The notes below the pieces were generated by a model. It did not search any database and was not told the DNA's origin. It saw only the letters and a program-made list of their open reading frames with translations. From Rhizobium albus (GTDB taxonomy: Bacteria; Pseudomonadota; Alphaproteobacteria; Rhizobiales; Rhizobiaceae), in assembly GCA_030160035.1 (NCBI GenBank), contig BSNO01000003.1, forward strand, positions 1,518,380-1,582,379: 64,000 nt of DNA, read 5' to 3'. This document shows, in pieces, positions 1 to 64,000 of this stretch. Each line of letters opens with the position of its first letter. The stretch's first letter is position 1. The translations under genes were made by a program, and so were the position numbers.

Positions 1-2288
1 TCGAGCTTGAGGCCAGTCTTGCCGCCTTCCTTCGTCTCGACGGTCACCTTGACCGTGCCGCCCTTCTTGAGCTTGCCGAAGAGAACCTCGTTGGCGAGTT
101 CCTTCTTGATGTGCTCCTGGATGACGCGGCCGAGCGGACGGGCACCCATGTTCTCATCATAGCCCTTCTCGGCGAGCCAAGCGATTGCGTCCTTGGACAG
201 ATCGAAGGTCACGCCACGTTCGGCCAGCTGGGCCTCGAGCTGCATGACGAACTTCTGTACCACCTGGTGGATCACCGGCGTCGGCAGCGAGCCGAACGGG
301 ATGATCGCGTCGAGACGGTTGCGGAATTCCGGCGTGAAGAGCCGGTTGATCGCTTCCGTGTCTTCGCCGGTCCGCTTGGCAGAACCGAAGCCGATCGCAG
401 CCTTCTGCATGTCCGAAGCGCCCGCATTGGTCGTCATGATCAAGATGACGTTGCGGAAGTCGATCTGCTTGCCGTTGTGATCGGTGAGCTTGCCGTGATC
501 CATGACCTGCAACAGGATGTTGAACAGATCCGGATGGGCCTTCTCGATCTCATCGAGCAGCAGCACGCAATGCGGATGCTGGTCGATGCCGTCGGTCAGG
601 AGACCACCCTGGTCGAAGCCGACATAGCCGGGAGGTGCACCGAGCAGACGCGAAACCGTGTGCCGCTCCATGTATTCCGACATGTCGAAGCGCAGAAGCT
701 CGACGCCGAGCGACTTTGCCAGTTGCTTGGCCACTTCCGTCTTGCCGACGCCCGTCGGGCCGGAGAACAGATAGCTGCCGATCGGCTTGTCCGGTTCCCG
801 CAGGCCCGCACGTGCCAGCTTGATGGCCGATGACAGCGCGTCGATCGCGGTATCCTGGCCATAAACGACCGTGCGAAGCTCTTTTTCGAGATTGGCGAGT
901 ACCTGCTCGTCGTTCTGGGACACGTTCTTCGGAGGAATTCGGGCCATTGTCGCGATGGTGGCTTCGATCTCCTTCTCCGTCACGGTCTTCCGACGCTTGT
1001 TGGCCGGCAGCAGCATCTGCGACGCACCGGTCTCGTCGATCACGTCGATCGCCTTGTCCGGCAGCTTTCGGTCGTTGATGTAGCGCGCCGACAGCTCAAC
1101 GGCCGACTTGATCGCCTGATCGGTGAACTTGATCTTGTGATAGTCCTCGTAATAGGGCTTCAGGCCCTTGAGAATCTTCACCGCGTCTTCGACGGAAGGC
1201 TCCTTCACGTCGATCTTCTGGAAGCGCCGTACCAAGGCACGGTCCTTCTCGAAGAACTGACGATATTCCTTATACGTCGTCGAGCCGATGCACCGGATCA
1301 GGCCGGAGGACAAGGCCGGCTTCAGAAGGTTCGAAGCGTCCATCGCGCCGCCGGAAGTCGCGCCGGCGCCGATCACTGTATGGATCTCGTCGATGAAGAG
1401 CACGGCTCCCGGTGTGTCCTCGAGCTCCTTGACGACCTGCTTCAGGCGCTCTTCGAAATCGCCACGGTACCGCGTGCCCGCAAGCAGCGTGCCCATGTCG
1501 AGCGAGAAGATGGTCGCGTCCAGAAGCACTTCCGGCACTTCCTTCTCGACGATGCGCTTGGCAAGCCCCTCGGCGATGGCGGTCTTGCCGACGCCCGGAT
1601 CACCCACATAAAGCGGGTTGTTCTTAGACCGGCGGCAAAGCACTTGGATGGTGCGGTTGACCTCGTCCTGCCTGCCGATCAGCGGATCGACGCGGCCCTT
1701 CTTGGCCTTCTCGTTCAGGTTGACGCAGTAGGCGGTCAGCGCGTCCTGCGCCTTCTTCTTGCCGCCCTCGTCCTGGTCGGAACCGGCATTCGGACCGCCC
1801 TCCTCCTGCTCGTCCGCGCCGGAGACCGGACGTGCCTCGGAAGCGCCGGGACGCTTGGCGATACCATGCGAGATGAAGTTCACCGCATCGTAGCGCGTCA
1901 TCTCCTGCTCCTGCAGGAAATAGGCGGCGTGGCTTTCGCGCTCGGCAAAGATCGCGACCAGCACGTTGGCGCCGGTCACTTCCTCGCGACCGGATGATTG
2001 CACGTGGATGACCGCGCGCTGGATGACGCGCTGGAAGCCGGATGTAGGTTTGGAATCCTCGTCATACCCGGTGACGAGGTTCTGCAGCTCGTTGTCGACA
2101 TATTGCGTCACGATCGAGCGCAGTTGGTCGAGATTGACGTTGCAGGCACCCATGACGGCGGCCGCATCGGCGTCGTCGATCAGGGCCAGCAACAGATGTT
2201 CGAGCGTCGCATATTCGTGGTGGCGCTCGTTTGCCAGTGTAAGTGCCTGGTGCAGTGCCTTTTCAAGGCTGGAAGAAAATGTCGGCAC
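1..2288 (-). CDS. clpA: ATP-dependent Clp protease ATP-binding subunit ClpA (C-terminus beyond window)
   Basis: ClpA is the hexameric AAA+ unfoldase that feeds substrates, including N-degron proteins brought by ClpS, into the ClpP peptidase. About 762 codons are present; the last tens of residues lie outside the window. The start is GTG at 2288, opening with residues [11 protein letters not shown], just downstream of clpS. Seen: an N-terminal Clp repeat domain, a first Walker A motif GDPGVGKT with its lysine near residue 235, a Walker B region LFIDEIH, and a second AAA module with GPTGVGKT (lysine near 516) and [11 protein letters not shown]. An acidic, glycine-rich linker follows the N-domain (about residues 150-175). 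The first AAA module and the absence of a long coiled-coil M domain favour ClpA over ClpB. It reads in the same direction as clpS, with 12 bases between them. Confidence 0.97.
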
Positions 2289-2300
2289 GCTATCGGTTCC

Positions 2301-2654
2301 TTATTTCTTTTCCATCACGCATTGCAGCGGGTGCTGGTTCTGACGTGCGAAATCCATGACCTGCGTCACCTTGGTCTCGGCCACCTCGTAGGTGAACACA
2401 CCGCATTCGCCGACACCATGATTGTGAACATGCAGCATGATGATCGTGGCGGCTTCACGGTCCTTTTGAAAGAACCGCTCGAGCACGTGGATGACGAACT
2501 CCATGGGCGTGTAGTCGTCGTTGATCAGGAGGACCCGGTAGAGGCTCGGTTTTTTGACCTTGGGTTTGGTGCGCGTGATCACCGAAGTCCCGCGCCCGGG
2601 TCCATCGCCGTTCTTGTCGTTTCCGCCTTGCGAGCGAACAGGCCAAGCGTGCAT
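2301..2654 (-). CDS. clpS: ATP-dependent Clp protease adaptor ClpS
   Basis: ClpS binds the ClpA N-domain and delivers proteins with destabilising N-terminal residues to ClpAP. The 117-residue product has a variable N-terminal extension of about 35 residues and then the conserved core: [16 protein letters not shown] near residue 40, the helix ending in ERFF, and the [11 protein letters not shown] segment that is typical of the family and contributes to the N-degron pocket. The immediate downstream gene is clpA, the usual arrangement, so co-transcription is likely. The N-terminal extension could be shortened if an internal start is used; the sequence alone does not decide this. Confidence 0.96.
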
Positions 2655-2806
2655 CTTGAGAAGTCACCTCATTCATCGGATCGACGCACCCGCCGTGCGC
2701 CGCCCTCGATCATCCTAAGCGTAATCTAAGTCTTCGCCACTGCATTTTAAGCCCCCCGCCCTGCCGTTTCATCACATTCGCTGCGATGGGCTCAGGATGG
2801 CGGGCA

Positions 2807-2851
2807 CAAAAAAACCCGGCCGGGCCGCTGCGATCAGCGGTCTGGCCGGGT
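2807..2851 (-). terminator. Rho-independent terminator after the phasin gene
   Basis: The 8-bp stem 2814-2821 / 2844-2851 (ACCCGGCC/GGCCGGGT) extends inward through a second stem 2825-2830 / 2835-2840 (CCGCTG/CAGCGG). It is preceded on the plus strand by seven A residues, which become a U-run when read leftward. It lies 61 bases past the phasin stop codon and separates the phasin gene from clpS. Confidence 0.9.
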
Positions 2852-2911
2852 GCTTGTCGTCGACCCACCGCCCGTCCGACAGGGCAACGTGGGTTTGTCA
2901 GCCTTTGGCGC

Positions 2912-3241
2912 TTAGTTGGCAGCCTTGCCCATGGAGCGCTCGAACGGCTTGTAGACGTCCTTGGCGAGATCGGCATAGATTTCACCCATCTTCGTTGCCT
3001 GCTGGACGAAGGCTTCGTAGGACGACTTGGCGTAGTCGGTCTGGATTTCGAAGACCTTTTCCATCGACTTGGCAGCCGACAGCTTCTCGACCATCGCAGC
3101 GCTGTGCTCGAAAGACTTCTTGGAGTAGTCGGCAGCTTCCGAAGCGATGGTCTGCATGCCCGTCGCCATGGTCGAATAGCTCTTCAGCATCGTGTCCATG
3201 GTGTCTTTACCGGCCTTGTTGGCATCATCGAAATTCAACAT
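2912..3241 (-). CDS. Phasin family protein
   Basis: Small (109 residues), lysine- and alanine-rich, almost entirely helical protein without cysteine, signal peptide or membrane segment. The regular spacing of hydrophobic residues and the segments YSTMATGMQTIASEA and FEIQTDYAKSSYEAFV are typical of the phasin_2 family that coats polyhydroxybutyrate granules. Phasins limit granule coalescence and are usually controlled by the PHB-sensing repressor PhaR. Two matching candidate operator repeats lie 72-113 bases upstream. The gene is monocistronic by context: a strong terminator follows it and a divergent gene lies upstream. Confidence 0.9.
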   Translation of the reverse strand: MLNFDDANKAGKDTMDTMLKSYSTMATGMQTIASEAADYSKKSFEHSAAMVEKLSAAKSMEKVFEIQTDYAKSSYEAFVQQATKMGEIYADLAKDVYKPFERSMGKAAN

Positions 3242-3312
3242 ATCGCACTCACCTTCTGGGTTGGTCGCGCAGGTATGATCTCACGCATCTTGCATGGGGC
3301 CGCATTCATAAG

Positions 3313-3354
3313 TGCACTGCAGCACGAGGTCAAGTTTTCTGGTGCATTGCAGCA
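3313..3354 (-). promoter_or_regulatory. Candidate PhaR operator: two direct TGCAYTGCAGCA repeats
   Basis: TGCACTGCAGCA (3313-3324) and TGCATTGCAGCA (3343-3354) match at 11 of 12 positions and are 30 bases apart, about three helical turns. PhaR proteins of PHB-making alphaproteobacteria are reported to bind TGC/GCA-type dyads upstream of phasin genes. The position upstream of the phasin start fits. The regulator assignment is inference. The rest of the 297-base gap 3242-3538 shows nothing else I recognise. Confidence 0.5.
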
Positions 3355-3538
3355 TGGCCGTCTCCAAATGGTCGGATTTGCCCGCTTTGGGTCAAATGCG
3401 AACCGGGGGATTCAGACTTTGTCCATCATAAACCAGTTGGTAACGATGCCGCCATTATGGTCTTGGCAACGGTGGCTGATGTGGGGGCTCGGCTGCCGGA
3501 AGCAATTCAATACTGCGTCGCGTATCAAGAGTTAGCCC

Positions 3539-5005
3539 GTGATCTATATCGCAGAAGGCATCGCCGGCCGTAAAACGGGCGAAAACCTCGCTATCGCCAC
3601 GAGACTCCTCTTCACCGCATTGGTCATCTTGATTGTTGCAGCCGCTTCGCCGGCTGCCGCCAATCCCAAATATGCGGGCATCGTCATCGATGCGCGTACG
3701 GGGAAGACCCTTTATGCGGCCAATGCCGACGCGCCACGCTATCCGGCGTCGCTCACCAAGATGATGACCATGTATCTCGCCTTCGAGGCGATAGATGCTG
3801 GCCGCGTCACCAAGGAGAGCCGCATTCCCGTTTCACGGAAGGCCGCTGCCGAGCCGCCATCCAAGATCGGCATCCGTTCCGGCACGACGATCACCGTCGA
3901 GCAGGCGATGCGCGCCCTCGTCACCCGCTCCGCCAACGACGCGGCGACGGCGCTCGGCGAATTCCTCGGCGGCTCCGAGTCGCGCTTTGCCGAACTGATG
4001 ACTCAGAAGGCCCGTCAACTCGGCATGTCCAAGACGACCTTCCGCAATGCCCACGGGCTGCCGAACTCGCAGCAGGTGACGACGGCCCGCGACATGGCCC
4101 GCCTCGGCATCGCGCTGCGGGAGCATTTCCCGCACCACTACCACTATTTCTCGACCCGCTCGTTCCAGTTCGGCGGCGCCACCTTCGGTAACCACAACCG
4201 TCTCCTTGGCAATGTGCGCGGCGTCGACGGCATCAAGACCGGCTTCATCAACGCGTCGGGCTTCAACCTCGTCTCTTCCGTCAACGACAATGACCGCCTC
4301 GTCGTCGCCGTCGTCATGGGCGGACGCACCGGCGCAAGCCGCGACGCACAGATGCGCAAGCTGATCGCCGAATATCTGCCGCAGGCAACACGTGGCGGCG
4401 GTGGCAACCTGATCGCCCGCTCCGGCGCATCGCCGGTTCTCGCGGCAAGTGCGTGGGCTCTGCCCGAGCGCGGCCCGGTACCGGTCTTCCGCGACCCGAT
4501 CGACATGCGCGTGGCAACGGCCTATGCGGCACCTGCTCCGGCTTCGGCCCAGGCGGCTATTGCCGCAGCCTTCCCCGTGCCGAACGAGCGTCCGGTGGTC
4601 GGTCGCGAGGCGCTGGCCCAGGTTCTTCGTGAGCAGCAGGCGTCCGTGCCCACCCCGCCAGCCCCCATTGTAGGCCAGGAGATGGGCTCGTCCGAAATCG
4701 ACGCCGTCACGACCGCAAGCACCGCTGCAGAAGTCGCAACCGCCTCTGCCGCCGTGCCGAGCGGCTGGGTCGTCCAGGTTGCCGCCATGCCCGATGCGTC
4801 CGAAGCAATGGCCTACCTTCAGAATGCGCAGCGCAAGGCGGGTGGCCCGATCTCTTCGGCGACACCGTTCACCGTTGCCTTCCAGGATGGCGGCTCCACC
4901 CTGCACCGCGCCCGCTTCGGTGGCTTTGCCGGCAAGAACGACGCCTGGGCCGCCTGCGAGAGCCTGAAGCGCTCCGGCTACGGTTGCTGGGCCACGCAGC
5001 AGTAA
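3539..5005 (+). CDS. D-alanyl-D-alanine carboxypeptidase with C-terminal SPOR domain
   Basis: Periplasmic penicillin-binding enzyme that trims the terminal D-alanine from peptidoglycan pentapeptides. The 488-residue product starts at GTG and carries a signal/anchor segment at about residues 20-40 ending in ASPAAA. The three active-site motifs are all visible: S71-L-T-K74, S131-A-N133 and K233-T-G235. After the S11 peptidase domain comes an alanine/proline-rich linker (about 290-405) and a SPOR-like domain (about 410-488, beginning GWVVQVAAMPDASEA), which in other proteins binds denuded septal glycan. The SPOR domain suggests action at the division site or growth pole. The exact start codon is uncertain because no strong ribosome-binding site precedes it. 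Confidence 0.93.
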   Translation: MIYIAEGIAGRKTGENLAIATRLLFTALVILIVAAASPAAANPKYAGIVIDARTGKTLYAANADAPRYPASLTKMMTMYLAFEAIDAGRVTKESRIPVSRKAAAEPPSKIGIRSGTTITVEQAMRALVTRSANDAATALGEFLGGSESRFAELMTQKARQLGMSKTTFRNAHGLPNSQQVTTARDMARLGIALREHFPHHYHYFSTRSFQFGGATFGNHNRLLGNVRGVDGIKTGFINASGFNLVSSVNDNDRLVVAVVMGGRTGASRDAQMRKLIAEYLPQATRGGGGNLIARSGASPVLAASAWALPERGPVPVFRDPIDMRVATAYAAPAPASAQAAIAAAFPVPNERPVVGREALAQVLREQQASVPTPPAPIVGQEMGSSEIDAVTTASTAAEVATASAAVPSGWVVQVAAMPDASEAMAYLQNAQRKAGGPISSATPFTVAFQDGGSTLHRARFGGFAGKNDAWAACESLKRSGYGCWATQQ

Positions 5006-5021
5006 GGCTGCCACCAATCAA

Positions 5022-5062
5022 GCCGCGCGGACGCATGTGTATCAGGCCGCGCGGTCGAGTTT
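5022..5062. terminator. Possible terminator/repeat between convergent genes
   Basis: GCCGCGCGG occurs twice (5022-5030 and 5046-5054). The core CCGCGCGG is self-complementary, so the copies can pair across a 16-base loop. A TTTT run follows at 5059-5062. This could terminate the carboxypeptidase transcript, but the loop is long and the T-run is not adjacent to the stem. Confidence 0.35.
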
Positions 5063-5099
5063 TCGAGATCCACCCCTGTTTGTATTGAGTTGATGGGGA

Positions 5100-5795
5100 T
5101 CAGCGATGACGACGCAAGAGAATATCCTTGGCTTCATTGAGGCGCGCAGCAAGAAAGACCGAGCCGCCCGTGTCCGGATGAACCCGCTTCATGAGGCTGC
5201 GATGCGCCTGGCGGATTTCGGCTTCACTCGCACCCGGACGAAGACCAAGGACCTCGTAGGCCTCCTTCTCTGTCATGGCGCCCGTGCCTGGCGCAGCTCC
5301 CAGCCCGTCGTCCGCGTCCGCCTCAGCGTCGCCTCGCCAGCTGGGTATGCGGCGGTCAAGATACGCCTCTAGGAGCTGCCGGCTTTCCTCGTCGCTGAGC
5401 AGAGCTTCGTGCAGGGTGAGCAGTTCGGTCTCGTCGAGCGAAGCGAGATCGGCGCCCTCGAACGGGCCGGCAAGCACCAGGCCGTTCATGTCTCCGGTAT
5501 CGAGATCGAGCTCCATCTCCAGCGCTGCGCTGCGCACCGTCGAATAGCGCCCCGGCTCCGACTGCACCGTCGTCGACCGGCCGAGCCTGCCGAACATGGC
5601 TGCAGACAAGCCGATCAGCGTCATTCCGACCCCTGCCCGACCCACCAGGGTCAGTACGAGACCGAAGAGCGCCAGAAGGCTGGGGCCCGCGTATTTCAGT
5701 CCGAAAGCGAGATGCCTAGGGTTCGCTCTCGTGAAGGCGAAGCCGAGCGCTGACAGAACCAGCAGCGCCAGGACGATGTAGAACAGCACCGCCAT
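5100..5795 (-). CDS. Membrane-anchored J-domain protein, Tim14/Pam18-like (TimB-like)
   Basis: Predicted inner-membrane co-chaperone that would stimulate DnaK-type ATPase activity at the cytoplasmic face. With the ATG at 5795 it is 231 residues. Two hydrophobic segments lie at about 3-20 and 37-65, a middle region of about 100 acidic residues follows, and a compact C-terminal J-domain (about 178-231) has the HPD motif at 206-208. The run HPDTGGS..FLAARLNEAKD closely resembles mitochondrial Pam18/Tim14 rather than DnaJ; there is no G/F region or zinc domain. The ATG at 5795 lies one base after the upstream VWA gene's stop, implying translational coupling. An alternative GTG start at 5816 would overlap that gene. 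The Pam18 likeness is from motif reading only. Confidence 0.82.
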   Translation of the reverse strand: MAVLFYIVLALLVLSALGFAFTRANPRHLAFGLKYAGPSLLALFGLVLTLVGRAGVGMTLIGLSAAMFGRLGRSTTVQSEPGRYSTVRSAALEMELDLDTGDMNGLVLAGPFEGADLASLDETELLTLHEALLSDEESRQLLEAYLDRRIPSWRGDAEADADDGLGAAPGTGAMTEKEAYEVLGLRPGASEAEIRQAHRSLMKRVHPDTGGSVFLAARLNEAKDILLRRHR

Positions 5796-5796
5796 C

Positions 5797-6540
5797 CTAT
5801 GTGCCCTGCCGCCCACCGGGCAGCTGCGACAACAAAAGCTGCGAACCCCGGCTCTTCGATGCCTTGAGCGCCTTCAGCCCGCCGGATGCATAGGTGGCCA
5901 CGGCTTTGAGCAATTCGGCCAATTCGCCGGCAGCGTTTTCGTCGAAGCGGATATGTGCACCACCCGACAATCGCGCCATTTCCTTGAAGGCCGTCTCGGC
6001 TACGCTGTTGCGTCCTTCCTGAAACAGGAACAGCGGCACCTTGCGCAGCCCCAGTTCGCCGGCCTTGTGGCACAGCGCATCGATATCTTCTTCCATCGCG
6101 TCACCGATATAAACGGCAGCGCTGACGGGCTTCTTGACCGTCTCGTCGCGAATGTGGCTGAGCACCTTGCCGATCTGCGTCTGGCCGCCCCGGCAGTCGA
6201 TCTTCGTCATCAGGTCGCGGAGGCTGCGCGTATCCGATACCCAGCGCGAGGCGCGGCATTCGTCATAGCCGCGGAAATAAACCAGCTGCACCGCCAGATT
6301 GCCCGCGGCTCCCACGGCGCCGAACATCTCACCCTGAAGCTGACAGGCCGCATCCCAGGTCGGTTGCCGGCTCATGGTGGCGTCGAGGGCAAAGACGAGG
6401 CGTCCGCCGCCCGCCTGCGGCTTGATGGCGCGTGCCGCGGCCAGGAAGCCGCTGATGGCACTCTTGGCCGAAACGGCTGCACCTTCGCCTTGCCGTGTCA
6501 ACGGCCGGTTGGCTGTGCGATCCTTGTCCTTATCGGTCAT
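5797..6540 (-). CDS. VWA domain-containing protein
   Basis: Cytoplasmic-looking protein of 247 residues without signal peptide or membrane segment. After a charged N-terminus of about 45 residues a von Willebrand factor A-like fold starts at RLVFALDATMS, where D53-x-T55-x-S57 is a DxTxS variant of the metal-binding DxSxS motif. GGQTQIG near 140 and VYIGDAMEED near 165 would supply the other MIDAS positions. Such intracellular VWA proteins usually act as metal-dependent protein-interaction modules. The precise partner is unknown; the coupled downstream J-domain membrane protein is the obvious candidate. Confidence 0.82.
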   Translation of the reverse strand: MTDKDKDRTANRPLTRQGEGAAVSAKSAISGFLAAARAIKPQAGGGRLVFALDATMSRQPTWDAACQLQGEMFGAVGAAGNLAVQLVYFRGYDECRASRWVSDTRSLRDLMTKIDCRGGQTQIGKVLSHIRDETVKKPVSAAVYIGDAMEEDIDALCHKAGELGLRKVPLFLFQEGRNSVAETAFKEMARLSGGAHIRFDENAAGELAELLKAVATYASGGLKALKASKSRGSQLLLSQLPGGRQGT

Positions 6541-6618
6541 GATGGGTGCAAATCCTTCTCATCAACCGAATCTGGCGTCTTGAGCCGCAAACACAAGAGC
6601 GCCACGGGCGCGCAGAGC

Positions 6619-7056
6619 TTAGAGGAGACCGAGCGAAGCGAGTTCCTGCCGCATTTCCATCGGCATGTCTGCGATCTCCGCGCCGGCGGATCCCAGGTCG
6701 GCAGGTGCATCGGCAGAAACGAGATATCGCCAGCCCTGAAATGGCCGGCGCGGCTGCCAGTTGGTGGCGATCAGCTCGGGATGCAGAACGAGATTGCAGC
6801 GCGAAATGCCCTCACCGTCGACGAAGGGCCGGATGTCCTTCAGGCGCTGGCGCACCTGCACGTTGCCCTTGATCACCCAGTAAAGCGAACCACCATCTAG
6901 CAGTTCGTCCATCCGCTTGGGCAGCATGCGCGTGGTGTGAAACTGCTCGGGCTCGAGCCCCTGAGCACGCATGGTGGAAAAGCGCCACTCGATATGGGCT
7001 GCCAGATCCTCGATGCTTTCCGCACCCACGCACAGTTTCAAAAGATGGAGAGCCAT
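6619..7056 (-). CDS. DUF1489 family protein
   Basis: A 145-residue soluble protein. Residues such as LLKLCVGAESIEDL at the N-terminus, GGSLYWVIKGNVQVRQRLKDI in the middle and GWRYLVSADAPADL near the C-terminus match the DUF1489 pattern that is nearly universal in Rhizobiales and other alphaproteobacteria. Its function is unknown. It reads in the same direction as the VWA/J-domain pair downstream and sdaA upstream, with gaps of roughly 75 bases on both sides. I cannot assign a reaction: it has no recognisable catalytic motif, signal peptide or membrane segment. Confidence 0.85.
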   Translation of the reverse strand: MALHLLKLCVGAESIEDLAAHIEWRFSTMRAQGLEPEQFHTTRMLPKRMDELLDGGSLYWVIKGNVQVRQRLKDIRPFVDGEGISRCNLVLHPELIATNWQPRRPFQGWRYLVSADAPADLGSAGAEIADMPMEMRQELASLGLL

Positions 7057-7130
7057 CGCCCCCGACTAGTTAAAAACCGTGGCCGATGGAAGGCCCGCCG
7101 GCTTTTCCACAGCCGGCAGGCGTACCGCGA

Positions 7131-8531
7131 TCAGCACTCCACGACATTGACCGCGAGACCGCCGGTGCTGGTCTCCTTGTAGCGTTCGTTCATGTCGAGC
7201 CCGGTCTGGCGCATCGTTTCCACACACGCGTCGAGCGAGACGAAATGCGTGCCGTCCCCCTTCATGGCGAGCGACGCGGCGGTCACGGCCTTCACGGCGC
7301 CGAGCGCATTGCGCTCGATGCAAGGCACCTGCACCAGGCCGCCGACCGGATCGCAGGTCATGCCGAGGTGATGTTCCAGCGCGATCTCGGCGGCATTTTC
7401 CACCTGTGCCGGCGTTGCGCCCATGAGCGCGGCAAGGCCCGCCGCGGCCATCGCGGCAGCCGAACCGACTTCGCCTTGACAGCCTACTTCGGCCCCGGAG
7501 ATGGAAGCGTTGTGCTTGATCAGCCCGCCGATCGCCGCTGCCGTCAGCAGGTAATCGCGAATGGAGCGAGGGTCGGCGTCATTGTGGAATTTGAGATAGT
7601 AGCGAATGGTCGCAGGAATCACTCCGGCAGCGCCGTTGGTCGGTGCCGTGACGACTCGGCCGCCCGACGCGTTCTCCTCGTTGACGGCCATGGCGAAGAC
7701 GGACAGCCAGTCATTGGCAAGCAGCGGGTTGACCGTGTTGCGCTGCCAGTCGTCCTCGAGTTTCTGATGGATCGCACGCGCCCGGCGCTTCACCTTCAGT
7801 CCACCCGGCATGATGCCGTCCTGACCGAGCCCGCGCTCGATACAGCCATCCATCGCCATCCAGATGCGATCCAGACCTTGATCGAGCTCGGCTGCGTCCA
7901 CCAACGTCTCTTCGTTGGCTCGCTTCATCTCCGCGATGTTGAGGCCGGAGTGCGACGCCATCTCCAGCATCTCGTTCGCCGTCGCGAATGGAAACGGTAC
8001 CGGTCGATTCGACGTAGAAGGCCTCGCGCGATCCTTCGCCGCAAGTTCCTCTTCCGAAAGCACGAAACCGCCGCCGATCGAATAGTAGACGCGCCGCAGC
8101 AGCACCCGGTCGTCGCGGTCGAGCGCCAGGAACGCCATCCCGTTCGCATGACCCGCCAAGGGCTGCTTGCGATCGAAGATCAGGTCCTGGGCGGGATCGA
8201 ACGCATAGGTCGGATGCCCGGCCGGCTCGATTATCTTCTTCCGTTCGACATCGTCGATGATGGCGTCCATGCGGTCCGGATCGACCTGATCCGGTGTTTC
8301 GCCGGTCAGACCAAGTATGACCGCCCGCCCTGTGCCGTGTCCGATACCCGTGAAGGCCAGCGATCCGTGCAGGCTCACTCTTATGCGCGCGACCTGCGCC
8401 GAACTGGGCCGCGGCCAATCGCCATGCAAGATTTCGTCGAGAAAGCGCACCGCTGCCGACATCGGCCCCATCGTGTGGGAGCTCGATGGGCCGACGCCGA
8501 TCTTGAACACGTCGAAGACGGAGAGAAACAT
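7131..8531 (-). CDS. sdaA: L-serine ammonia-lyase (L-serine dehydratase), single-chain iron-sulfur type
   Basis: Converts L-serine to pyruvate and ammonia using a [4Fe-4S] cluster. At 466 residues it has the length of the one-polypeptide SdaA family. The N-terminal beta domain starts [22 protein letters not shown], and the C-terminal alpha domain contains [27 protein letters not shown] and [14 protein letters not shown]. The last two segments hold cysteines of the expected cluster-binding region. The start at 8531 is preceded by AAGGA at a somewhat long spacing. It catabolises serine for carbon and nitrogen; the sequence shows nothing about its regulation. Confidence 0.96.
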
Positions 8532-8651
8532 GGGCGCGCGGTCCTTGATGAGACGACCACCCTAACCCGATCGAGGTCGGGCGCAACATCCAGGAGCGGC
8601 ATCGCAGTCGCCGGTTCGCGGCATCCGGCACAATCGGCGGCCCTACAACGC

Positions 8652-8679
8652 AAAAAAGCGCGGGATCACCCGCGCTTTT
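8652..8679. terminator. Bidirectional-looking Rho-independent terminator
   Basis: GCGCGGG (8658-8664) pairs with CCCGCGC (8669-8675) around loop ATCA, flanked by six A residues on the left and four T residues on the right. Read leftward it gives a strong stem plus U-run, ending the short gene at 8707-8811 before sdaA. Confidence 0.87.
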
Positions 8680-8706
8680 AGAGATTTTGGTCTTTCCTGG
8701 TGGCTG

Positions 8707-8811
8707 TTAGATGCCGCCGAACAGATAGGCCAACACCAGAATTCCGGCAAAACCGACCACTGCACGTGCCGTGAAGGCCCAGCAGGACTTTTGAGCGGTC
8801 TCTTCCATCAT
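8707..8811 (-). CDS. Small single-pass membrane protein (34 residues)
   Basis: A short open frame reads MMEETAQKSCWAFTARAVV and then a hydrophobic stretch (GFAGILVLAYLFGGI) ending in TAA. It has tandem ATG codons at 8811 and 8808, a GGAG ribosome-binding site about five bases upstream, and its own strong terminator 28 bases downstream, so it is probably a genuine monocistronic gene. The product would be a single transmembrane helix with a short cytoplasmic N-terminus and one cysteine. I do not know a function. It is too short for automatic gene calls and easily missed. Confidence 0.62.
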   Translation of the reverse strand: MMEETAQKSCWAFTARAVVGFAGILVLAYLFGGI

Positions 8812-9140
8812 GACTCCACTTGATGCCCCGATATCGTAGGGAACGGTTGTTGTTCTTGTCTCGCTCCTGAAGGCCGTCATCTACAGAACCCTTTCAGACT
8901 TCGCAACTGCGAAATATGGCCACTTCTGGGCACAATCTCGCATGGCACCTGTGAACAATTCGCACCCCACGCTGCCATTCAAGGGGTCGCTTGGTTAACA
9001 AACGGTTAAATAGACCGTTAAACTTGGCCCCATTTTCACCGCATGCGTGAAGATTTGGTTGCCAGCTCAAACGCAGGCTGCCGCATTTGGTTGCGTCATG
9101 TATTGAGCTCAAGGCATGGTGCCTCGATCTCTTCAACTCC
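8812..9140. other. 329-base intergenic region, divergent promoters expected
   Basis: This is the space between the small leftward membrane-protein gene and the rightward DUF599 gene. I see no open frame, RNA gene or repeat family. The only structure I can support is the TTAA-rich segment at 8995-9021, described separately. Positions 8890-8990 show no motif I recognise. Confidence 0.5.
8995..9021. promoter_or_regulatory. Candidate CtrA-binding site (TTAA-N7-TTAA) with adjacent dyad
   Basis: TTAA at 8995-8998 and TTAA at 9006-9009 are separated by exactly seven bases, the spacing of full CtrA boxes in alphaproteobacteria. A third TTAA (9018-9021) follows. AACGGT (9001-9006) and ACCGTT (9014-9019) form an inverted repeat over the same stretch. 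It is 120-150 bases upstream of the DUF599 gene and about 185 from the small leftward gene, so the target is ambiguous. Confidence 0.4.
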
Positions 9141-9875
9141 ATGGAATGCCTGCTGATGACCTCTCTGGATGGCGCCGCCATCGTCCTGTTTCTCCTGTCC
9201 TGGGCGCTGTTCGCATGGCTGACGGACGGCGCGCGGCGCTTTGACCGGCAGAGTTTGACACGCTTGATGAACCGTCACCGGGCGCTCTGGATCCGTAACA
9301 GCCTGAAGCGGGATTTGCGGATGATCGACACGCAGATCATCGCTGGCCTGCAAAACGGTACGGCCTTTTTTGCCTCAACGGCAATAATCGCGATCGGTGG
9401 CTGCTTTGCCCTACTCGGCGCAACCGATCAGGTGCTGCGCGTCTATGCGGACCTGCCGATTTCGATTCCCGGTGGCAGAGCGGCGTTCGAGCTGAAGGTC
9501 GTCGGCCTCATCACCATTTTCGGCCACGCCTTCTTCAAGTTCGGCTGGTCCTACCGTCTCTTCAACTACGCGTCGATTCTCTACGGTGCCTTGCCGATGC
9601 GCGATGAACTTGAACGCGCACCAGAGCGCTCCGAACGACTGGTCGAAAGCGCCATCATGATGAACGTGCTGGCAGGCCGGCATTTCAACGCCGGCCTGCG
9701 CTCGATCTTCCTGTCGATCGGCTATCTCGGCTGGTTCATCGGACCGGTAGTCTTCATGGCGAGCACGCTGCTCGTCCTGTCGGTCCTGGTGCACCGCCAG
9801 TTCTTCTCGGCGGCGCGCCAGGTTCTGGCTGACAATCAGGCTGCGACGGAATCCCACTCAGGCGAGAAATCGTAG
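9141..9875 (+). CDS. DUF599 domain-containing membrane protein
   Basis: A polytopic membrane protein of about 244 residues with roughly four hydrophobic segments: near the N-terminus (IVLFLLSWALFAWL), FASTAIIAIGGCFALLG, a segment around LITIFGHAFFKFGW and a C-terminal one (GPVVFMASTLLVLSVLV). The MNRHRALWIRNSLKRD loop and the HFNAGLRSIFLSIGYLGWF segment are typical of DUF599 proteins, whose role is unknown. I take the ATG at 9141; ATG 9156 or an upstream TTG at 9087 are alternatives, and none has a clear ribosome-binding site. Its last 40 bases overlap the 3' end of the convergent aldo/keto reductase gene. Confidence 0.85.
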   Translation: MECLLMTSLDGAAIVLFLLSWALFAWLTDGARRFDRQSLTRLMNRHRALWIRNSLKRDLRMIDTQIIAGLQNGTAFFASTAIIAIGGCFALLGATDQVLRVYADLPISIPGGRAAFELKVVGLITIFGHAFFKFGWSYRLFNYASILYGALPMRDELERAPERSERLVESAIMMNVLAGRHFNAGLRSIFLSIGYLGWFIGPVVFMASTLLVLSVLVHRQFFSAARQVLADNQAATESHSGEKS

Positions 9876-10675
9876 TCGCAGATCCGGTGGTTGGCGGATC
9901 GCAGAGCCGAGATCGCTGCCATTTCGGCGTCGGTGAGCTCGAAGTCGAAGATATCCGCATTCTGAGGCAGCCGACCTGGCTTGGACGTGCGCGGAATCGC
10001 CACCACGCCATCCTGCTGGACATGCCAGCGTAGCACGATCTGCGCCGGCGATTTGCCATGCGCTTCCGCCGCCGCCGCCACGGGGGCTGCTTCGAACACG
10101 TCACCGCCACGCCCGAGCGGGCAATAGGAAGTCATGGCCATGCCGCGCGCCCGGCAGGCCGCATGCACCTTCGACTGGTCGAGCATCGGGTGATATTCGA
10201 CCTGATTGCACACGAGCGGCTCGTCCGTCAGCGCCCAGGCTTCGTCGAGCAACTTCGTTGTAAAATTCGATACACCGATGTGGCGCGTCAGCCCCTGCTT
10301 CTTGACCCGGTTGAGGGATGCGATCGAGTCTGCGAGCGGAATCTGCGGGTTCGGCCAGTGAATGAGGAGCAGGTCCAGATGGTCCACGCCAAGCCGCTTC
10401 AGGCTCGCCTCTGCAGCACGCTCGAGCGCGCCCGCGCCGATATCGGTGTACCAGACCTTGCTGGTCAGGAAGATGTCGTCCCTTGCCACACCGCCTGCAC
10501 GGATGCCCTCTCCGACGGCTTCCTCGTTGTCGTACATGATGGCGGTGTCGATATGGCGGTAACCTGCGTCGAGCGCGGCATGCACCATCTCGACGCAATC
10601 ATCGCCCTTCAAGGTCCAGGTGCCGAGCCCCAGCACGGGAATGTGTGCGCCATGGGCGGATACGGTCTTCATCAA
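9836..10675 (-). CDS. Aldo/keto reductase
   Basis: NAD(P)H-dependent reductase of aldehydes and ketones, probably of the 2,5-diketo-D-gluconate reductase-like group. The 279-residue TIM-barrel protein shows the catalytic tetrad D43, Y48, K73 and H106, the signature GYRHIDTAIMYDNEEAVG, the LLLIHWPNP strand end and the C-terminal cofactor segment VAIPRTSKPGRL. The physiological substrate cannot be read from sequence. Its 3' end overlaps that of the convergent DUF599 gene, and its 5' end faces the divergent DUF1624-like gene across a 110-base spacer containing inverted repeats. Confidence 0.95.
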   Translation of the reverse strand: MMKTVSAHGAHIPVLGLGTWTLKGDDCVEMVHAALDAGYRHIDTAIMYDNEEAVGEGIRAGGVARDDIFLTSKVWYTDIGAGALERAAEASLKRLGVDHLDLLLIHWPNPQIPLADSIASLNRVKKQGLTRHIGVSNFTTKLLDEAWALTDEPLVCNQVEYHPMLDQSKVHAACRARGMAMTSYCPLGRGGDVFEAAPVAAAAEAHGKSPAQIVLRWHVQQDGVVAIPRTSKPGRLPQNADIFDFELTDAEMAAISALRSANHRICDYDFSPEWDSVAA

Positions 10676-10697
10676 GGGTACTCCTTTGCTGTGATCG

Positions 10698-10734
10698 GTT
10701 TCATTCGCATCTGTGTGTGAAACGATCTAGATCG
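10698..10734. promoter_or_regulatory. Inverted repeats in divergent promoter region
   Basis: GTTTCA (10698-10703) and TGAAAC (10718-10723) form an interrupted dyad. It is followed by the perfect 12-bp palindrome CGATCTAGATCG (10723-10734). Both lie between the divergent aldo/keto reductase and DUF1624-like genes and could be an operator. No regulator is encoded next to them and the assignment is weak. Confidence 0.3.
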
Positions 10735-10785
10735 GATCAAGTGCCGTCGTCGATTCGACGTAAACGTCCGCCGCGGGGAGACAAG

Positions 10786-11769
10786 ATGGTAGATCAGGCC
10801 GGGATGCCCCATCGAAACCCCTCGACGCGTCTGATGCGCCTGGATGTGGCGCGCGGATTGGCGCTCGTGGCCATGGCCATCTATCATTTCACCTGGGACC
10901 TCGAGTTCTTTCGCTATGTCCCGCTCGGGCTGACATCCGAGGGCGCCTGGAAGATCTTTGCTCGCGGCATTGCCAGCACCTTCCTGTTCCTGGCGGGCTT
11001 CAGCCTGGTGCTCGGGCATTACCCGACGATCCGCTGGCGCCCGTTCCTGCGGCGGCTTGCCATGATCGTCGCAGCCGCGTTGGTCATCACGGTCGCCACC
11101 TATATCGCCTTTCCACAAGCGTTCATCTTCTTCGGCATTTTGCACGCCATCGCAGCCGCAAGTCTGATCGGCCTCGCGTTCCTGAGACTGCCGCCGGCGA
11201 TCACGGCGATCATCGCGGTCCTGATCATCATCACGCCGAATGTTTTCAGCTCGACGGCATTTGATTGGCCCGGCCTTTGGTGGGTCGGCCTGTCAGCGAA
11301 CCGGCCGGTCTCCAACGACTACGTGCCGCTCTTTCCGTGGCTCGGTGCAACGCTGCTCGGCATTGCAGCCGCACGGATCATCAAGGCGAAGGACTGGCTT
11401 GGTCACCTCGCGACCCGCTCCGAACCCGGCCGCTTGACCCGTGGGCTGGCGTTTGCGGGGCGCCACAGCCTTGCCGTCTACCTGATCCACCAGCCGATCC
11501 TGCTCGGCCTTGTCTACCTGGCGAGCATCGTCGCCCCACCGCCTGCGGCCGATCCCGGCGTCGCCTATATGAACAGCTGCGTCCAAAGCTGCTCAGCCAC
11601 GCAAGGTGAACCTTTCTGTCAGTCATTTTGCGGATGCACGCTGGACGCGTTGAACGCTGCCGACCTGTTCGACGATCTGATCGCGGGAACGCTCGACCCG
11701 GCCGGCGATCCACGCGCGGTCGAGATCGCAAATCAATGCACGGCGGATATCTTCGGCGGCCAGCGCTAG
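10786..11769 (+). CDS. Heparan-alpha-glucosaminide N-acetyltransferase-like (DUF1624) membrane protein with Cys-rich tail
   Basis: A 327-residue polytopic inner-membrane protein with about seven to eight hydrophobic helices. It opens with the family's RLMRLDVARGLALVAMA motif and an invariant-looking histidine in IYHFTWDL. The family is thought to move acyl groups across the membrane. The start at 10786 is supported by GGGGAG five bases upstream; a longer in-frame extension upstream is unlikely. After the last membrane helix (about residue 250) comes a roughly 65-residue tail with seven cysteines, including SCVQSC and CQSFCGC. The tail follows the hydrophobic segments and may be periplasmic or metal-binding. 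Substrate unknown. Confidence 0.85.
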   Translation: MVDQAGMPHRNPSTRLMRLDVARGLALVAMAIYHFTWDLEFFRYVPLGLTSEGAWKIFARGIASTFLFLAGFSLVLGHYPTIRWRPFLRRLAMIVAAALVITVATYIAFPQAFIFFGILHAIAAASLIGLAFLRLPPAITAIIAVLIIITPNVFSSTAFDWPGLWWVGLSANRPVSNDYVPLFPWLGATLLGIAAARIIKAKDWLGHLATRSEPGRLTRGLAFAGRHSLAVYLIHQPILLGLVYLASIVAPPPAADPGVAYMNSCVQSCSATQGEPFCQSFCGCTLDALNAADLFDDLIAGTLDPAGDPRAVEIANQCTADIFGGQR

Positions 11770-11785
11770 AACCCGAAGCTTTGAA

Positions 11786-12172
11786 TCAGGTGCTGACGCC
11801 GATTTCGGCCAGACGCGTCAGGCAAGCCTCTTCGACATTGTCGAGCTCGTTCAGCGTCTCCTCGATGTCCTTGCGCTTTTGCCGCAACTCGTTGCGCTTC
11901 TCGTCGACGCGCTTCATCAGAAGCTTGAGTTGCCCCTCTTCGCCCGGAGGATCCTTGTAAACCTGGATGATCTCTCGGATCTCGGCGATCGTGAAGCCGA
12001 TGCGACGGCCGCGCAGGATTTCTTGGATCAAACGGCGGTCGGCCTGGCGGAAAAGACGGGTGCGGCCGCGACGCTCCGGCTGCACGAGTCCTTCGTCTTC
12101 GTAGAAGCGAAGTGTCCGGGTCGAAACGCCGAACTCGCGCGTTAATTCCGTAATGGTGTAATATTTGTTCAA
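11786..12172 (-). CDS. MerR family transcriptional regulator (LiuR-like)
   Basis: A 128-residue DNA-binding protein. The winged helix-turn-helix starts YYTITELTREFGVSTRTLRFYEDEGLV, followed by RRGRTRLFRQADRRL and a second helix pair with GFTIAEIREIIQVY. A long C-terminal coiled coil (about 75-115) would form the antiparallel dimer. It has one cysteine near the end and lacks the spaced cysteines of metal-sensing MerR proteins, so it resembles the acyl-CoA-responsive LiuR type that controls branched-chain amino acid or fatty acid catabolism. No such catabolic gene is adjacent here. A 14-bp palindrome 38-51 bases upstream is a likely autoregulatory operator. Confidence 0.9.
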   Translation of the reverse strand: MNKYYTITELTREFGVSTRTLRFYEDEGLVQPERRGRTRLFRQADRRLIQEILRGRRIGFTIAEIREIIQVYKDPPGEEGQLKLLMKRVDEKRNELRQKRKDIEETLNELDNVEEACLTRLAEIGVST

Positions 12173-12209
12173 CGCAGCCTGATCCCCGACAAGGAACAGA
12201 CGGTAGCGG

Positions 12210-12223
12210 CTTTTACGTAAAAG
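12210..12223 (-). promoter_or_regulatory. Palindrome CTTTTACGTAAAAG, candidate MerR/LiuR-type operator
   Basis: A perfect 14-bp palindrome in the 66-base gap upstream of the MerR gene. TTTACGT-containing dyads are characteristic of LiuR-like operators, and MerR proteins commonly bind between the -35 and -10 of their own promoter. The site and its symmetry are seen; the assignment to this regulator is inference. Confidence 0.5.
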
Positions 12224-12238
12224 TCAATTTTTCTCCTG

Positions 12239-13666
12239 TCACGACAGGCCGAACCACCATGTTGCGATCCCGAGAAATGCGAAGAAACCGATGATGTCTG
12301 TGGTGGTCGTCACGAAGACGGCCGAGCCGACTGCGGGATCTGCCCCAAAGCGATCGAGGATCAGGGGCACAACGATGCCGGCAAGCGCTGCCACGAACAT
12401 GTTGATGAGCATCGCGACCGCAATGATCCCCGCGATCTCCGCGCTCTGAAACCAGAAGCCGGCGACAGTGGCGATCAGCAGTCCGAAGATCAGTCCGTTG
12501 ATCAGCCCGACGAGGCATTCGCGCCGGATGATGCGGGGTGCGTTGCGAAAGCTGAGATTGCGCGTCGCCAGGGCTCGGACCGTAACGGTCATGGTCTGCG
12601 ACCCTGCATTGCCGCCCATGCCGGCGACGATGGGCATGAGCACAGCGAGCGCGACGATTTCCTGAATGGTCGCTTCGAACAGCGAAATCACGGAGGCCGC
12701 CATGAAGGCGGTGAGAAGGTTGGCGAAAAGCCACGGCACGCGCGAGCGAGATGTCGCTCGAACGCTATCGGAGAGTTCCTCATCCCCAACGCCGCCCATG
12801 CGCATCAAATCCTCCTCCGCCTCCTCCTGAATGACATCCACGACATCATCGATGGTGAGCACGCCGACGAGCCGCCCGTTCTTGTCGACCACGGCTGCCG
12901 AGAGAAGATCGTACTGCTCGAAAAGCTGCGCCGCCTCCTCTTGGTCCATCTCGGCGGCGATGGGATAATTGGTATCCCGCATGATGTCTTCGATCTTGAC
13001 CTTGCGCTTGGTGCGCAGGATGCGGTCGAGATCGATGACGCCCATCAGCTTGAACGTAGGATCCACGACGAAGATCTGCGAGAAGCTTTCCGGCAGGTCC
13101 TCGTCTTCGCGCATGTAGTCGATCGTCTGGCCCACCGTCCAGAAAGGCGGCACCGCGACGAACTCCGTCTGCATGCGGCGGCCGGCGGTATCTTCCGGAT
13201 AGTCCAACGCCCGACGAAGCCGAATCCGCTCCGTGAACGGCAGCTTTGCCAGAATGTCATCCTGGTCTTCCTGGTCGAGATCTTCGAGAATGTAGACCGC
13301 GTCATCGGAATCGAGATCGGCGAGCCCCTCCGCGATGCGCTCGTTCGGCATCGCGTCGATGATTTCGAGACGAACGGCCTCGTCGACTTCGGTCAGCGCC
13401 GAGAAGTCGAAGTCCGAGCCAAGCATCGTGACAAGCTGTCCGCGCTCGTCCGAATCGAGCGATTCGAGAAGGTCGCCGAGTTCGGATTCGTGCAGTTCGC
13501 CGACCTCGTCGGTCAGCGATTCGCGGTCGCCCTGTTCCAGTGCCGTAGTGACGCGCTCGACGAAGTCGCTGCGCAGATCACCGTCTTCCGTATAGACGTC
13601 ATCGTCGGCCACGGGCTGGGCGTCCGCATTGCGTGCTTCGCTCGTCTTATCTGCGTTATCTTCCAT
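12239..13666 (-). CDS. mgtE: Magnesium transporter MgtE
   Basis: Homodimeric magnesium channel gated by cytoplasmic magnesium. The 475-residue protein shows the full family layout: an acidic N-domain of superhelical repeats (about 30-165), a CBS-domain pair (about 165-285, with VVDPTFKLMGVIDLDRIL and VVDKNGRLVGVLTIDDVVDVI), a plug helix, and five transmembrane helices (about 310-475) containing the pore motif GNAGSQ at 352-357 and a TTTTDIIGF segment. The numerous aspartate and glutamate residues at the N-domain/CBS interface fit the magnesium-sensing mechanism. I saw no magnesium riboswitch in the 183 bases upstream. Confidence 0.97.
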   Translation of the reverse strand: MEDNADKTSEARNADAQPVADDDVYTEDGDLRSDFVERVTTALEQGDRESLTDEVGELHESELGDLLESLDSDERGQLVTMLGSDFDFSALTEVDEAVRLEIIDAMPNERIAEGLADLDSDDAVYILEDLDQEDQDDILAKLPFTERIRLRRALDYPEDTAGRRMQTEFVAVPPFWTVGQTIDYMREDEDLPESFSQIFVVDPTFKLMGVIDLDRILRTKRKVKIEDIMRDTNYPIAAEMDQEEAAQLFEQYDLLSAAVVDKNGRLVGVLTIDDVVDVIQEEAEEDLMRMGGVGDEELSDSVRATSRSRVPWLFANLLTAFMAASVISLFEATIQEIVALAVLMPIVAGMGGNAGSQTMTVTVRALATRNLSFRNAPRIIRRECLVGLINGLIFGLLIATVAGFWFQSAEIAGIIAVAMLINMFVAALAGIVVPLILDRFGADPAVGSAVFVTTTTDIIGFFAFLGIATWWFGLS

Positions 13667-13849
13667 GAAGATCCTTCACCTTCGGAAAGCGATAGCGTTA
13701 GCCCGCTGCGACGACACGCAAGCGACAATCCACGAACTTATGATTTGACGGAAGACGATCGGAGCACGGCAAAGACCAAGCACTCCGCATCCCTGTTATC
13801 CCACCGCATCGTAAACGGCTTGGACCACAATTGGTTTCGAAGCAATCGC

Positions 13850-14647
13850 TCAAGAAGGCTTTGGGTCGGATGGAGGAAGCGCTGGGCGCTGAGGGCTGTC
13901 GGCTGCTCCCTTGGACGCCTTTTTCTTTTTGGCAGTGGATCGAGCCGATGTCGGCAATGGCTGGCTGAGAAGCTCCATCTGCGTCTCCTGGATTTCGGTC
14001 AATCGTTCCCACTGACGCATCAGATGATGGTCGAACTTTTCGTGGAGATGCCGAATCTCAAGCTCCGCCTTGAGGTTCACGCGGTAATCGTTGAGCGACC
14101 GAAGACGGTCCTTCGCCTCTTGCCGCTTCTGGCTCATCATGATCAACGGCGCCTGGAATGCGGCGATCATCGAAAGCATCAGGTTGAGCAGGATGAAGGG
14201 ATAGGGATCGAACGGCTGGCGCAGGAGCGGCACGAGATTGACGGTGACCCAGAGCATCAGAACGCCGACGAAGGTCAGGATGAAGGCCCAGGAACCCGCA
14301 AAGCCGGCGATACGATCGGCCGCGCGTTCGCCGAAGCTCAGCTGCTCGGCGTAATCCTCCTCGACGTTCTGGCTGAGCGTCTCGTCTCGCGACATGCTGG
14401 CAATGACAGACCGATCGAGCTCCGTCAGTTCGCCGCGTTCCCGCTCGATGGCACTTTCCAGCGCCTGCCACCTGGCCATCTGCAGATCCGTCGAACAGAT
14501 GAAGCGGCTCCCACGCCAATTGGGGTGCACATCATCGAGATAGCGCGCAATGTTCGGGCGCACCCACTCCACGGAGAGGAGGGCTGCCTCTCTCTCGTTG
14601 CGCCCGCAGATGCCGCAATGACTGGCAGCGACCGCCTTGCGCGCCAT
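13850..14647 (-). CDS. DUF1003 domain-containing membrane protein
   Basis: A 265-residue protein. The N-terminus carries a CGICGR zinc-knuckle-like pair of cysteines (residues 12 and 15). The middle has the DUF1003 core with two membrane helices (about 115-135 and 150-170) separated by VPLLRQPFDPYPF, followed by the family motif MMSQKRQEAKDRLRSLNDYRVNLKAELEI and a charged C-terminal tail ending in a lysine/proline-rich stretch. The family's function is unknown. Same strand as mgtE downstream, with 183 bases between; no evidence of functional linkage. Confidence 0.88.
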   Translation of the reverse strand: MARKAVAASHCGICGRNEREAALLSVEWVRPNIARYLDDVHPNWRGSRFICSTDLQMARWQALESAIERERGELTELDRSVIASMSRDETLSQNVEEDYAEQLSFGERAADRIAGFAGSWAFILTFVGVLMLWVTVNLVPLLRQPFDPYPFILLNLMLSMIAAFQAPLIMMSQKRQEAKDRLRSLNDYRVNLKAELEIRHLHEKFDHHLMRQWERLTEIQETQMELLSQPLPTSARSTAKKKKASKGAADSPQRPALPPSDPKPS

Positions 14648-14726
14648 CGCCTATCCTCTCGAACCGAGAACCAGCCTACACGATCGCCAAGCGTGGCACC
14701 AATGGCAAGATGACGTCCTGAAACGC

Positions 14727-14752
14727 AAAAAGCGCCGACATGCGGCGCTTTT
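14727..14752 (-). terminator. Rho-independent terminator after tRNA-Leu(GAG)
   Basis: Stem GCGCCG (14732-14737) / CGGCGC (14743-14748), extended by five A residues opposite four T residues. Read leftward it ends in a U-run. It lies 20 bases beyond the tRNA 3' end. Confidence 0.85.
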
Positions 14753-14771
14753 GAAGTCTCCGGAAGGAGAA

Positions 14772-14856
14772 TGGTGCGGTCGAGAAGACTCGAACTTCCA
14801 CGGGTTGCCCCACAGCGACCTCAACGCTGCGCGTCTACCAATTCCGCCACGACCGC
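14772..14856 (-). tRNA. tRNA-Leu (anticodon GAG)
   Basis: Class II tRNA of 85 bases read leftward. Acceptor GCGGTCG pairs with CGACCGC, followed by discriminator A and an encoded CCA. The D-arm has GGTAGAC, the anticodon loop TTGAGGT gives anticodon GAG, there is a long variable arm, and the T-loop contains TTCGAGT. It reads CUC/CUU leucine codons. A terminator follows. Confidence 0.95.
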
Positions 14857-15002
14857 ACGTGGTAGAAGCCGCTCTTGCCGGCGCCGGTCATCTAGCAAAT
14901 CGATTTGGTGCGCACAAGCGCGAACGGTGAGAAAAACCGCTTGTCCCGAGACCATTTGCGAAAGCGTTGCGAACGGGCGCGTTCAGGCATAGATCAGGCG
15001 CC

Positions 15003-15752
15003 ATGACTGTGCCTCCGCAAGCAAAGCCGCGCATCAATGCCGATCGCTCGACGATGGCCGATCGGTTCCTGCCGCTATCGGAGAGCCCGCCGGTGCGCTG
15101 GCGCGTCACCGAAGGCCTCACCGACTACGAATCGGCTGTTGCGTTGATGGAAGCCGAAGCGGCTCGCATCCATGATGGGTCGGCCGACGAACTCGTCTGG
15201 CTCGTCGAACATCCGCCGCTTTATACGGCCGGAACCTCTGCCCGAATGGACGATCTGATTGCGCCGGATCGCTTCCCGGTCTTTCACACGGGCCGCGGCG
15301 GCGAGTTCACCTATCACGGGCCCGGCCAGCGCGTTGCCTATGTGATGCTCGACCTCAAGCGCCGCCGGCAGGATGTGCGCGCCTTCGTGGCCGCGCTGGA
15401 GAATTGGGTCATCGCGACGCTGGCGGAGATGAACGTGCGCGGCGAACGACGGGAGGACCGGGTCGGCGTCTGGGTCGTGCGGCCGGAGCGCCCTCGCCTT
15501 TCCCCGGACCGCGCAGCCGAGGACAAGATCGCCGCAATCGGCATCCGGTTGCGCAAATGGGTCAGCTTCCACGGCATCGCGCTCAACGTCGAGCCGGACC
15601 TCGACCACTTCAGCGGCATCGTGCCCTGCGGCGTGAAAGACTACGGCGTAACGAGCCTCGTCGACCTTGGCCTGCCAATCACCATGGCTGACGCCGATCT
15701 GGCGCTCAGAGAGGCCTTCGAGACGATCTTCGGCCCCACCATCGACGGCTGA
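15003..15752 (+). CDS. lipB: Lipoyl(octanoyl) transferase LipB
   Basis: Transfers octanoate from acyl carrier protein to lipoyl domains, the first step of endogenous lipoate synthesis. From ATG 15003 it is 249 residues. Diagnostic segments are [14 protein letters not shown], the [12 protein letters not shown] motif, [22 protein letters not shown] (with the catalytic lysine) and [17 protein letters not shown] (with the catalytic cysteine). An upstream in-frame ATG at 14967 and a downstream one at 15054 are alternatives; the 15003 start gives a normal family length. It is convergent with the carboxylase gene, with only four bases between stop codons. Confidence 0.96.
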
Positions 15753-15756
15753 GCCG

Positions 15757-17769
15757 TCAGTCGAATTCCATGATCACAGCATCGACCGCAAGGCTTTCGC
15801 CGGGTGCCGCATTGATCTTGGAAACGACGAGATCGCGCTCGGCACGCAGAACGTTTTCCATCTTCATGGCTTCGACGACGGCGAGCGTCTCACCGGCCTT
15901 CACGTCCTGACCTTCCGTAACCGCGATGGAAACGACAAGCCCCGGCATCGGGCAAAGCAGGAGCTTCGACGTGTCCGGCGCCTCCTTCACAGGCATCAAC
16001 CGGTCAAGTTCCGCAAGCCGCGGCGTCAGCACGCGAGCGGTGACCGAATAGCCCTGCCAGTCCACGCGGATTCCGTTCAGAACAGGCCGTGTCTGCGCCG
16101 TGACGCGACGGCCGTCGATCGTGCCGTTCCAGATGGCGTCACCCGGCCGGAAATGCGTTGTGACGGTCACAGGATCGGCGCCGTCAATGCTGACATCGAG
16201 CTCGAGAGGCATCGAAGCCATGCCATCGACGACGGCGACGTCGAGATAGACATCGCCAAGCCGCACGACCCAGTCCCGTCTCAGCGCGCCGTTATGAGGT
16301 GCCACGCGGTCGGCAAACCGGTCGAGCCTGTCCTTGCGCAACAGTTCGGCAGACAACGCCACGGCCGCCAGCACGGCAAGCGCGTCCTTACTTGGCTCTT
16401 CGGGAACGAAGCCATCCGGGTATTCTTCCGCGATGAAGGCTGTCGAAAGGCGTCCTTCCCGCCAGCGCGGATGGCGCATCAGCGCCGACAAGAACGGGAT
16501 GTTATGGGCGATTCCATCGACCACGAAACCGTCGAGCGCCAGCCCCATCGCCTCGACTGCCGCAGGGCGCGTCGGCGCCCAGGTGCAGAGCTTGGCGAGC
16601 ATCGGATCGTAGAACATCGAAATTTCGGCGCCTTCGAAAACGCCGGTGTCGTTGCGGATCACCGCGTCCGATCCCTTGATCTCCGCCGGGGGCCTATAGC
16701 GCGTCAGCCGTCCGATCGACGGCAGGAAGTTGCGGTAAGGATCTTCGGCATAAAGCCGGCTCTCGATCGCCCAGCCGTTCAGCATCACGTCGTCCTGCGC
16801 GATCGCCAGACGCTCGCCGGCTGCGACCCGGATCATCTGTTCCACCAGATCGATGCCCGTGACGAGTTCCGTCACGGGATGCTCGACCTGCAGGCGCGTG
16901 TTCATTTCCAGGAAATAGAAATTGCGGTCCCGGTCGACGATAAATTCGACCGTGCCGGCGCTCTGGTAGTCGACGGCCTGCGCAAGGGCCACGGCCTGCG
17001 CACCCATCGCGGCTCGTGTCGCCTCGTCGAGAAACGGCGATGGCGCTTCCTCGACGACCTTCTGGTTGCGCCGCTGGATCGAACATTCTCTCTCGCCGAG
17101 ATGGATGCAGTGACCGTGGGAATCGGCAAGCACCTGGATTTCGATGTGCCGTGGCTCGACGATGAACTTCTCGATGAAGACACGGTCGTCGCCAAACGAG
17201 TTCTTCGCTTCCGACCGCGCCCGATCGAAGCCGTCGCGCACCTCGTCGCGGGAATGCGCGATGCGCATGCCCTTGCCTCCGCCGCCGGCAGACGCCTTGA
17301 TCATCACCGGATAGCCGATCTCGTCGGCAATCCGCTCGGCCTCGTCGGCATTCTCGATCACGCCGATATGGCCCGGCACGGTCGAGACATTGGCATCCTT
17401 GGCGAATTTCTTCGATTCGATTTTGTCGCCCATGGCGCGGATGGCCTTGGGCTTCGGGCCGATGAAGACGATGCCCTCCGCCTCCAGCGCCTCGCAGAAT
17501 GAAGCACGCTCCGACAGAAAGCCGTAGCCGGGATGCACGGCCTCGGCACCCGTCTCCTTGCAGGCCGCGATGATCTTCTCGGCGTTAAGATAGCTCTCCG
17601 ACGCGGTTGCCGGACCGATGTGGACCGCTTCGTCGGCCATCTCGACATGGAGCGCGTCACGGTCGGCGTCGGAATAGACGGCGACGGTCGCGATGCCCAT
17701 GCGTTTGGCAGTCTTGATCACGCGGCAAGCGATTTCGCCGCGATTGGCGATCAGGATCTTAGAGAACAT
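15757..17769 (-). CDS. pccA: Acetyl/propionyl-CoA carboxylase alpha subunit (biotin carboxylase + biotin carrier), PccA-type
   Basis: Biotin-dependent carboxylase subunit of 670 residues: an N-terminal biotin carboxylase (FSKILIANRGEIACRV start, ATP-grasp loop GGGGKG at 162-167, EMNTRLQVEHPVTE), a middle linker/BT region, and a C-terminal biotinyl domain with EAMKM, where K636 would carry biotin. The length and the VIMEFD terminus fit propionyl-CoA carboxylase alpha, which feeds propionyl-CoA into methylmalonyl-CoA; a methylcrotonyl- or acyl-CoA carboxylase role is not excluded. The ATG at 17769 has GGAGGGG upstream. The carboxyltransferase (pccB) partner is not adjacent; a DMT transporter gene lies upstream instead. 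Confidence 0.92.
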   Translation of the reverse strand: MFSKILIANRGEIACRVIKTAKRMGIATVAVYSDADRDALHVEMADEAVHIGPATASESYLNAEKIIAACKETGAEAVHPGYGFLSERASFCEALEAEGIVFIGPKPKAIRAMGDKIESKKFAKDANVSTVPGHIGVIENADEAERIADEIGYPVMIKASAGGGGKGMRIAHSRDEVRDGFDRARSEAKNSFGDDRVFIEKFIVEPRHIEIQVLADSHGHCIHLGERECSIQRRNQKVVEEAPSPFLDEATRAAMGAQAVALAQAVDYQSAGTVEFIVDRDRNFYFLEMNTRLQVEHPVTELVTGIDLVEQMIRVAAGERLAIAQDDVMLNGWAIESRLYAEDPYRNFLPSIGRLTRYRPPAEIKGSDAVIRNDTGVFEGAEISMFYDPMLAKLCTWAPTRPAAVEAMGLALDGFVVDGIAHNIPFLSALMRHPRWREGRLSTAFIAEEYPDGFVPEEPSKDALAVLAAVALSAELLRKDRLDRFADRVAPHNGALRRDWVVRLGDVYLDVAVVDGMASMPLELDVSIDGADPVTVTTHFRPGDAIWNGTIDGRRVTAQTRPVLNGIRVDWQGYSVTARVLTPRLAELDRLMPVKEAPDTSKLLLCPMPGLVVSIAVTEGQDVKAGETLAVVEAMKMENVLRAERDLVVSKINAAPGESLAVDAVIMEFD

Positions 17770-17845
17770 GCGGTTGGTACCCCTCCGGTGCCGGCCCAAG
17801 GCAGGCGAAAGTCCTCATGCGCTTGTAGCCCAAGGCAAATCGAGT

Positions 17846-18784
17846 TCAAGCCTGAGGCGCGCCGGCAACGATACGTTCACGCCTAAAGATGAAGAGCCCC
17901 GAGGCAACGATGATGGCGATGCCGACCCATTTGGAGGTGCTCGGCACATCGGAAAACACGAGATAGCCGATGAGGACGGCAGAAATGATTTCGAGATACT
18001 GAAACGGTGCAAGCAGAGATGCCGGCGCCTTCTGAAATGCGAGAACGACCAGCCCGTGCCCGACCGCCGCCAGGAAGCCGAGCAAAAGAACGAGGCTGAA
18101 GCTCAGGCCGTTTGCTGGCCAGGATGGCGCGAGATCGGCAATCCCCACGACGCTGCCGATCCCCATTGCCAGGGCGATCATGACTGTGCCGCCGATGCCT
18201 GCCAGATACTGCATCACCATCGGCCCGTCATGCACGCCGAGCGAGCGGTTCAACAGCATGTAGACGGCAAATAGGCTTGCAGTACCGAGCGGCAGAAACG
18301 CGATGAAGCCGAAGCGGGCGAAGCTTGGCTGGATGACGATGAGTGCGCCGATGAAACCGAGCCCGATGGCCGCCCAGCGCCGCCAACCCACTTTTTCGCC
18401 GAGGATCAGCGCCGACAGGGCCGTCAGGATGAACGGCTCAACGAAGAAGATCGCAAGCGCATCGGCGATCGGCATGTATTTCACGGCAGCAAAGAAGCAG
18501 AGGCTCGCGCCACCGATCAGGAAGCCCCGCAGGATGTTCAGCCAGAAACGGTTCGACTTGAACCCAGACCGGCCGCTGACGAGAGCAATGGCCGCAACGG
18601 TCAGGATCAACTGCACGATGAAGCGATAGAACGACACTTGGCCCGGCGACATCGCCTGCTCGGTCGCCAGATACTTGCCTATGCCATCCATGACCGGCAA
18701 GATGAGCATGCCGACCGACATGATCATCATCCCCTGGGCATGGCTGCTATTGGCAGCCTGAACGGCAGTCGCGGTCTCACTCAT
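17846..18784 (-). CDS. EamA/DMT family transporter
   Basis: A 312-residue integral membrane protein with about ten hydrophobic helices arranged as two EamA repeats (about 18-150 and 160-300), the pattern of drug/metabolite exporters. Conserved-looking elements are FYRFIVQLILT, ADALAIFFVEPFILTALSALILGEKVGWRRW in the first repeat and APFQYLEIISAVLIGYLVFSDVP in the second. Substrate cannot be inferred. It is divergent from the XRE regulator gene with 71 bases between starts, so that regulator is a candidate controller. Confidence 0.9.
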   Translation of the reverse strand: MSETATAVQAANSSHAQGMMIMSVGMLILPVMDGIGKYLATEQAMSPGQVSFYRFIVQLILTVAAIALVSGRSGFKSNRFWLNILRGFLIGGASLCFFAAVKYMPIADALAIFFVEPFILTALSALILGEKVGWRRWAAIGLGFIGALIVIQPSFARFGFIAFLPLGTASLFAVYMLLNRSLGVHDGPMVMQYLAGIGGTVMIALAMGIGSVVGIADLAPSWPANGLSFSLVLLLGFLAAVGHGLVVLAFQKAPASLLAPFQYLEIISAVLIGYLVFSDVPSTSKWVGIAIIVASGLFIFRRERIVAGAPQA

Positions 18785-18855
18785 GAGACGTCGTTACGGC
18801 TTTTCAATCCGGGGAACAACGCCTTTACATCCGGCGATATGCAAGAGGAGCTCCG

Positions 18856-19251
18856 ATGCAGCATCCGGCCACGATTCTCGACGACAAACCCGAAGCCGAC
18901 ACGCTTGGCGGCCGCATTTCCACCGCGCGCGACGCTTTGGACATGTCCGTGCCGCAGCTGGCGCGGCGTCTGGGCGTCAAGACCGAGACCATCGCCGCCT
19001 GGGAGGGAGACCGTTCCGAGCCGCGGGCAAACCGCCTCATCATGCTCGCCGGCATTCTCGGCGTCGCCCCCACATGGCTCCTCAGCGGCTTCGGCTCGGC
19101 ACCCGCCACCCAACCTGTGGACGCGGCGCTCAGTGTCATCACCCTGCAACTGGCGAAGCTCAAGGAGCAGCACCAGCACACCGCCGCGACGATCGATGCA
19201 CTGGAGCGGGAAATCGCCTCGCTTAGCCGGCACTTGCAGAACGATGCCTGA
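18856..19251 (+). CDS. XRE-type helix-turn-helix transcriptional regulator
   Basis: A 131-residue protein. The HTH_3 domain occupies about 17-77 (LGGRISTARDALDMSVPQLARRLGVKTETIAAWEGDRSEPRANRLIMLAGILGV). A short C-terminal helix with heptad-like leucines (about 95-128, LQLAKLKEQHQHTAATIDALEREIASL) probably dimerises. GAGGAG lies eight bases before the ATG. It is divergent from the EamA exporter and upstream of formaldehyde dehydrogenase; either could be its target. No effector domain is visible. Confidence 0.9.
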   Translation: MQHPATILDDKPEADTLGGRISTARDALDMSVPQLARRLGVKTETIAAWEGDRSEPRANRLIMLAGILGVAPTWLLSGFGSAPATQPVDAALSVITLQLAKLKEQHQHTAATIDALEREIASLSRHLQNDA

Positions 19252-19357
19252 GTTGCTGTGCCATGAGCGCGCACGACCAGTCATTGTTCCATTGGCCCCT
19301 TGAGGCAGAGGCCCCTCTCTGACATTTTCGCCGGCAATTCAGACAGGAGCACAGCCC

Positions 19358-20485
19358 ATGGACGTTCGCGCCGCAGTCGCCTTTCAGGCGGGCAAGCCGC
19401 TTGAAGTGACCACCGTACAACTGGAAGGCCCCCGCGACGGCGAAGTCCTCATCGAGGTGAAGGCGACGGGCCTTTGCCACACCGATGATTTCACCCTGTC
19501 GGGCGCCGACCCCGAGGGGCTTTTCCCAGCCATTCTCGGCCATGAAGGTGCCGGCGTCGTCGTCGATGTCGGCAAGGGCGTCACCTCGGTGAAGAAGGGC
19601 GATCACGTCATCCCGCTCTATACGCCCGAGTGCCGGACCTGCCCCTCCTGCCTGTCACAGAAGACCAATCTCTGCACGGCGATCCGCTCCACCCAGGGCC
19701 AGGGCGTGATGCCGGATGGCAGCTCGCGCTTCTCCATCGGCAAAGACAAGATCCACCACTACATGGGCTGCTCGACCTTTGCGAACTACACCGTCCTGCC
19801 GGAAATCGCCGTCGCCAAGGTCAACCCGGACGCCCCCTTCGATAAGATCTGCTACATCGGCTGCGGCGTAACGACGGGCGTCGGCGCAGTCATCAACACG
19901 GCCAAGGTTGAGATCGGTGCGACCGCGATCGTCTTCGGTCTGGGCGGCATCGGCCTCAACGTCATCCAGGGCCTGCGGCTTGCCGGCGCCGACATGATCA
20001 TCGGCGTCGATCTCAACAACGACAAGAAGGAGTGGGGCGAACGCTTCGGCATGACCCATTTCGTCAACCCGAAGGAAGTCGGCGACGACCTCGTCCTCTA
20101 TCTCGTCAACATGACGAAGCGCGGCGCGGACCAGATCGGCGGCGCCGACTACACCTTCGATTGCACCGGCAACGTCAAGGTCATGCGCCAGGCGCTGGAA
20201 GCGGCTCACCGTGGATGGGGCGAATCAATCGTCATCGGCGTCGCCGGCGCGGGCCAGGAAATCTCCACCCGACCCTTCCAGCTCGTCACCGGCCGCGTCT
20301 GGAAAGGCACGGCCTTCGGCGGCGCCCGCGGCCGCACCGACGTGCCGAAGATCGTCGACTGGTACATGGAGGGCAAGATCGAGATCGATCCGATGATCAC
20401 CCACACGCTGAAGCTCGAAGAGATCAACAAGGGCTTCGAGATGATGCATGCGGGCGAATCGATCCGTTCGGTCGTGGTCTACTGA
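19358..20485 (+). CDS. frmA: S-(hydroxymethyl)glutathione dehydrogenase / class III alcohol dehydrogenase
   Basis: Oxidises S-hydroxymethylglutathione, the adduct of formaldehyde and glutathione, with NAD, and can reduce S-nitrosoglutathione. The 375-residue protein has the zinc-ADH layout: catalytic zinc segment GLCHTDDFTLSG and GHEGAGVV, structural zinc loop CRTCPSCLSQKTNLC, Rossmann motif GLGGIGLNVIQG, and the class III-specific IRSTQGQGVMPDG and FGGARGRTDVPK segments. The start has GGAG eight bases upstream. The S-formylglutathione hydrolase that often follows is absent; gph is next, five bases downstream. Confidence 0.97.
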   Translation: MDVRAAVAFQAGKPLEVTTVQLEGPRDGEVLIEVKATGLCHTDDFTLSGADPEGLFPAILGHEGAGVVVDVGKGVTSVKKGDHVIPLYTPECRTCPSCLSQKTNLCTAIRSTQGQGVMPDGSSRFSIGKDKIHHYMGCSTFANYTVLPEIAVAKVNPDAPFDKICYIGCGVTTGVGAVINTAKVEIGATAIVFGLGGIGLNVIQGLRLAGADMIIGVDLNNDKKEWGERFGMTHFVNPKEVGDDLVLYLVNMTKRGADQIGGADYTFDCTGNVKVMRQALEAAHRGWGESIVIGVAGAGQEISTRPFQLVTGRVWKGTAFGGARGRTDVPKIVDWYMEGKIEIDPMITHTLKLEEINKGFEMMHAGESIRSVVVY

Positions 20486-20489
20486 TCCG

Positions 20490-21179
20490 ATGGCGCCCGC
20501 CCCGCTCGTCATCTTCGATCTTGACGGGACGCTCGTGGATACGGGTCCCGATCTTGTCGACAGCCTCAACCACACCATCGGCACGGCGGGGCTCACCCCC
20601 GTCGTGCTCGAGGACCTGAACCACCTCGTCGGCCAGGGTGCCCGCGTGATGATCGCGCGCGCCTTCGCCATGCAGAAGGTCGCGACCACGCCGGAACAGG
20701 GCGACCACCTGCTTGCGGTCTTTCTCGAGCATTATTCCGCCAACATGCCGGGACGGTCTCGTCCGTTCCCAGGACTGGTGGATGCAATGGATCGGCTGGA
20801 GACCGAAGGGTTTGCGCTCGCAATCTGCACCAACAAGAGCGAGACGATGTCGCTGCGCCTGCTGCAGACGCTCGGGCTATCGAAACGCTTCAAGGCGATC
20901 GTCGGCGGCGACAGCCTTCCGCACCGCAAGCCCGATCCGCGCCATATCCTCGGCACGATCGAGCGCGCAGGCGGAGATCCCCGCACCTCGGTGATGATCG
21001 GCGATTCCATCAATGACATCGCCGCGGCCCGCGATGCCGGTGTCGCCTCGATCGGCGTTCCCTTCGGCTACACCGACGTGCCGATTGCGGAACTGAAGCC
21101 AGACCTTGTCATCGAGCATTTCGATGCGCTGACCCCTGCCCTGGTCCACGATCTCATTCGTACGGCACGAGCGGCTTGA
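20490..21179 (+). CDS. gph: Phosphoglycolate phosphatase (HAD superfamily)
   Basis: HAD-family phosphatase of 229 residues, most like Gph, which removes phosphoglycolate formed in DNA repair or by RuBisCO. The nucleophile motif is FDLDGTLVDTGPD (D10 and D12), motif II is ICTNKS, motif III is the lysine in LPHRKPDP, and motif IV is MIGDSINDIAAARDAG. The cap domain follows motif I. The ATG at 20490 is five bases after the frmA stop codon, so the two genes probably share a transcript; a bidirectional terminator follows. Substrate assignment within the Gph/PGP group is by resemblance only. Confidence 0.9.
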   Translation: MAPAPLVIFDLDGTLVDTGPDLVDSLNHTIGTAGLTPVVLEDLNHLVGQGARVMIARAFAMQKVATTPEQGDHLLAVFLEHYSANMPGRSRPFPGLVDAMDRLETEGFALAICTNKSETMSLRLLQTLGLSKRFKAIVGGDSLPHRKPDPRHILGTIERAGGDPRTSVMIGDSINDIAAARDAGVASIGVPFGYTDVPIAELKPDLVIEHFDALTPALVHDLIRTARAA

Positions 21180-21200
21180 GGGAAATGCCTTCCTGATACG

Positions 21201-21228
21201 AAAACGGCGGCCTCGCGGCCGCCGTTTT
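21201..21228. terminator. Bidirectional terminator between gph and the L,D-transpeptidase gene
   Basis: A perfect 12-bp stem AAAACGGCGGCC (21201-21212) / GGCCGCCGTTTT (21217-21228) with loop TCGC, flanked by A and T runs that serve both directions between two convergent genes. Confidence 0.92.
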
Positions 21229-21250
21229 GCGTTCTGGGGACTCTGACGCC

Positions 21251-23260
21251 TTAACTGTCGGCGTTACGGGCCTGGTTCGTCGCGGTGATGGCGCGACCGA
21301 GATACATGTCCCGCTCATAAACATCGTCGAAATACTCAACCTTGCCCTCGGCATTCGGCCAGGCGGTGAAGTAGGCGATGTAGACCGGGATATTGGCCTC
21401 GACCTTCAGCACCTTGTTGCGGCCATCGGCAATCTGGCTGCCGATATCGGCCTTGTCAGTGCCGAGCACGGCCGCAGCCATCGCGCGAGGGTCCTCCAGC
21501 CGCACGCAGCCATGGCTGTATGCGCGGGTATCGCGACCGAACAGGTCCTTGGCCGGAGTGTCGTGCATGTAGATCGCATGCTCGTTCGGGAACATGATCT
21601 TCAGTTCGCCGAGCGCATTGGTCGAGCCTGGGGGCTGGCGGACATTGTAGGGCACGTTGGCGCCGACGCCGTACCAGTTGATCGAGCTTGACGCGACCTG
21701 CGTTCCGCCCTGTGTGGTCACCTCATACCCGATGCGATCGAGATAGCCGGGATCCTGGCGCAGCTTCGGCAGCATCTCGTTGACGATGATCGAGCGCGGC
21801 ACGCCCCAATAAGGGTTGAGCTCGACCGTCTGGATCTCGTCCTGGAAGAAATAGGTCTGGTTCGCCTTGGTGCCGACCACGGCGCGCATTTCCAGCGCTT
21901 CCTTGCCGTCTTCCACATAGCTGACCTTGAAGGCCGGCGCGTTGATCATGACGTGGCGCTCACCGAGATCGCGGTTGATCCACCGCAGCCGCTCCATTGA
22001 GAGCTGGACTGCCTCGATCTTGCGCGCATTGCTGACGCCAGTGAGCTTCACGATCGTGTTGCGACCGATGATGCCGTCGTCCATCAGCCCGGATTCCTTC
22101 TGGAAATCCTTGACAAGCTCGACGAGTGCGGTGTCGTAGACGGGGCTGCCCTGGTAGTCCGCGAAGGTGAGCGAATGCGTGGTCTTCAGCGCGTCCGATC
22201 CCCGCTCGCGAATGGCGGCGATGATCTTCGTCAGCTCCGGGTTGCTGCTGCCGGGACGCACGAGCGTACCTTCGGCGATCTCGACGCGATCGACGTCCGC
22301 ATCCTCGGCGATCAGCCGATCATATTCGGCCTGCAAAGCCTGGAACTTCGCATGCGTCGGGCTGCGGCGCTCGAGGTAGGAGGTGATATTGGCCGTGCGC
22401 GCTGCGACCTTCAGCCCAGTGACGAGGTCGACCTCCTTCCGGTCGAAATCGTGGTAGCCCGAAATCCGGTTCGGCGCGATCCGCCCGCGGGTGGCATCGA
22501 GCATGTAGGACGCGACCGCGGCCGCCATCTCCATCTCGAACTGGAGCCGGGCGCGATCCGGGTTTGGCGCTGCTGCCTGAGCTGCATCAGATTGAGATGC
22601 ACCAGACGCCGCTGCGCCGGACCGAGCCGCAGTGACCTGATTCGTCACGGCAGAGCTCGCTGCGGGCGCAGGCCACTCGACCAGATAGTCGGCCGGTGAG
22701 AGCCCGACCCGGTCGGCCTTCGCAAACACGGCCAGAGCCGCCTCGGCACGGGCGTTTGGACCATTGTCATTGGTCCAGACGAAGCCCGCATTCTCGCCGT
22801 AGAACGCCGTGACGGCTTCACCAACCTCGGCCAGCGCCCGCATCTGGATGTCGGCCAGGTGCCGGCTTGCCTGAGCGAAGGCATTGATGGGCGGCTGATC
22901 ACCGCCAGCGGAGACCGAGCCGGTCACGACCGGATCGGCGAGCTTCGAAAAATCGACGCGGACGAGTTCGTCCGCCCTGTATGTATTGTATTTGGGCCCG
23001 ACGACGACGGGCTCGGGCTCGGCCTGGCGCTGCGAGGCTTCCCAGGCACGCAACTGATCGACGCTGGACGGCTGCTGCGTCACCTGCCCGCTGTCGAGCG
23101 GCGAACCGCGACGTTCGGCATTGCGCTGGACGGCGCCTGGACCGCCCATGATGAAGTCGAGCAACGTCTGAGCGGACGCAGGGCCCTGAGGCACCGCGAT
23201 CGTTCCGGCTGCGAGAAGCCACGCCATCGCCGCGACCGTGCCTGTCCTTTTGGAAAGCAT
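21251..23260 (-). CDS. L,D-transpeptidase (YcbB/LdtD-type) with peptidoglycan-binding domain
   Basis: Periplasmic enzyme making 3-3 peptidoglycan cross-links or attaching proteins to the wall. From ATG 23260 (GGAG seven bases upstream) it has 669 residues: a signal peptide of about 30 (ending GPASAQ), a low-complexity Q/A/P-rich region, a scaffold domain with an insertion of alanine-rich sequence (about 205-235), a peptidoglycan-binding segment (about 368-413), and a YkuD catalytic domain with H566 and the SHGCVR motif whose nucleophile is C585. Rhizobiales, which grow from the pole, depend heavily on L,D-crosslinks. No partner gene is adjacent. Confidence 0.94.
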   Translation of the reverse strand: MLSKRTGTVAAMAWLLAAGTIAVPQGPASAQTLLDFIMGGPGAVQRNAERRGSPLDSGQVTQQPSSVDQLRAWEASQRQAEPEPVVVGPKYNTYRADELVRVDFSKLADPVVTGSVSAGGDQPPINAFAQASRHLADIQMRALAEVGEAVTAFYGENAGFVWTNDNGPNARAEAALAVFAKADRVGLSPADYLVEWPAPAASSAVTNQVTAARSGAAASGASQSDAAQAAAPNPDRARLQFEMEMAAAVASYMLDATRGRIAPNRISGYHDFDRKEVDLVTGLKVAARTANITSYLERRSPTHAKFQALQAEYDRLIAEDADVDRVEIAEGTLVRPGSSNPELTKIIAAIRERGSDALKTTHSLTFADYQGSPVYDTALVELVKDFQKESGLMDDGIIGRNTIVKLTGVSNARKIEAVQLSMERLRWINRDLGERHVMINAPAFKVSYVEDGKEALEMRAVVGTKANQTYFFQDEIQTVELNPYWGVPRSIIVNEMLPKLRQDPGYLDRIGYEVTTQGGTQVASSSINWYGVGANVPYNVRQPPGSTNALGELKIMFPNEHAIYMHDTPAKDLFGRDTRAYSHGCVRLEDPRAMAAAVLGTDKADIGSQIADGRNKVLKVEANIPVYIAYFTAWPNAEGKVEYFDDVYERDMYLGRAITATNQARNADS

Positions 23261-23350
23261 ACCAGCTCCGTATTTTCGATGTCCGTTTGCCGACCCAAAC
23301 CGGGCCTGCATGAACCCGGGACCCTAAGCCCCTCATGGCAAACAAATGGT

Positions 23351-23366
23351 AACCAACACATTGGTT
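23351..23366. promoter_or_regulatory. Inverted repeat AACCAA-CACA-TTGGTT
   Basis: A 6-bp perfect dyad with a 4-base spacer in the 295-base divergent region between the L,D-transpeptidase and fumarase genes. It could be an operator, with TTGGTTGAC resembling a -35 region reading toward fumarase. I cannot name a regulator; nothing else in 23261-23555 stands out. Confidence 0.25.
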
Positions 23367-23555
23367 GACGGGTAGAAGCGACGGCTAATGTTGGCCGCCG
23401 GCCGACTTCTTTTCCGCCAACAGTGGCCGTTTTGCATAAGGGGCGGCGCCTGCGCCGCTCGCCCGCCGGCCGATTGCATTGCTTTTGGACGCGGGCTAAA
23501 CGGGCTCCGGGCGCTCTCCAGCCCATCTTCCGTCAATGTCTCTGGATGACGAATC

Positions 23556-25163
23556 ATGGCCGACGATCTCTTTCCGCTGGGCGCCGACGAAACGCCCTAT
23601 CGCAAGCTTAGCGACCAGCACGTCTCCGTGGATACGTTTCGGGGCCAGGAAGTTCTGCTGGTCGAGCCGGAAGGATTGCGGCTTCTCTCCGAGCAGGCCT
23701 TCGCCGACATCAACCATCTCCTTCGCCCGGGCCATCTGGCGCAGCTCGCCAAGATCCTCGACGACCCGGAAGCAACAGACAACGACCGTTTCGTCGCCTA
23801 TGATCTCATGAAGAACGCCAACATTGCCGCGGGCGGGGTCCTGCCGATGTGCCAGGATACGGGCACGGCAATCGTCATGGCGAAGAAGGGTCGTCGCGTC
23901 TGGACCGAAGGCGGCGATTATTCCGCGATCGCGCGCGGCGTCCTTGATGCCTACGAGAAGAAGAACCTGCGCTATTCGCAGCTCGCACCGCTCGGCATGT
24001 TCGAGGAAAAGAACACCAAGACCAACCTGCCCGCGCAGATCGACATCTACGAGGAAGGCGACGACGGATACGAATTCCTGTTCGTCGCCAAGGGTGGTGG
24101 CTCGGCCAACAAGACCTTTCTCTACCAGGGCACGCCCGCGCTTTTGACGCGTGACCGGATGATCGAATTCCTCAAGGAAAAGATCCTGACCCTCGGCACG
24201 GCCGCCTGCCCGCCTTATCACCTTGCGATCGTCATCGGCGGCACCTCGGCAGAGATGACGCTGAAGACGGTAAAGCTTGCCTCGACGCGTTATCTCGATG
24301 CGCTCCCCACCTCCGGTTCGGAAAGCGGCCATGCCTTCCGCGACATCGAGATGGAGCAAGAAATCCATAAGCTGACGCAGAGCCTCGGGGTCGGCGCGCA
24401 GTTCGGCGGCAAGTATTTCTGCCACGATGTGCGCGTGATCCGCCTGCCCCGCCACGGCGCCTCTCTCCCGATCGGTCTTGGCGTCTCCTGCTCGGCCGAT
24501 CGCCAGGCCAAGGGCAAGATCACGAAGGACGGCATCTTCCTCGAAGCGCTCGAAGCCAATCCGGCGCGCTTCATGCCGGATATCGATGAAGAGCGCCTGT
24601 CGGGCGACGTCGTTAGGATCGATCTGCACCAGCCGATGAGCGAAATTCTAGCCCAGCTCTCGGCCCATCCCGTCAAGACGCGTCTGTCGCTGAACGGCAC
24701 GATCATCGTCGCCCGCGATCTTGCCCATTCGAAGATCCGCGAGCGCCTGGAAGCCGGCGAACCCATGCCGGATTACATGAAAAACCACCCGATCTACTAT
24801 GCCGGCCCGGCAAAGACGCCGGAAGGTTACGCATCCGGTTCGTTCGGCCCGACGACGGCCGGCCGCATGGACGCCTATGTCGACCAGTTCCAGTCGTTCG
24901 GCGGATCGATGGTGATGCTGGCCAAGGGAAACCGCTCGCGCGCTGTGCGCGATGCCTGCGAGCGCCATGGCGGCTTCTATCTCGGCTCGATCGGTGGCCC
25001 GGCAGCCCGGCTGGCGCAGGACTGCATCAAAAGCGTCGAGGTCGTCGAATATCCGGAACTCGGCATGGAAGCTGTCTGGAAAATCGAAGTCGAGGACTTT
25101 CCAGCCTTTATCGTCGTCGACGACAAGGGCAATGATTTCTTCAAGGAGCTTAACCTCGGTTGA
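23556..25163 (+). CDS. fumA: Fumarate hydratase class I (iron-sulfur)
   Basis: Interconverts fumarate and L-malate in the TCA cycle using an oxygen-labile [4Fe-4S] cluster. At 535 residues it is the single-chain FumA/FumB type with fused alpha and beta domains. The cluster cysteines are visible as C99 ([11 protein letters not shown]), C218 ([10 protein letters not shown]) and C312 ([10 protein letters not shown]); their spacing of 119 and 94 equals that of characterised class I fumarases. The C-terminal half contains [15 protein letters not shown], the substrate-binding segment. It is monocistronic by context. No class II (FumC) gene is in the window. Confidence 0.97.
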
Positions 25164-25298
25164 GGCGCTGCAGCCTGCAACGTTGGACATTCCGGCGTCC
25201 AAGCATATGCTGAAGCGCTAAAGTGTTAATCAATTTAGAACCTTTCGTGCATAGATTTTGCAGGACGGACAGCAAAAACTAAACTTGGAAGAACGGGC

Positions 25299-26375
25299 AT
25301 GAACCAGACAGCTAGACGCCCGGCGCCCGGAGACATCGCGACTCGCATCGCCATATCCATGCGCCGGCTCAATATCCCTGGTCTGCCCCGCAATTACGAA
25401 CTCGTCTACGAAGCTTTTGCTGGCTCCGATCCGGACCTGACAAGGGCTTTTGTAGCGCTTGGCACCAGCCCGACCCAGGCCGATCTCGATGCGCTCGGAC
25501 GGCAGTTCCTCGTTCACCATCACGGCCAGGGCATCGTCGCCGATGCGCAGGAGACGATTTCTCGGAACATCGAGGAATGCCTGCAACTGTTGCGACGGGA
25601 ACAATCAAAGCTTGAAAATTATGGTCGCACGCTCGGCCGTGCGAATGCCGAGATGGTCGACCCGGAGTCCCTGCGGGTCGACATCATCCGCAACTTCATC
25701 ACCATTCTCACCACGGCGACGGATAGCACGATCAATGACTCGCGTGCGGTCATCAACGGCATGGTCGGCCATGCCAGCGAAATCACCCGCGTCCGCAGCG
25801 AGTTGGACGAGTACAAGCGCATGGCCCATACCGACGTCATGACGCAGCTGTCCAATCGCCGGGCGTTCGACGACATGATGGCGCAGATCTACAGCGATCA
25901 GAAGTCCGCGATGTACTTCGCCCTCGTGATTGCCGACATCGACAAGTTCAAGCGCATCAACGATACCTTCGGCCATCCGGTCGGCGACAAGGTCATCAAG
26001 CTCATCGGCAGCCTGTTTCGGGCGGCATTGCGCAAGGATGTCTTCATCGCCCGTACCGGCGGCGAGGAGTTCGGCTTCATCCTGGCTGGCACGACCGCAG
26101 CCGAGACGATGAGCATCGCCAACCGCATCCGCACGACCGTGGAACAGACGCCCTTCGTCAACCAGCGCACCGGGACCGACTACGGCCCGGTCACCCTCTC
26201 CATGGGTGTCTGCATGGCCGCGGACGCCGAAAATGAGAGCGACCTCTACCGCAAGGCCGACGCCGCGCTTTACGCGTCGAAGAATGCGGGGCGCAATCGC
26301 GTCACAATGCACATGCCGGGCGCTGATGGCGAATTGTCCGAAGCGCGCGCCATGTACCGTAAGATCTCTGCCTGA
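25299..26375 (+). CDS. Diguanylate cyclase (GGDEF domain)
   Basis: Makes cyclic di-GMP from two GTP. The 358-residue protein has no membrane segment. The N-terminal 175 residues are predicted helical with a coiled-coil stretch (about 85-115 and 160-178) and match no sensor domain I know, though the same N-terminus occurs in alphaproteobacterial cyclases. The C-terminal GGDEF domain (about 178-345) has DKFKRINDTFGHPVGD and an intact GGEEF motif at 254-258. The RxxD inhibitory site expected just before it is absent (the positions read RKDV). The gene stands alone. Confidence 0.93.
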   Translation: MNQTARRPAPGDIATRIAISMRRLNIPGLPRNYELVYEAFAGSDPDLTRAFVALGTSPTQADLDALGRQFLVHHHGQGIVADAQETISRNIEECLQLLRREQSKLENYGRTLGRANAEMVDPESLRVDIIRNFITILTTATDSTINDSRAVINGMVGHASEITRVRSELDEYKRMAHTDVMTQLSNRRAFDDMMAQIYSDQKSAMYFALVIADIDKFKRINDTFGHPVGDKVIKLIGSLFRAALRKDVFIARTGGEEFGFILAGTTAAETMSIANRIRTTVEQTPFVNQRTGTDYGPVTLSMGVCMAADAENESDLYRKADAALYASKNAGRNRVTMHMPGADGELSEARAMYRKISA

Positions 26376-26393
26376 TCACGCGATCAGGCAGAG
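26366..26393. terminator. Hairpin shared by two convergent genes
   Basis: A perfect 12-bp stem (26366-26377 with 26382-26393) and loop ACGC spans the stop codon of the diguanylate cyclase gene and the 3' side of the convergent DUF971 gene. There is no T-run, so it may act as an mRNA 3'-end stabiliser rather than a classical terminator. Confidence 0.5.
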
Positions 26394-26401
26394 CAACCGA
26401 T

Positions 26402-26800
26402 CTAGCTTCGCCTAGCCAGGCGCACCGGATCGCGCGATAGGCCCTTGGCGTCGAGGTCGGCCAGATAATCGGCCCATCGTGTTTCCCGCTCGCGCCCCAG
26501 TTCTCGCAGGAACGACCAGGAGAAGATCCCGGAATTGTGCATGTCGTCGAAGGTGATCCTGACCGCATAGTGGCCGACCGGGTCGATCGTCATGATGGCG
26601 ACGTCGCGCTTGCCATAGACCGTGATGGCCTGTCCGGGACCATGGCCCTGCACTTCCGCAGACGGCGAACAGACCCGGAGCAGTTCCGCCTCGAGCGCGT
26701 AGCTCTCGGCATCACCGAAGCGCACGGTCAGAAGCTTCCGATCCTTCGATACGCGCAACTCCTGTGGAGCGTCCTGGCTTTGCTCGGTCGCGCTCATCAT
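26402..26800 (-). CDS. DUF971 domain-containing protein
   Basis: A 132-residue soluble protein whose core (about 14-110) matches DUF971, the small domain also found at the N-terminus of gamma-butyrobetaine hydroxylases and at the C-terminus of the plastid iron-sulfur carrier HCF101. Typical features are LRVSKDRKLLTVRFGDAESY, VGHYAVRITFDDMHNSGIFSW and the terminal LRELGRERETRWADYL. It has one cysteine (LRVCSPSAE). Function unknown. It is divergent from moaA, which encodes an Fe-S enzyme, with about 140 bases between the starts. Confidence 0.88.
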   Translation of the reverse strand: MMSATEQSQDAPQELRVSKDRKLLTVRFGDAESYALEAELLRVCSPSAEVQGHGPGQAITVYGKRDVAIMTIDPVGHYAVRITFDDMHNSGIFSWSFLRELGRERETRWADYLADLDAKGLSRDPVRLARRS

Positions 26801-26942
26801 TCTCGTCCTTTCGTCGATACCGGCTTTTCCTTAGTCGCCTTTAGCGTCTAAAGCCAAGTTTCCGTGACCGGCAAGGCAGAACCTTGGTCGCGCCTTGACG
26901 CGGCGCCCCATCGTCGCAACATAGGGCGCAGGGAGAAATGCA

Positions 26943-27992
26943 TTGAACCAGTTCAACAATTCCACGACAGGTGCACGCCCGCTCGCCGTCACCGAGCCAC
27001 CGATGATCGATCCCTTCGGTCGCGCCATCAGCTATCTGCGCGTGTCGGTGACGGATCGTTGCGACTTCCGCTGCACCTATTGCATGGCGGAGAACATGAC
27101 GTTTCTCCCGAAGAAGGACCTGCTGTCGCTCGAGGAACTCGACCGCCTCTGCACGGTGTTCATCGAAAAGGGCGTCCGCAGGCTGCGTCTCACCGGCGGC
27201 GAGCCGCTGGTGCGTAAGAACATCATGCATCTCATCCGCGATCTCTCGCGGCACCTGAAATCCGGTGCTCTCGAGGAATTGACGCTGACCACAAACGGCT
27301 CGCAGCTCTCGCGTTTTGCCGCTGAGCTCGCCGAATGTGGTGTGCGCCGCATCAACGTATCTCTCGATACGCTTGACCCCGACAAGTTTCGCCAGATCAC
27401 CCGCTGGGGCGAGCTTTCGCGCGTTCTGGAAGGCATCGAAGCGGCCCAGGCGGCTGGCATTCACGTCAAGATCAATGCCGTGGCGCTCAAGGGTTTCAAC
27501 AACGCCGAAATACCCGAGATGATCCGCTGGGCCCATGGCAAGGGCATGGACATGACGGTCATCGAAACGATGCCAATGGGCGAGATCGACGAGGACCGGA
27601 CCGACCACTATCTGCCGCTCTCGCTGCTGCGCGCCGACCTTGCCCGGCAGTTCACGATGATCGACATTCCCTACAAGACCGGCGGCCCGGCGCGATACGT
27701 CGAAATTGCCGAAACCGGCGGCCGCCTTGGCTTCATCACGCCGATGACGCACAATTTCTGCGAAAGCTGCAACCGGGTGCGCCTCACCTGCACGGGAACG
27801 CTGTTCATGTGCCTCGGCCAGGAGGATGCCGCAGATCTTCGCGCCGCATTGCGCGCCTCGGAAGGCAACGGTCTCGTCTCCGAGGCGATCAACGAAGCGA
27901 TCGGCCGCAAGCCGAAGGGTCATGACTTCGTCATCGACCGGCGCAACAATCGCCCGGCCGTTTCCCGCCACATGAGCGTCACGGGCGGCTGA
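26943..27992 (+). CDS. moaA: GTP 3',8-cyclase MoaA (molybdenum cofactor biosynthesis)
   Basis: Radical SAM enzyme for the first step of molybdenum cofactor synthesis, converting GTP to 3',8-cyclo-7,8-dihydro-GTP. The 349-residue protein has the SAM cluster cysteines C40, C44 and C47 (CDFRCTYC), the GGEP motif near 85-88, the second-cluster cysteines C273, C276 and C290 (CX2CX13C) and the essential C-terminal GG. I take the TTG at 26943, preceded by GGGAGAA; an ATG overlapping at 26938 runs into a stop at once, and ATG 27003 would cut off only a variable N-terminus. It starts divergently from DUF971. Confidence 0.96.
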
Positions 27993-28018
27993 CGAAACCA
28001 TCTCTTACCGGAGTGATG

Positions 28019-29047
28019 ATGGTGCGACTGGGAAAGGCGATGCGACGGCTGCTTCTCCTGCTCGCTGCAGTCATCTTCGTCCTCTTCGTGATGTGGACGC
28101 TCGGCCCGCGCCCTGATGTCGATACCACCGTAAGCTTCGAGGCGGCGTCGATCGAGGCCGATCTGGATGCCTATCTGGAGCGCACGGAGGCCGCCTTCGG
28201 TGACATCCGGCCGAACCAGAGCAAGCAGATCGTGTGGGCCGACCCGGCAACGAAACAAGCGACACCCATTTCCCTCGTCTATGTCCATGGCTTCTCGGCT
28301 TCGCCGACGGAGTTGCGCCCGCTACCGGATCTGGTTGCGCAATCGCTTGGGGCGAATCTGTTCTTCACGCGACTGGCCGGCCATGGCCGGACCGGCGATG
28401 CGATGGCCGAGGCCACGGTGAATCAATGGGTGAATGATATCGCGGAAGCCATTGAGATCGGGCGCCGTTTGGGTGATCGCGTGGTCTTGATGGGGACATC
28501 GACGGGCGCGACGCTCGTGACCTGGGCGATGACCCAGCCAGACCTCGCCGACGATGTCGCGGCCACCGTGATGATTTCACCGAACTTCGGCCTCGCCGCG
28601 TCCGGCTCCGGCATCCTCACAATGCCCTGGGGCGGTCAACTGGCCGACCTCCTGATCGGAAGCTCCCGCAGCTTCGCGCCGAGAAATGCGGCGCATGCGG
28701 CGAATTGGACAACGACGTACCCGACGGCAGCGCTCTTGCCGATGGCCGCGCTCGTGGATCTGGCTGGGCAAGCGCCGGTGGAGACGATCGAGGTCCCCAC
28801 GCTCTTCGTCTATTCCGAGGATGACGCCATCGTGCGTCCGGAGAGGACGGCCGCGATGGCGACCCGATGGGGCGCACCGACGAAGACCTTGCTGTTTACG
28901 GAGAGCGACGATCCGCAAAATCATCTGGTCGCCGGCGACATCATCTCACCGTCGACCACCGCGTCGCTTGCAGCAGCGATCGTCGACTATCTGGAGACGC
29001 TTGAACTTAGCCGCTCGCCGGGCCTCGCATCACGCGAGAACATGTAG
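28019..29047 (+). CDS. Alpha/beta hydrolase, lipase/carboxylesterase-like, membrane-anchored
   Basis: About 342 residues. An uncleaved-looking hydrophobic N-terminal helix (about 6-28, LLLLLAAVIFVLFVMW) anchors an alpha/beta-hydrolase fold facing the periplasm. Visible motifs are YVHGFSASPTELRPL (oxyanion-hole region), RLAGHGRTGDAM, the nucleophile elbow GTSTG, the acid in YSEDDAIVRPE and the histidine near QNHLVAGD. This resembles carboxylesterases that use an HGF... lid. The ATG at 28019 has GGAG five bases upstream; ATG 28016 is also possible. Its 3' end overlaps the convergent MFS gene by 61 bases. Substrate unknown. Confidence 0.88.
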   Translation: MVRLGKAMRRLLLLLAAVIFVLFVMWTLGPRPDVDTTVSFEAASIEADLDAYLERTEAAFGDIRPNQSKQIVWADPATKQATPISLVYVHGFSASPTELRPLPDLVAQSLGANLFFTRLAGHGRTGDAMAEATVNQWVNDIAEAIEIGRRLGDRVVLMGTSTGATLVTWAMTQPDLADDVAATVMISPNFGLAASGSGILTMPWGGQLADLLIGSSRSFAPRNAAHAANWTTTYPTAALLPMAALVDLAGQAPVETIEVPTLFVYSEDDAIVRPERTAAMATRWGAPTKTLLFTESDDPQNHLVAGDIISPSTTASLAAAIVDYLETLELSRSPGLASRENM

Positions 29048-30201
29048 ATCGCAAGTCCGACGGCGAGCAGCAGCGCGTAGAAGCCGAACAGCGTCGAATA
29101 GGCCGATGCAGGGTCGGCGCCATCATAGGCGGAACCGAAAACCGGCCCTGTGGCGAACTGGATGAGCCCTGCGCCACCGATCGAGAAAAAATTCATCAGC
29201 GTCACGCCACGCCCGGTCAAATGTGCCGGGAAGAACGCACGCGCATGCGCCATCAGAACTCCGTAGCTCGTGCCGAACAGCCCGATCGCGACCAGCGCGG
29301 CAGCGGCGAACGCGAAGGGTGGCATCGGCACCAGGACCAGGGCCACGAGAATGGAGAAACTCGCCGCATTGCCGCCGAACGCGACCCATTTGCGGGTGCG
29401 CAGCAGCGTATCGAGTGGACCGTAGGCGAAGCTGCCAATGACCATGGCGATTGCCATGGTCAGCGCCACATTGCCGATCAACAGCGACCCTGCCCCATAA
29501 ACCTGGTCCAGATAAGGCCCCGCCCACAAGCCACGGATCGTCGCCGCCGGCGCGTAGTTGACGGCGGTAAGCGGGATGATCGCCCAAAGAACCGGCATTT
29601 TTAATAGGTCGATATATCCCTTGAGGCCGCTCGACTGGCCATCGGATTCGAGTTTCTCTGGATCGCGTACCAGCACGAAGATCGCGACAGCCACCATGAG
29701 GCTGATCGCCCCCAGCGCCGCCATGGATGTTCGCCACCCGAAGAATTCTACCGAAGCGGCGAGCGGTGCGGCGCCGAGCACGTTGCCGGCATTGCCGATC
29801 GCGATGAACCAGGAGGCAAAGACGGCAAATCGCAGCGGTGAATACAGTCGCGCGAAGATGAAAAGCGACGCCATCAGAAGCGGCGAGCAGCCGATACCGA
29901 TCAGCGCCATGGCCAGGATGATCGAGCCGGGCGTTTCGGCCGTCGCGAAGATCATCGCCCCACCCGCACCGCCAAGAGCCAAGAGCAAGGACGCCGTCCG
30001 CCGCGGACCATAGCGATCGAGCCAGGTGCCCACTGCAAACTGCATGAGCGCGAAGGTGACGAACCAGATCCCCGAGGCCAGCGACAATTGCGCATTGGTC
30101 ATCCCGAGATCGGCCGAGAGCGTCGGCGTCAGTACAGCCAGAAACGACCGGAAGAACTGGGACAGAATATAGGACAGCGAGAGCGCAATCAGTCCGGCCA
30201 T
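28987..30201 (-). CDS. MFS transporter
   Basis: A 404-residue major facilitator protein with twelve hydrophobic helices in two six-helix halves. The loop 2-3 signature GTWLDRYGPRRT lies near residue 58-69. A charged central loop (about 185-205) joins the halves. The N-terminus LIALSLSYILSQFFRSFLAVLTP and the motif SADLGMTNAQLSLASGIWF resemble nitrate/oxalate- and NNP-like uptake families of Rhizobiales, but the substrate cannot be deduced. It is convergent with the hydrolase gene, with overlapping 3' ends. Confidence 0.9.
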   Translation of the reverse strand: MAGLIALSLSYILSQFFRSFLAVLTPTLSADLGMTNAQLSLASGIWFVTFALMQFAVGTWLDRYGPRRTASLLLALGGAGGAMIFATAETPGSIILAMALIGIGCSPLLMASLFIFARLYSPLRFAVFASWFIAIGNAGNVLGAAPLAASVEFFGWRTSMAALGAISLMVAVAIFVLVRDPEKLESDGQSSGLKGYIDLLKMPVLWAIIPLTAVNYAPAATIRGLWAGPYLDQVYGAGSLLIGNVALTMAIAMVIGSFAYGPLDTLLRTRKWVAFGGNAASFSILVALVLVPMPPFAFAAAALVAIGLFGTSYGVLMAHARAFFPAHLTGRGVTLMNFFSIGGAGLIQFATGPVFGSAYDGADPASAYSTLFGFYALLLAVGLAIYMFSRDARPGERLSSSVSR

Positions 30202-30348
30202 GGATCAGGCATCCGTTGCAAGCGAAAGTGGCACGTCGACCACGATTCACCCGTGCTCGCGGCGTCGAACTGTCTGTGTCACCATTTGGCCATAATGGCA
30301 ACGATGCGGGCACTTGCCCAAAAGTTGGTCAACAAACCCGAGGATGCC

Positions 30349-30433
30349 TGGTGCGGGCGGCGGGACTCGAACCCGCACGACCCAGGGTCTCGGGATTTTA
30401 AGTCCCGTGTGTCTACCATTCCACCACGCCCGC
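30349..30433 (-). tRNA. tRNA-Leu (anticodon UAA)
   Basis: Class II tRNA of 85 bases read leftward: acceptor GCGGGCG pairs with CGCCCGC, then A and an encoded CCA. The anticodon stem GGGA/TCCC encloses loop CTTAAAA, giving anticodon UAA. There is a long variable arm, and the T-arm has GGTTCGAGTCC. It decodes UUA/UUG leucine codons, rare in this GC-rich genome. Confidence 0.95.
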
Positions 30434-30588
30434 ACGCGGGGCAAATCAATAGCTTGGCGCAGTGCGCGGCGAAAGTCCCCCAGCGAGATTTCGAATTGAT
30501 GGACGATGAAGATGCCCAGGCTTTCTGAAACGCAATCTTAAGATGTATCGGCGCAATTGGCGGGTGCAATAGAAGGTATACCCCGTCC

Positions 30589-31737
30589 ATGAGCATGATG
30601 CTGAGACGGGTCGTGCGCATGATGCGCGACCAAAATGGCTCGTTCGCCATTCAATTGGCATTGTTGTTGCCCCTGCTTTTTGGGGTGGCATCGTTGGCTA
30701 TCGACTACACGCGAGCACTCTCCTTCCGCAGCCACGCCGCAAACGCGGCCGATGCGGCAACGCTTGCTGCGGCGTCGAAGCTCGCGCTTGGCGACTTCAG
30801 CGAAGACGACGCCAGGGAGCTCGCCGAAGTCTTCTTTTTTGCGCAGTTGAGCCAGAGCAGCTCGGTAAAGGCGACAGAGCTCGCCTCCCTCAAACCGCAG
30901 ATCGTGGCCGAACTGGATGATGCCCGCGGCGGGCGTACGGCAGAAGTCCGTCTCTCCGTCGATGGCGCCGTTCAGATGATGTTTCCGAGCTGGCTGATAC
31001 CCGGCGACAGCCTCTCGTTTCACACCGAGAGCGTGTCAGTCAGTTCGAGCGAGACCCACAGCGCCTTCTCGATGATGCTCGTGCTCGATCAGTCGGGATC
31101 GATGATCGAGTGCGTCGTATCGCTGGGTTTCTTCAACATCCGCATTCAGGATCAGCAGCGGTGCGACGCCATGGGACAAACGACCCGCCTCACCTCCCTC
31201 CAACGCGCCGTTGCCAATCTCAGCCAAAAGCTCACAATCGCGGATCCGGAAATGAATTACGTCCGCATGGGCGCCACGACCTACGCGGAGAAAATAAAAG
31301 CTGAGCGTCTTCCCGTTTGGGGCACGGCCAGCACGTCGCAATTCGTGCAGACGATCCGGGCAGGCGGCAACACCGACTCCTCGGACGCTTTCAATGCCGC
31401 GTACAAGGCGGTGATACGTGATCAAGAACGTACGGAACATAAGAACCGTAATGGCCAAGAGCAGCCTGCGCGCATCATTCTGTTCATGACCGACGGCGAG
31501 AACAACAATGCCCCGGATACGCGCTACACACTCAACCGTTGCGCCGATGCAAAACAGGCAGACGTCATCATCTATTCCGTGGCATTCGAAGCCACCCGCG
31601 GCGGTCAAGCCATGCTGAGGGAATGTGCGTCGAGCGCCGATCACTATTTCGAAGCGGCCAATGCCGATCAGTTGATGGCGGCTTTCGAGCGCATCGGCGC
31701 CGAGGCTGCAAATCTTCTCGTCCGGGTCGCGCGCTGA
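30589..31737 (+). CDS. TadE/TadG-like pilus-assembly family protein with VWA domain
   Basis: A 382-residue protein with the TadG architecture: a short cytoplasmic N-terminus (MMRDQNGSFAIQLALLLPLLF) leading into one membrane helix (about 18-40), a TadE-like stretch rich in alanine (ANAADAATLAAASKLAL), and a periplasmic VWA domain starting MMLVLDQSGSM. D167, S169 and S171 form an intact MIDAS DxSxS, with GGNTDSSD and LFMTDGENNN supplying other positions. Three or more cysteines in the VWA part may form disulfides. No cpa/tad pilus genes are nearby, so it is an isolated paralog of unknown role. Confidence 0.88.
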   Translation: MSMMLRRVVRMMRDQNGSFAIQLALLLPLLFGVASLAIDYTRALSFRSHAANAADAATLAAASKLALGDFSEDDARELAEVFFFAQLSQSSSVKATELASLKPQIVAELDDARGGRTAEVRLSVDGAVQMMFPSWLIPGDSLSFHTESVSVSSSETHSAFSMMLVLDQSGSMIECVVSLGFFNIRIQDQQRCDAMGQTTRLTSLQRAVANLSQKLTIADPEMNYVRMGATTYAEKIKAERLPVWGTASTSQFVQTIRAGGNTDSSDAFNAAYKAVIRDQERTEHKNRNGQEQPARIILFMTDGENNNAPDTRYTLNRCADAKQADVIIYSVAFEATRGGQAMLRECASSADHYFEAANADQLMAAFERIGAEAANLLVRVAR

Positions 31738-31751
31738 CCTCCACAAACGAA

Positions 31752-31781
31752 ATGGGGCCGCCCCTTTCGGGACGACCCCAT
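31752..31781. terminator. Imperfect hairpin between convergent TadG-like gene and wrbA
   Basis: ATGGGG (31752-31757) pairs with CCCCAT (31776-31781), with an inner partly mismatched GCCCC/GGGAC stem and loop TTTC. No strong T-run follows. It occupies the 67-base gap between convergent genes and probably contributes to termination. Confidence 0.5.
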
Positions 31782-31804
31782 CATCATGGTCGCAGAGCTG
31801 CGTC

Positions 31805-32401
31805 TTAGGCGAGCTTGGCCGCGATCTTTGCGACGTGCTCGCCCTGATAGCGCGCACCGTCGAGCTCGATGGCGGAAGGCTGGCGCGAGCCGTCACCGGC
31901 TGCAATCGTCGTGGCGCCGTAAGGCGAGCCGCCCTTGACTTCTTCCACGCCCATCTGGCCCTGGAAGGCATAGGGCAGACCGACGATGACCATCCCGTGG
32001 TGCAGCAGCACCGTGTGGAAGCTGGTCAGCGTGGTTTCCTGGCCACCATGCTGGGTGGCCGACGAGGTGAAGGCCGAGCCGACCTTGCCGACGAGCTTGC
32101 CTTCGGCCCAGAGCGCACCGGTCTGGTCCAGGAAGTTCTTCATCTGCGCGGCCATGTTGCCGTAGCGGGTGGGGGTACCGAAGATGATCGCATCGTAGTC
32201 GGCGAGCTCGTTCGGCGATGCGATCGGCGCCTCCTGCTCGAGCTTGTAGTGATAGGCCTTCGCAACATCGTCCGGCACGAGTTCAGGCACGCGCTTGACG
32301 GTCACCTCGGCGCCGCCCTTGCGCGCGCCTTCCGCGACGGCATGCGCCATCTGCTCGATGTGTCCCCAGGTCGAGTAATAAAGTACGAGCACCTTGGCCA
32401 T
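31805..32401 (-). CDS. wrbA: NAD(P)H:quinone oxidoreductase WrbA
   Basis: FMN-dependent flavodoxin-like enzyme that reduces quinones by two electrons, limiting oxidative stress. The 198-residue product starts [18 protein letters not shown], whose S/T-rich loop binds the FMN phosphate, and has [25 protein letters not shown] and the [29 protein letters not shown] segment characteristic of WrbA. The start at 32401 is fixed by AAGGAG eight bases upstream; the frame stays open far upstream but only as the antisense of the next gene. It diverges from the CinA-like gene. Confidence 0.96.
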
Positions 32402-32599
32402 TGCGTCAGCTCCTTGTAGTGAGATTGAAAGGCCCGGCGATGGCCGGTTCGGAATGGTGGCGGCACGATAGCCAAACGATCGTTCAGCGAAAGCCATCAG
32501 GTCATCAACGGATTGTTCACAGTTAGGTTCAATCAGCCAGGTGATCCGATGCGTATGGATGCTTTTGTCCGGGACGTTAGCAAGAATGAGCAGGGGACG

Positions 32600-33367
32600 A
32601 TGAGCGAAAAGCCGAGTGACGCAGGCGCAATGGACACGATCACCGCAGCCATGCTTGCCATCGGCGATGAGCTTCTGTCCGGCCGCACGAAAGACCGCAA
32701 TATCGGCCATCTCGCCGACATGATGACGGCCGCCGGGATCGACCTCAAGGAAGTGCGCATCGTCTCCGACGATCACCACGCGATCGTCGAGGCCGTGCGG
32801 GCCCTGTCGAAGCGCTATACCTATCTCTTCACATCGGGTGGAATCGGCCCCACCCATGACGACATCACCGCCGATGCGATTGCGGATGCCGTCGGGCGGG
32901 AATGCACCCATGATCCCGCGGCAATGGCGCTGTTGGCCGACCACTATGCCGGCCGAGGACTGGAATTCACCGAGGCGCGACAGCGCATGGCGCGCATGCC
33001 GGTCGGCGCCGCCCATATCGAAAACCCGGTTTCGAAAGCGCCGGGCTTCATCGTGGACAACATTCACGTCATGGCCGGCGTGCCGTCCGTCTTCCAGGCG
33101 ATGCTCGACAACGTCATGCCCACATTGAAGACCGGAGCGAAGATCCACTCGCTCTCGGTTGCCTGCCCCTATGGCGAGGGCGACATCGGTGGTCCACTTG
33201 CCGCGATTCAGAAGGCGCATCCGAACGTGGTCATCGGCTCCTACCCACGGTACGACGGCAAGCGCTTCTCCACCGAGATCGTCGCACGCTCCCGTGATCT
33301 TCAAGCCGCGCAAGCCGCACAGGATGCCATCGCTGCCATGATCGACGCGATCGTCCCGAACGACTGA
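32600..33367 (+). CDS. Competence/damage-inducible protein A-like molybdopterin-binding protein
   Basis: A 255-residue protein of the MoaB/MogA/CinA N-terminal fold. [20 protein letters not shown] is the classic start of this fold, [17 protein letters not shown] is the conserved GGxGPTxDD motif, and [22 protein letters not shown] matches the CinA-type PGVP...M region. It lacks the C-terminal deamidase domain of full CinA. In CinA-family proteins this domain hydrolyses ADP-ribose-type pyrophosphates; whether this short form does is not known. ATG 32600 with GGGGA upstream is preferred over ATG codons further 5'. A probable operon partner, gpt, follows. Confidence 0.87.
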
Positions 33368-33439
33368 TGGGCCACGCGCTTGCGCCAACCAGGCGTTCCC
33401 GCTATTGGCCTCGCACCCTCAACGCCGGAGCCTCTCTTC

Positions 33440-33937
33440 ATGTCGCTGCCAGACAAGGCCTTTCCCGTCTCCTGGGACCAGTTCCACCGCGATGCGCGCG
33501 CGCTCGCCTGGCGCCTGTCGGGCAATGGAACGCAGTGGAAGGCGATCGTCTGCATCACGCGTGGTGGCCTCGTGCCGGCCGCCATCATCGCGCGCGAGCT
33601 TGGCATTCGCATGATCGAGACGGTCTGCGTCGCCTCCTATCACGACTATGCCAATCAGGGTGAAATGCAGGTCCTGAAGCGCATCAATGACGATCTTCTG
33701 GAAAACGACGGCGAGGACATCCTCATCGTCGACGACCTGACCGACACGGGCAAAACCGCCGCCATCGTGCGCGCCATGCTGCCCAAGGCCCATTTTGCCA
33801 CCGTCTATGCCAAGCCGAAGGGTCGTCCGCTGGTCGACAGCTTCGTCACCGAGGTCAGCCAGGATACCTGGATATATTTCCCGTGGGATCTCGGCTTTTC
33901 CTATGTCGAGCCCATCGCCAAAGATCACAAAGGCTGA
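33440..33937 (+). CDS. gpt: Xanthine phosphoribosyltransferase
   Basis: Purine salvage enzyme transferring PRPP to xanthine or guanine. The 165-residue product has the type I PRTase fold: [19 protein letters not shown] near the N-terminus, the flexible-loop region CVASYHDY, and the PRPP-binding motif [16 protein letters not shown]. Length and the C-terminal [17 protein letters not shown] match Gpt of alphaproteobacteria. ATG 33440 begins [14 protein letters not shown]; an upstream in-frame start at 33380 gives an extension without family resemblance. It lies 72 bases behind the CinA-like gene on the same strand. Confidence 0.94.
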
Positions 33938-33967
33938 GCAGGCGGCCAATCGTCGGCAGATACTGTC

Positions 33968-34867
33968 TTAAGCGAAAGCACGGTCGTCGCTGGGCGCCAC
34001 CCCGAAGTGGCGGCTGTATTCGCGACTGAACTGCGAAGCACTTTCGTAGCCGACCTCGAATGCGGCCCGCGTGACGGAATGCGAGCCTGCGAACATCAGG
34101 CGTCTCGCTTCGATCAGCCTGAGCCTCTTCTGGAACTGCAGCGGCGTCGTTCGCGTCACGGCCTTGAAGTGCTCGTGAAAAGCCGACATGCTCATGCCTG
34201 CCGTATGCGCAAGGTCCTCGATCTTCAGCGGTTCGTCGAAGCGATCCTTGATCGTTGCGATGACGCTCGCAATGCGGCTGATGTGGCTGTCGGCGCGCGC
34301 CAGCATCCGAAGCACGCCCGCATGGCCAGCGCTCAGCACCCGGTAATGAATCTCCCGGATGACCAGCGGCGCCAGGATCGGTGCCTCAGGCTGGTCCACC
34401 AGTGCAAAGAGCCGGGCCATGGCATCGACGAGAGCCGCATCCGGCATGCCCACCTGCAGCGTTTCGCAGTTCGCCTGCACCGACCCGTTTGTCGTGGTCC
34501 TCAGGCCGCACTGCACCGCAAGCTCGCGCATCATCGCAACGTCCAGCGCGATGGCGATCGCGAGATAGGGCTTATCCTCGCTTGCCAGAACAACCCTGCT
34601 TTCAGCCGGCAGGTCGAGACCGACGATGAGCGACTGGCCTTCGGCGAACCGCACGCGCATGTCACCGACGACGGACTCCTTCGCGCCCTGCAGCACGAAG
34701 CAGAAGAGCGGCTGGTAGACCATCGGCTCGATGTCGGTCGCCTTCCGGCTTCGCACGATGCTCAAGCCGGGTATCGCTGTCATCAACGGCTGTTCGCCGG
34801 CGCCCTTGGCATCCGCATAGGCGATCACCGCTGGCCGGAGTTTTTCGATGATGTTCTCGCTCGTCAT
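33968..34867 (-). CDS. AraC family transcriptional regulator
   Basis: A 299-residue regulator. The N-terminal AraC_N domain (about 20-170, VYQPLFCFVLQGAKESVVGDMRVRFAEGQSLIVGLDLP) is the cupin-like effector-binding part of the YqhC group. The C-terminal pair of helix-turn-helix motifs (about 200-290) contains IEDLAHTAGMSMSAFHEHFKAVTRTTPLQFQKRLRLIEAR and FEVGYESASQFSREYSRHFG. I prefer ATG 34867 over an upstream in-frame start at 34957 because family proteins begin there. It is divergent from the SDR gene across 146 bases, and activation of that SDR is the standard arrangement for this subgroup. Confidence 0.93.
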   Translation of the reverse strand: MTSENIIEKLRPAVIAYADAKGAGEQPLMTAIPGLSIVRSRKATDIEPMVYQPLFCFVLQGAKESVVGDMRVRFAEGQSLIVGLDLPAESRVVLASEDKPYLAIAIALDVAMMRELAVQCGLRTTTNGSVQANCETLQVGMPDAALVDAMARLFALVDQPEAPILAPLVIREIHYRVLSAGHAGVLRMLARADSHISRIASVIATIKDRFDEPLKIEDLAHTAGMSMSAFHEHFKAVTRTTPLQFQKRLRLIEARRLMFAGSHSVTRAAFEVGYESASQFSREYSRHFGVAPSDDRAFA

Positions 34868-35013
34868 GCGGCAAATATAGACCTGCAGCAGGATGATTGA
34901 AAATACTGGCACCAACACTTCTGGAGGAATAGGCAAGACATCCCAATTATCCGTCAAGCCATTGAAGCAACCAGCGGCTAAAACAGGTCACGTCAATTCG
35001 CAAGGAGTTCCCC

Positions 35014-35778
35014 ATGACCAGCACCACCAAGATCGCTCTGATAACCGGCGGCAGCCGTGGCCTCGGCCGCAACACCGCAGAGCATCTCGCCAGGAAAGGC
35101 GTCGACCTCGTCGTCACCTACAACAGCAACCGCGAGAATGCCGACGCCGTCGTTGCCGAAGCACGGCAGGCGGGCGTGAGCGCAGCAGCACTCAAGCTCG
35201 ATACGACACGCACGGACACATTCGCAGCCTTCAGCGACGAGCTGCGCCAGACGCTGCTGCAGACATTCGATCGGGAGACGATCGATTTTCTCGTCAACAA
35301 TGCGGGCACAGGCATCCACAAGCCGTTCGCCGAGACCACGGAAGAGGATTTCGATCACCTCGTCGCCATCCATCTCAAGGGCGTGTTCTTCCTGACCCAG
35401 CACCTTTTGCCGATGATCGAGGACGGCGGTCGGATCGTGAACGTCTCCAGCGGGCTGGCCCGCTTCACCCTCCCCGGCTACTCCGCTTATGCTGCGATGA
35501 AGGGCGGTATCGAGGTGCTGACGCGCTATCTCGCGAAAGAACTGGGAACACGCCGGATCTCCGTCAACACCATCGCACCAGGCGCCATCGAAACCGATTT
35601 CGGCGGCGGCGTCGTGCGCGACAATACCCATGTCAACGAGATGGTCGCAGCGAGTACGGCGATGGGCAGAGCCGGTTTGCCCGACGATATCGGCGGCGCG
35701 CTGTCGAGCCTGCTCGTCGGGGAGTTCGGCTGGATGACGGGACAGCGGATCGAAGTCTCGGGCGGCCAGAACATCTAG
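35014..35778 (+). CDS. SDR family oxidoreductase
   Basis: A classical short-chain dehydrogenase of 254 residues. The cofactor motif is GGSRGLG near residues 12-18, NNAG is near 95, the catalytic serine is in NVSSG, and the YxxxK motif is YAAMK. The Arg/Asn-rich loop after strand 2 (TYNSNREN) favours NADPH. The start has AAGGAG seven bases upstream. Together with the divergent AraC regulator it forms the common AraC/SDR pair of stress or aldehyde response; the substrate is unknown. A terminator follows. Confidence 0.94.
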   Translation: MTSTTKIALITGGSRGLGRNTAEHLARKGVDLVVTYNSNRENADAVVAEARQAGVSAAALKLDTTRTDTFAAFSDELRQTLLQTFDRETIDFLVNNAGTGIHKPFAETTEEDFDHLVAIHLKGVFFLTQHLLPMIEDGGRIVNVSSGLARFTLPGYSAYAAMKGGIEVLTRYLAKELGTRRISVNTIAPGAIETDFGGGVVRDNTHVNEMVAASTAMGRAGLPDDIGGALSSLLVGEFGWMTGQRIEVSGGQNI

Positions 35779-35801
35779 GTCTGGTTGATCTGCCGTAAAC
35801 G

Positions 35802-35830
35802 AAAAAGGCCGGGCGAAAGCCCGGCCTTTT
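35802..35830. terminator. Bidirectional terminator between the SDR and phytase-like esterase genes
   Basis: Stem GGCCGGGC (35807-35814) / GCCCGGCC (35819-35826) with loop GAAA, flanked by five A residues on the left and four T residues on the right, between convergent genes. Confidence 0.92.
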
Positions 35831-35851
35831 CATGATTGTCCGAAGAAACGC

Positions 35852-38053
35852 TCAGAACTCGGAAACGCCGCCGATCGACCAGAAGAAGGTCTCGCCGGAG
35901 GAATCGTCCACGCCGTCATTGTCGGTGACGACGAAGGCTTCCCCGCTCGCGTCCACGGCAAAGCCTTCCACCTTGTCGACGATGTAGCCGTTGTATGCAG
36001 CAAGACCCGGAATGAAGTCGTGGACTTCTTCCTTGGCGACCACGGGCAGTTCTCCGCTTAGTTCGGCGCCTGCAAGCTCGGCCACCGGTACGCGGTAGAG
36101 CTTCTTCAGCTCGGCTGCCGCACCAATCTGGTTGTCGCGCTCGACGATGTAGACATGCTCACCGTGCAGCGTGATTTCGGACAGGCCGACCCAGCCCTCG
36201 CCCTTCGCTTCCAGCGGATAGTGAACGGCTGCCCACTCGCCCGAAGCCGGCGTATAGGAAACCAGCTTCACCATGCCTTCCGGATCGTTGCCCCACTCGC
36301 GCTGGATGGCGATCCAGAGCGTCCCGTCGATCATCGTGATGCCTTCGGCGCCGGACCGCGTGGCACCCTCGAGCAGTGCTTCAGGGAAGAGGACTTCCTC
36401 CTGGATCGCACCCTCGGCGTTCACGCGATAGATCGCATGCGGAATGCCCTCATCGGCATCACCCTCATTGGCGAGCCAGAAGCCGCCCTCGCCGTCTGCG
36501 ACGATGCCTTCCAGATCCATGTTTTGCGCGGTTTCGCCATCGCGGGTGATCGTGATGGCATCGGTGATCTGAGCAGGCGTCACGCTGGCATCGATCACAT
36601 ACATGCGCGGCTGGGCAGCGAAGACGGAATCGCTGACAGCATAGAGGCGCCCGGCTTCGGACGGATCGGCAGCGAGGCCCGACAACGCACCGAAAGCGAT
36701 CGGCAGTTCGTTCTCGTCGCGCGTGGAGACGATCGTCGGGTACTGGGCGGCACCCTCGGTGCGCTCGAAGATCATGACATGCGCACGCACGCCACCGTCT
36801 TCGATGAGGTCGACTTCGTTGGCGACGGCGAAAAGGTTGCGCTCGGGGATCGCAACGATGCCTTCCGGCGAGATGCCCGAGGGCAGGATCTGAAGAAGCT
36901 CAGGCGCAGCATCTGCACCGTTGTCGCGATAGACGCCAACGACCGAACCACGCTCGGACAAAGGCAGGATCAGCGTTTCGTCGCCGAAGCGGGCGACTTC
37001 CATGCCCTCCGGCTCGATGCCCTTGGCGTCCGAACGACCGTCGGGATAGTGGCCGAGGAGCGCCACTTCGTGCTCGAAGCTGTTGCCGCTCTCATAGAGC
37101 ACTTCGCCCATCTTGTTCATGATGGTGAAGCCACGCGAACCGCCCTCATAGTCGCCTTCATTGGCGATGGCGAAGCGGTCATTGTCCAGCCACTGGATCG
37201 CATCCGGCTCGCGCTTCACGGCCGTCGCCGAGCCGGAGAAATCGAACGCACCGTCGTCTTCGGTGTCGATGCCTGTCAGGTCCACCGCACCAGCGGAGAA
37301 ATGCGCGGTCACGGTGCCATCGGCAGCGTTGATGATCGCGATATGGTTGTTTTCCTGGAGCGTCACGGCAAGTTCGTTGGCTTCGTTGAAGTCGACGAAT
37401 TCCGGCTCCGGATCTTCAGGCGCAATTTCGGCGAGGCCCGTCAGGTCCACCGTGATCATCGCATCGCAATCCGGCACGCCATCGGTCAGCGGGAAGATTT
37501 TCACGTCCCCGGCAGGCATCTGCGGGATGACGCCGTCGTTCAGGTCCTCGTCACGCTGGTTCTCGATGGCGACCGCAGCGAACGTACCGTCCGGTGATAC
37601 TGCGGTGGAATCAGGCTGACCGCCAAGATCGCACTGCGCTTCCATCGTCTGCGTCGCGATATCGACGACGGCCAGGAAGCCCGAAGGCTGCGTCAGGTCT
37701 TCGGTCGTGTTGACGCCGACCAGCACCTTGGAGCCGGCAACGGAAACGGCCGTTGGCTCGCCACCGTCCATCGCGAGGAAGCCGCCTGCCACGGGAGCGG
37801 CGGCGTCGGTAATGTCGATGAAGCCGATGCCACCTGCCGGGCTGTCCGAGTAGATCAGCATCATGCCGTCTTCGGTGGCCGTGATGATCTCGGCGGAAGA
37901 CGGCGCGTTGACGTCTGCGTCTTCCGGCTTGTTGTCGACGACCGGGAAGGACGCGATGCGGTTGAAGTTCATGGCTTCCTGCGCCCACGCACCGGTGGTG
38001 GTCAGCAGGGTGCCGGCAAGCAAGGTCATTGCAAAATGTCTGGTGGTCGTCAT
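35852..38053 (-). CDS. Secreted esterase-like activity of phytase family protein
   Basis: A 733-residue protein with a Sec signal peptide (about 1-25, ending TGAWAQ) and a beta-propeller-type body with many aspartate/glutamate-rich turns, probably calcium-binding. The second half (about 400-725) corresponds to the esterase-like-phytase domain, with AFGALSGLAADPSEAGRLYAVSD, MDLEGIVADGEGGFWLANEGD and VEGFAVDASGEAFVVTDNDGVDD. The first half has choice-of-anchor/lactonase-like repeats. The ATG at 38053 follows GGAGGGG. A perfect Pho box lies 61-78 bases upstream, so expression under phosphate starvation and release of phosphate from organic esters is the best inference. The actual substrate is untested. 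Confidence 0.87.
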   Translation of the reverse strand: MTTTRHFAMTLLAGTLLTTTGAWAQEAMNFNRIASFPVVDNKPEDADVNAPSSAEIITATEDGMMLIYSDSPAGGIGFIDITDAAAPVAGGFLAMDGGEPTAVSVAGSKVLVGVNTTEDLTQPSGFLAVVDIATQTMEAQCDLGGQPDSTAVSPDGTFAAVAIENQRDEDLNDGVIPQMPAGDVKIFPLTDGVPDCDAMITVDLTGLAEIAPEDPEPEFVDFNEANELAVTLQENNHIAIINAADGTVTAHFSAGAVDLTGIDTEDDGAFDFSGSATAVKREPDAIQWLDNDRFAIANEGDYEGGSRGFTIMNKMGEVLYESGNSFEHEVALLGHYPDGRSDAKGIEPEGMEVARFGDETLILPLSERGSVVGVYRDNGADAAPELLQILPSGISPEGIVAIPERNLFAVANEVDLIEDGGVRAHVMIFERTEGAAQYPTIVSTRDENELPIAFGALSGLAADPSEAGRLYAVSDSVFAAQPRMYVIDASVTPAQITDAITITRDGETAQNMDLEGIVADGEGGFWLANEGDADEGIPHAIYRVNAEGAIQEEVLFPEALLEGATRSGAEGITMIDGTLWIAIQREWGNDPEGMVKLVSYTPASGEWAAVHYPLEAKGEGWVGLSEITLHGEHVYIVERDNQIGAAAELKKLYRVPVAELAGAELSGELPVVAKEEVHDFIPGLAAYNGYIVDKVEGFAVDASGEAFVVTDNDGVDDSSGETFFWSIGGVSEF

Positions 38054-38113
38054 GAGCCCCTCCAATCGGACATCGCGCGTCGATCGCGCCGTGCCTGCTC
38101 ATGCAATGTGTCG

Positions 38114-38131
38114 ATGACAGTGGGATGACAG
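38114..38131 (-). promoter_or_regulatory. Pho box (PhoB-binding site) upstream of the phytase-like gene
   Basis: Read on the minus strand this is CTGTCAT-CCCA-CTGTCAT, an exact repeat of the 7-bp PhoB half-site with a 4-bp spacer, 61-78 bases upstream of the start codon. That is a normal activating position, where it would replace the -35 element. Confidence 0.88.
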
Positions 38132-38245
38132 AGAGAGGTCAGGTGACCCCGGCGGCGCGAGGGGGCAAAGGCGCCCCTGAAATAATGTGGTTGATCGGGC
38201 GATCGGGGGTGCCCGCCCCGGCCTTCAGATGCTATGCGCCCCGCA

Positions 38246-38263
38246 CTGTCACAAAACTGTCAT
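38246..38263 (+). promoter_or_regulatory. Pho box immediately upstream of the PiT transporter start
   Basis: CTGTCAC-AAAA-CTGTCAT is one mismatch from the ideal Pho box. It ends only 12 bases before the ATG at 38276. This is too close for a normal PhoB-activated promoter with a leader, so repression of a promoter overlapping or upstream of it is the likelier action. Confidence 0.82.
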
Positions 38264-38275
38264 GAACGGGCAAGC

Positions 38276-39781
38276 ATGGCCAAGAGCGCTCTCGACAAGG
38301 ACCTGAACAAGGTCGTCAACCTGGAAACGGCGACCGGAGACCTCTCCAGAAGCCTAGCTTTTCCAGGGATCGCGCTCGTCTTCCTGCTCGGCGCCATGGT
38401 GGTTGCGGCATTCTATGCCGTCGAAGGCCCGCTCAGCTACCTCGTCATCATCGCGTCCGTCATCGCCGGTTACATGGCGCTCAACATTGGCGCGAACGAC
38501 GTTGCCAACAATATGGGACCGGCTGTCGGCAGCCGGGCACTCACCATGGCCGGCGCGATCGCAATTGCGGTCGTGTGCGAAAGTGCCGGCGCGTTGCTCG
38601 CGGGCGGCGATGTCGTCAAGACCATCTCGAGCGAGTTGCTGCTGCCAGCCGTTCATCTCGAAACGGTGGACTTCATCGTCGTGATGACGGCCGCCCTGCT
38701 CTCCTCCGCCCTGTGGATCAATCTCGCCACCTATCTCGGAGCACCCGTCTCCACGACCCACTCCGTCGTCGGCGGCGTCATCGGAGCTGGCGTCGCGGCG
38801 GCCGGCTTCAGCGTTGTCGCATGGCCCGTGCTGGCGACCATCGTCGCGAGTTGGGTCATCTCGCCGGTGCTCGGCGGCGTCATGGCCGCCGGTGTGCTGG
38901 CTGTCGCCAACGCGACCATCTTGGAACGGGAAGACAAGATCAAAGCGGCCCGCGTCTGGGTGCCGGTTCTCATCTCCGGCATGGCCGCCGTCTTTGCCAT
39001 GTATCTCACGATCAAGGGATTGAGCCGGATCTGGAGTGCCAGCCCGCTCCAGGTCCTGATGCTCGGCGCCGTCTTCGCGGTCATCGGCTGGATGCTGGCG
39101 CGTCCGTGGGTGATGCGCCGGTCGATCGGGCTGGAGAACCGGTCCAAGAGCATCAACGGTCTCTTCCGCCTGCCCTTGATCTTCGCGGCGGCGCTTTTGT
39201 CCTTCGCCCACGGCGCCAATGATGTCGCCAATGCGGTCGGGCCGCTCGCCGCGATCGTTGCGGCAGCCGGCAGCGGCTCGACCGATGTCGCCGCTGTCGC
39301 CCTTCCGCTGTGGGTGCTGGCGATCGGCGCGGTCGGCATCGCGCTCGGCCTTGCTTTGTTCGGTCCGCGGCTGATCAGGCTCGTCGGTGAAAAGATCACC
39401 AAGATGAACGAGATCCGCGCCTATTGCGTCGCCTTCGCCGCAGCAACCACCGTTCTCATCGCTTCCTGGCTTGGACTGCCGGTGTCCTCGACGCACATTG
39501 CCATCGGCGCCGTCTTCGGCGTCGGCTTCCTGCGCGAGGCGACGTCGAACCGCGGCGTGCGCAATCCGGCCGTCCAGCCCTATTCGCTCTTCCTGAACAC
39601 CGACCGCCTCAACAAGACTCCGGAAGAAGCACTCGCCAATTTCCAGAAGCGCGAACGCCGTCGGCTTGTGCGCCGTCAGCACGGCCTGCAGATTGCAGCC
39701 GCCTGGGTGATCACCGTTCCGGCGGCCGGTCTCCTGTCCGCCCTGCTCTACTGGCTGATCGGCCTTCTGATCGTGGCCTGA
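38276..39781 (+). CDS. pit: Inorganic phosphate transporter, PiT family
   Basis: Low-affinity metal-phosphate:proton symporter of 501 residues. Two PiT signature repeats are visible, each with GANDVANNMGPAVGSRAL-like sequence (about 78-95 and in the second half at FAHGANDVANAVGPLAA). About ten to eleven hydrophobic helices are interrupted by a cytoplasmic loop around 235-260, and a basic C-terminal region (FQKRERRRLVRRQHG) precedes the last helix. The conserved STTHS and SSTHI motifs after the signatures are intact. There is no PhoU-like (DUF47) partner gene next to it, unlike many pit operons. It shares its control region with the divergent phytase-like gene. Confidence 0.95.
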   Translation: MAKSALDKDLNKVVNLETATGDLSRSLAFPGIALVFLLGAMVVAAFYAVEGPLSYLVIIASVIAGYMALNIGANDVANNMGPAVGSRALTMAGAIAIAVVCESAGALLAGGDVVKTISSELLLPAVHLETVDFIVVMTAALLSSALWINLATYLGAPVSTTHSVVGGVIGAGVAAAGFSVVAWPVLATIVASWVISPVLGGVMAAGVLAVANATILEREDKIKAARVWVPVLISGMAAVFAMYLTIKGLSRIWSASPLQVLMLGAVFAVIGWMLARPWVMRRSIGLENRSKSINGLFRLPLIFAAALLSFAHGANDVANAVGPLAAIVAAAGSGSTDVAAVALPLWVLAIGAVGIALGLALFGPRLIRLVGEKITKMNEIRAYCVAFAAATTVLIASWLGLPVSSTHIAIGAVFGVGFLREATSNRGVRNPAVQPYSLFLNTDRLNKTPEEALANFQKRERRRLVRRQHGLQIAAAWVITVPAAGLLSALLYWLIGLLIVA

Positions 39782-39797
39782 CCGCCCGGAGAAGGCT

Positions 39798-40259
39798 TCA
39801 GGCCGTCACGAGCTTGTCCACAGCCTCCGCCATCGCCACGGCGCCCCGGTCGGACAGCAGGCGTTTGGCTTCTTTCAGCATCACCCAGTGGCGATAGCGC
39901 TGCCCGATCTCCGGCCACTCGTCGAGCTGGCGCTCCACGCGCAGCGGGAACACCTCCACATTGATGATCGTGCGGCGAAGCAACTGCTTCACTGTCCGGT
40001 AGCTGCCGACCGGTTCCGGATGGACATGCCCTTCGACGCCCGCCTCTTCGAAAGCCTCCTGGGCTGCCGTCTCCTGCGGCGTCAGGCCTTCGATCAGCGA
40101 GCCTTTCGGGAAAATCCAGCGCCCGGTGCGCCGCGAGGTGATCAGGAGGAAGGCGCAACGCCCCTCGATCATCTGATAGGGCACTGCACCATACTGCTTC
40201 TTCGACGCGCGCCGGGAAGAGCCGGAAGCGATGCGATCCATGAGCGTCAACGAAGTCAT
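39798..40259 (-). CDS. NUDIX hydrolase with degenerate Nudix box
   Basis: A 153-residue protein (start taken at ATG 40259; ATG 40241 is also possible). The fold matches diphosphoinositol-polyphosphate/dinucleotide-type Nudix proteins of Rhizobiales, with YGAVPYQ near the start, GRWIFPKGSLIEGL and the helix ETAAQEAFEEAGV. Compared with Gx5Ex7REUxEExGU, position 7 is leucine instead of glutamate and the conserved arginine is glutamine, while the metal-binding EAFEEAG is kept. It probably still hydrolyses a nucleoside-diphosphate-linked or polyphosphate substrate, but activity is less certain. It is convergent with the PiT gene, with 16 bases between stops. Confidence 0.85.
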   Translation of the reverse strand: MTSLTLMDRIASGSSRRASKKQYGAVPYQMIEGRCAFLLITSRRTGRWIFPKGSLIEGLTPQETAAQEAFEEAGVEGHVHPEPVGSYRTVKQLLRRTIINVEVFPLRVERQLDEWPEIGQRYRHWVMLKEAKRLLSDRGAVAMAEAVDKLVTA

Positions 40260-40662
40260 TGCAGTGATCCCACTTATCAACAGGGCGGAGACGGAGCAGA
40301 GGTCGTTCGGACACTGGCCCACCCCCAATTCTCTATGTCATTTTTCGTACTTGAAGCGTTTGGCAAGTCCAGAGTTCCAACGGGTTCGACTTTCCCCAGT
40401 TTCCACCCTCCCAGCGCACAACATCTGGTATTCACATCCAAGCGCTCGCCCAGCCCTTGACCCATGATCCGAGTCGCAGTCTATTGGTTATCACGCTGTG
40501 AACAACGGCCCGCCGGCATGAAGCAGCCGGTCACAAATCAAGACAGTAAGCGTTGGTGAGCCCAGTCGGATGATCCGTTGCGGATCCTTCCTCGGGTTGC
40601 CTCGGCATGGCGTAACGGGGGTTGCCGCAGGCGGCGGCAGGGGTAGCGGAAACGGTGGATTT
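40260..40662. other. Gene-free stretch upstream of nrdJ
   Basis: About 400 bases between the NUDIX gene start and the NrdR boxes. Short open frames here have no ribosome-binding site or family resemblance. I looked for an adenosylcobalamin riboswitch, which would make sense before a B12-dependent enzyme, and saw no convincing B12 box. The segment 40595-40660 is rich in GGCGG/GGGG runs. No function can be assigned. Confidence 0.5.
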
Positions 40663-40678
40663 ACACTATATTTAGTGT
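40663..40678 (+). promoter_or_regulatory. NrdR box 1 upstream of nrdJ
   Basis: ACACTATATTTAGTGT is a near-perfect palindrome matching the NrdR-box consensus ACACWATATATWGTGT at all but one position. NrdR is the zinc-ATP-cone repressor of ribonucleotide reductase genes. The box probably overlaps the -10 region of the promoter (TATATT). Confidence 0.87.
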
Positions 40679-40693
40679 TGCCAGCCACCATCA

Positions 40694-40709
40694 ACACAAC
40701 ATACGGTCT
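40694..40709 (+). promoter_or_regulatory. NrdR box 2 (degenerate) upstream of nrdJ
   Basis: ACACAACATACGGTCT matches 12 of 16 positions of the NrdR consensus and starts 31 bases after box 1, the three-helical-turn spacing seen for paired NrdR boxes in other bacteria. Its agreement in spacing makes it more credible than its sequence alone. Confidence 0.65.
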
Positions 40710-40840
40710 GGATCATTCGATTCCATCACGAGACCGGATTTCGAGGGCTGGCCGCGCCATGAAGAGCGCCGCCGGATGATGACAAATTGCGCCCGCCACG
40801 AAGACCGTCGGCAGGCACACCACGACAAGGACGAGGGACA

Positions 40841-43800
40841 ATGCGCATCGAGCGGCGGTTTACTGAAGCGGGGCAATCGGCCTATGCGGCCATCGAATTC
40901 CGCAAGGCCATCAGCGAGATCAAGAATCCGGATGGCTCCGTCGTCTTCCGGCTCGCCGACATCGACGTTCCGGCGCAGTTCAGCCAGGTTGCGGCCGACA
41001 TCCTCGCCCAGAAATATTTCCGCAAGGCCGGCGTTCCTGCCCGCCTGAAGCGCGTCGAGGAAAACGACGTGCCGTCGTTCCTGTGGCGTTCGGTCGCCGA
41101 CGAGACGGCCCTCGCCGAACTGCCCGAGGACGAGCGCTACGGTTCCGAAACCGATGCCCGCCAGGTCTTCACCCGTCTTGCCGGCACCTGGACCTACTGG
41201 GGCTGGAAGGGCGGCTATTTCAATTCGGAAGAAGACGCCTCCGCCTTCATGGACGAGCTTGCCTACATGCTCGCCACGCAGCGCGTCGCGCCGAATTCCC
41301 CGCAATGGTTCAACACCGGCCTGCACTGGGCCTATGGCATCGATGGCCCCGGCCAGGGCCATTACTATGTCGACCCCTTCACCAAGAAGCTCGTCCAGTC
41401 GCAGTCGGCCTATGAGCACCCGCAGCCGCATGCCTGCTTCATCCAGTCGGTCGAAGACGATCTGGTCAATGAAAGCGGCATCATGGACCTCTGGGTCCGC
41501 GAAGCGCGCCTCTTCAAGTACGGTTCGGGCACCGGCTCCAACTTCTCCTATCTGCGCGGCGAAGGCGAAAAGCTGTCGGGCGGTGGCAAGTCGTCGGGCC
41601 TGATGTCCTTCCTCAAGATCGGTGACCGAGCAGCCGGCGCCATCAAGTCGGGCGGCACCACGCGCCGCGCCGCCAAGATGGTCGTCGTCGACATCGATCA
41701 TCCGGACATCGAAGCCTACATCGACTGGAAGGTGAAGGAAGAGCAGAAGGTCGCCGCCCTCGTCACCGGCTCCAAGATCGTTGCCAAGCACCTGAAGACC
41801 ATCATGAAGGCCTGCCTCAACTGCGAGGCCGACAATGGCGAGTGCTTCGACCCCAAGCTGAACTCGGCACTCAAGCGCGCCATCAAGGACGCCAAGCGTG
41901 ACGCCGTTCCGGAAAACTACGTCAAGCGCGTCATCCAGTTCGCCAAGCAGGGCTATACTGATCTCGACTTCAAGACCTACGACACGGACTGGGATTCCGA
42001 GGCCTATCTGACCGTCTCGGGCCAGAACTCCAACAATTCCGTATCCATCAAGGACGACTTCCTGCGCGCTGTCGAAAGCGATGGCGACTGGAACCTGACC
42101 GCCCGCAAGGACGGCCGCGTGATGAAGACGCTGAAGGCGCGCGATCTGTGGGAAAAGATCGGGGAAGCCGCCTGGGCATCCGCCGATCCGGGCCTGCACT
42201 TCAACACGACCATGAACGACTGGCACACCTGCGTGTCGGCCGGCGCGATCCGCGCGTCGAACCCGTGCTCGGAATACATGTTCCTGGACGACACGGCCTG
42301 CAACCTCGCCTCGCTGAACCTGTTGCAGTTCAAGGACGCGCAGACCAAGAACATCGACATAGAAGCCTATGAGCACGCCGTGCGGCTCTGGACGATGGTG
42401 CTCGAAATCTCGGTCATGATGGCGCAGTTCCCCTCGCGCCAGATCGCCGAGCTCTCCTACAAGTACCGCACGCTCGGCCTCGGCTACGCCAATATCGGCG
42501 GCCTGCTGATGACCTCCGGCATTCCTTACGACTCCAAGGAAGGCCGCGCGATCTGCGGCGCGCTGACAGCCATCATGACCGGCGTCGCCTATGCGACTTC
42601 GGCGGAAATGGCCGGCGAGCTTGGCCCCTTCCCAGGCTACAAGCCCAACCGCGAGCACATGCTGCGCGTCATGCGCAACCATCGCCGTGCCGCCCGTGGC
42701 GAGAGCACCGGCTATGAAAAGCTGTCGGTCAATCCGGTGGCGCTGATCCATGGCGACTGCCCGGACCAGACGCTTGTCACCCATGCGATCGCCGCCTGGG
42801 ATAAGGCCGTCGAGCTCGGCGAGAAGAACGGCTACCGCAATGCCCAGGCGACCGTTATCGCGCCGACCGGCACGATCGGCCTCGTCATGGATTGCGACAC
42901 GACCGGCATCGAGCCCGATTTCGCGCTGGTCAAGTTCAAGAAGCTCGCCGGCGGCGGCTACTTCAAGATCATCAACCGTGCCGTTCCGGAAGCGCTGCGC
43001 ACGCTCGGCTATTCCGAAAGCCAAATCGCCGAGATCGAGGCCTATGCGGTCGGCCACGGCAATCTGAACCAGGCGCCCGGCGTGAACCCCGGCTCGCTGA
43101 AGTCCAAGGGCTTCTCCGACGAGCAGGTGGAAGCGCTGAATGTCGCACTGAAGAGCGCCTTTGACATCAAGTTCGCCTTCAACCAGTGGACACTCGGTGC
43201 TGATTTCCTGAAGGAAAAGCTTGGCGTCACCGATGAGCAGATGAACGATTTCGAGTTCTCGCTGCTTGCCCATCTCGGCTACACCAAGAAGGAAATCGAA
43301 GCCGCCAACATCCATGTCTGCGGTGCCATGACGCTCGAAGGCGCGCCGTTCCTGAAGGACGAGCACCTGCCCGTCTTCGATTGCGCCAACCCCTGCGGCA
43401 AGATCGGCAAGCGCTATCTGTCGGTGGAAAGCCACATCCTGATGATGGCGGCCGCCCAGCCCTTCATCTCGGGCGCGATCTCCAAGACGATCAACATGCC
43501 GAACGAGGCGACCGTCGAGGATTGCAAGAACGCCTACATGCTCTCCTGGAAGCTCGCGCTGAAGGCGAACGCCCTTTACCGCGATGGCTCCAAGCTGTCC
43601 CAGCCGCTCAACGCCTCGCTGATCGAGGACGATGCGGACGAGGATGCCGATGAGGCGATCGAGGCGCTGGTTGCCCAGCCGGCAGCAGCCCAGGCCGTCA
43701 CCATCACGGAGAAGGTCGTCGAGCGCGTCATCGAGCGGCTCTACCGCGACCGCGAGAAGCTGCCGAACCGCCGCAAGGGCTACACCCAGAAAGCCGTCGT

Positions 43801-44674
43801 CGGCGGCCACAAGGTGTATCTGCGCACCGGCGAATTCGACGATGGCCGCTTGGGCGAGATCTTCATCGACATGCACAAGGAAGGCGCTGCCTTCCGCGCG
43901 ATGATGAACAATTTCGCCATCGCCATCTCGCTCGGCCTGCAATACGGCGTGCCGCTGGAAGAATATGTGGAGGCCTTCACCTTCACCAAGTTCGAGCCGG
44001 CCGGCATGGTGCAGGGCAACGACGCGATCAAGAACGCCACGTCGATCCTCGACTACGTGTTCCGCGAACTCGCCGTCTCCTACCTGTCGCGCCACGACCT
44101 CGCCCATGTCGACACGTCCGATTTCGGCAACACCGCACTCGGCAAGGGCGTGAAGGAAGGCAAGGCGCAGGCGATCTCGTCCGGCCTCACCCGCGGCCAC
44201 AAGCTCACCATCGTGCAGCCGGAAACGCTGCGCCCGACCGGTGAGCCAAAAGGCGAAGCCATGAGCCCGGCCCCGGCACGCGTCGCCGCACCGACGGCGT
44301 CGATCTCCAACGTCACGGCCTTCTCGGGCACCAAGCAGCCGGCACCGCTCGCTGCCTCCCGCTCGACCGTGACGATGGCCTCAGGCGCCGGCGCAGCAAC
44401 CGCCTTCAAGCGCGATCTCGACGAAGCTCCGGAAGACCTCAATGCTGGCGTCATCGACAACGACGCCGCGACCGAGCTCTTCTCCGACAAGGCCGCCGAA
44501 GAAGCCGCCCGCGCCAAGGCCGACGCCAAGAAGGTGGAAGCCGACCGCCGCGCCAAATCGCTGATGCAAGGCTACACGGGCAACTCCTGCCCCGAATGCC
44601 AGAACTTCACGATGGTGCGGAACGGCACCTGCGAGAAGTGCGATACATGTGGCGCCACGAGCGGCTGCAGCTGA
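40841..44674 (+). CDS. nrdJ: Vitamin B12-dependent (class II) ribonucleoside-diphosphate reductase
   Basis: Reduces ribonucleotides to deoxyribonucleotides using adenosylcobalamin as radical source, independent of oxygen. The 1277-residue protein is the long alphaproteobacterial NrdJ type. The catalytic barrel shows [34 protein letters not shown] (with an active-site cysteine and glutamate) and [16 protein letters not shown]. An alanine/proline-rich linker (about 1140-1230) leads to a C-terminal cysteine-rich domain with CPECQNF and [13 protein letters not shown] that would shuttle electrons. The start follows GAGGGACA. Two NrdR boxes upstream indicate repression when deoxynucleotides are plentiful. 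No class I nrdAB or nrdR gene is in the window. Confidence 0.97.
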
Positions 44675-44683
44675 GGCAGAGGC

Positions 44684-45802
44684 TTGAAACCGCTCCGAAT
44701 ATATCTTGATACTTCTGACTACGCCCGGCTTTACAAATCAAAGCCGGGCGATAGTATTGACCAGGTTCTTAATTTTCTTGAAGAAAACATTCAACGCGGC
44801 ACTATCGAAATAGGCTATTCCTATTGGGTCGTGACTGAACTAATCCAAGATGGTGCAGAAGATTACGCCGAAGATCGTTTTGAGCGCGGCTCGATTATTC
44901 GCCGACTCTGTGGCTCAAATGCATTTCCATATTTGACTGATCTGGTGAATGGCGCCCGGTTTCCCAATGGCGGCTACTGGATGCCTCTCGACACTGTTTC
45001 ATCGCTCAGTGTCTCACCAATGGCTGCCTCAATGCGAGACAAAATCAAAGGTGATCCGCGATTAAATCGAAGTTTGAGACGCAAGCTTGCAACGCGGTCT
45101 GGGCTTCAGGAGGCATTTCGTCAGTATGCCGACGGCTCCCTACTTCAACAGTCCGAGTTTCCAGATATCCCGTTCACGCCCGAGTTTATCGAAGGAAACT
45201 ACCTTAAGCGGTACCTTACTGGGGAGATATCAGAGCAAGCTGTGAATCGAAAAATACGGGAGTGGATGTCAGACCCTCGTATCTTCTTTCGCATGTATTA
45301 TCAGTATGGCAGGGGTAAAAACCCTTTGACCCCGATCGTTGACGGCGCAGCAGAGACAATTACAGCGGACCTCGAAAAATTTATTCGCTTGCAGCGGGAC
45401 GTAGAAGATCTGTACTCCTCAGCCAGAATTAGTTATGAGAAATATAAATTTCAAAAATTGAAATTCGAAAATAATACTGGCCTCAACACGTCAATGATTT
45501 CCTTGGCAAAACCAAAGAAGCCAGTCTTTCCGGCGCCGGAAATCAAATTAGACGAGATCTTCGGCTTAGGTAAAAGCGCTTACATCAATACTTATTTGAA
45601 ACAAGCAACAAAGCAAGCCTTCCAGTTTTCGCCTTCTGATCTCGTTGACCTACTTCATCTACGTTATATTTTTGAGTGCGACCTGCTACGTTGCGATTCA
45701 AAAATGGCCGCCATTTTTCGGACGTGCCCACACATGCCTAGCAGTCGTATCGTGGCAAAATTGGAAGATCTTCCCGGTCGCATCGCAGAACGACTCCATT
45801 AA
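44684..45802 (+). CDS. Hypothetical AT-rich gene, PIN-like domain candidate
   Basis: Unrecognised protein of 372 residues, no membrane segment or signal peptide. The N-terminal strand RIYLDTSDYARLY (D9, D12), a glutamate in VVTELIQD (E52) and the C-terminal block SDLVDLLHLRYIFECDLLRCDSKMAAIF (D319, D322, H325, D333, D338) are placed like the acidic metal-binding residues of PIN-type nucleases; a charged helical stretch (about 225-260) lies between. It starts at TTG nine bases after the nrdJ stop, behind GAGGCAGAGG. Codon use and base composition are far more AT-rich than the neighbours (14 of 60 G/C in 45421-45480), pointing to recent horizontal acquisition. No antitoxin or partner gene is adjacent. 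Nuclease function is inference. Confidence 0.7.
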   Translation: MKPLRIYLDTSDYARLYKSKPGDSIDQVLNFLEENIQRGTIEIGYSYWVVTELIQDGAEDYAEDRFERGSIIRRLCGSNAFPYLTDLVNGARFPNGGYWMPLDTVSSLSVSPMAASMRDKIKGDPRLNRSLRRKLATRSGLQEAFRQYADGSLLQQSEFPDIPFTPEFIEGNYLKRYLTGEISEQAVNRKIREWMSDPRIFFRMYYQYGRGKNPLTPIVDGAAETITADLEKFIRLQRDVEDLYSSARISYEKYKFQKLKFENNTGLNTSMISLAKPKKPVFPAPEIKLDEIFGLGKSAYINTYLKQATKQAFQFSPSDLVDLLHLRYIFECDLLRCDSKMAAIFRTCPHMPSSRIVAKLEDLPGRIAERLH

Positions 45803-46022
45803 ATTCACATTCGCACCACTACCTCTCCTCGCCCCCGCGGGTCTGGCTCGTTATGGGACGCTTTATCTCTGGAACACTACTCGCCAGAGTCTTAGCACCT
45901 TCTGCCGGATCGTTGCGACAAAGCAGTGCGTGTGCGCAATCCCCCGTCCTCGCCGCCACCCCACCCTCGCCCTATATCGCCTCTCAATCGACATCTAACC
46001 CGTGCATCCCAAAAGGCCTCAC

Positions 46023-46934
46023 ATGAGCAAACGCATCGTTTTCACCGGCGGAAGCGGCAAGGCTGGGCGCCATGCGGTCGCCTATCTCAAGGCGCAGGGC
46101 CATACGGTGCTCAATGTCGATCTGAAGCCGCTCGATATCGAGGGGGTCAACACGCTGACGGCTGACCTGACGGACAGCGGCCAGGTCTTCAATGCGCTTT
46201 CGATGCATTTCGGGTTCGAGGGCTTCGAGACCGGCAAGGGGCCGGCGCCGGTCGATGCCGTGGTGCATTTCGCAGCCATTCCGCGGGTGCTGCTCCAGCC
46301 GGACAACGAGACGTTCAAGGCGAACGTCACCTCGACCTACAATGTCATCGAAGCGGCGACCAAGCTCGGCGTCCGCAAGATCGTCATCGCGTCCAGCGAA
46401 ACCACCTATGGCGTGTGCTTTGCCGAGGGCGACAAGGACTACAAGCAGTTTCCGCTGGACGAGGACTACGACATCGATCCGATGGACAGCTACGGCCTGT
46501 CGAAGCTGGTGAACGAAAAGACCGGCAGGGCTTTTGCCGAACGCACGGGCGCCGACATCTACGCGCTGCGCATCGGCAACGTGATCGAACCGGAAGATTA
46601 TGCCCGATTCCCGGCCTTCCTCGCCGATCCCCTGTCGCGCAAGCGCAATGCCTGGAGCTACATCGACGCCCGCGATCTCGGCCAGATCGTCGATCTGTGC
46701 ATCGGCAGGGACGGTCTGGGCTTCCAGGTGTTCAACGCCGTGAACGACGAGATCACGGCCAATGAACCGAGTGCAGAATTCCTCGCCAAATGGGCGCCGA
46801 ACACGCCGATCACGCAGCCGATGGACGAGTTTGAAGCCCCCATCTCGAACGCGAAGATCCGAAATGTGCTCGGCTTCAAGGAACAGCACAATTGGCGCCA
46901 ATACGTGCCGGGCGCCGAACGGCAAGGCAGCTAG
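46023..46934 (+). CDS. NAD-dependent epimerase/dehydratase family protein (extended SDR)
   Basis: A 303-residue extended short-chain dehydrogenase. The Rossmann motif is TGGSGKAGRHA near residues 8-18, DLTDSGQV follows strand 3, VVHFAAIP is typical of sugar-nucleotide epimerases, the catalytic motif is YGLSK with SSETTYG before it, and LRIGNVIEP matches the LRxxNV segment. The substrate is probably a nucleotide sugar or a sugar acid (uronate dehydrogenase-like), but it cannot be fixed. I chose ATG 46023 over an upstream in-frame ATG at 46002 because family proteins begin directly at MSKRIVFTGG. Confidence 0.9.
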   Translation: MSKRIVFTGGSGKAGRHAVAYLKAQGHTVLNVDLKPLDIEGVNTLTADLTDSGQVFNALSMHFGFEGFETGKGPAPVDAVVHFAAIPRVLLQPDNETFKANVTSTYNVIEAATKLGVRKIVIASSETTYGVCFAEGDKDYKQFPLDEDYDIDPMDSYGLSKLVNEKTGRAFAERTGADIYALRIGNVIEPEDYARFPAFLADPLSRKRNAWSYIDARDLGQIVDLCIGRDGLGFQVFNAVNDEITANEPSAEFLAKWAPNTPITQPMDEFEAPISNAKIRNVLGFKEQHNWRQYVPGAERQGS

Positions 46935-46946
46935 GCTTACAACGCG

Positions 46947-46993
46947 GCAAGCCGCAGATGGAAGCCATGCTCGTGGCTCCATCTGCGGCTTGC
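46947..46993. repeat. Long intergenic hairpin without T-run
   Basis: GCAAGCCGCAGATGGA (46947-46962) is perfectly complementary to TCCATCTGCGGCTTGC (46978-46993), 16 bp around a 15-base loop that can itself pair further (AGCC/GGCT). It lies between convergent genes. The absence of a U-run on either strand argues against a simple terminator; it may be a 3'-end stabiliser or a small repeat element. Confidence 0.6.
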
Positions 46994-47022
46994 GCGCCCC
47001 GACGTCGAAGGGTGCAGCGACC

Positions 47023-48195
47023 TTAAGGCCGCATCACCACCTTCACGCACCCGTCGGTCTTGTCCCGGAACGCCTTGTACATATCCGGTCCTTCTTCCAG
47101 CGTCGCGTGATGCGTGATGACGAAGCTCGGGTCGATCTCGCCCTCCACCACCTTCTGCAGCAGCGGCTCCAGATAGCGGTGCGTGTGCGTCTGCCCCATC
47201 TTGAAGGTCAGCGCCTTGTTCATGGCCGGGCCAAAGGGCAGATGATCCACCATCCCCACATAGACGCCCGGGATCGACAGCGTGCCGCCCTTGCGGCATG
47301 AGAAGATCATCTCGCGCAGCACATGCGGCCGGTCGGTACCCAGCATCAGAGCGGCCTTTGCCTTGTCCAGCATGGAATCGGCGCTGGCGCCCGCATCCGC
47401 TTCGGTGCCGACGCAGTCGATGCAGCTGTCAGGCCCGCGCCCGTCGGTCATCTCCATCAGCGCGTCGTAGACATTCACATCCTTGAAATCGAGCGTCTCC
47501 GCCTTGCCGTGCGAGCGCGCCATCTCCAGACGCTCCGGCACGGTGTCGATGGCGATGACGCGTCCGGCGCCGAGCATCCAGGCACTCTGGATGGCAAACT
47601 GGCCAACCGGACCGCAGCCCCAGATCGCGACCGTGTCACCCGGTTCGATCTGCGCATTTTCAGCCGCCATGTAGCCGGTAGGGAAGATATCCGAGAGGAA
47701 CAGCACCTGATCGTCCGGCAGCCCGTCCGGCACCTTGATCGGGCCGACATCGGCGAACGGCACACGGAGATATTCCGCCTGCCCGCCCGCATAGCCGCCG
47801 AGCAGGTGTGAATAGCCGAAGAGACCGGAGGGTGAGTGGCCCATCACCTTGCGCGCCATCTCGACGTTTCGGTTGGAGCGATCGCAAAGCGAGAACAGCT
47901 GCTTCTTGCAGAAGTAGCACTGCCCGCACGCCATGTTGAACGGCACGACGACCCGGTCGCCCACCTGGAACTTCTTGACCGAGCGGCCGACCTCGATCAC
48001 CTCGCCCATGGTCTCGTGGCCAAGAATGTCGCCCGATTCCATCGTCGGCATGTAGCCGTCCATCAGGTGGAGGTCCGATCCACAGATCGCACAGGACGTC
48101 ACCTTGATGATGATGTCGCCATCGTCTTCGATCGTCGGATCGTCCACCGAGTCGCAGCGAATGTCGCCCTTGCCGTGCCAGCACAGTGCTTTCAT
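47023..48195 (-). CDS. Zinc-dependent alcohol dehydrogenase
   Basis: A 390-residue medium-chain dehydrogenase. The catalytic zinc site has [10 protein letters not shown] and GHETMGEV, the structural zinc loop is [15 protein letters not shown], and the cofactor motif [14 protein letters not shown] lies near the middle. The insert around [34 protein letters not shown] and the length match the glutathione-independent formaldehyde/threonine dehydrogenase-like group common in Rhizobiales. It might oxidise formaldehyde or a longer alcohol; I cannot decide from sequence. It faces away from the SNase gene. Confidence 0.93.
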
Positions 48196-48407
48196 CTGAT
48201 CGTCCCTTCCTATCCATTGCTGGCCCCCGAACAGGGCGCTGCGACCGATGTTCCATTGGCCGGTCGATGGACGGGGACGCCGGCGGGCTCATCCACAGCG
48301 AGATCCCTGCATTTCCGGGCGGCCGGCGCATTTTCATGGCGGCGTTAATCCCCGGGCAAGCGCTGCGGGCGACACTCACCTCCTTCCATTGCTTGGTGAG
48401 GTGTGAC

Positions 48408-49130
48408 ATGGCGCGGCGGAATTCTGGCAAAAGACGCAAGGCCGCGAAGCGGTCGGTGGGCGGCCAGCTGCTTGCCAGGCTCGGTCAGAGCATGCAGCTT
48501 GGCATCGTCGCGCTTGCCGTCGTCGGCGGGCACCATCTGCTGACCAGCGAGACCGGCGAGAAGCTCGTGACCGAGTTGGTGACGAAGCCGGCAAGCGAGG
48601 TCATCGCCCATGTAGAGACGGCACGCAGGCCCGCTCCGGCCCAGACGGGGACCCAGCCTGGAACCCAGGCTACGACCTCGGCCAAGCCAAACCCGCCTAT
48701 GCCGGTCCCTTCCGTTGACCGTCAGGCAACGACCGCTGCGATCGACAGGGACGCCGTTCGTCCCCCTGCCCCGATCCCGGCCGCGGTGCAAATCACCATG
48801 TGCGGCTCTGGGGCCCGCATCAACTGCGTGGTCGATGGCGACACGATCTGGCTTGGCGGCCAGAACATCCGCATCGCCGATATCGACACGCCGGAAATCT
48901 TCAGCCCGCAATGCGCGGCCGAGCGCGAACGAGGCGAGCGGGCAGCCCGGCGCCTGCAGCAGCTCGTCAATGCGGGGCCAATAGAGCTGCGGAGAGGACT
49001 TCGCGACGAGGATCGCTATGGCCGCAAGCTGCGCACGCTGCATCGCGGCGGCCGCTCGCTCGGCGATATCCTGGTCGCCGAAGGGCTCGCCCGCAAATGG
49101 GATGGCGCACGCCGCGGCTGGTGCGCCTGA
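48408..49130 (+). CDS. Membrane-anchored thermonuclease-like (SNase) protein
   Basis: A 240-residue protein. The strongly basic N-terminus (ARRNSGKRRKAAKR) is followed by a hydrophobic segment (about 30-48) that would anchor or export it, then a Pro/Thr/Ala-rich linker (about 70-125). The C-terminal SNase/TNase domain (about 128-240) reads CVVDGDTIWLGGQNIRIADIDTPEIF, RLQQLVNAGPIEL and DRYGRKLRTL. The catalytic arginine/aspartate pattern is present (DGDT, RDEDRYGR), so nuclease activity in the periplasm is plausible. ATG 48408 is preceded by GGTGAGGTG. A C-terminal RRGWC motif is typical of the family. Confidence 0.88.
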   Translation: MARRNSGKRRKAAKRSVGGQLLARLGQSMQLGIVALAVVGGHHLLTSETGEKLVTELVTKPASEVIAHVETARRPAPAQTGTQPGTQATTSAKPNPPMPVPSVDRQATTAAIDRDAVRPPAPIPAAVQITMCGSGARINCVVDGDTIWLGGQNIRIADIDTPEIFSPQCAAERERGERAARRLQQLVNAGPIELRRGLRDEDRYGRKLRTLHRGGRSLGDILVAEGLARKWDGARRGWCA

Positions 49131-49168
49131 TCCGCCCGTGACACCCGGCTGAATTTCATTCGTCCAAA

Positions 49169-49202
49169 GAAAAACCCCGCCCTTCGGTGAAGGACGGGGT
49201 TT
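49169..49202 (-). terminator. Rho-independent terminator of the ribosomal/alpha cluster
   Basis: Stem AAACCCCG (49172-49179) / CGGGGTTT (49195-49202) with inner CCTT/AAGG and loop CGGTG. The A-rich left side becomes a U-run read leftward. It lies 32 bases past the rplQ stop, the expected end of the cluster. Confidence 0.9.
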
Positions 49203-49233
49203 CTGATAGCCCGGATAACGGAAGCGGCGTGGG

Positions 49234-49659
49234 TTACGCGGCTTCTGCTTCCCGCTCTTCGGCTTCGACGCGGGCACGGTCTGCTGCACCCTTGGCGTTG
49301 ACGTCGCGTTCCACGAACTCGATGACGGCGAGCGGAGCGTTGTCACCGGCACGGAAGCCAGCCTTCATGATGCGCAGATAGCCGCCGTGACGGTCTGCGT
49401 AACGCGAAGCGATCGCGTCGAACAGCTTGCGCACTGCGTCCTGGTCCTTGATCTGCGAGAGCGCCTGGCGGCGCGCATGCAGGTCACCGCGCTTGCCGAG
49501 CGTAACGAGCTTCTCGACGATCGGGCGGATTTCCTTGGCCTTGGGCAGAGTGGTGACAATCTGCTCATGGACGATCAGGGACACGGCCATGTTGGCGAAC
49601 ATCGCCTTGCGGTGGCTTGCGGTCCGGTTGAGCTTGCGGCCTGCATTGCGATGGCGCAT
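49234..49659 (-). CDS. rplQ: 50S ribosomal protein L17
   Basis: A 141-residue large-subunit protein near the exit tunnel. The conserved start [20 protein letters not shown], the [16 protein letters not shown] helix and [23 protein letters not shown] are diagnostic. The C-terminal A/E/R-rich tail is longer than in E. coli, as usual in alphaproteobacteria. It is the last gene of the alpha operon, downstream of rpoA. Confidence 0.98.
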
Positions 49660-49712
49660 GAGCCTTCTCCTTCAGGGGCGGATGGCACTTTGGCTCATCC
49701 GCAGTCTAGGGG

Positions 49713-50723
49713 TTAATACTGGTCTTCGTAGCGCTTGGCGAGATCGTCGATGTTTTCCGGCGGCCAGGCGGGCACTTCCATGCCGAGATGCAGACCCATG
49801 GAGGCCAGCACTTCCTTGATCTCGTTCAGCGACTTGCGGCCGAAGTTCGGCGTACGGAGCATCTCCGCTTCGGTCTTCTGGATGAGATCGCCGATATAGA
49901 CGATGTTGTCGTTCTTCAGGCAGTTCGCCGAACGGACCGAAAGCTCCAGCTCGTCGACCTTCTTGAGGAGCGCCGGGTTGAAAGCCAGTTCGGTGACGGC
50001 TTCTTCCTCGGTTTCCTTCTGCGGCTCGTCGAAATTGACGAAGACGCCAAGCTGGTCCTGGATGATGCGAGCGGCAAAAGCCACTGCGTCTTCACCCGTG
50101 ACCGAACCGTCGGTCTCGATGGTCATGGTCAGCTTGTCGTAGTCGAGAACCTGGCCCTCACGGGTGTTTTCGACCTTGTACGAAACCTTCTTGACCGGCG
50201 AATAGAGGCTGTCGACCGGGATGAGGCCGATCGGCGCGTCTTCGGCGCGGTTGCGGTCGGCAGGCACATAGCCCTTGCCGTTGGCGACCGTGAACTCCAT
50301 GCGGATTTCCGCGCCCTCGTCGAGGGTGCAGATGACGTGCTCGGGGTTCAGGATTTCGACGTCGCCGACGGTCTGGATGTCACCAGCCTTCACGACACCG
50401 GGGCCCTGCTTGCGCACGACCATACGCTTGGTCTCGTCGCCATCCATCTTGATGGCGATTTCCTTGATGTTCAGGACGATGTCGGTGACATCTTCGCGAA
50501 CGCCCGGGATCGAGGAGAATTCATGCAGCACGCCGTCGATCTGGACTGCCGTGACGGCAGCGCCACGCAGCGACGACAGAAGCACGCGACGAAGCGCGTT
50601 GCCGAGGGTGAGGCCGAAGCCACGCTCGAGCGGCTCGGCAACCAGCGTCGCCTTGGTGCGGCCCGAGGAGGAGAACTCCACCTTGTTCGGCTTGATCAGT
50701 TCCTGCCAGTTTTTCTGGATCAT
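49713..50723 (-). CDS. rpoA: DNA-directed RNA polymerase subunit alpha
   Basis: A 336-residue alpha subunit. The N-terminal domain (about 1-235; [34 protein letters not shown]) dimerises to start polymerase assembly; a flexible linker follows; the C-terminal domain (about 255-325; [44 protein letters not shown]) binds UP-element DNA and activators. The start is ATG 50723 ([10 protein letters not shown]); an upstream in-frame start at 50768 is not needed. It lies between rpsK and rplQ in the standard alpha-operon order. Confidence 0.98.
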
Positions 50724-50828
50724 GGTTTTTCCTTTCGCATCCCGCCACCATCCAATCGTGACGGGCAAGACGAAGAGCCGCAGAGGATCCGGGCCATCCC
50801 GGATCGTGCGGCATCGAAGAAGAGATGC

Positions 50829-51218
50829 TTAGACGCGGCGCTTCTTGCGCGGGCGGCAGCCATTGTGCGGGATCGGCGTCACATCGCGGATCGACGTGAT
50901 CGTGAAACCGGCGGCCTGCAGCGCGCGCAGAGCCGACTCACGGCCCGAACCGGGGCCGCAGACTTCGACTTCCAGCGAACGCATGCCGTGTTCCTGCGCC
51001 TTCTTGGCGCAATCTTCCGCAGCCATCTGGGCAGCGAACGGCGTCGACTTGCGCGAACCCTTGAAGCCCTTGGCACCAGCAGACGACCAGGCAATTGCGT
51101 TGCCCTGTGCGTCGGTGATGGTGATCATGGTGTTGTTGAACGTCGAGTTTACGTGAGCAACGCCCGACGAGATATTCTTGCGTTCGCGACGGCGGACGCG
51201 TGCGGCTTCCTTGGCCAT
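50829..51218 (-). CDS. rpsK: 30S ribosomal protein S11
   Basis: A 129-residue platform protein that contacts the E-site mRNA. Typical segments are [49 protein letters not shown] and the invariant tail [23 protein letters not shown]. It sits upstream of rpoA, with 105 bases between, and downstream of rpsM across a 145-base gap containing a nested inverted repeat. Confidence 0.98.
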
Positions 51219-51272
51219 GGTCTTCCTTTCAGTCGATCTCTACGCCGCCGTAATACCAGCGGCTCCACCAGG

Positions 51273-51361
51273 TGGTGAATGGTGAATGGGAAAACGGTGA
51301 ATGGACAAAGCCCACCTCGCGGCGAACACGCCATTCACCATTCACCATTAGCCATTCACCG
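51273..51361. repeat. Nested inverted repeat of GGTGAAT units between rpsM and rpsK
   Basis: The 17-bp arm TGGTGAATGGTGAATGG (51273-51289) is perfectly repeated in inverted form at 51331-51347. A second 10-bp pair, CGGTGAATGG (51295-51304) and CCATTCACCG (51352-51361), is interleaved. Each arm is built of the heptamer GGTGAAT. The element fills most of the 145-base intergenic space inside an essential operon, where alphaproteobacteria usually have a much shorter gap. Confidence 0.8.
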
Positions 51362-51363
51362 CA

Positions 51364-51732
51364 TTACTTCTTCTTGCCGGCAATCGCCTTTGCCGGACCC
51401 TTGCGGGTGCGAGCATTGGTGTGCGTGCGCTGGCCGCGGACCGGAAGGCCACGACGGTGACGCAGGCCGCGGTAGCAGCCGAGGTCCATGAGACGCTTGA
51501 TGTTCATCGAGGTCTCACGACGCAGATCGCCCTCGACCTGATAGTCACGGTCGATGGACTCGCGGATCGCGAGAACTTCAGCGTCCGAGAGCTGGTTCAC
51601 GCGGCGCTCTGCCGGAATGTTGTTCTTGGCGACAATCTCGGCAGCCAGCTTGGGGCCAATGCCGTGAATGTACTGAAGCGCGATGATGACGCGCTTGTTG
51701 GTCGGAATGTTTACGCCTGCAATGCGGGCCAT
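51364..51732 (-). CDS. rpsM: 30S ribosomal protein S13
   Basis: A 122-residue head protein that contacts tRNA and forms the B1 intersubunit bridge. [25 protein letters not shown], the [34 protein letters not shown] segment and the KAIAGKKK tail are diagnostic. ATG 51732 begins MARIAGV; the ORF can extend two codons upstream. It follows adk across a structured 248-base gap, as the first gene of the alpha operon. Confidence 0.98.
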
Positions 51733-51980
51733 ACCCAATTCTCCATGTTGCCCGGAGCGATCCGGTGCCGGCCAGGCCGGCTGTAAAGATTACCCGCGTC
51801 CGGTGGAGGCCGGCCCATGCGGATCATGAACTCATCTTCAAAAGGCCAAACGCTCGTCCATCCGGACGAGAGAATCCGACAATCGTGAAGGGATGCGGTG
51901 CCGTAGTCGAAAACGGCACCGTCGTCAACCACCCGGCGCGATTCTCTTAGCAAGAACCGGGCCGAGCGATCTGGTTTGGG
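51733..51980 (-). promoter_or_regulatory. Structured leader/intergenic region upstream of rpsM
   Basis: Three stems can be drawn: CTCGTCC/GGACGAG (51853-51859 with 51864-51870), CGGTGCCGT/ACGGCACCG (51896-51904 with 51913-51921) and the enclosing GAGAATC/GATTCTC (51870-51876 with 51940-51946). In E. coli the S13 leader is where S4 represses the alpha operon. Whether this is an equivalent leader or a local promoter region is inference. Confidence 0.4.
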
Positions 51981-52631
51981 TCAGACGTTCGCGAGGATCG
52001 CTTCGATCTGGGCGGTCACATCGTCCATCGGTGCCATACCATCCAGGGACTTCAGCTTGCCCTTGCAGTGGTAGTAGCCGATCAGCGGCGACGTTTCCTT
52101 GTAGTAAGCCTGGAGGCGCGTCTGAACCGTTTCGGCCTTGTCGTCCGGTCGGCGCTTGAACTCCGTCGAGCCGCACTTGTCGCAGACGCCCGGGGTTTTC
52201 GGCTGATGGTTCGTGTCGTGATAGCCAGCGCCGCAATTGGCGCAGGTGTAACGTCCCGCGATGCGGTCGACCAGAAGCTCGTCGTCGACCCGCATCTCGA
52301 TCACGACCGAAAGATCCAGGCCCTTTGCCGCCAGCATCTGCTCGACGGCATCGGCTTGCACCAGGGTCCGCGGATAACCGTCGAGGATGAAACCCTTGCG
52401 GCAATCGTCCTGATCGATCCGGTCGGACACGATCGCATTCACGATGTCGTCGGATACGAGCTTGCCCGCATCCATGACCGCTTTGGCGCGCTTGCCGACT
52501 TCGGTCTCGGCGGCGACCGCTGCACGCAGCATGTCGCCAGTTGAAAGTTGGGGAATGCCGTACTTCTCGACCAGCCGTTGAGCTTGTGTCCCCTTGCCCG
52601 CTCCCGGCGGTCCTAGAAGTATTAATCTCAT
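51981..52631 (-). CDS. adk: Adenylate kinase
   Basis: Catalyses ATP + AMP to 2 ADP. The 216-residue long-form enzyme has the P-loop [10 protein letters not shown] near residues 7-16, the NMP-binding [20 protein letters not shown], and a lid domain with four cysteines (CANC...CDKC, about residues 130-153) that would bind zinc. Zinc lids occur in many alphaproteobacteria. The start codon overlaps the secY stop by four bases, indicating translational coupling, as is common in the spc cluster. Confidence 0.97.
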
Positions 52632-53968
52632 CTCTTGCGCTTGCCTCCCCGCAGCTTGGACTTCTTGATGAGCCCCTCATATTGCTGCGCGATGAGATGC
52701 CCCTGAACCTGCGCTACCGTGTCGAGCGTCACATTGACGACGATCAGCAGCGATGTACCCCCGAGATAGAACGGAACGCCCGTCCGTGCGATTAGAAATT
52801 CGGGTAAGAGACAGACGACGACAAGATAGATAGCGCCAACGACGGTGATGCGAGTCAGCACGTAGTCGATGTAGTCCGCCGTACGCTCACCAGGACGGAT
52901 GCCCGGGATGAAGCCACCGTGCTTCTTCAAATTGTCCGCCGTATCCTTCGGATTGAAGACGACAGCCGTGTAGAAGAAGGCGAAGAACGCGATCATTGCA
53001 GCGTAGAGCAGCATGTAGAGCGGCTGGCCATGGCCGAGCGTCGCCAGGATGGTCGTCGCCCATGGCGGCATCGTCGTCGTGTCGGAGAAGCCAGCAACCG
53101 TCGCCGGCAGAAGCAGGAGCGACGATGCGAAGATCGGCGGGATGACGCCGGCGGTATTGAGCTTCAGCGGCAGGTGCGACGTGTCGCCCTGGAACATCCG
53201 GTTGCCCACCTGGCGCTTCGGATACTGGATCAGAAGGCGGCGCTGCGCACGCTCGACGAAGACGATGAGCGCGATGCAGGCGATGGCGATCAAGATGACG
53301 GCGATGATGATGCCCGTCGACAGGGCGCCCGTGCGGCCGAGTTCCAGCGTGCCGGCGATTGCCGTCGGCATGGCGGCGACGATGCCCGCGAAGATGATCA
53401 GCGAAATGCCGTTGCCGATGCCGCGTGCCGTGATCTGCTCGCCGAGCCACATCAGGAACATCGTGCCGCCGACAAGCGTGATGACGGTCGAAATGCGGAA
53501 GAACCAGCCCGGATCGACGACGATCCCTGCCCCCGACTCAAGCCCGACAGCGATGCCGTAGGCCTGCAGCGTGCCGAGCAGCACGGTTCCATAGCGCGTG
53601 TACTGATTGATGACCTTGCGGCCCTGCTCGCCTTCCTTCTTCAGCTGCTCGAGCGACGGCACGACCGACGTCATGAGCTGCATGATGATGGAGGCGGAAA
53701 TATACGGCATGATGCCGAGCGCAAAGATCGCCATGCGTTCGACAGCGCCGCCGGCGAACATGTTGAACAGCCCGAGCACGCCGCCCGCCTGCTGCTGGAA
53801 GGCCTGCGCGAAAGCGTCAGGATCCAGGCCCGGCAGCGGAATGAACGTCCCAAGCCGATAGACGAGAAGCGCACCAAGCGTGAACCAGATGCGCTTCTTC
53901 AAATCCTCGGCCTTGGCGAAGGCTGCGAAATTGAGATTGGAGGCGAGTTGTTCGGCTGCAGATGCCAT
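52628..53968 (-). CDS. secY: Protein translocase subunit SecY
   Basis: Central pore of the SecYEG translocon. The 446-residue protein has ten hydrophobic helices, the second carrying [33 protein letters not shown], a typical plug/helix 2 region, and the basic cytoplasmic loops ([23 protein letters not shown] and [20 protein letters not shown]) that bind SecA and the ribosome. It is in the standard spc position between rplO and adk, with a 4-base overlap with adk and a 240-base gap to rplO containing a 9-bp hairpin. Confidence 0.98.
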
Positions 53969-54172
53969 GCAAATCTCCGCATGGTCGGCTTGTTTGAAAA
54001 CCGCGCCGTAGTGCCGGCTGCGGAAAGCACGACCGTTCCACTTGATCGAAAGACCCGTTTATAGACGTACCCATGCCAGGGGAAGGTCGGCAATGAGCGC
54101 CGTCAAGATCTCCGAGCGTCCCATTTGCCGCATGGCGCGAGAGCGCTAGTGGCGGTCGTCATATGGGATGAT

Positions 54173-54201
54173 GGCCGCCCGATTGTAAGAACCGGGCGGC
54201 C
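54173..54201 (-). repeat. Hairpin just downstream of rplO
   Basis: GGCCGCCCG (54173-54181) pairs with CGGGCGGCC (54193-54201) around an 11-base loop in the 240-base rplO-secY gap. No U-run follows, so it looks like an attenuator or processing structure rather than a full terminator, which would separate secY from the upstream ribosomal genes. Confidence 0.5.
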
Positions 54202-54208
54202 GATCAAA

Positions 54209-54697
54209 TCACTTGGTGTCGGCGTCGTTTTCAGCAGCGGCGCTCAGGAGCTTGACCGAACCGCCAGCCTTCTCGATCTTTTCGATCGCGGACTTGGAGG
54301 CACCGGCAACTTCGAGCGTCAGCTTGGCCTTGAGGTCGCCATCGGAGAGGACGCGAACGCCGTCCTTGGAGCGACGGATGATGCCGGCAGCCTTCAGAGC
54401 CTCGACATCGACAGTTTTGCCGGCATCGAGCTTGTTGGCGTCGACTGCGGCCTGGATGCGGCCGAGCGAGATGACGTTGAAGTCCTTGGCGAAGATGTTC
54501 GTGAAGCCACGCTTCGGCAGGCGACGATAGATCGGCATCTGGCCGCCTTCGAAGCCGTTGATCGCGACGCCCGAACGGGACTTCTGACCCTTGACACCAC
54601 GGCCAGCGGTCTTGCCGCTGCCCGAGCCGATGCCGCGACCGACGCGCTTGCGCGGCTTGGTGGCGCCGTCGACGTCATGCAATTCATTCAGTTTCAT
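54209..54697 (-). CDS. rplO: 50S ribosomal protein L15
   Basis: A 162-residue late-assembly protein of the large subunit. The glycine/lysine-rich N-terminus ([30 protein letters not shown]), [17 protein letters not shown] and the C-terminal [24 protein letters not shown] are typical. It follows rpmD with 19 bases between, in the spc order. Confidence 0.98.
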
Positions 54698-54716
54698 GAT
54701 CTTCCTGCTCCCCGTC

Positions 54717-54917
54717 TCAGTTTTCTTCGACGACGCGAACGAGGTGAGAGACCGTCCGGATCATGCCACGTACCGACGGAGTGTCGACGAGCGTGCGGCG
54801 GCGGTGCATCTTGTTCAGGCCCAGGCCGATCAGCGTTGCACGCTGCTCTGCCGGGCGGCGGATGGGGCTGCCGATCTGTTCGATCGTGATCGTCTTGCCC
54901 GACTGTGTCTCAGCCAT
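54717..54917 (-). CDS. rpmD: 50S ribosomal protein L30
   Basis: A 66-residue protein with the L30 fold: [47 protein letters not shown] 54917 (MAETQSGK) is preferred over an in-frame start six codons upstream, because the shorter form matches the family. It lies between rpsE and rplO. Confidence 0.97.
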
Positions 54918-54978
54918 GATGATGGCTCCCTTCAAAGATGGCCGGACGCTCTCCTGAGCGTCGACGGCTCAACCCAAC

Positions 54979-55551
54979 TTATTCCTCGACGGCAGCCGTG
55001 CTGCCCGAAGCTTCGGCGCGGCGCGCCTGAAGCGTCGCGAACTTGATGCCACGCTGTGCAGCGATGTCCTTGGGGTGCATCTGCTTCTTCAGCGCGTCGA
55101 AGGTGGCGCGAACCATGTTGTACGGGTTCGACGAACCGGTCGACTTGGCGACGACGTCATGCATGCCGAGCGTTTCGAAAACGGCGCGCATCGGACCACC
55201 GGCGATGATACCCGTACCGGGCTTTGCTGCACGAAGCAGAACCTTGCCGGCGCCGTGGCGGCCATGCACGTCATGGTGCAGGGTACGGCCCGAACGCAGC
55301 GGTACGAAGATGAGATCGCGCTTGGCGCTTTCGGTTGCCTTGCGGATGGCTTCCGGCACTTCGCGTGCCTTGCCATGACCGAAGCCTACGCGGCCCTTCT
55401 GGTCGCCGACGACGACGAGGGCTGCGAAACCGAAACGACGGCCGCCCTTGACGACCTTGGCGACGCGGTTGATGTGGACGAGCTTGTCGACGAATTCGCT
55501 ATCGCGCTCTTCATCGCGACCGCGGTTTTCGCGGCGTGCTTCTCTTGCCAT
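54979..55551 (-). CDS. rpsE: 30S ribosomal protein S5
   Basis: A 190-residue protein near the mRNA entry site that influences decoding fidelity. [52 protein letters not shown] and the [34 protein letters not shown] segment are diagnostic. The highly charged N-terminal extension ([15 protein letters not shown]) is normal for alphaproteobacteria. Confidence 0.98.
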
Positions 55552-55601
55552 TGTCCTTGTCCTTATTTTTTTGCGGTTTCAATCGGCAGATTGAGTTGAG
55601 A

Positions 55602-55964
55602 TTAGAAGCTCAGACCGCCTTCGCGGGCAGCTTCGGCGAGGGCCTTGATGCGGCCGTGGTAAATGAACGACCCACGGTCGAACACGACTTCCGTGACGCC
55701 GGCCTTGGTGGCGCGCTCTGCGAGGAGCTTGCCGACAGCGGCAGCAGCCGCCGTATCCGCACCCGTCTTCAGCGAAGTACGCAGATCCGTGTCCAGCGTC
55801 GATGCCGATGCGAGGGTGTGACCCTTCGTATCGTCGATCAGCTGGGCATAGATGTTCTTCGACGAACGATGAACCGACAGCCGCGGACGGCCGTTGGACA
55901 CCTTCTTCAGCTGGCGGCGGACGCGTGAGGCACGACGCGTAAGGGTTTCTTTCTTGGTAGCCAT
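55602..55964 (-). CDS. rplR: 50S ribosomal protein L18
   Basis: A 120-residue 5S rRNA-binding protein. [36 protein letters not shown] and the C-terminal [24 protein letters not shown] are family hallmarks. It lies between rplF, with 12 bases between, and rpsE. Confidence 0.98.
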
Positions 55965-55976
55965 CTTGGCAGTTCC

Positions 55977-56510
55977 TTACTTCTTCTTGCCTTCCTTGCG
56001 GACGATGCGCTCTTCCGCGTACTTCACGCCCTTGCCCTTGTAGGGCTCCGGCGAGCGGAATTCACGGATCTCCGCGGCGACTTGACCGACGCGTTGCTTG
56101 TCGATGCCGCTGATGATGATTTCCGTCGGCTTCGGGCAGGCGATCGAGATGCCTTCGGGCGTCTGATAGATGACGTCATGGCTGTAGCCAAGCGCCAACT
56201 GCAGATTTTTGCCCTGCATGGTGGCGCGGTAGCCGACGCCGTTGATCTCGAGCTTGCGCTCGTAGCCCTTGGAGACGCCCAGCATGATGTTTTCGACCAT
56301 CGTGCGGGACATGCCCCACTTCGAACGAGCGTTCTTGCTGTCGTCCATCGGAGCGACGACGACTGCGCCATCTTCCATCTTCACCAGCACTTCGTCGTTT
56401 GCAACGAAGCTGAGCTCGCCCTTGGGGCCCTTGGCCTTGACCGTTTGGCCTTCCACCGAGGCAGTGACGCCCGAGGGAACCTGAACGGGTTTCTTACCGA
56501 TACGAGACAT
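55977..56510 (-). CDS. rplF: 50S ribosomal protein L6
   Basis: A 177-residue protein with two repeated L6 domains near the sarcin-ricin loop. [32 protein letters not shown] at the start and the C-terminal [40 protein letters not shown] are diagnostic. It lies between rpsH and rplR. Confidence 0.98.
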
Positions 56511-56551
56511 TGTTCAACCTGTCTTTCTCGTGTGGGGAACCTGGCGGCGTC

Positions 56552-56950
56552 TTAGAAGACGCTGCACAGGACCTCGCCACCGACGTTCTGTTCGCGTGCC
56601 TGATGGTCCGCCATCACGCCCTTCGGGGTCGAAAGAATGGTGATGCCGAGGCCGTTTGCGACCTGCGGGATCGACTTGACCGAAACGTAGACGCGACGGC
56701 CGGGCTTCGACACACGCGCGATCTCGCGAATGACGGAACCGCCTTCGTGATACTTCAGCTCGATGGTGATTTCAGACTTGCCGTTGCCGAAGTCGGTCTC
56801 GGAATAGCCACGGATGTAGCCTTCCGACTCAAGGACGTCGAGCACGCGTGCGCGCAGCTTCGAAGCCGGCGTCGAAACGCTGGTCTTCTTGCGGCTGGCG
56901 CCGTTGCGGATACGGGTGAGCATATCGCCCAGGGGATCTGTCATGGCCAT
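56552..56950 (-). CDS. rpsH: 30S ribosomal protein S8
   Basis: A 132-residue primary 16S rRNA-binding protein. [22 protein letters not shown], the [11 protein letters not shown] segment and [33 protein letters not shown] are conserved. In E. coli S8 is the translational repressor of the spc operon; no equivalent target can be recognised here by eye. The start may be ATG 56950 or the ATG two codons later. Confidence 0.98.
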
Positions 56951-56962
56951 GTGCTCGTCTCC

Positions 56963-57268
56963 TTACCAGCTCGACTTCACAATGCCCGGCACCTTGCCGA
57001 GATTGCCGAGCTCGCGCAGCGCGATACGCGACATGCCGAGCTTGCGATAAAAGGCGCGCGGACGGCCCGACACTTCGCACCGGTTACGAATGCGCGTCTT
57101 GGAACCGTTACGCGGCAGTTCGGCGAGCTTGAGGGTCGCACGGAAGCGATCCTCGATCGGCAGTTCCTGGTTCTTCACGATCGCCTTGAGGGCCGCGCGC
57201 TTCTTAGCGTCCCGGGCCACCAGCTGACGCCGGCGCTTGTTCTTTTCGACTGCGCTGACTTTCGCCAT
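56963..57268 (-). CDS. rpsN: 30S ribosomal protein S14
   Basis: A 101-residue long-form S14 lacking the CxxC zinc motif of the short form. [61 protein letters not shown] and the GIVKSSW end are typical. It lies between rplE and rpsH. Confidence 0.98.
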
Positions 57269-57302
57269 TTCGCTTATCCTTCTTTACGCTTGCCGTTACG
57301 GA

Positions 57303-57860
57303 CTACTGGCGGAACGGGAAGTTGAACTCTTTGAGAAGAGCCCGTGCTTCGTCGTCGTTCTTTGCCGTCGTGCAAACGATGATATCCATGCCCCACATCT
57401 GATCGACCTTGTCGTAGTTGATCTCGGGGAACACGATGTGTTCCTTGATGCCCATGGCGAAGTTGCCACGGCCGTCAAAGCTCTTCGGGTTCAGGCCGCG
57501 AAAGTCGCGAACGCGCGGCAGAGCCACGGTCACGAGGCGGTCCAGAAACTCATACATGCGGGTGCCGCGCAGCGTCACCTTGGCGCCGATCGGCATGCCT
57601 TCGCGGACCTTGAAGCCAGCGATCGACGTGCGTGCGCGGGTGATGACCGGCTTCTGGCCGGCGATTGCCGCGAGATCGGCAGCAGCGACCGAGGGCTTCT
57701 TGGAATCGCCCGTCGCTTCACCGACGCCCATATTGATCACGATCTTGTCCAGACGCGGGATCATCATGTCGTTTGCGTAGGAGAACTGCTCGCGCAGTGC
57801 GGCGCGGATGCGCTCGTTGTACTCGGTCTTGAGCCGCGGCTCGTACTTTGCCTCAGCCAT
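57303..57860 (-). CDS. rplE: 50S ribosomal protein L5
   Basis: A 185-residue 5S rRNA-binding protein that touches the P-site t[60 protein letters not shown] and the [31 protein letters not shown] end are diagnostic. ATG 57860 overlaps the rplX stop region by eight bases, implying translational coupling; an upstream in-frame start would extend into rplX. Confidence 0.98.
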
Positions 57861-58164
57861 TGATCGTATCTCCGGAACGCTTGGCGACACGAACCTTCTT
57901 GTCGCCGTCAATCTTGAAACCAACACGGGTCGCCTTGCCGTCCTTCGGATCGGCAAGCGCCAGGTTCGACAGGTGGATCGAGGCTTCCTTGGTGATGATG
58001 CCTGCTTCCTGCGTCTGGGTCTGGCGCTGGTGGCGCTTCACCATGTTGATGCCGCGCACGATTGCGCGATCGTCTTTCGGCATCACCTGGAGGACTTCGC
58101 CGGTGCGGCCCTTGTCCTTGCCGGTGATCACAACGACGCTGTCGCCTTTACGGATCTTTTGCAT
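57853..58164 (-). CDS. rplX: 50S ribosomal protein L24
   Basis: A 103-residue assembly-initiating protein at the exit tunnel. The KOW motif is [25 protein letters not shown], followed by [21 protein letters not shown] and a basic C-terminus. It lies between rplN and rplE, overlapping the rplE start. Confidence 0.98.
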
Positions 58165-58176
58165 CGTGGTCTCTCC

Positions 58177-58545
58177 TTACAGCACTTCAGGCGCCAGCGA
58201 GATGATCTTCATGTGGCTCTTGGCGCGAAGCTCGCGCGGAACAGGGCCGAAGATACGCGTGCCGATAGGCTCTTTCTTGTTGTCGATAAGAACGGCTGCG
58301 TTCTTATCGAAGCGGATGACGGAACCGTCCGAACGACGGATATCCTTGGCCGTGCGAACCACGACCGCCTTCATGACATCGCCTTTCTTGACGCGCCCGC
58401 GCGGAATTGCTTCTTTTACCGAAACGACGATGATGTCGCCGATAGAAGCATATTTCCGCTTCGAGCCGCCCAGCACCTTGATGCACATGACACGACGAGC
58501 GCCGGAATTATCGGCGACGTCGAGGTTTGTTTGCATCTGAATCAT
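58177..58545 (-). CDS. rplN: 50S ribosomal protein L14
   Basis: A 122-residue protein at the subunit interface. [27 protein letters not shown] and the internal [33 protein letters not shown] segment are near invariant; [29 protein letters not shown] closes the protein. It is the first gene of the classical spc operon. Confidence 0.98.
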
Positions 58546-58663
58546 GTCAGACCGCCTTTTCCTTCAATCGGCGAGGAGGCCATGCCACCCTCGCCTTCTG
58601 GCATTGTTGTTATTCGTGCTGGCGCGCTTCTGACGCGCCTTGCGGCAATCGTCAAGCCGACGA

Positions 58664-58903
58664 TTATTCCGCAGCGTTGGAAACGACGGTCCAGCGCTTG
58701 TCTTTGGAGATCGGCGCGCACTCCTGGATGGAAACGAAGTCGCCGGTCTTGAACTGGTTGGTCTCGTCATGCGCCTTGTACTTCTTGGACCGGCGAACGG
58801 TCTTCTGAAGCAAGGGGTGCGCGAAGCGACGCTCCACGAGGACCACGACGGTCTTCTCGTTCTTGTCGCTGACGACGGTGCCCTGCAGAATGCGTTTCGG
58901 CAT
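58664..58903 (-). CDS. rpsQ: 30S ribosomal protein S17
   Basis: A 79-residue OB-fold protein binding 16S r[30 protein letters not shown] and the [34 protein letters not shown] segment are diagnostic. The start is ATG 58903; a longer in-frame stretch upstream overlaps rpmC and is not coding. The 118-base gap to rplN marks the usual S10/spc boundary. Confidence 0.98.
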
Positions 58904-58916
58904 TGTTCTTGGTCCT

Positions 58917-59120
58917 TTAGGCCTTGGCTTCTGCCGCCAGCTTCTGGCGGGCAATTGTCTTGATGCGTGCGATGTCGCGACGGATCTCGCGAACGCGCGA
59001 GGTCTTTTCAAGCTGGCCGGTAGCCCGCTGGAAGCGCAGGTTGAACTGCTCCTTCTTCAGCTTGGCAAGTTCGTCGTTCAACTGGTCGGCGCTCAGCGCA
59101 CGGACGTCTGTCGATTTCAT
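58917..59120 (-). CDS. rpmC: 50S ribosomal protein L29
   Basis: A 67-residue two-helix protein near the tunnel exit, part of the docking site for SRP and trigger factor. [51 protein letters not shown] is the family pattern. It lies between rplP and rpsQ. Confidence 0.97.
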
Positions 59121-59131
59121 TGTCCGTCTCC

Positions 59132-59545
59132 TTAATCGGCGATGCGCTGTACGAAGCGCGTCTTGACCGACAGCTTGGCGGCGCCGAGGCGAAGAGCCTC
59201 ACGCGCGATTTCTTCCGAAACGCCATCGATCTCGAACATGATACGGCCTGGCTTGACCTTGCAGGCCCAGTAGTCGACCGAACCCTTACCCTTACCCATG
59301 CGGACTTCCGTGGGCTTGGAGGTGACCGGCACATCCGGGAACACCCGGATCCAGACGCGACCAGCACGCTTCATGTGACGGGTGATCGCGCGGCGAGCCG
59401 CTTCGATCTGACGCGCATTGACGCGGTCCGGTTCTTGCGCCTTCAGGCCGAAAGAACCGAAATTCAGGTCAGAGCCGCCCTTGGCCACGCCCTTGATGCG
59501 GCCCTTGAACTGCTTGCGGTACTTCGTACGCTTTGGCTGCAACAT
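59132..59545 (-). CDS. rplP: 50S ribosomal protein L16
   Basis: A 137-residue protein near the A-site and the peptidyl transferase centre. [19 protein letters not shown], the [40 protein letters not shown] segment and [27 protein letters not shown] are diagnostic. It lies between rpsC and rpmC. Confidence 0.98.
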
Positions 59546-59581
59546 AGTCTTATTCTCCGAATTCTCGAACCGCGCTTATGA

Positions 59582-60286
59582 TCACGCGTTCTCGCGGCGG
59601 CGCTGGCCACCCTGATTATCGCCTTCCAACGCGCGACGCTCCGAAGCCATCGGGTCATGCTCGAGGATCTCACCCTTGAAGATCCAGACCTTGATGCCGC
59701 AGATGCCGTAAGCCGTATGGGCCTCGGCCGTGCCGTAGTCGATATCGGCCCGCAGCGTATGCAGCGGCACGCGGCCTTCACGGTACCATTCGGTGCGCGC
59801 GATTTCCGCGCCGCCCAAACGACCGGCCGACGTGATACGGATACCTTCGGCGCCAAGACGCATGGCGGACTGAACGGCACGCTTCATGGCGCGACGGAAT
59901 GCCACACGACGCTCGAGCTGCTGAGCAATCGACTGAGCGACCAGCGTCGCATCGGTCTCAGGCTTGCGCACTTCGACGATGTTGAGGTGCGTTTCCGAGT
60001 TGGTCATCTGTGAGAGGCGCTTGCGCAGCTTCTCGATGTCCGCGCCCTTCTTGCCGATGATGAGGCCCGGACGCGCAGCATGGATCGTGACCCGGCACTT
60101 CTTGTGCGGACGCTCGATCACCACCTTCGAAATCGCAGCCTGCTTCAGCTCATCCATGATGAACTTGCGGATCTTCAGATCCTCGTGAAGCAGCTTGGAG
60201 TATTCGGCGTTGTCGGCGAACCAGCGGCTGTCCCAGGTACGGTTGATGCCGAGGCGAAAGCCGATCGGATTGATTTTCTGACCCAT
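59582..60286 (-). CDS. rpsC: 30S ribosomal protein S3
   Basis: A 234-residue protein at the mRNA entry channel with helicase-like activity. [24 protein letters not shown], the KH domain (about 40-110, [21 protein letters not shown]) and [37 protein letters not shown] are conserved. The C-terminus is acidic and basic mixed, as in other alphaproteobacteria. Confidence 0.98.
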
Positions 60287-60288
60287 AC

Positions 60289-60678
60289 TTAAGCAGCCTT
60301 CCCGGTTTCTTCGACTTCGCGCACCACGATGGTCAGGTGCGAGAACGGCTTCTCGATGCGGCTCGCGCGGCCACGGCCACGAGCGTGGAAACGCTTCATC
60401 GTGATCGACTTGCCGACATGCGCTTCCGCGACGATCAGCTGGTCGACGTCGAGGTCGTGGTTGTTTTCAGCGTTTGCGATGGCAGACTGAAGCGTCTTGC
60501 GGACGGTTTCAGCGATGCGCTTGCGCGAAAACTCGAGATCGGCCAGAGCCCGCTCAACCTTCTTGCCGCGGATCATGGCCGCAACGAGATTGAGCTTCTG
60601 GGGACTGACGCGGATCGTGCGCGCAACTGCCTGCGCCTCGTTATCCTTGAGCCGGCGTTCGGCTTTGGCCTTGCCCAT
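60289..60678 (-). CDS. rplV: 50S ribosomal protein L22
   Basis: A 129-residue protein lining the exit tunnel with a beta-hairpin. [55 protein letters not shown] and [23 protein letters not shown] (tunnel hairpin region) are diagnostic. It is separated from rpsC by two bases. Confidence 0.98.
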
Positions 60679-60680
60679 TG

Positions 60681-60959
60681 TTACTTCCTCTTCGCCTTCT
60701 TGTCCGCGCCGTGACCGTAGTAGGTCCGCGTCGGAGCGAATTCGCCGAACTTGTGTCCGACCATGTCTTCCGAAACTGATACCGGAATGTGCTTCGCGCC
60801 ATTGTAGACACCGAAGGTCAGACCGACGAACTGCGGCAGGATCGTGGAGCGACGGCTCCAGATCTTGATCACTTCGCTGCGTCCGCCTTCGCGCACCTTC
60901 TCAGCCTTCTTGAGAAGATAGCCGTCGACAAACGGACCTTTCCAAACTGAACGAGCCAA
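60681..60959 (-). CDS. rpsS: 30S ribosomal protein S19
   Basis: A 92-residue head protein. [83 protein letters not shown] is the near-invariant remainder (in pieces). It is separated from rplV by two bases. Confidence 0.98.
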
Positions 60960-60974
60960 TTGAGACTTCCTCTC

Positions 60975-61811
60975 TTACTTCTTGCGCTGGTGGCGCGAGC
61001 GCATGATGAACTTGTCGGTCGACTTGTTCGACCGCGTACGCTTGCCCTTGGTCGGCTTGCCCCAGGGCGAAACCGGGTGACGACCACCCGAGGTCCGGCC
61101 TTCACCACCACCATGCGGGTGGTCGACGGGGTTCATGACGACGCCGCGGACATGCGGACGCTTGCCGCGCCAGCGGGTGCGACCAGCCTTGCCATCGTTG
61201 ATGTTGCCGTGGTCCGGGTTCGAGACCGCGCCGACGGTGCCGAGGCACAGGCCCGACACGAGGCGCTGCTCGCCAGAGTTCAGGCGAAGGATCGCCATGC
61301 CCTGGTCGCGGCCAACGAGCTGAACGTAGGTGCCTGCCGAACGGGCGATCTGGCCACCCTTCTCCGGCTTCATCTCCACGTTGTGGACGATGGTGCCGAC
61401 CGGCATGTTCTGAAGCGGCATGGCGTTGCCAGGCTTCACGTCCACAGCCTTGTTCGACGAGACGACCTTGTCGCCGACAGCCAGGCGCTGCGGAGCCAGG
61501 ATGTAGCTCAGCTCACCGTCATCGTACTTGATGAGTGCGATGAATGCCGTGCGGTTCGGGTCGTATTCGAGACGCTCGACCGTTGCCGATACGTCGAACT
61601 TGCGACGCTTGAAATCGACCATGCGGTACGAACGCTTGTGACCACCGCCCTGGTAGCGCGCAGTGATGCGGCCGGCGTTGTTACGGCCGCCCTTCTGCGA
61701 AAGGCCTTCCGTCAGCGTCTTGACCGGCTTGCCCTTGTAGAGGGCGGAGCGATCGACGATGACGAGCTGGCGCGTGCTCGGCGTGATCGGATTGAAACTC
61801 TTCAATGCCAT
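60975..61811 (-). CDS. rplB: 50S ribosomal protein L2
   Basis: A 278-residue primary 23S rRNA-binding protein required for peptidyl transferase activity. Signatures: [28 protein letters not shown] near the N-terminus, [39 protein letters not shown], and [28 protein letters not shown] near the C-terminus, which contains the functionally important histidine. It lies between rplW and rpsS. Confidence 0.98.
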
Positions 61812-61850
61812 TTTCTTGTTTCCTTACGGTTCCGGTCGCTCAGGCGCGCC

Positions 61851-62144
61851 TCAGAGGCCCGTCGATACGTCGAGGGTCTGACCCTCGGCGAGCGTGACGA
61901 TTGCCTTCTTGACGTCGCTCTGGCGGCCCTTGATGCCACGGAACCGCTTGACCTTGCCCTTGCGAAGCAGCGTGTTCACCGCCTTGACCTTGACGCCGAA
62001 CAGCGCCTCGATCGCAGCCTTGATCTCCGGCTTGGTAGCCTTCTTTGCGACATTGAACACGACCTGGTTGTTGTCCGAGGCCATCGTTGCCTTTTCGGTG
62101 ATCGCCGGTGAAACGATCACGTCGTAGTGACGAAGATCAGTCAT
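61851..62144 (-). CDS. rplW: 50S ribosomal protein L23
   Basis: A 97-residue tunnel-exit protein and binding site of trigger factor and [67 protein letters not shown] is the family pattern. Its ATG overlaps the rplD stop by four bases. Confidence 0.98.
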
Positions 62145-62761
62145 TTGAACCGCTCCTCAAGCGCTTCGACAGCCGACTTGGACAAGACGAGCTTGCCGCG
62201 ACGCAGGATGTCGTAAACATTGATGCCCTGTACCGGCAGAATATCCACGTTCGGGATGTTCTTGGCCGCAAGGCGGAAATTGCTGTCCAGGTCGGCGCCG
62301 CCGATCAGAAGTGCGTTCGTCAGGCCGAGCTTGCCGAAGGACTCCAGGAGACCCTTCGTCTTTGCTTCCTTCGCGACGAAATCGTCGATGACGATCAGGT
62401 CTTCCGAACGAAGCTTGGCCGACAGCGCATGCTTCAGGCCGAGCGCACGAACCTTCTTGGGAAGGTCATGGCCGTGGCTGCGAACGACCGGGCCGTGAGC
62501 CTTACCGCCGCCGCGGAACTGCGGAGCGCGTGCCGAGTGGTGACGTGCGCGGCCGGTGCCCTTCTGGCGGTACATCTTGGCGCCGGTGCGGGAAACTTCC
62601 GAACGGCCGAGCGCCTTGTGAGTGCCGGCCTGCTTCTTGGCAAGCTGCCAGCGAACGACGCGCTGCAGGAGATCGGCGCGGGGCTCCAGGCCAAAAACGG
62701 CGTCCGAAAGCGAAACCGTGCCGGCCGAGCTGCCGTCAAGAGTGGTGACGTTGAGATCCAT
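62141..62761 (-). CDS. rplD: 50S ribosomal protein L4
   Basis: A 206-residue 23S rRNA-binding protein with a loop reaching into the tunnel. [65 protein letters not shown] is diagnostic. In E. coli L4 represses the S10 operon; no equivalent target is recognisable here. It overlaps rplW by four bases and rplC by one. Confidence 0.98.
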
Positions 62762-63480
62762 TACTCGGCTCCCTCATTCGTAGCTTCAGCGGTCGCACCA
62801 TTCGACGCCGAACGCAGTGCTGCCGGACGCGGAGCCGCTTCCGGGATCGGCGACTTGATGGCATCGCGAACGAGGATCCAGGCACCCTTGGAGCCGGGAA
62901 CGGCGCCCTTGATGAGGATCAGGCCGCGGTCGACATCCGTCGAGACGACTTCGAGGTTCTGGGTCGTGACGCGCGTCTGGCCCATGTGACCAGCCATGCG
63001 CTTGCCCTTCCACACGCGGCCCGGATCCTGGTTGGAACCGGTCGAACCGTGCGAACGGTGCGAGACCGAAACGCCGTGAGTTGCACGCAGACCACCGAAG
63101 TTGTGGCGCTTCATGGCACCGGCGAAGCCCTTACCGATCGTGGTACCGGTCACGTCGACCAGCTGGCCGGCAACGAAGTGCTCGGCCGTCAGCTCGGCGC
63201 CGATATCGATCAGATTGTCTTCGCTGACGCGGAACTCGGCCAGCTTTGCCTTCGGCTCGACATTTGCAGCGGCGAAATGGCCGCGCAGTGCCTTCGTCGT
63301 GTTCTTGACCTTCTTGAGTCCGACGCCGAGTTGGACGGCTGCATAGCCGTTCTTCTCGACGGTCCGCTGAGCAACGACCTGGCAATTGTCGAGCTTGAGG
63401 ACTGTTACCGGGATGTGGTCGCCGGCGTCGTTGTAGACCCGGGTCATCCCTACCTTTTGTGCAATCACACCTGAACGCAT
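62761..63480 (-). CDS. rplC: 50S ribosomal protein L3
   Basis: A 239-residue assembly-initiating protein. [36 protein letters not shown], the [51 protein letters not shown] segment and the glutamine in SNQDPG (methylated in E. coli) are conserved. The C-terminal alanine-rich extension is typical of Rhizobiales. Confidence 0.98.
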
Positions 63481-63553
63481 CGGTTCATTCCTTTTAGAGG
63501 AGTCGTTCGTTCATCCGGCGCTCTCAGGCGCCTTGGATGGTCCAGACCGACTC

Positions 63554-63862
63554 TTAAAGCTTGATTTCGACGTCGACGCCGGCAGCCAGGTCGAGCTTCA
63601 TCAGCGCATCGACCGTCTGGGGGGTCGGATCGACGATGTCGAGAAGACGCTTGTGCGTGCGCATCTCGAATTGCTCGCGGCTCTTCTTGTCGATGTGCGG
63701 CGACCGGTTGACCGTGAACTTCTCGATCCGCGTCGGAAGCGGAACGGGACCACGGACATTGGCACCCGTGCGCTTGGCGGTCGAAACGATCTCACGCGTG
63801 GAGGCATCGAGAATCCGATGATCGAACGCCTTGAGGCGGATACGGATATTCTGGCCGTTCAT
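63554..63862 (-). CDS. rpsJ: 30S ribosomal protein S10 (NusE)
   Basis: A 102-residue head protein that also acts as NusE in antitermination with Nus[90 protein letters not shown] is the near-invariant body. It is the first gene of the S10 operon, 71 bases downstream of tuf, with a palindromic GGCGCGCC pair in the spacer. Confidence 0.98.
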
Positions 63863-63888
63863 TCGAATTCATCCTTGTTTGAAGTAAA

Positions 63889-63914
63889 GGCGCGCCGCCC
63901 GAAGCCGGCGCGCC
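63889..63914. repeat. Paired GGCGCGCC palindrome between tuf and rpsJ
   Basis: The 8-bp palindrome GGCGCGCC occurs at 63889-63896 and 63907-63914, separated by 10 bases, so the copies can form a hairpin. It lies in the tuf-rpsJ spacer on the leftward transcript and might be a processing or attenuation structure. Confidence 0.5.
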
Positions 63915-63933
63915 ATAAGGGTCAGACCAGCTC

Positions 63934-64000
63934 TTATTCCGTGATCGCGGCGACGATGCCGGCGCCGACGGTGCGGCCGCCTTCGCGGATGGCGAAGCGC
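63934..64000 (-). CDS. tuf: Elongation factor Tu (C-terminal end only)
   Basis: The last 21 codons of an open frame running in from the right edge: RFAIREGGRTVGAGIVAAITE followed by TAA. This is the conserved terminus of EF-Tu domain III. Position directly before rpsJ is the standard tuf site of the str/S10 cluster. The rest of the gene lies outside the window, so nothing more can be said about copy number or integrity. Confidence 0.95.
   Translation of the reverse strand, partial: RFAIREGGRTVGAGIVAAITE

Follow-up and report, generated by a model that had tools for sequence, protein, structure and literature searches.

A divergent spacer between a phytase-like gene and a PiT phosphate transporter gene carries two conserved Pho boxes and is a probable two-way phosphate starvation switch

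PhoB-activated promoters of the phoA layout carry a same-strand 7-4-7 direct repeat with the -10 element located about 10 nt downstream. The closest described counterparts of the locus studied here are found in Sinorhizobium meliloti, for which the initial annotation had named PhoB repression of a low-affinity pit system; lower pit expression on starvation is stated in PMC3131613 and PMC8829014. According to the available text of PMC3131613 (citing Bardin et al.), the orfA-pit operon is repressed on phosphate starvation and its Pho box, in contrast to the majority of boxes, is located immediately before the putative translation start, while in the available text of PMC8829014 pit1 is named among the most repressed genes. 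The same text assigns SMc00620, called a phytase-type phosphodiesterase, to a co-expression group shared with phoB. That pit is repressed and that a phytase-like gene responds to starvation is thus known, each separately. For E. coli, the available portion of PMC10294691 reports no roadblock effect at three tested genes with internal PhoB sites and describes pitB as not being a PhoB target.

The window, a stretch of 64,000 nucleotides of Rhizobium albus DNA (genome G000), contains a phytase-like gene on the minus strand (35852-38053, 733 aa) and a divergently oriented PiT-family phosphate transporter gene on the plus strand (38276-39781, 501 aa; PF01384 PHO4/PiT, E 1.2e-102), separated by a spacer of 222 nt (38054-38275). 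The spacer was scored for the Pho box consensus CTGTCAT-N4-CTGTCAT, with the reversed pattern as control. On the strand of the phytase-like gene, a pair of CTGTCAT-type repeats with a spacing of 11 bp forms a perfect match at 38114-38131 (CTGTCATCCCACTGTCAT, 0 mismatches), the end of which is 60 nt from the ATG. The box of the PiT gene is located on the plus strand at 38246-38263 (CTGTCACAAAACTGTCAT, one mismatch) and ends 12 nt from the ATG at 38276. The divergent region of 222 bases, the coordinates, letters and mismatches of both boxes and the 12-nt distance of the plus box had all been given correctly in the initial annotation. Sites with at most one mismatch are found three times in the whole 3.97-Mb genome, and two of these are the spacer boxes. 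When up to two mismatches were allowed, 14 sites were found in the whole genome against 7 for the reversed control, and weaker genomic sites therefore carry little meaning. In 20,000 shuffles of the spacer, which like those of the PiT leader test described below preserve base make-up only, one site with at most one mismatch arose in 2 shuffles and two such sites in none.

The sole other site of the genome with at most one mismatch (TTGTCATCGTCCTGTCAT, G000:C1:584281-584298, L002:1501-1518) lies 81-98 nt upstream of an MFS transporter gene, within the 3' end of a Na+/H+ exchanger gene. Compared by site and not by gene, its counterpart is the same in genome G001 and similar in genome G002. A possible third 11-bp unit adjoining the minus box (38125-38142, minus strand, two mismatches) was also considered, and a three-unit minus-strand box was dropped because the extra unit is unconserved, being absent from both G001 and G002.

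The genus was sampled with three genomes, the window's own (G000) as well as G001 and G002. Absence of the boxes from relatives with the same gene pair had been named in the initial annotation as grounds against its reading; both Pho boxes are present in all three genomes. The distance of each box to its own ATG is fixed in the three genomes (60 nt for the phytase-like gene, 12 nt for PiT), whereas the gap between the boxes amounts to 114, 113 and 123 bp and much of the mid-spacer is altered. Each box is thus tied to its own gene, since the own-gene distance is constant while the intervening DNA drifts. The plus-strand PiT box of G002 is a perfect consensus, and G001 and G002 each harbor three sites with at most one mismatch, two of them in this spacer, against 0 for the control. 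Judged by sequence, the two Pho boxes of the spacer are a real, conserved pair.

We consider it probable that this spacer acts as a two-way starvation switch: the phytase-like gene would be activated, and the PiT promoter blocked, by phosphorylated PhoB. Since the two boxes persist while the rest of the spacer drifts and a box occurs at most phytase-like orthologues, it is highly improbable that neither box matters much, with PhoB binding and the transcriptional effect being small or absent. Many E. coli PhoB sites are transcriptionally inert, as stated in the available part of PMC10294691, though these lie inside genes, whereas the plus box coincides with the predicted start site. A different alternative would be that the minus box alone serves its own gene directly and that PhoB at the plus box assists the phytase-like promoter from a distance, for example by looping. 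As the inter-box gap differs by about one helical turn between the genomes, contact between the boxes is possible and their phasing may be kept. However, the exact 12-nt placement of the plus box relative to PiT in three of three genus genomes argues against such a role, as do the strands of sites at orthologues and the PiT leaders of other lineages presented below, and we regard it as quite unlikely.

The activating half of the proposed switch concerns the phytase-like gene. Its product contains a PF13449 Phytase-like domain at aa 453-713 (E 3.1e-52; 178.7 bits versus a Pfam curated cut-off of 27.6) and, as judged by eye, a signal-peptide-like N-terminus. The protein model is all-beta with a mean pLDDT of 85.4, and its N-terminal half aligns with seven-bladed propellers; a comparison of the protein with PDB sequences yielded no match at E 0.01. 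A catalytic role could not be drawn from the structure and was dropped, as the fold matches are generic propellers and no phytase is among the matches listed; the VIA-align rows comprise mostly residues 22-433, so that the Phytase-like domain (453-713) is barely probed by them. Upstream of the gene, a Shine-Dalgarno-like GGAGGGG was read from the sequence at 38057-38063 (minus strand), and a candidate -10 element, CATGAG, is located at 38098-38103 (minus strand), 10 nt past the box (+11 to +16).

A phytase-like match was found in 77 of 200 genomes searched (own included), and the upstream regions of 70 were read, leaving out seven partial, broken or weak matches. Sites with at most one mismatch were detected in 24 of these 70 regions (genus included) compared to 0 for the reversed pattern, with at most two mismatches in 41 compared to 8, and with at most three in 56 compared to 16. 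Outside the genus, 53 of 67 orthologues carry a same-strand site with at most three mismatches and 14 carry no such site. Within 350 nt upstream of the orthologues outside the genus, 75 sites are on the strand of the gene and 0 on the opposite strand, which speaks against an auxiliary plus-box site for the phytase-like promoter; the best site ends 31-131 nt upstream of the start. About 10 nt past the box a weak -10-like element is apparent: of 52 orthologues aligned on the last box unit, 37 have an A at +12, and the CATGAG of the window's gene is in register with it. Because of this pattern of upstream boxes, strand and -10-like element across orthologues, it is very likely that the phytase-like gene is PhoB-activated family-wide, with or without an adjoining PiT gene. 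Membership of the gene in the Pho regulon, which had initially been put forward as an inference, is thereby backed by comparative evidence, and the phytase-like activation half of the proposed two-way switch is strongly supported.

The PiT gene of the window is the only PiT match in G000 among the matches listed. A PhoU_div (OrfA-type) match was found in none of G000, G001 and G002, so the locus is not an orfA-pit operon, though it may work like one. No promoter was detected in the spacer by a plain sigma-70 scan. An extended -10 element of PiT, TG-C-TATGCG (TGCTATGCG), is predicted at 38230-38238 on the plus strand, where related leaders show TGNTA, and transcription is predicted to start near 38245. 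Among 47 PiT leaders with at least 60% identity, which are related rows and not independent, 25 show TGNTA between -50 and -34, about 45 nt ahead of the start; the adjacent window yielded 9, and eight windows between -200 and -65 yielded 0-4. The plus box begins 7 nt past this -10 element and would therefore cover the predicted PiT start site, in agreement with the initial view that its position fits repression.

The plus box is in activating orientation, and some PiT genes of other lineages have same-strand boxes at a distance of 76-108 nt that look activating. Both genes might accordingly be activated by PhoB, with the plus box driving PiT from an unseen promoter in an ordinary divergent starvation-induced module. 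We hold this to be unlikely, as a -10 element at the activating distance (10 nt past the plus box) would coincide with the PiT start codon, transcription then starting inside the gene, whereas the coding start from the PiT ATG is conserved in relatives and the conserved TGNTA element precedes the box. It is thus improbable that the plus box activates full-length PiT, and for a box over the predicted PiT start, blocking is likelier than activation. The PiT repression half of the proposed two-way switch is well supported.

To place the PiT box among other lineages, 90 PiT matches were fetched out of 112 listed at E 3.4e-112 or better, the remaining 22 including truncated, more distant and second copies. 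A Pho-box model was derived from 38 phytase boxes of genomes outside the genus and applied to 133 of 170 PiT leaders; dropped were those with an alignment start after residue 4 and one duplicate genome. A leader box (-50 to +5, p ≤ 0.01) was detected in 19 of 133 leaders, where about 1.3 were expected, and 114 fall short of p 0.01 in this interval. The 19 matches comprise the three genus genomes, nine Devosia loci, the order-mate G124, the MAG L026, L038 and four scattered weak matches (L107, L176, L206 and L229) that are possibly due to chance. All 11 boxes of the Devosia loci, G124 and L026 are on the opposite strand, while that of L038 is on the same strand, directly past a TGCTA element. 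As such PiT leader boxes occur in loci where a phytase-like gene was not found, they too argue against the plus box being an accessory of the phytase-like promoter, and their recurrence fits a blocking role of the plus box in the two-way switch. Outside the genus, no box is present at the PiT genes most closely related to that of the window, those of G033 (71%) and G053 (65-66%). On a quick PiT tree of 85 of 109 proteins, in which the distal-box loci L182, L193 and L223 are not included, the leader box requires at least six state changes in separate clades, and G033, the genus's nearest relative on the tree, is without a leader box.

The distal stretch from -160 to -51 reached p ≤ 0.01 in 24 of 133 PiT leaders and thus more often than the leader itself. 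Many of these distal boxes are on the same strand and far ahead of the promoter (Parvibaculum, -83 to -98; some Rhizobiaceae, -76 to -108), an arrangement that suggests activation or a different type of control. PhoB control of PiT would therefore not be uniformly repressive, and it is chiefly this finding that speaks against repression as a general rule.

Several further features of PiT upstream regions were observed. At the Parvibaculum-type loci L042, L045, L047, L052 and L079, the box ends about 83-98 nt from the start, upstream of a TGNTA-type element; it consists of same-strand Pho repeats, in some loci as a triple array, and its regulatory sign may oppose that of the window's box. A palindrome-like element, e.g. 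TTGTGACGAAAACGTCACAA, is located upstream of PiT at L014, L024, L010 and L036 (Pelagibacterium and one Devosia), where a leader Pho box was not found, and may serve another regulator. The PiT and orfA boxes are richer in A/T inside the box than the phytase boxes. An A/T-rich box spacer as a mark of repression was nevertheless rejected, because the distal same-strand PiT boxes are A/T-richer too and the pst boxes, which are expected to be activating, average 2.75 A/T of 4.

The orfA leaders were analyzed at 21 of 24 loci, the start being doubtful in the clipped L290 and L293 and a few bases off in L294. A box was found in 7 of the 21, five on the opposite and two on the same strand, ending 14-54 nt from the assigned start, and no box was found in 14 of 21. 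Boxes near the start codon thus reappear in further PiT leaders and in some orfA-pit leaders. For pst, 20 of 58 listed matches were included; a site with at most two mismatches was present in 8 of 20 regions, and all nine sites are on the same strand, the one at L319 being far from the position of the other pst sites. Comparing the strands of the pst sites with those of the orfA and PiT leaders, activating boxes look one-way and pit-leader boxes orientation-free, in what are few independent lineages. It is conceivable, though we advance it only tentatively, that PhoB operators arose repeatedly over a conserved TGNTA PiT promoter in either orientation, that activating boxes are strictly one-way, and that in this genus such an operator became combined, in divergent arrangement, with an activating box to give a two-way switch.

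When listings of 200 genomes were inspected by eye, adjacency of the phytase-like and PiT genes was seen only in G000, G001 and G002. Elsewhere, among the matches listed, the shortest distance between the two genes on a shared contig is about 19 kb (G124), and no phytase-like match was found at other PiT loci (L009-L118, flanks up to 6 kb). In G033, a YkuD-domain gene is divergent to PiT in place of the phytase-like gene. The PiT leader element was found with at most three mismatches in 39 of 394 genomes of the family and free of mismatches in this genus only. A second element resembling the PiT leader box is present elsewhere in both other genus genomes, at G001:C1:3360427-3360450 and G002:C18:1423123-1423146 (ACGTCACAAAACTGTCATGAACTG and ATGTCACAAAACTGTCATGAACTG). 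No description of a divergent phytase-like/PiT pair was found in titles and abstract openings of mostly non-subscription literature. As far as these literature searches show, both the union of the pair in a single spacer and the recurrence of boxes in single-gene PiT leaders are new.

PhoB of G000 scored 340.6 bits and is the only match above the family cut-off among the matches listed. Its gene is close to pstC and a second permease gene, and its DNA-binding segment RTVDVHxxRLRKA is common to E. coli PhoB. In the pst-phoB region of G000 (L274:1843-1871), three weak 11-bp-spaced Pho units with three mismatches per pair were noted, and a similar array is present in G001 and G002.

In the proposed two-way switch, RNA polymerase would initiate PiT transcription from the extended -10 at 38230-38238 as long as phosphate is plentiful. 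When phosphate is scarce, PhoB bound to 38246-38263 would cover about +1 to +19 and stop PiT initiation, and PhoB bound to 38114-38131 would contact RNA polymerase at the -10-like element 10 nt downstream. On starvation, scavenging would thus be turned on and low-affinity uptake off, with the Pst system taking over. From the boxes and their positions we infer opposite regulation of the phytase-like and PiT genes. That such regulation explains their co-location, as had been suggested, is plausible, but co-location is not required for both responses, because according to the available text of PMC8829014 S. meliloti shows them at separate genes. If the proposed switch is true, one regulator would turn scavenging on and uptake off from a single spacer of 222 bases, the sign being set by box position, and the spacer would offer a compact promoter pair for testing this position-sets-sign rule. 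Beyond orfA-pit, PhoB repression of low-affinity uptake would then also apply to single-gene PiT transporters in at least two alphaproteobacterial lineages.

As in S. meliloti orfA-pit (SMc02862-SMc02861), a Pho box is located a short distance upstream of the translation start at this PiT transporter locus. In contrast to orfA-pit, the PiT of the window is a single gene of 501 aa with a same-strand box over its predicted start, has a divergent phytase-like neighbor and belongs to a genome without a PhoU_div match. The phytase-like protein resembles S. meliloti SMc00620 in being a rhizobial phytase-like protein, a likeness drawn from the published description of SMc00620. The Devosia-type PiT leaders (L013, L015, L017, L021-L023, L025, L032 and L033, and the order-mate L095) are similar in that most have the box between a TGNTA-type -10 and the start codon. 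Their boxes, unlike that of the window, are on the opposite strand, some of them overlapping the start codon, and no phytase-like match was found in their flanks (up to 6 kb; 1.5 kb for L095); in the genome of L095, a phytase-like gene is located about 19 kb from PiT. Finally, the minus box resembles PhoB-activated promoters of the pst and phoA type in its 7-4-7 repeat and its -10-like element about 10 nt downstream, whereas the plus box, unlike those of classical PhoB-activated promoters, lies downstream of the predicted -10 element.
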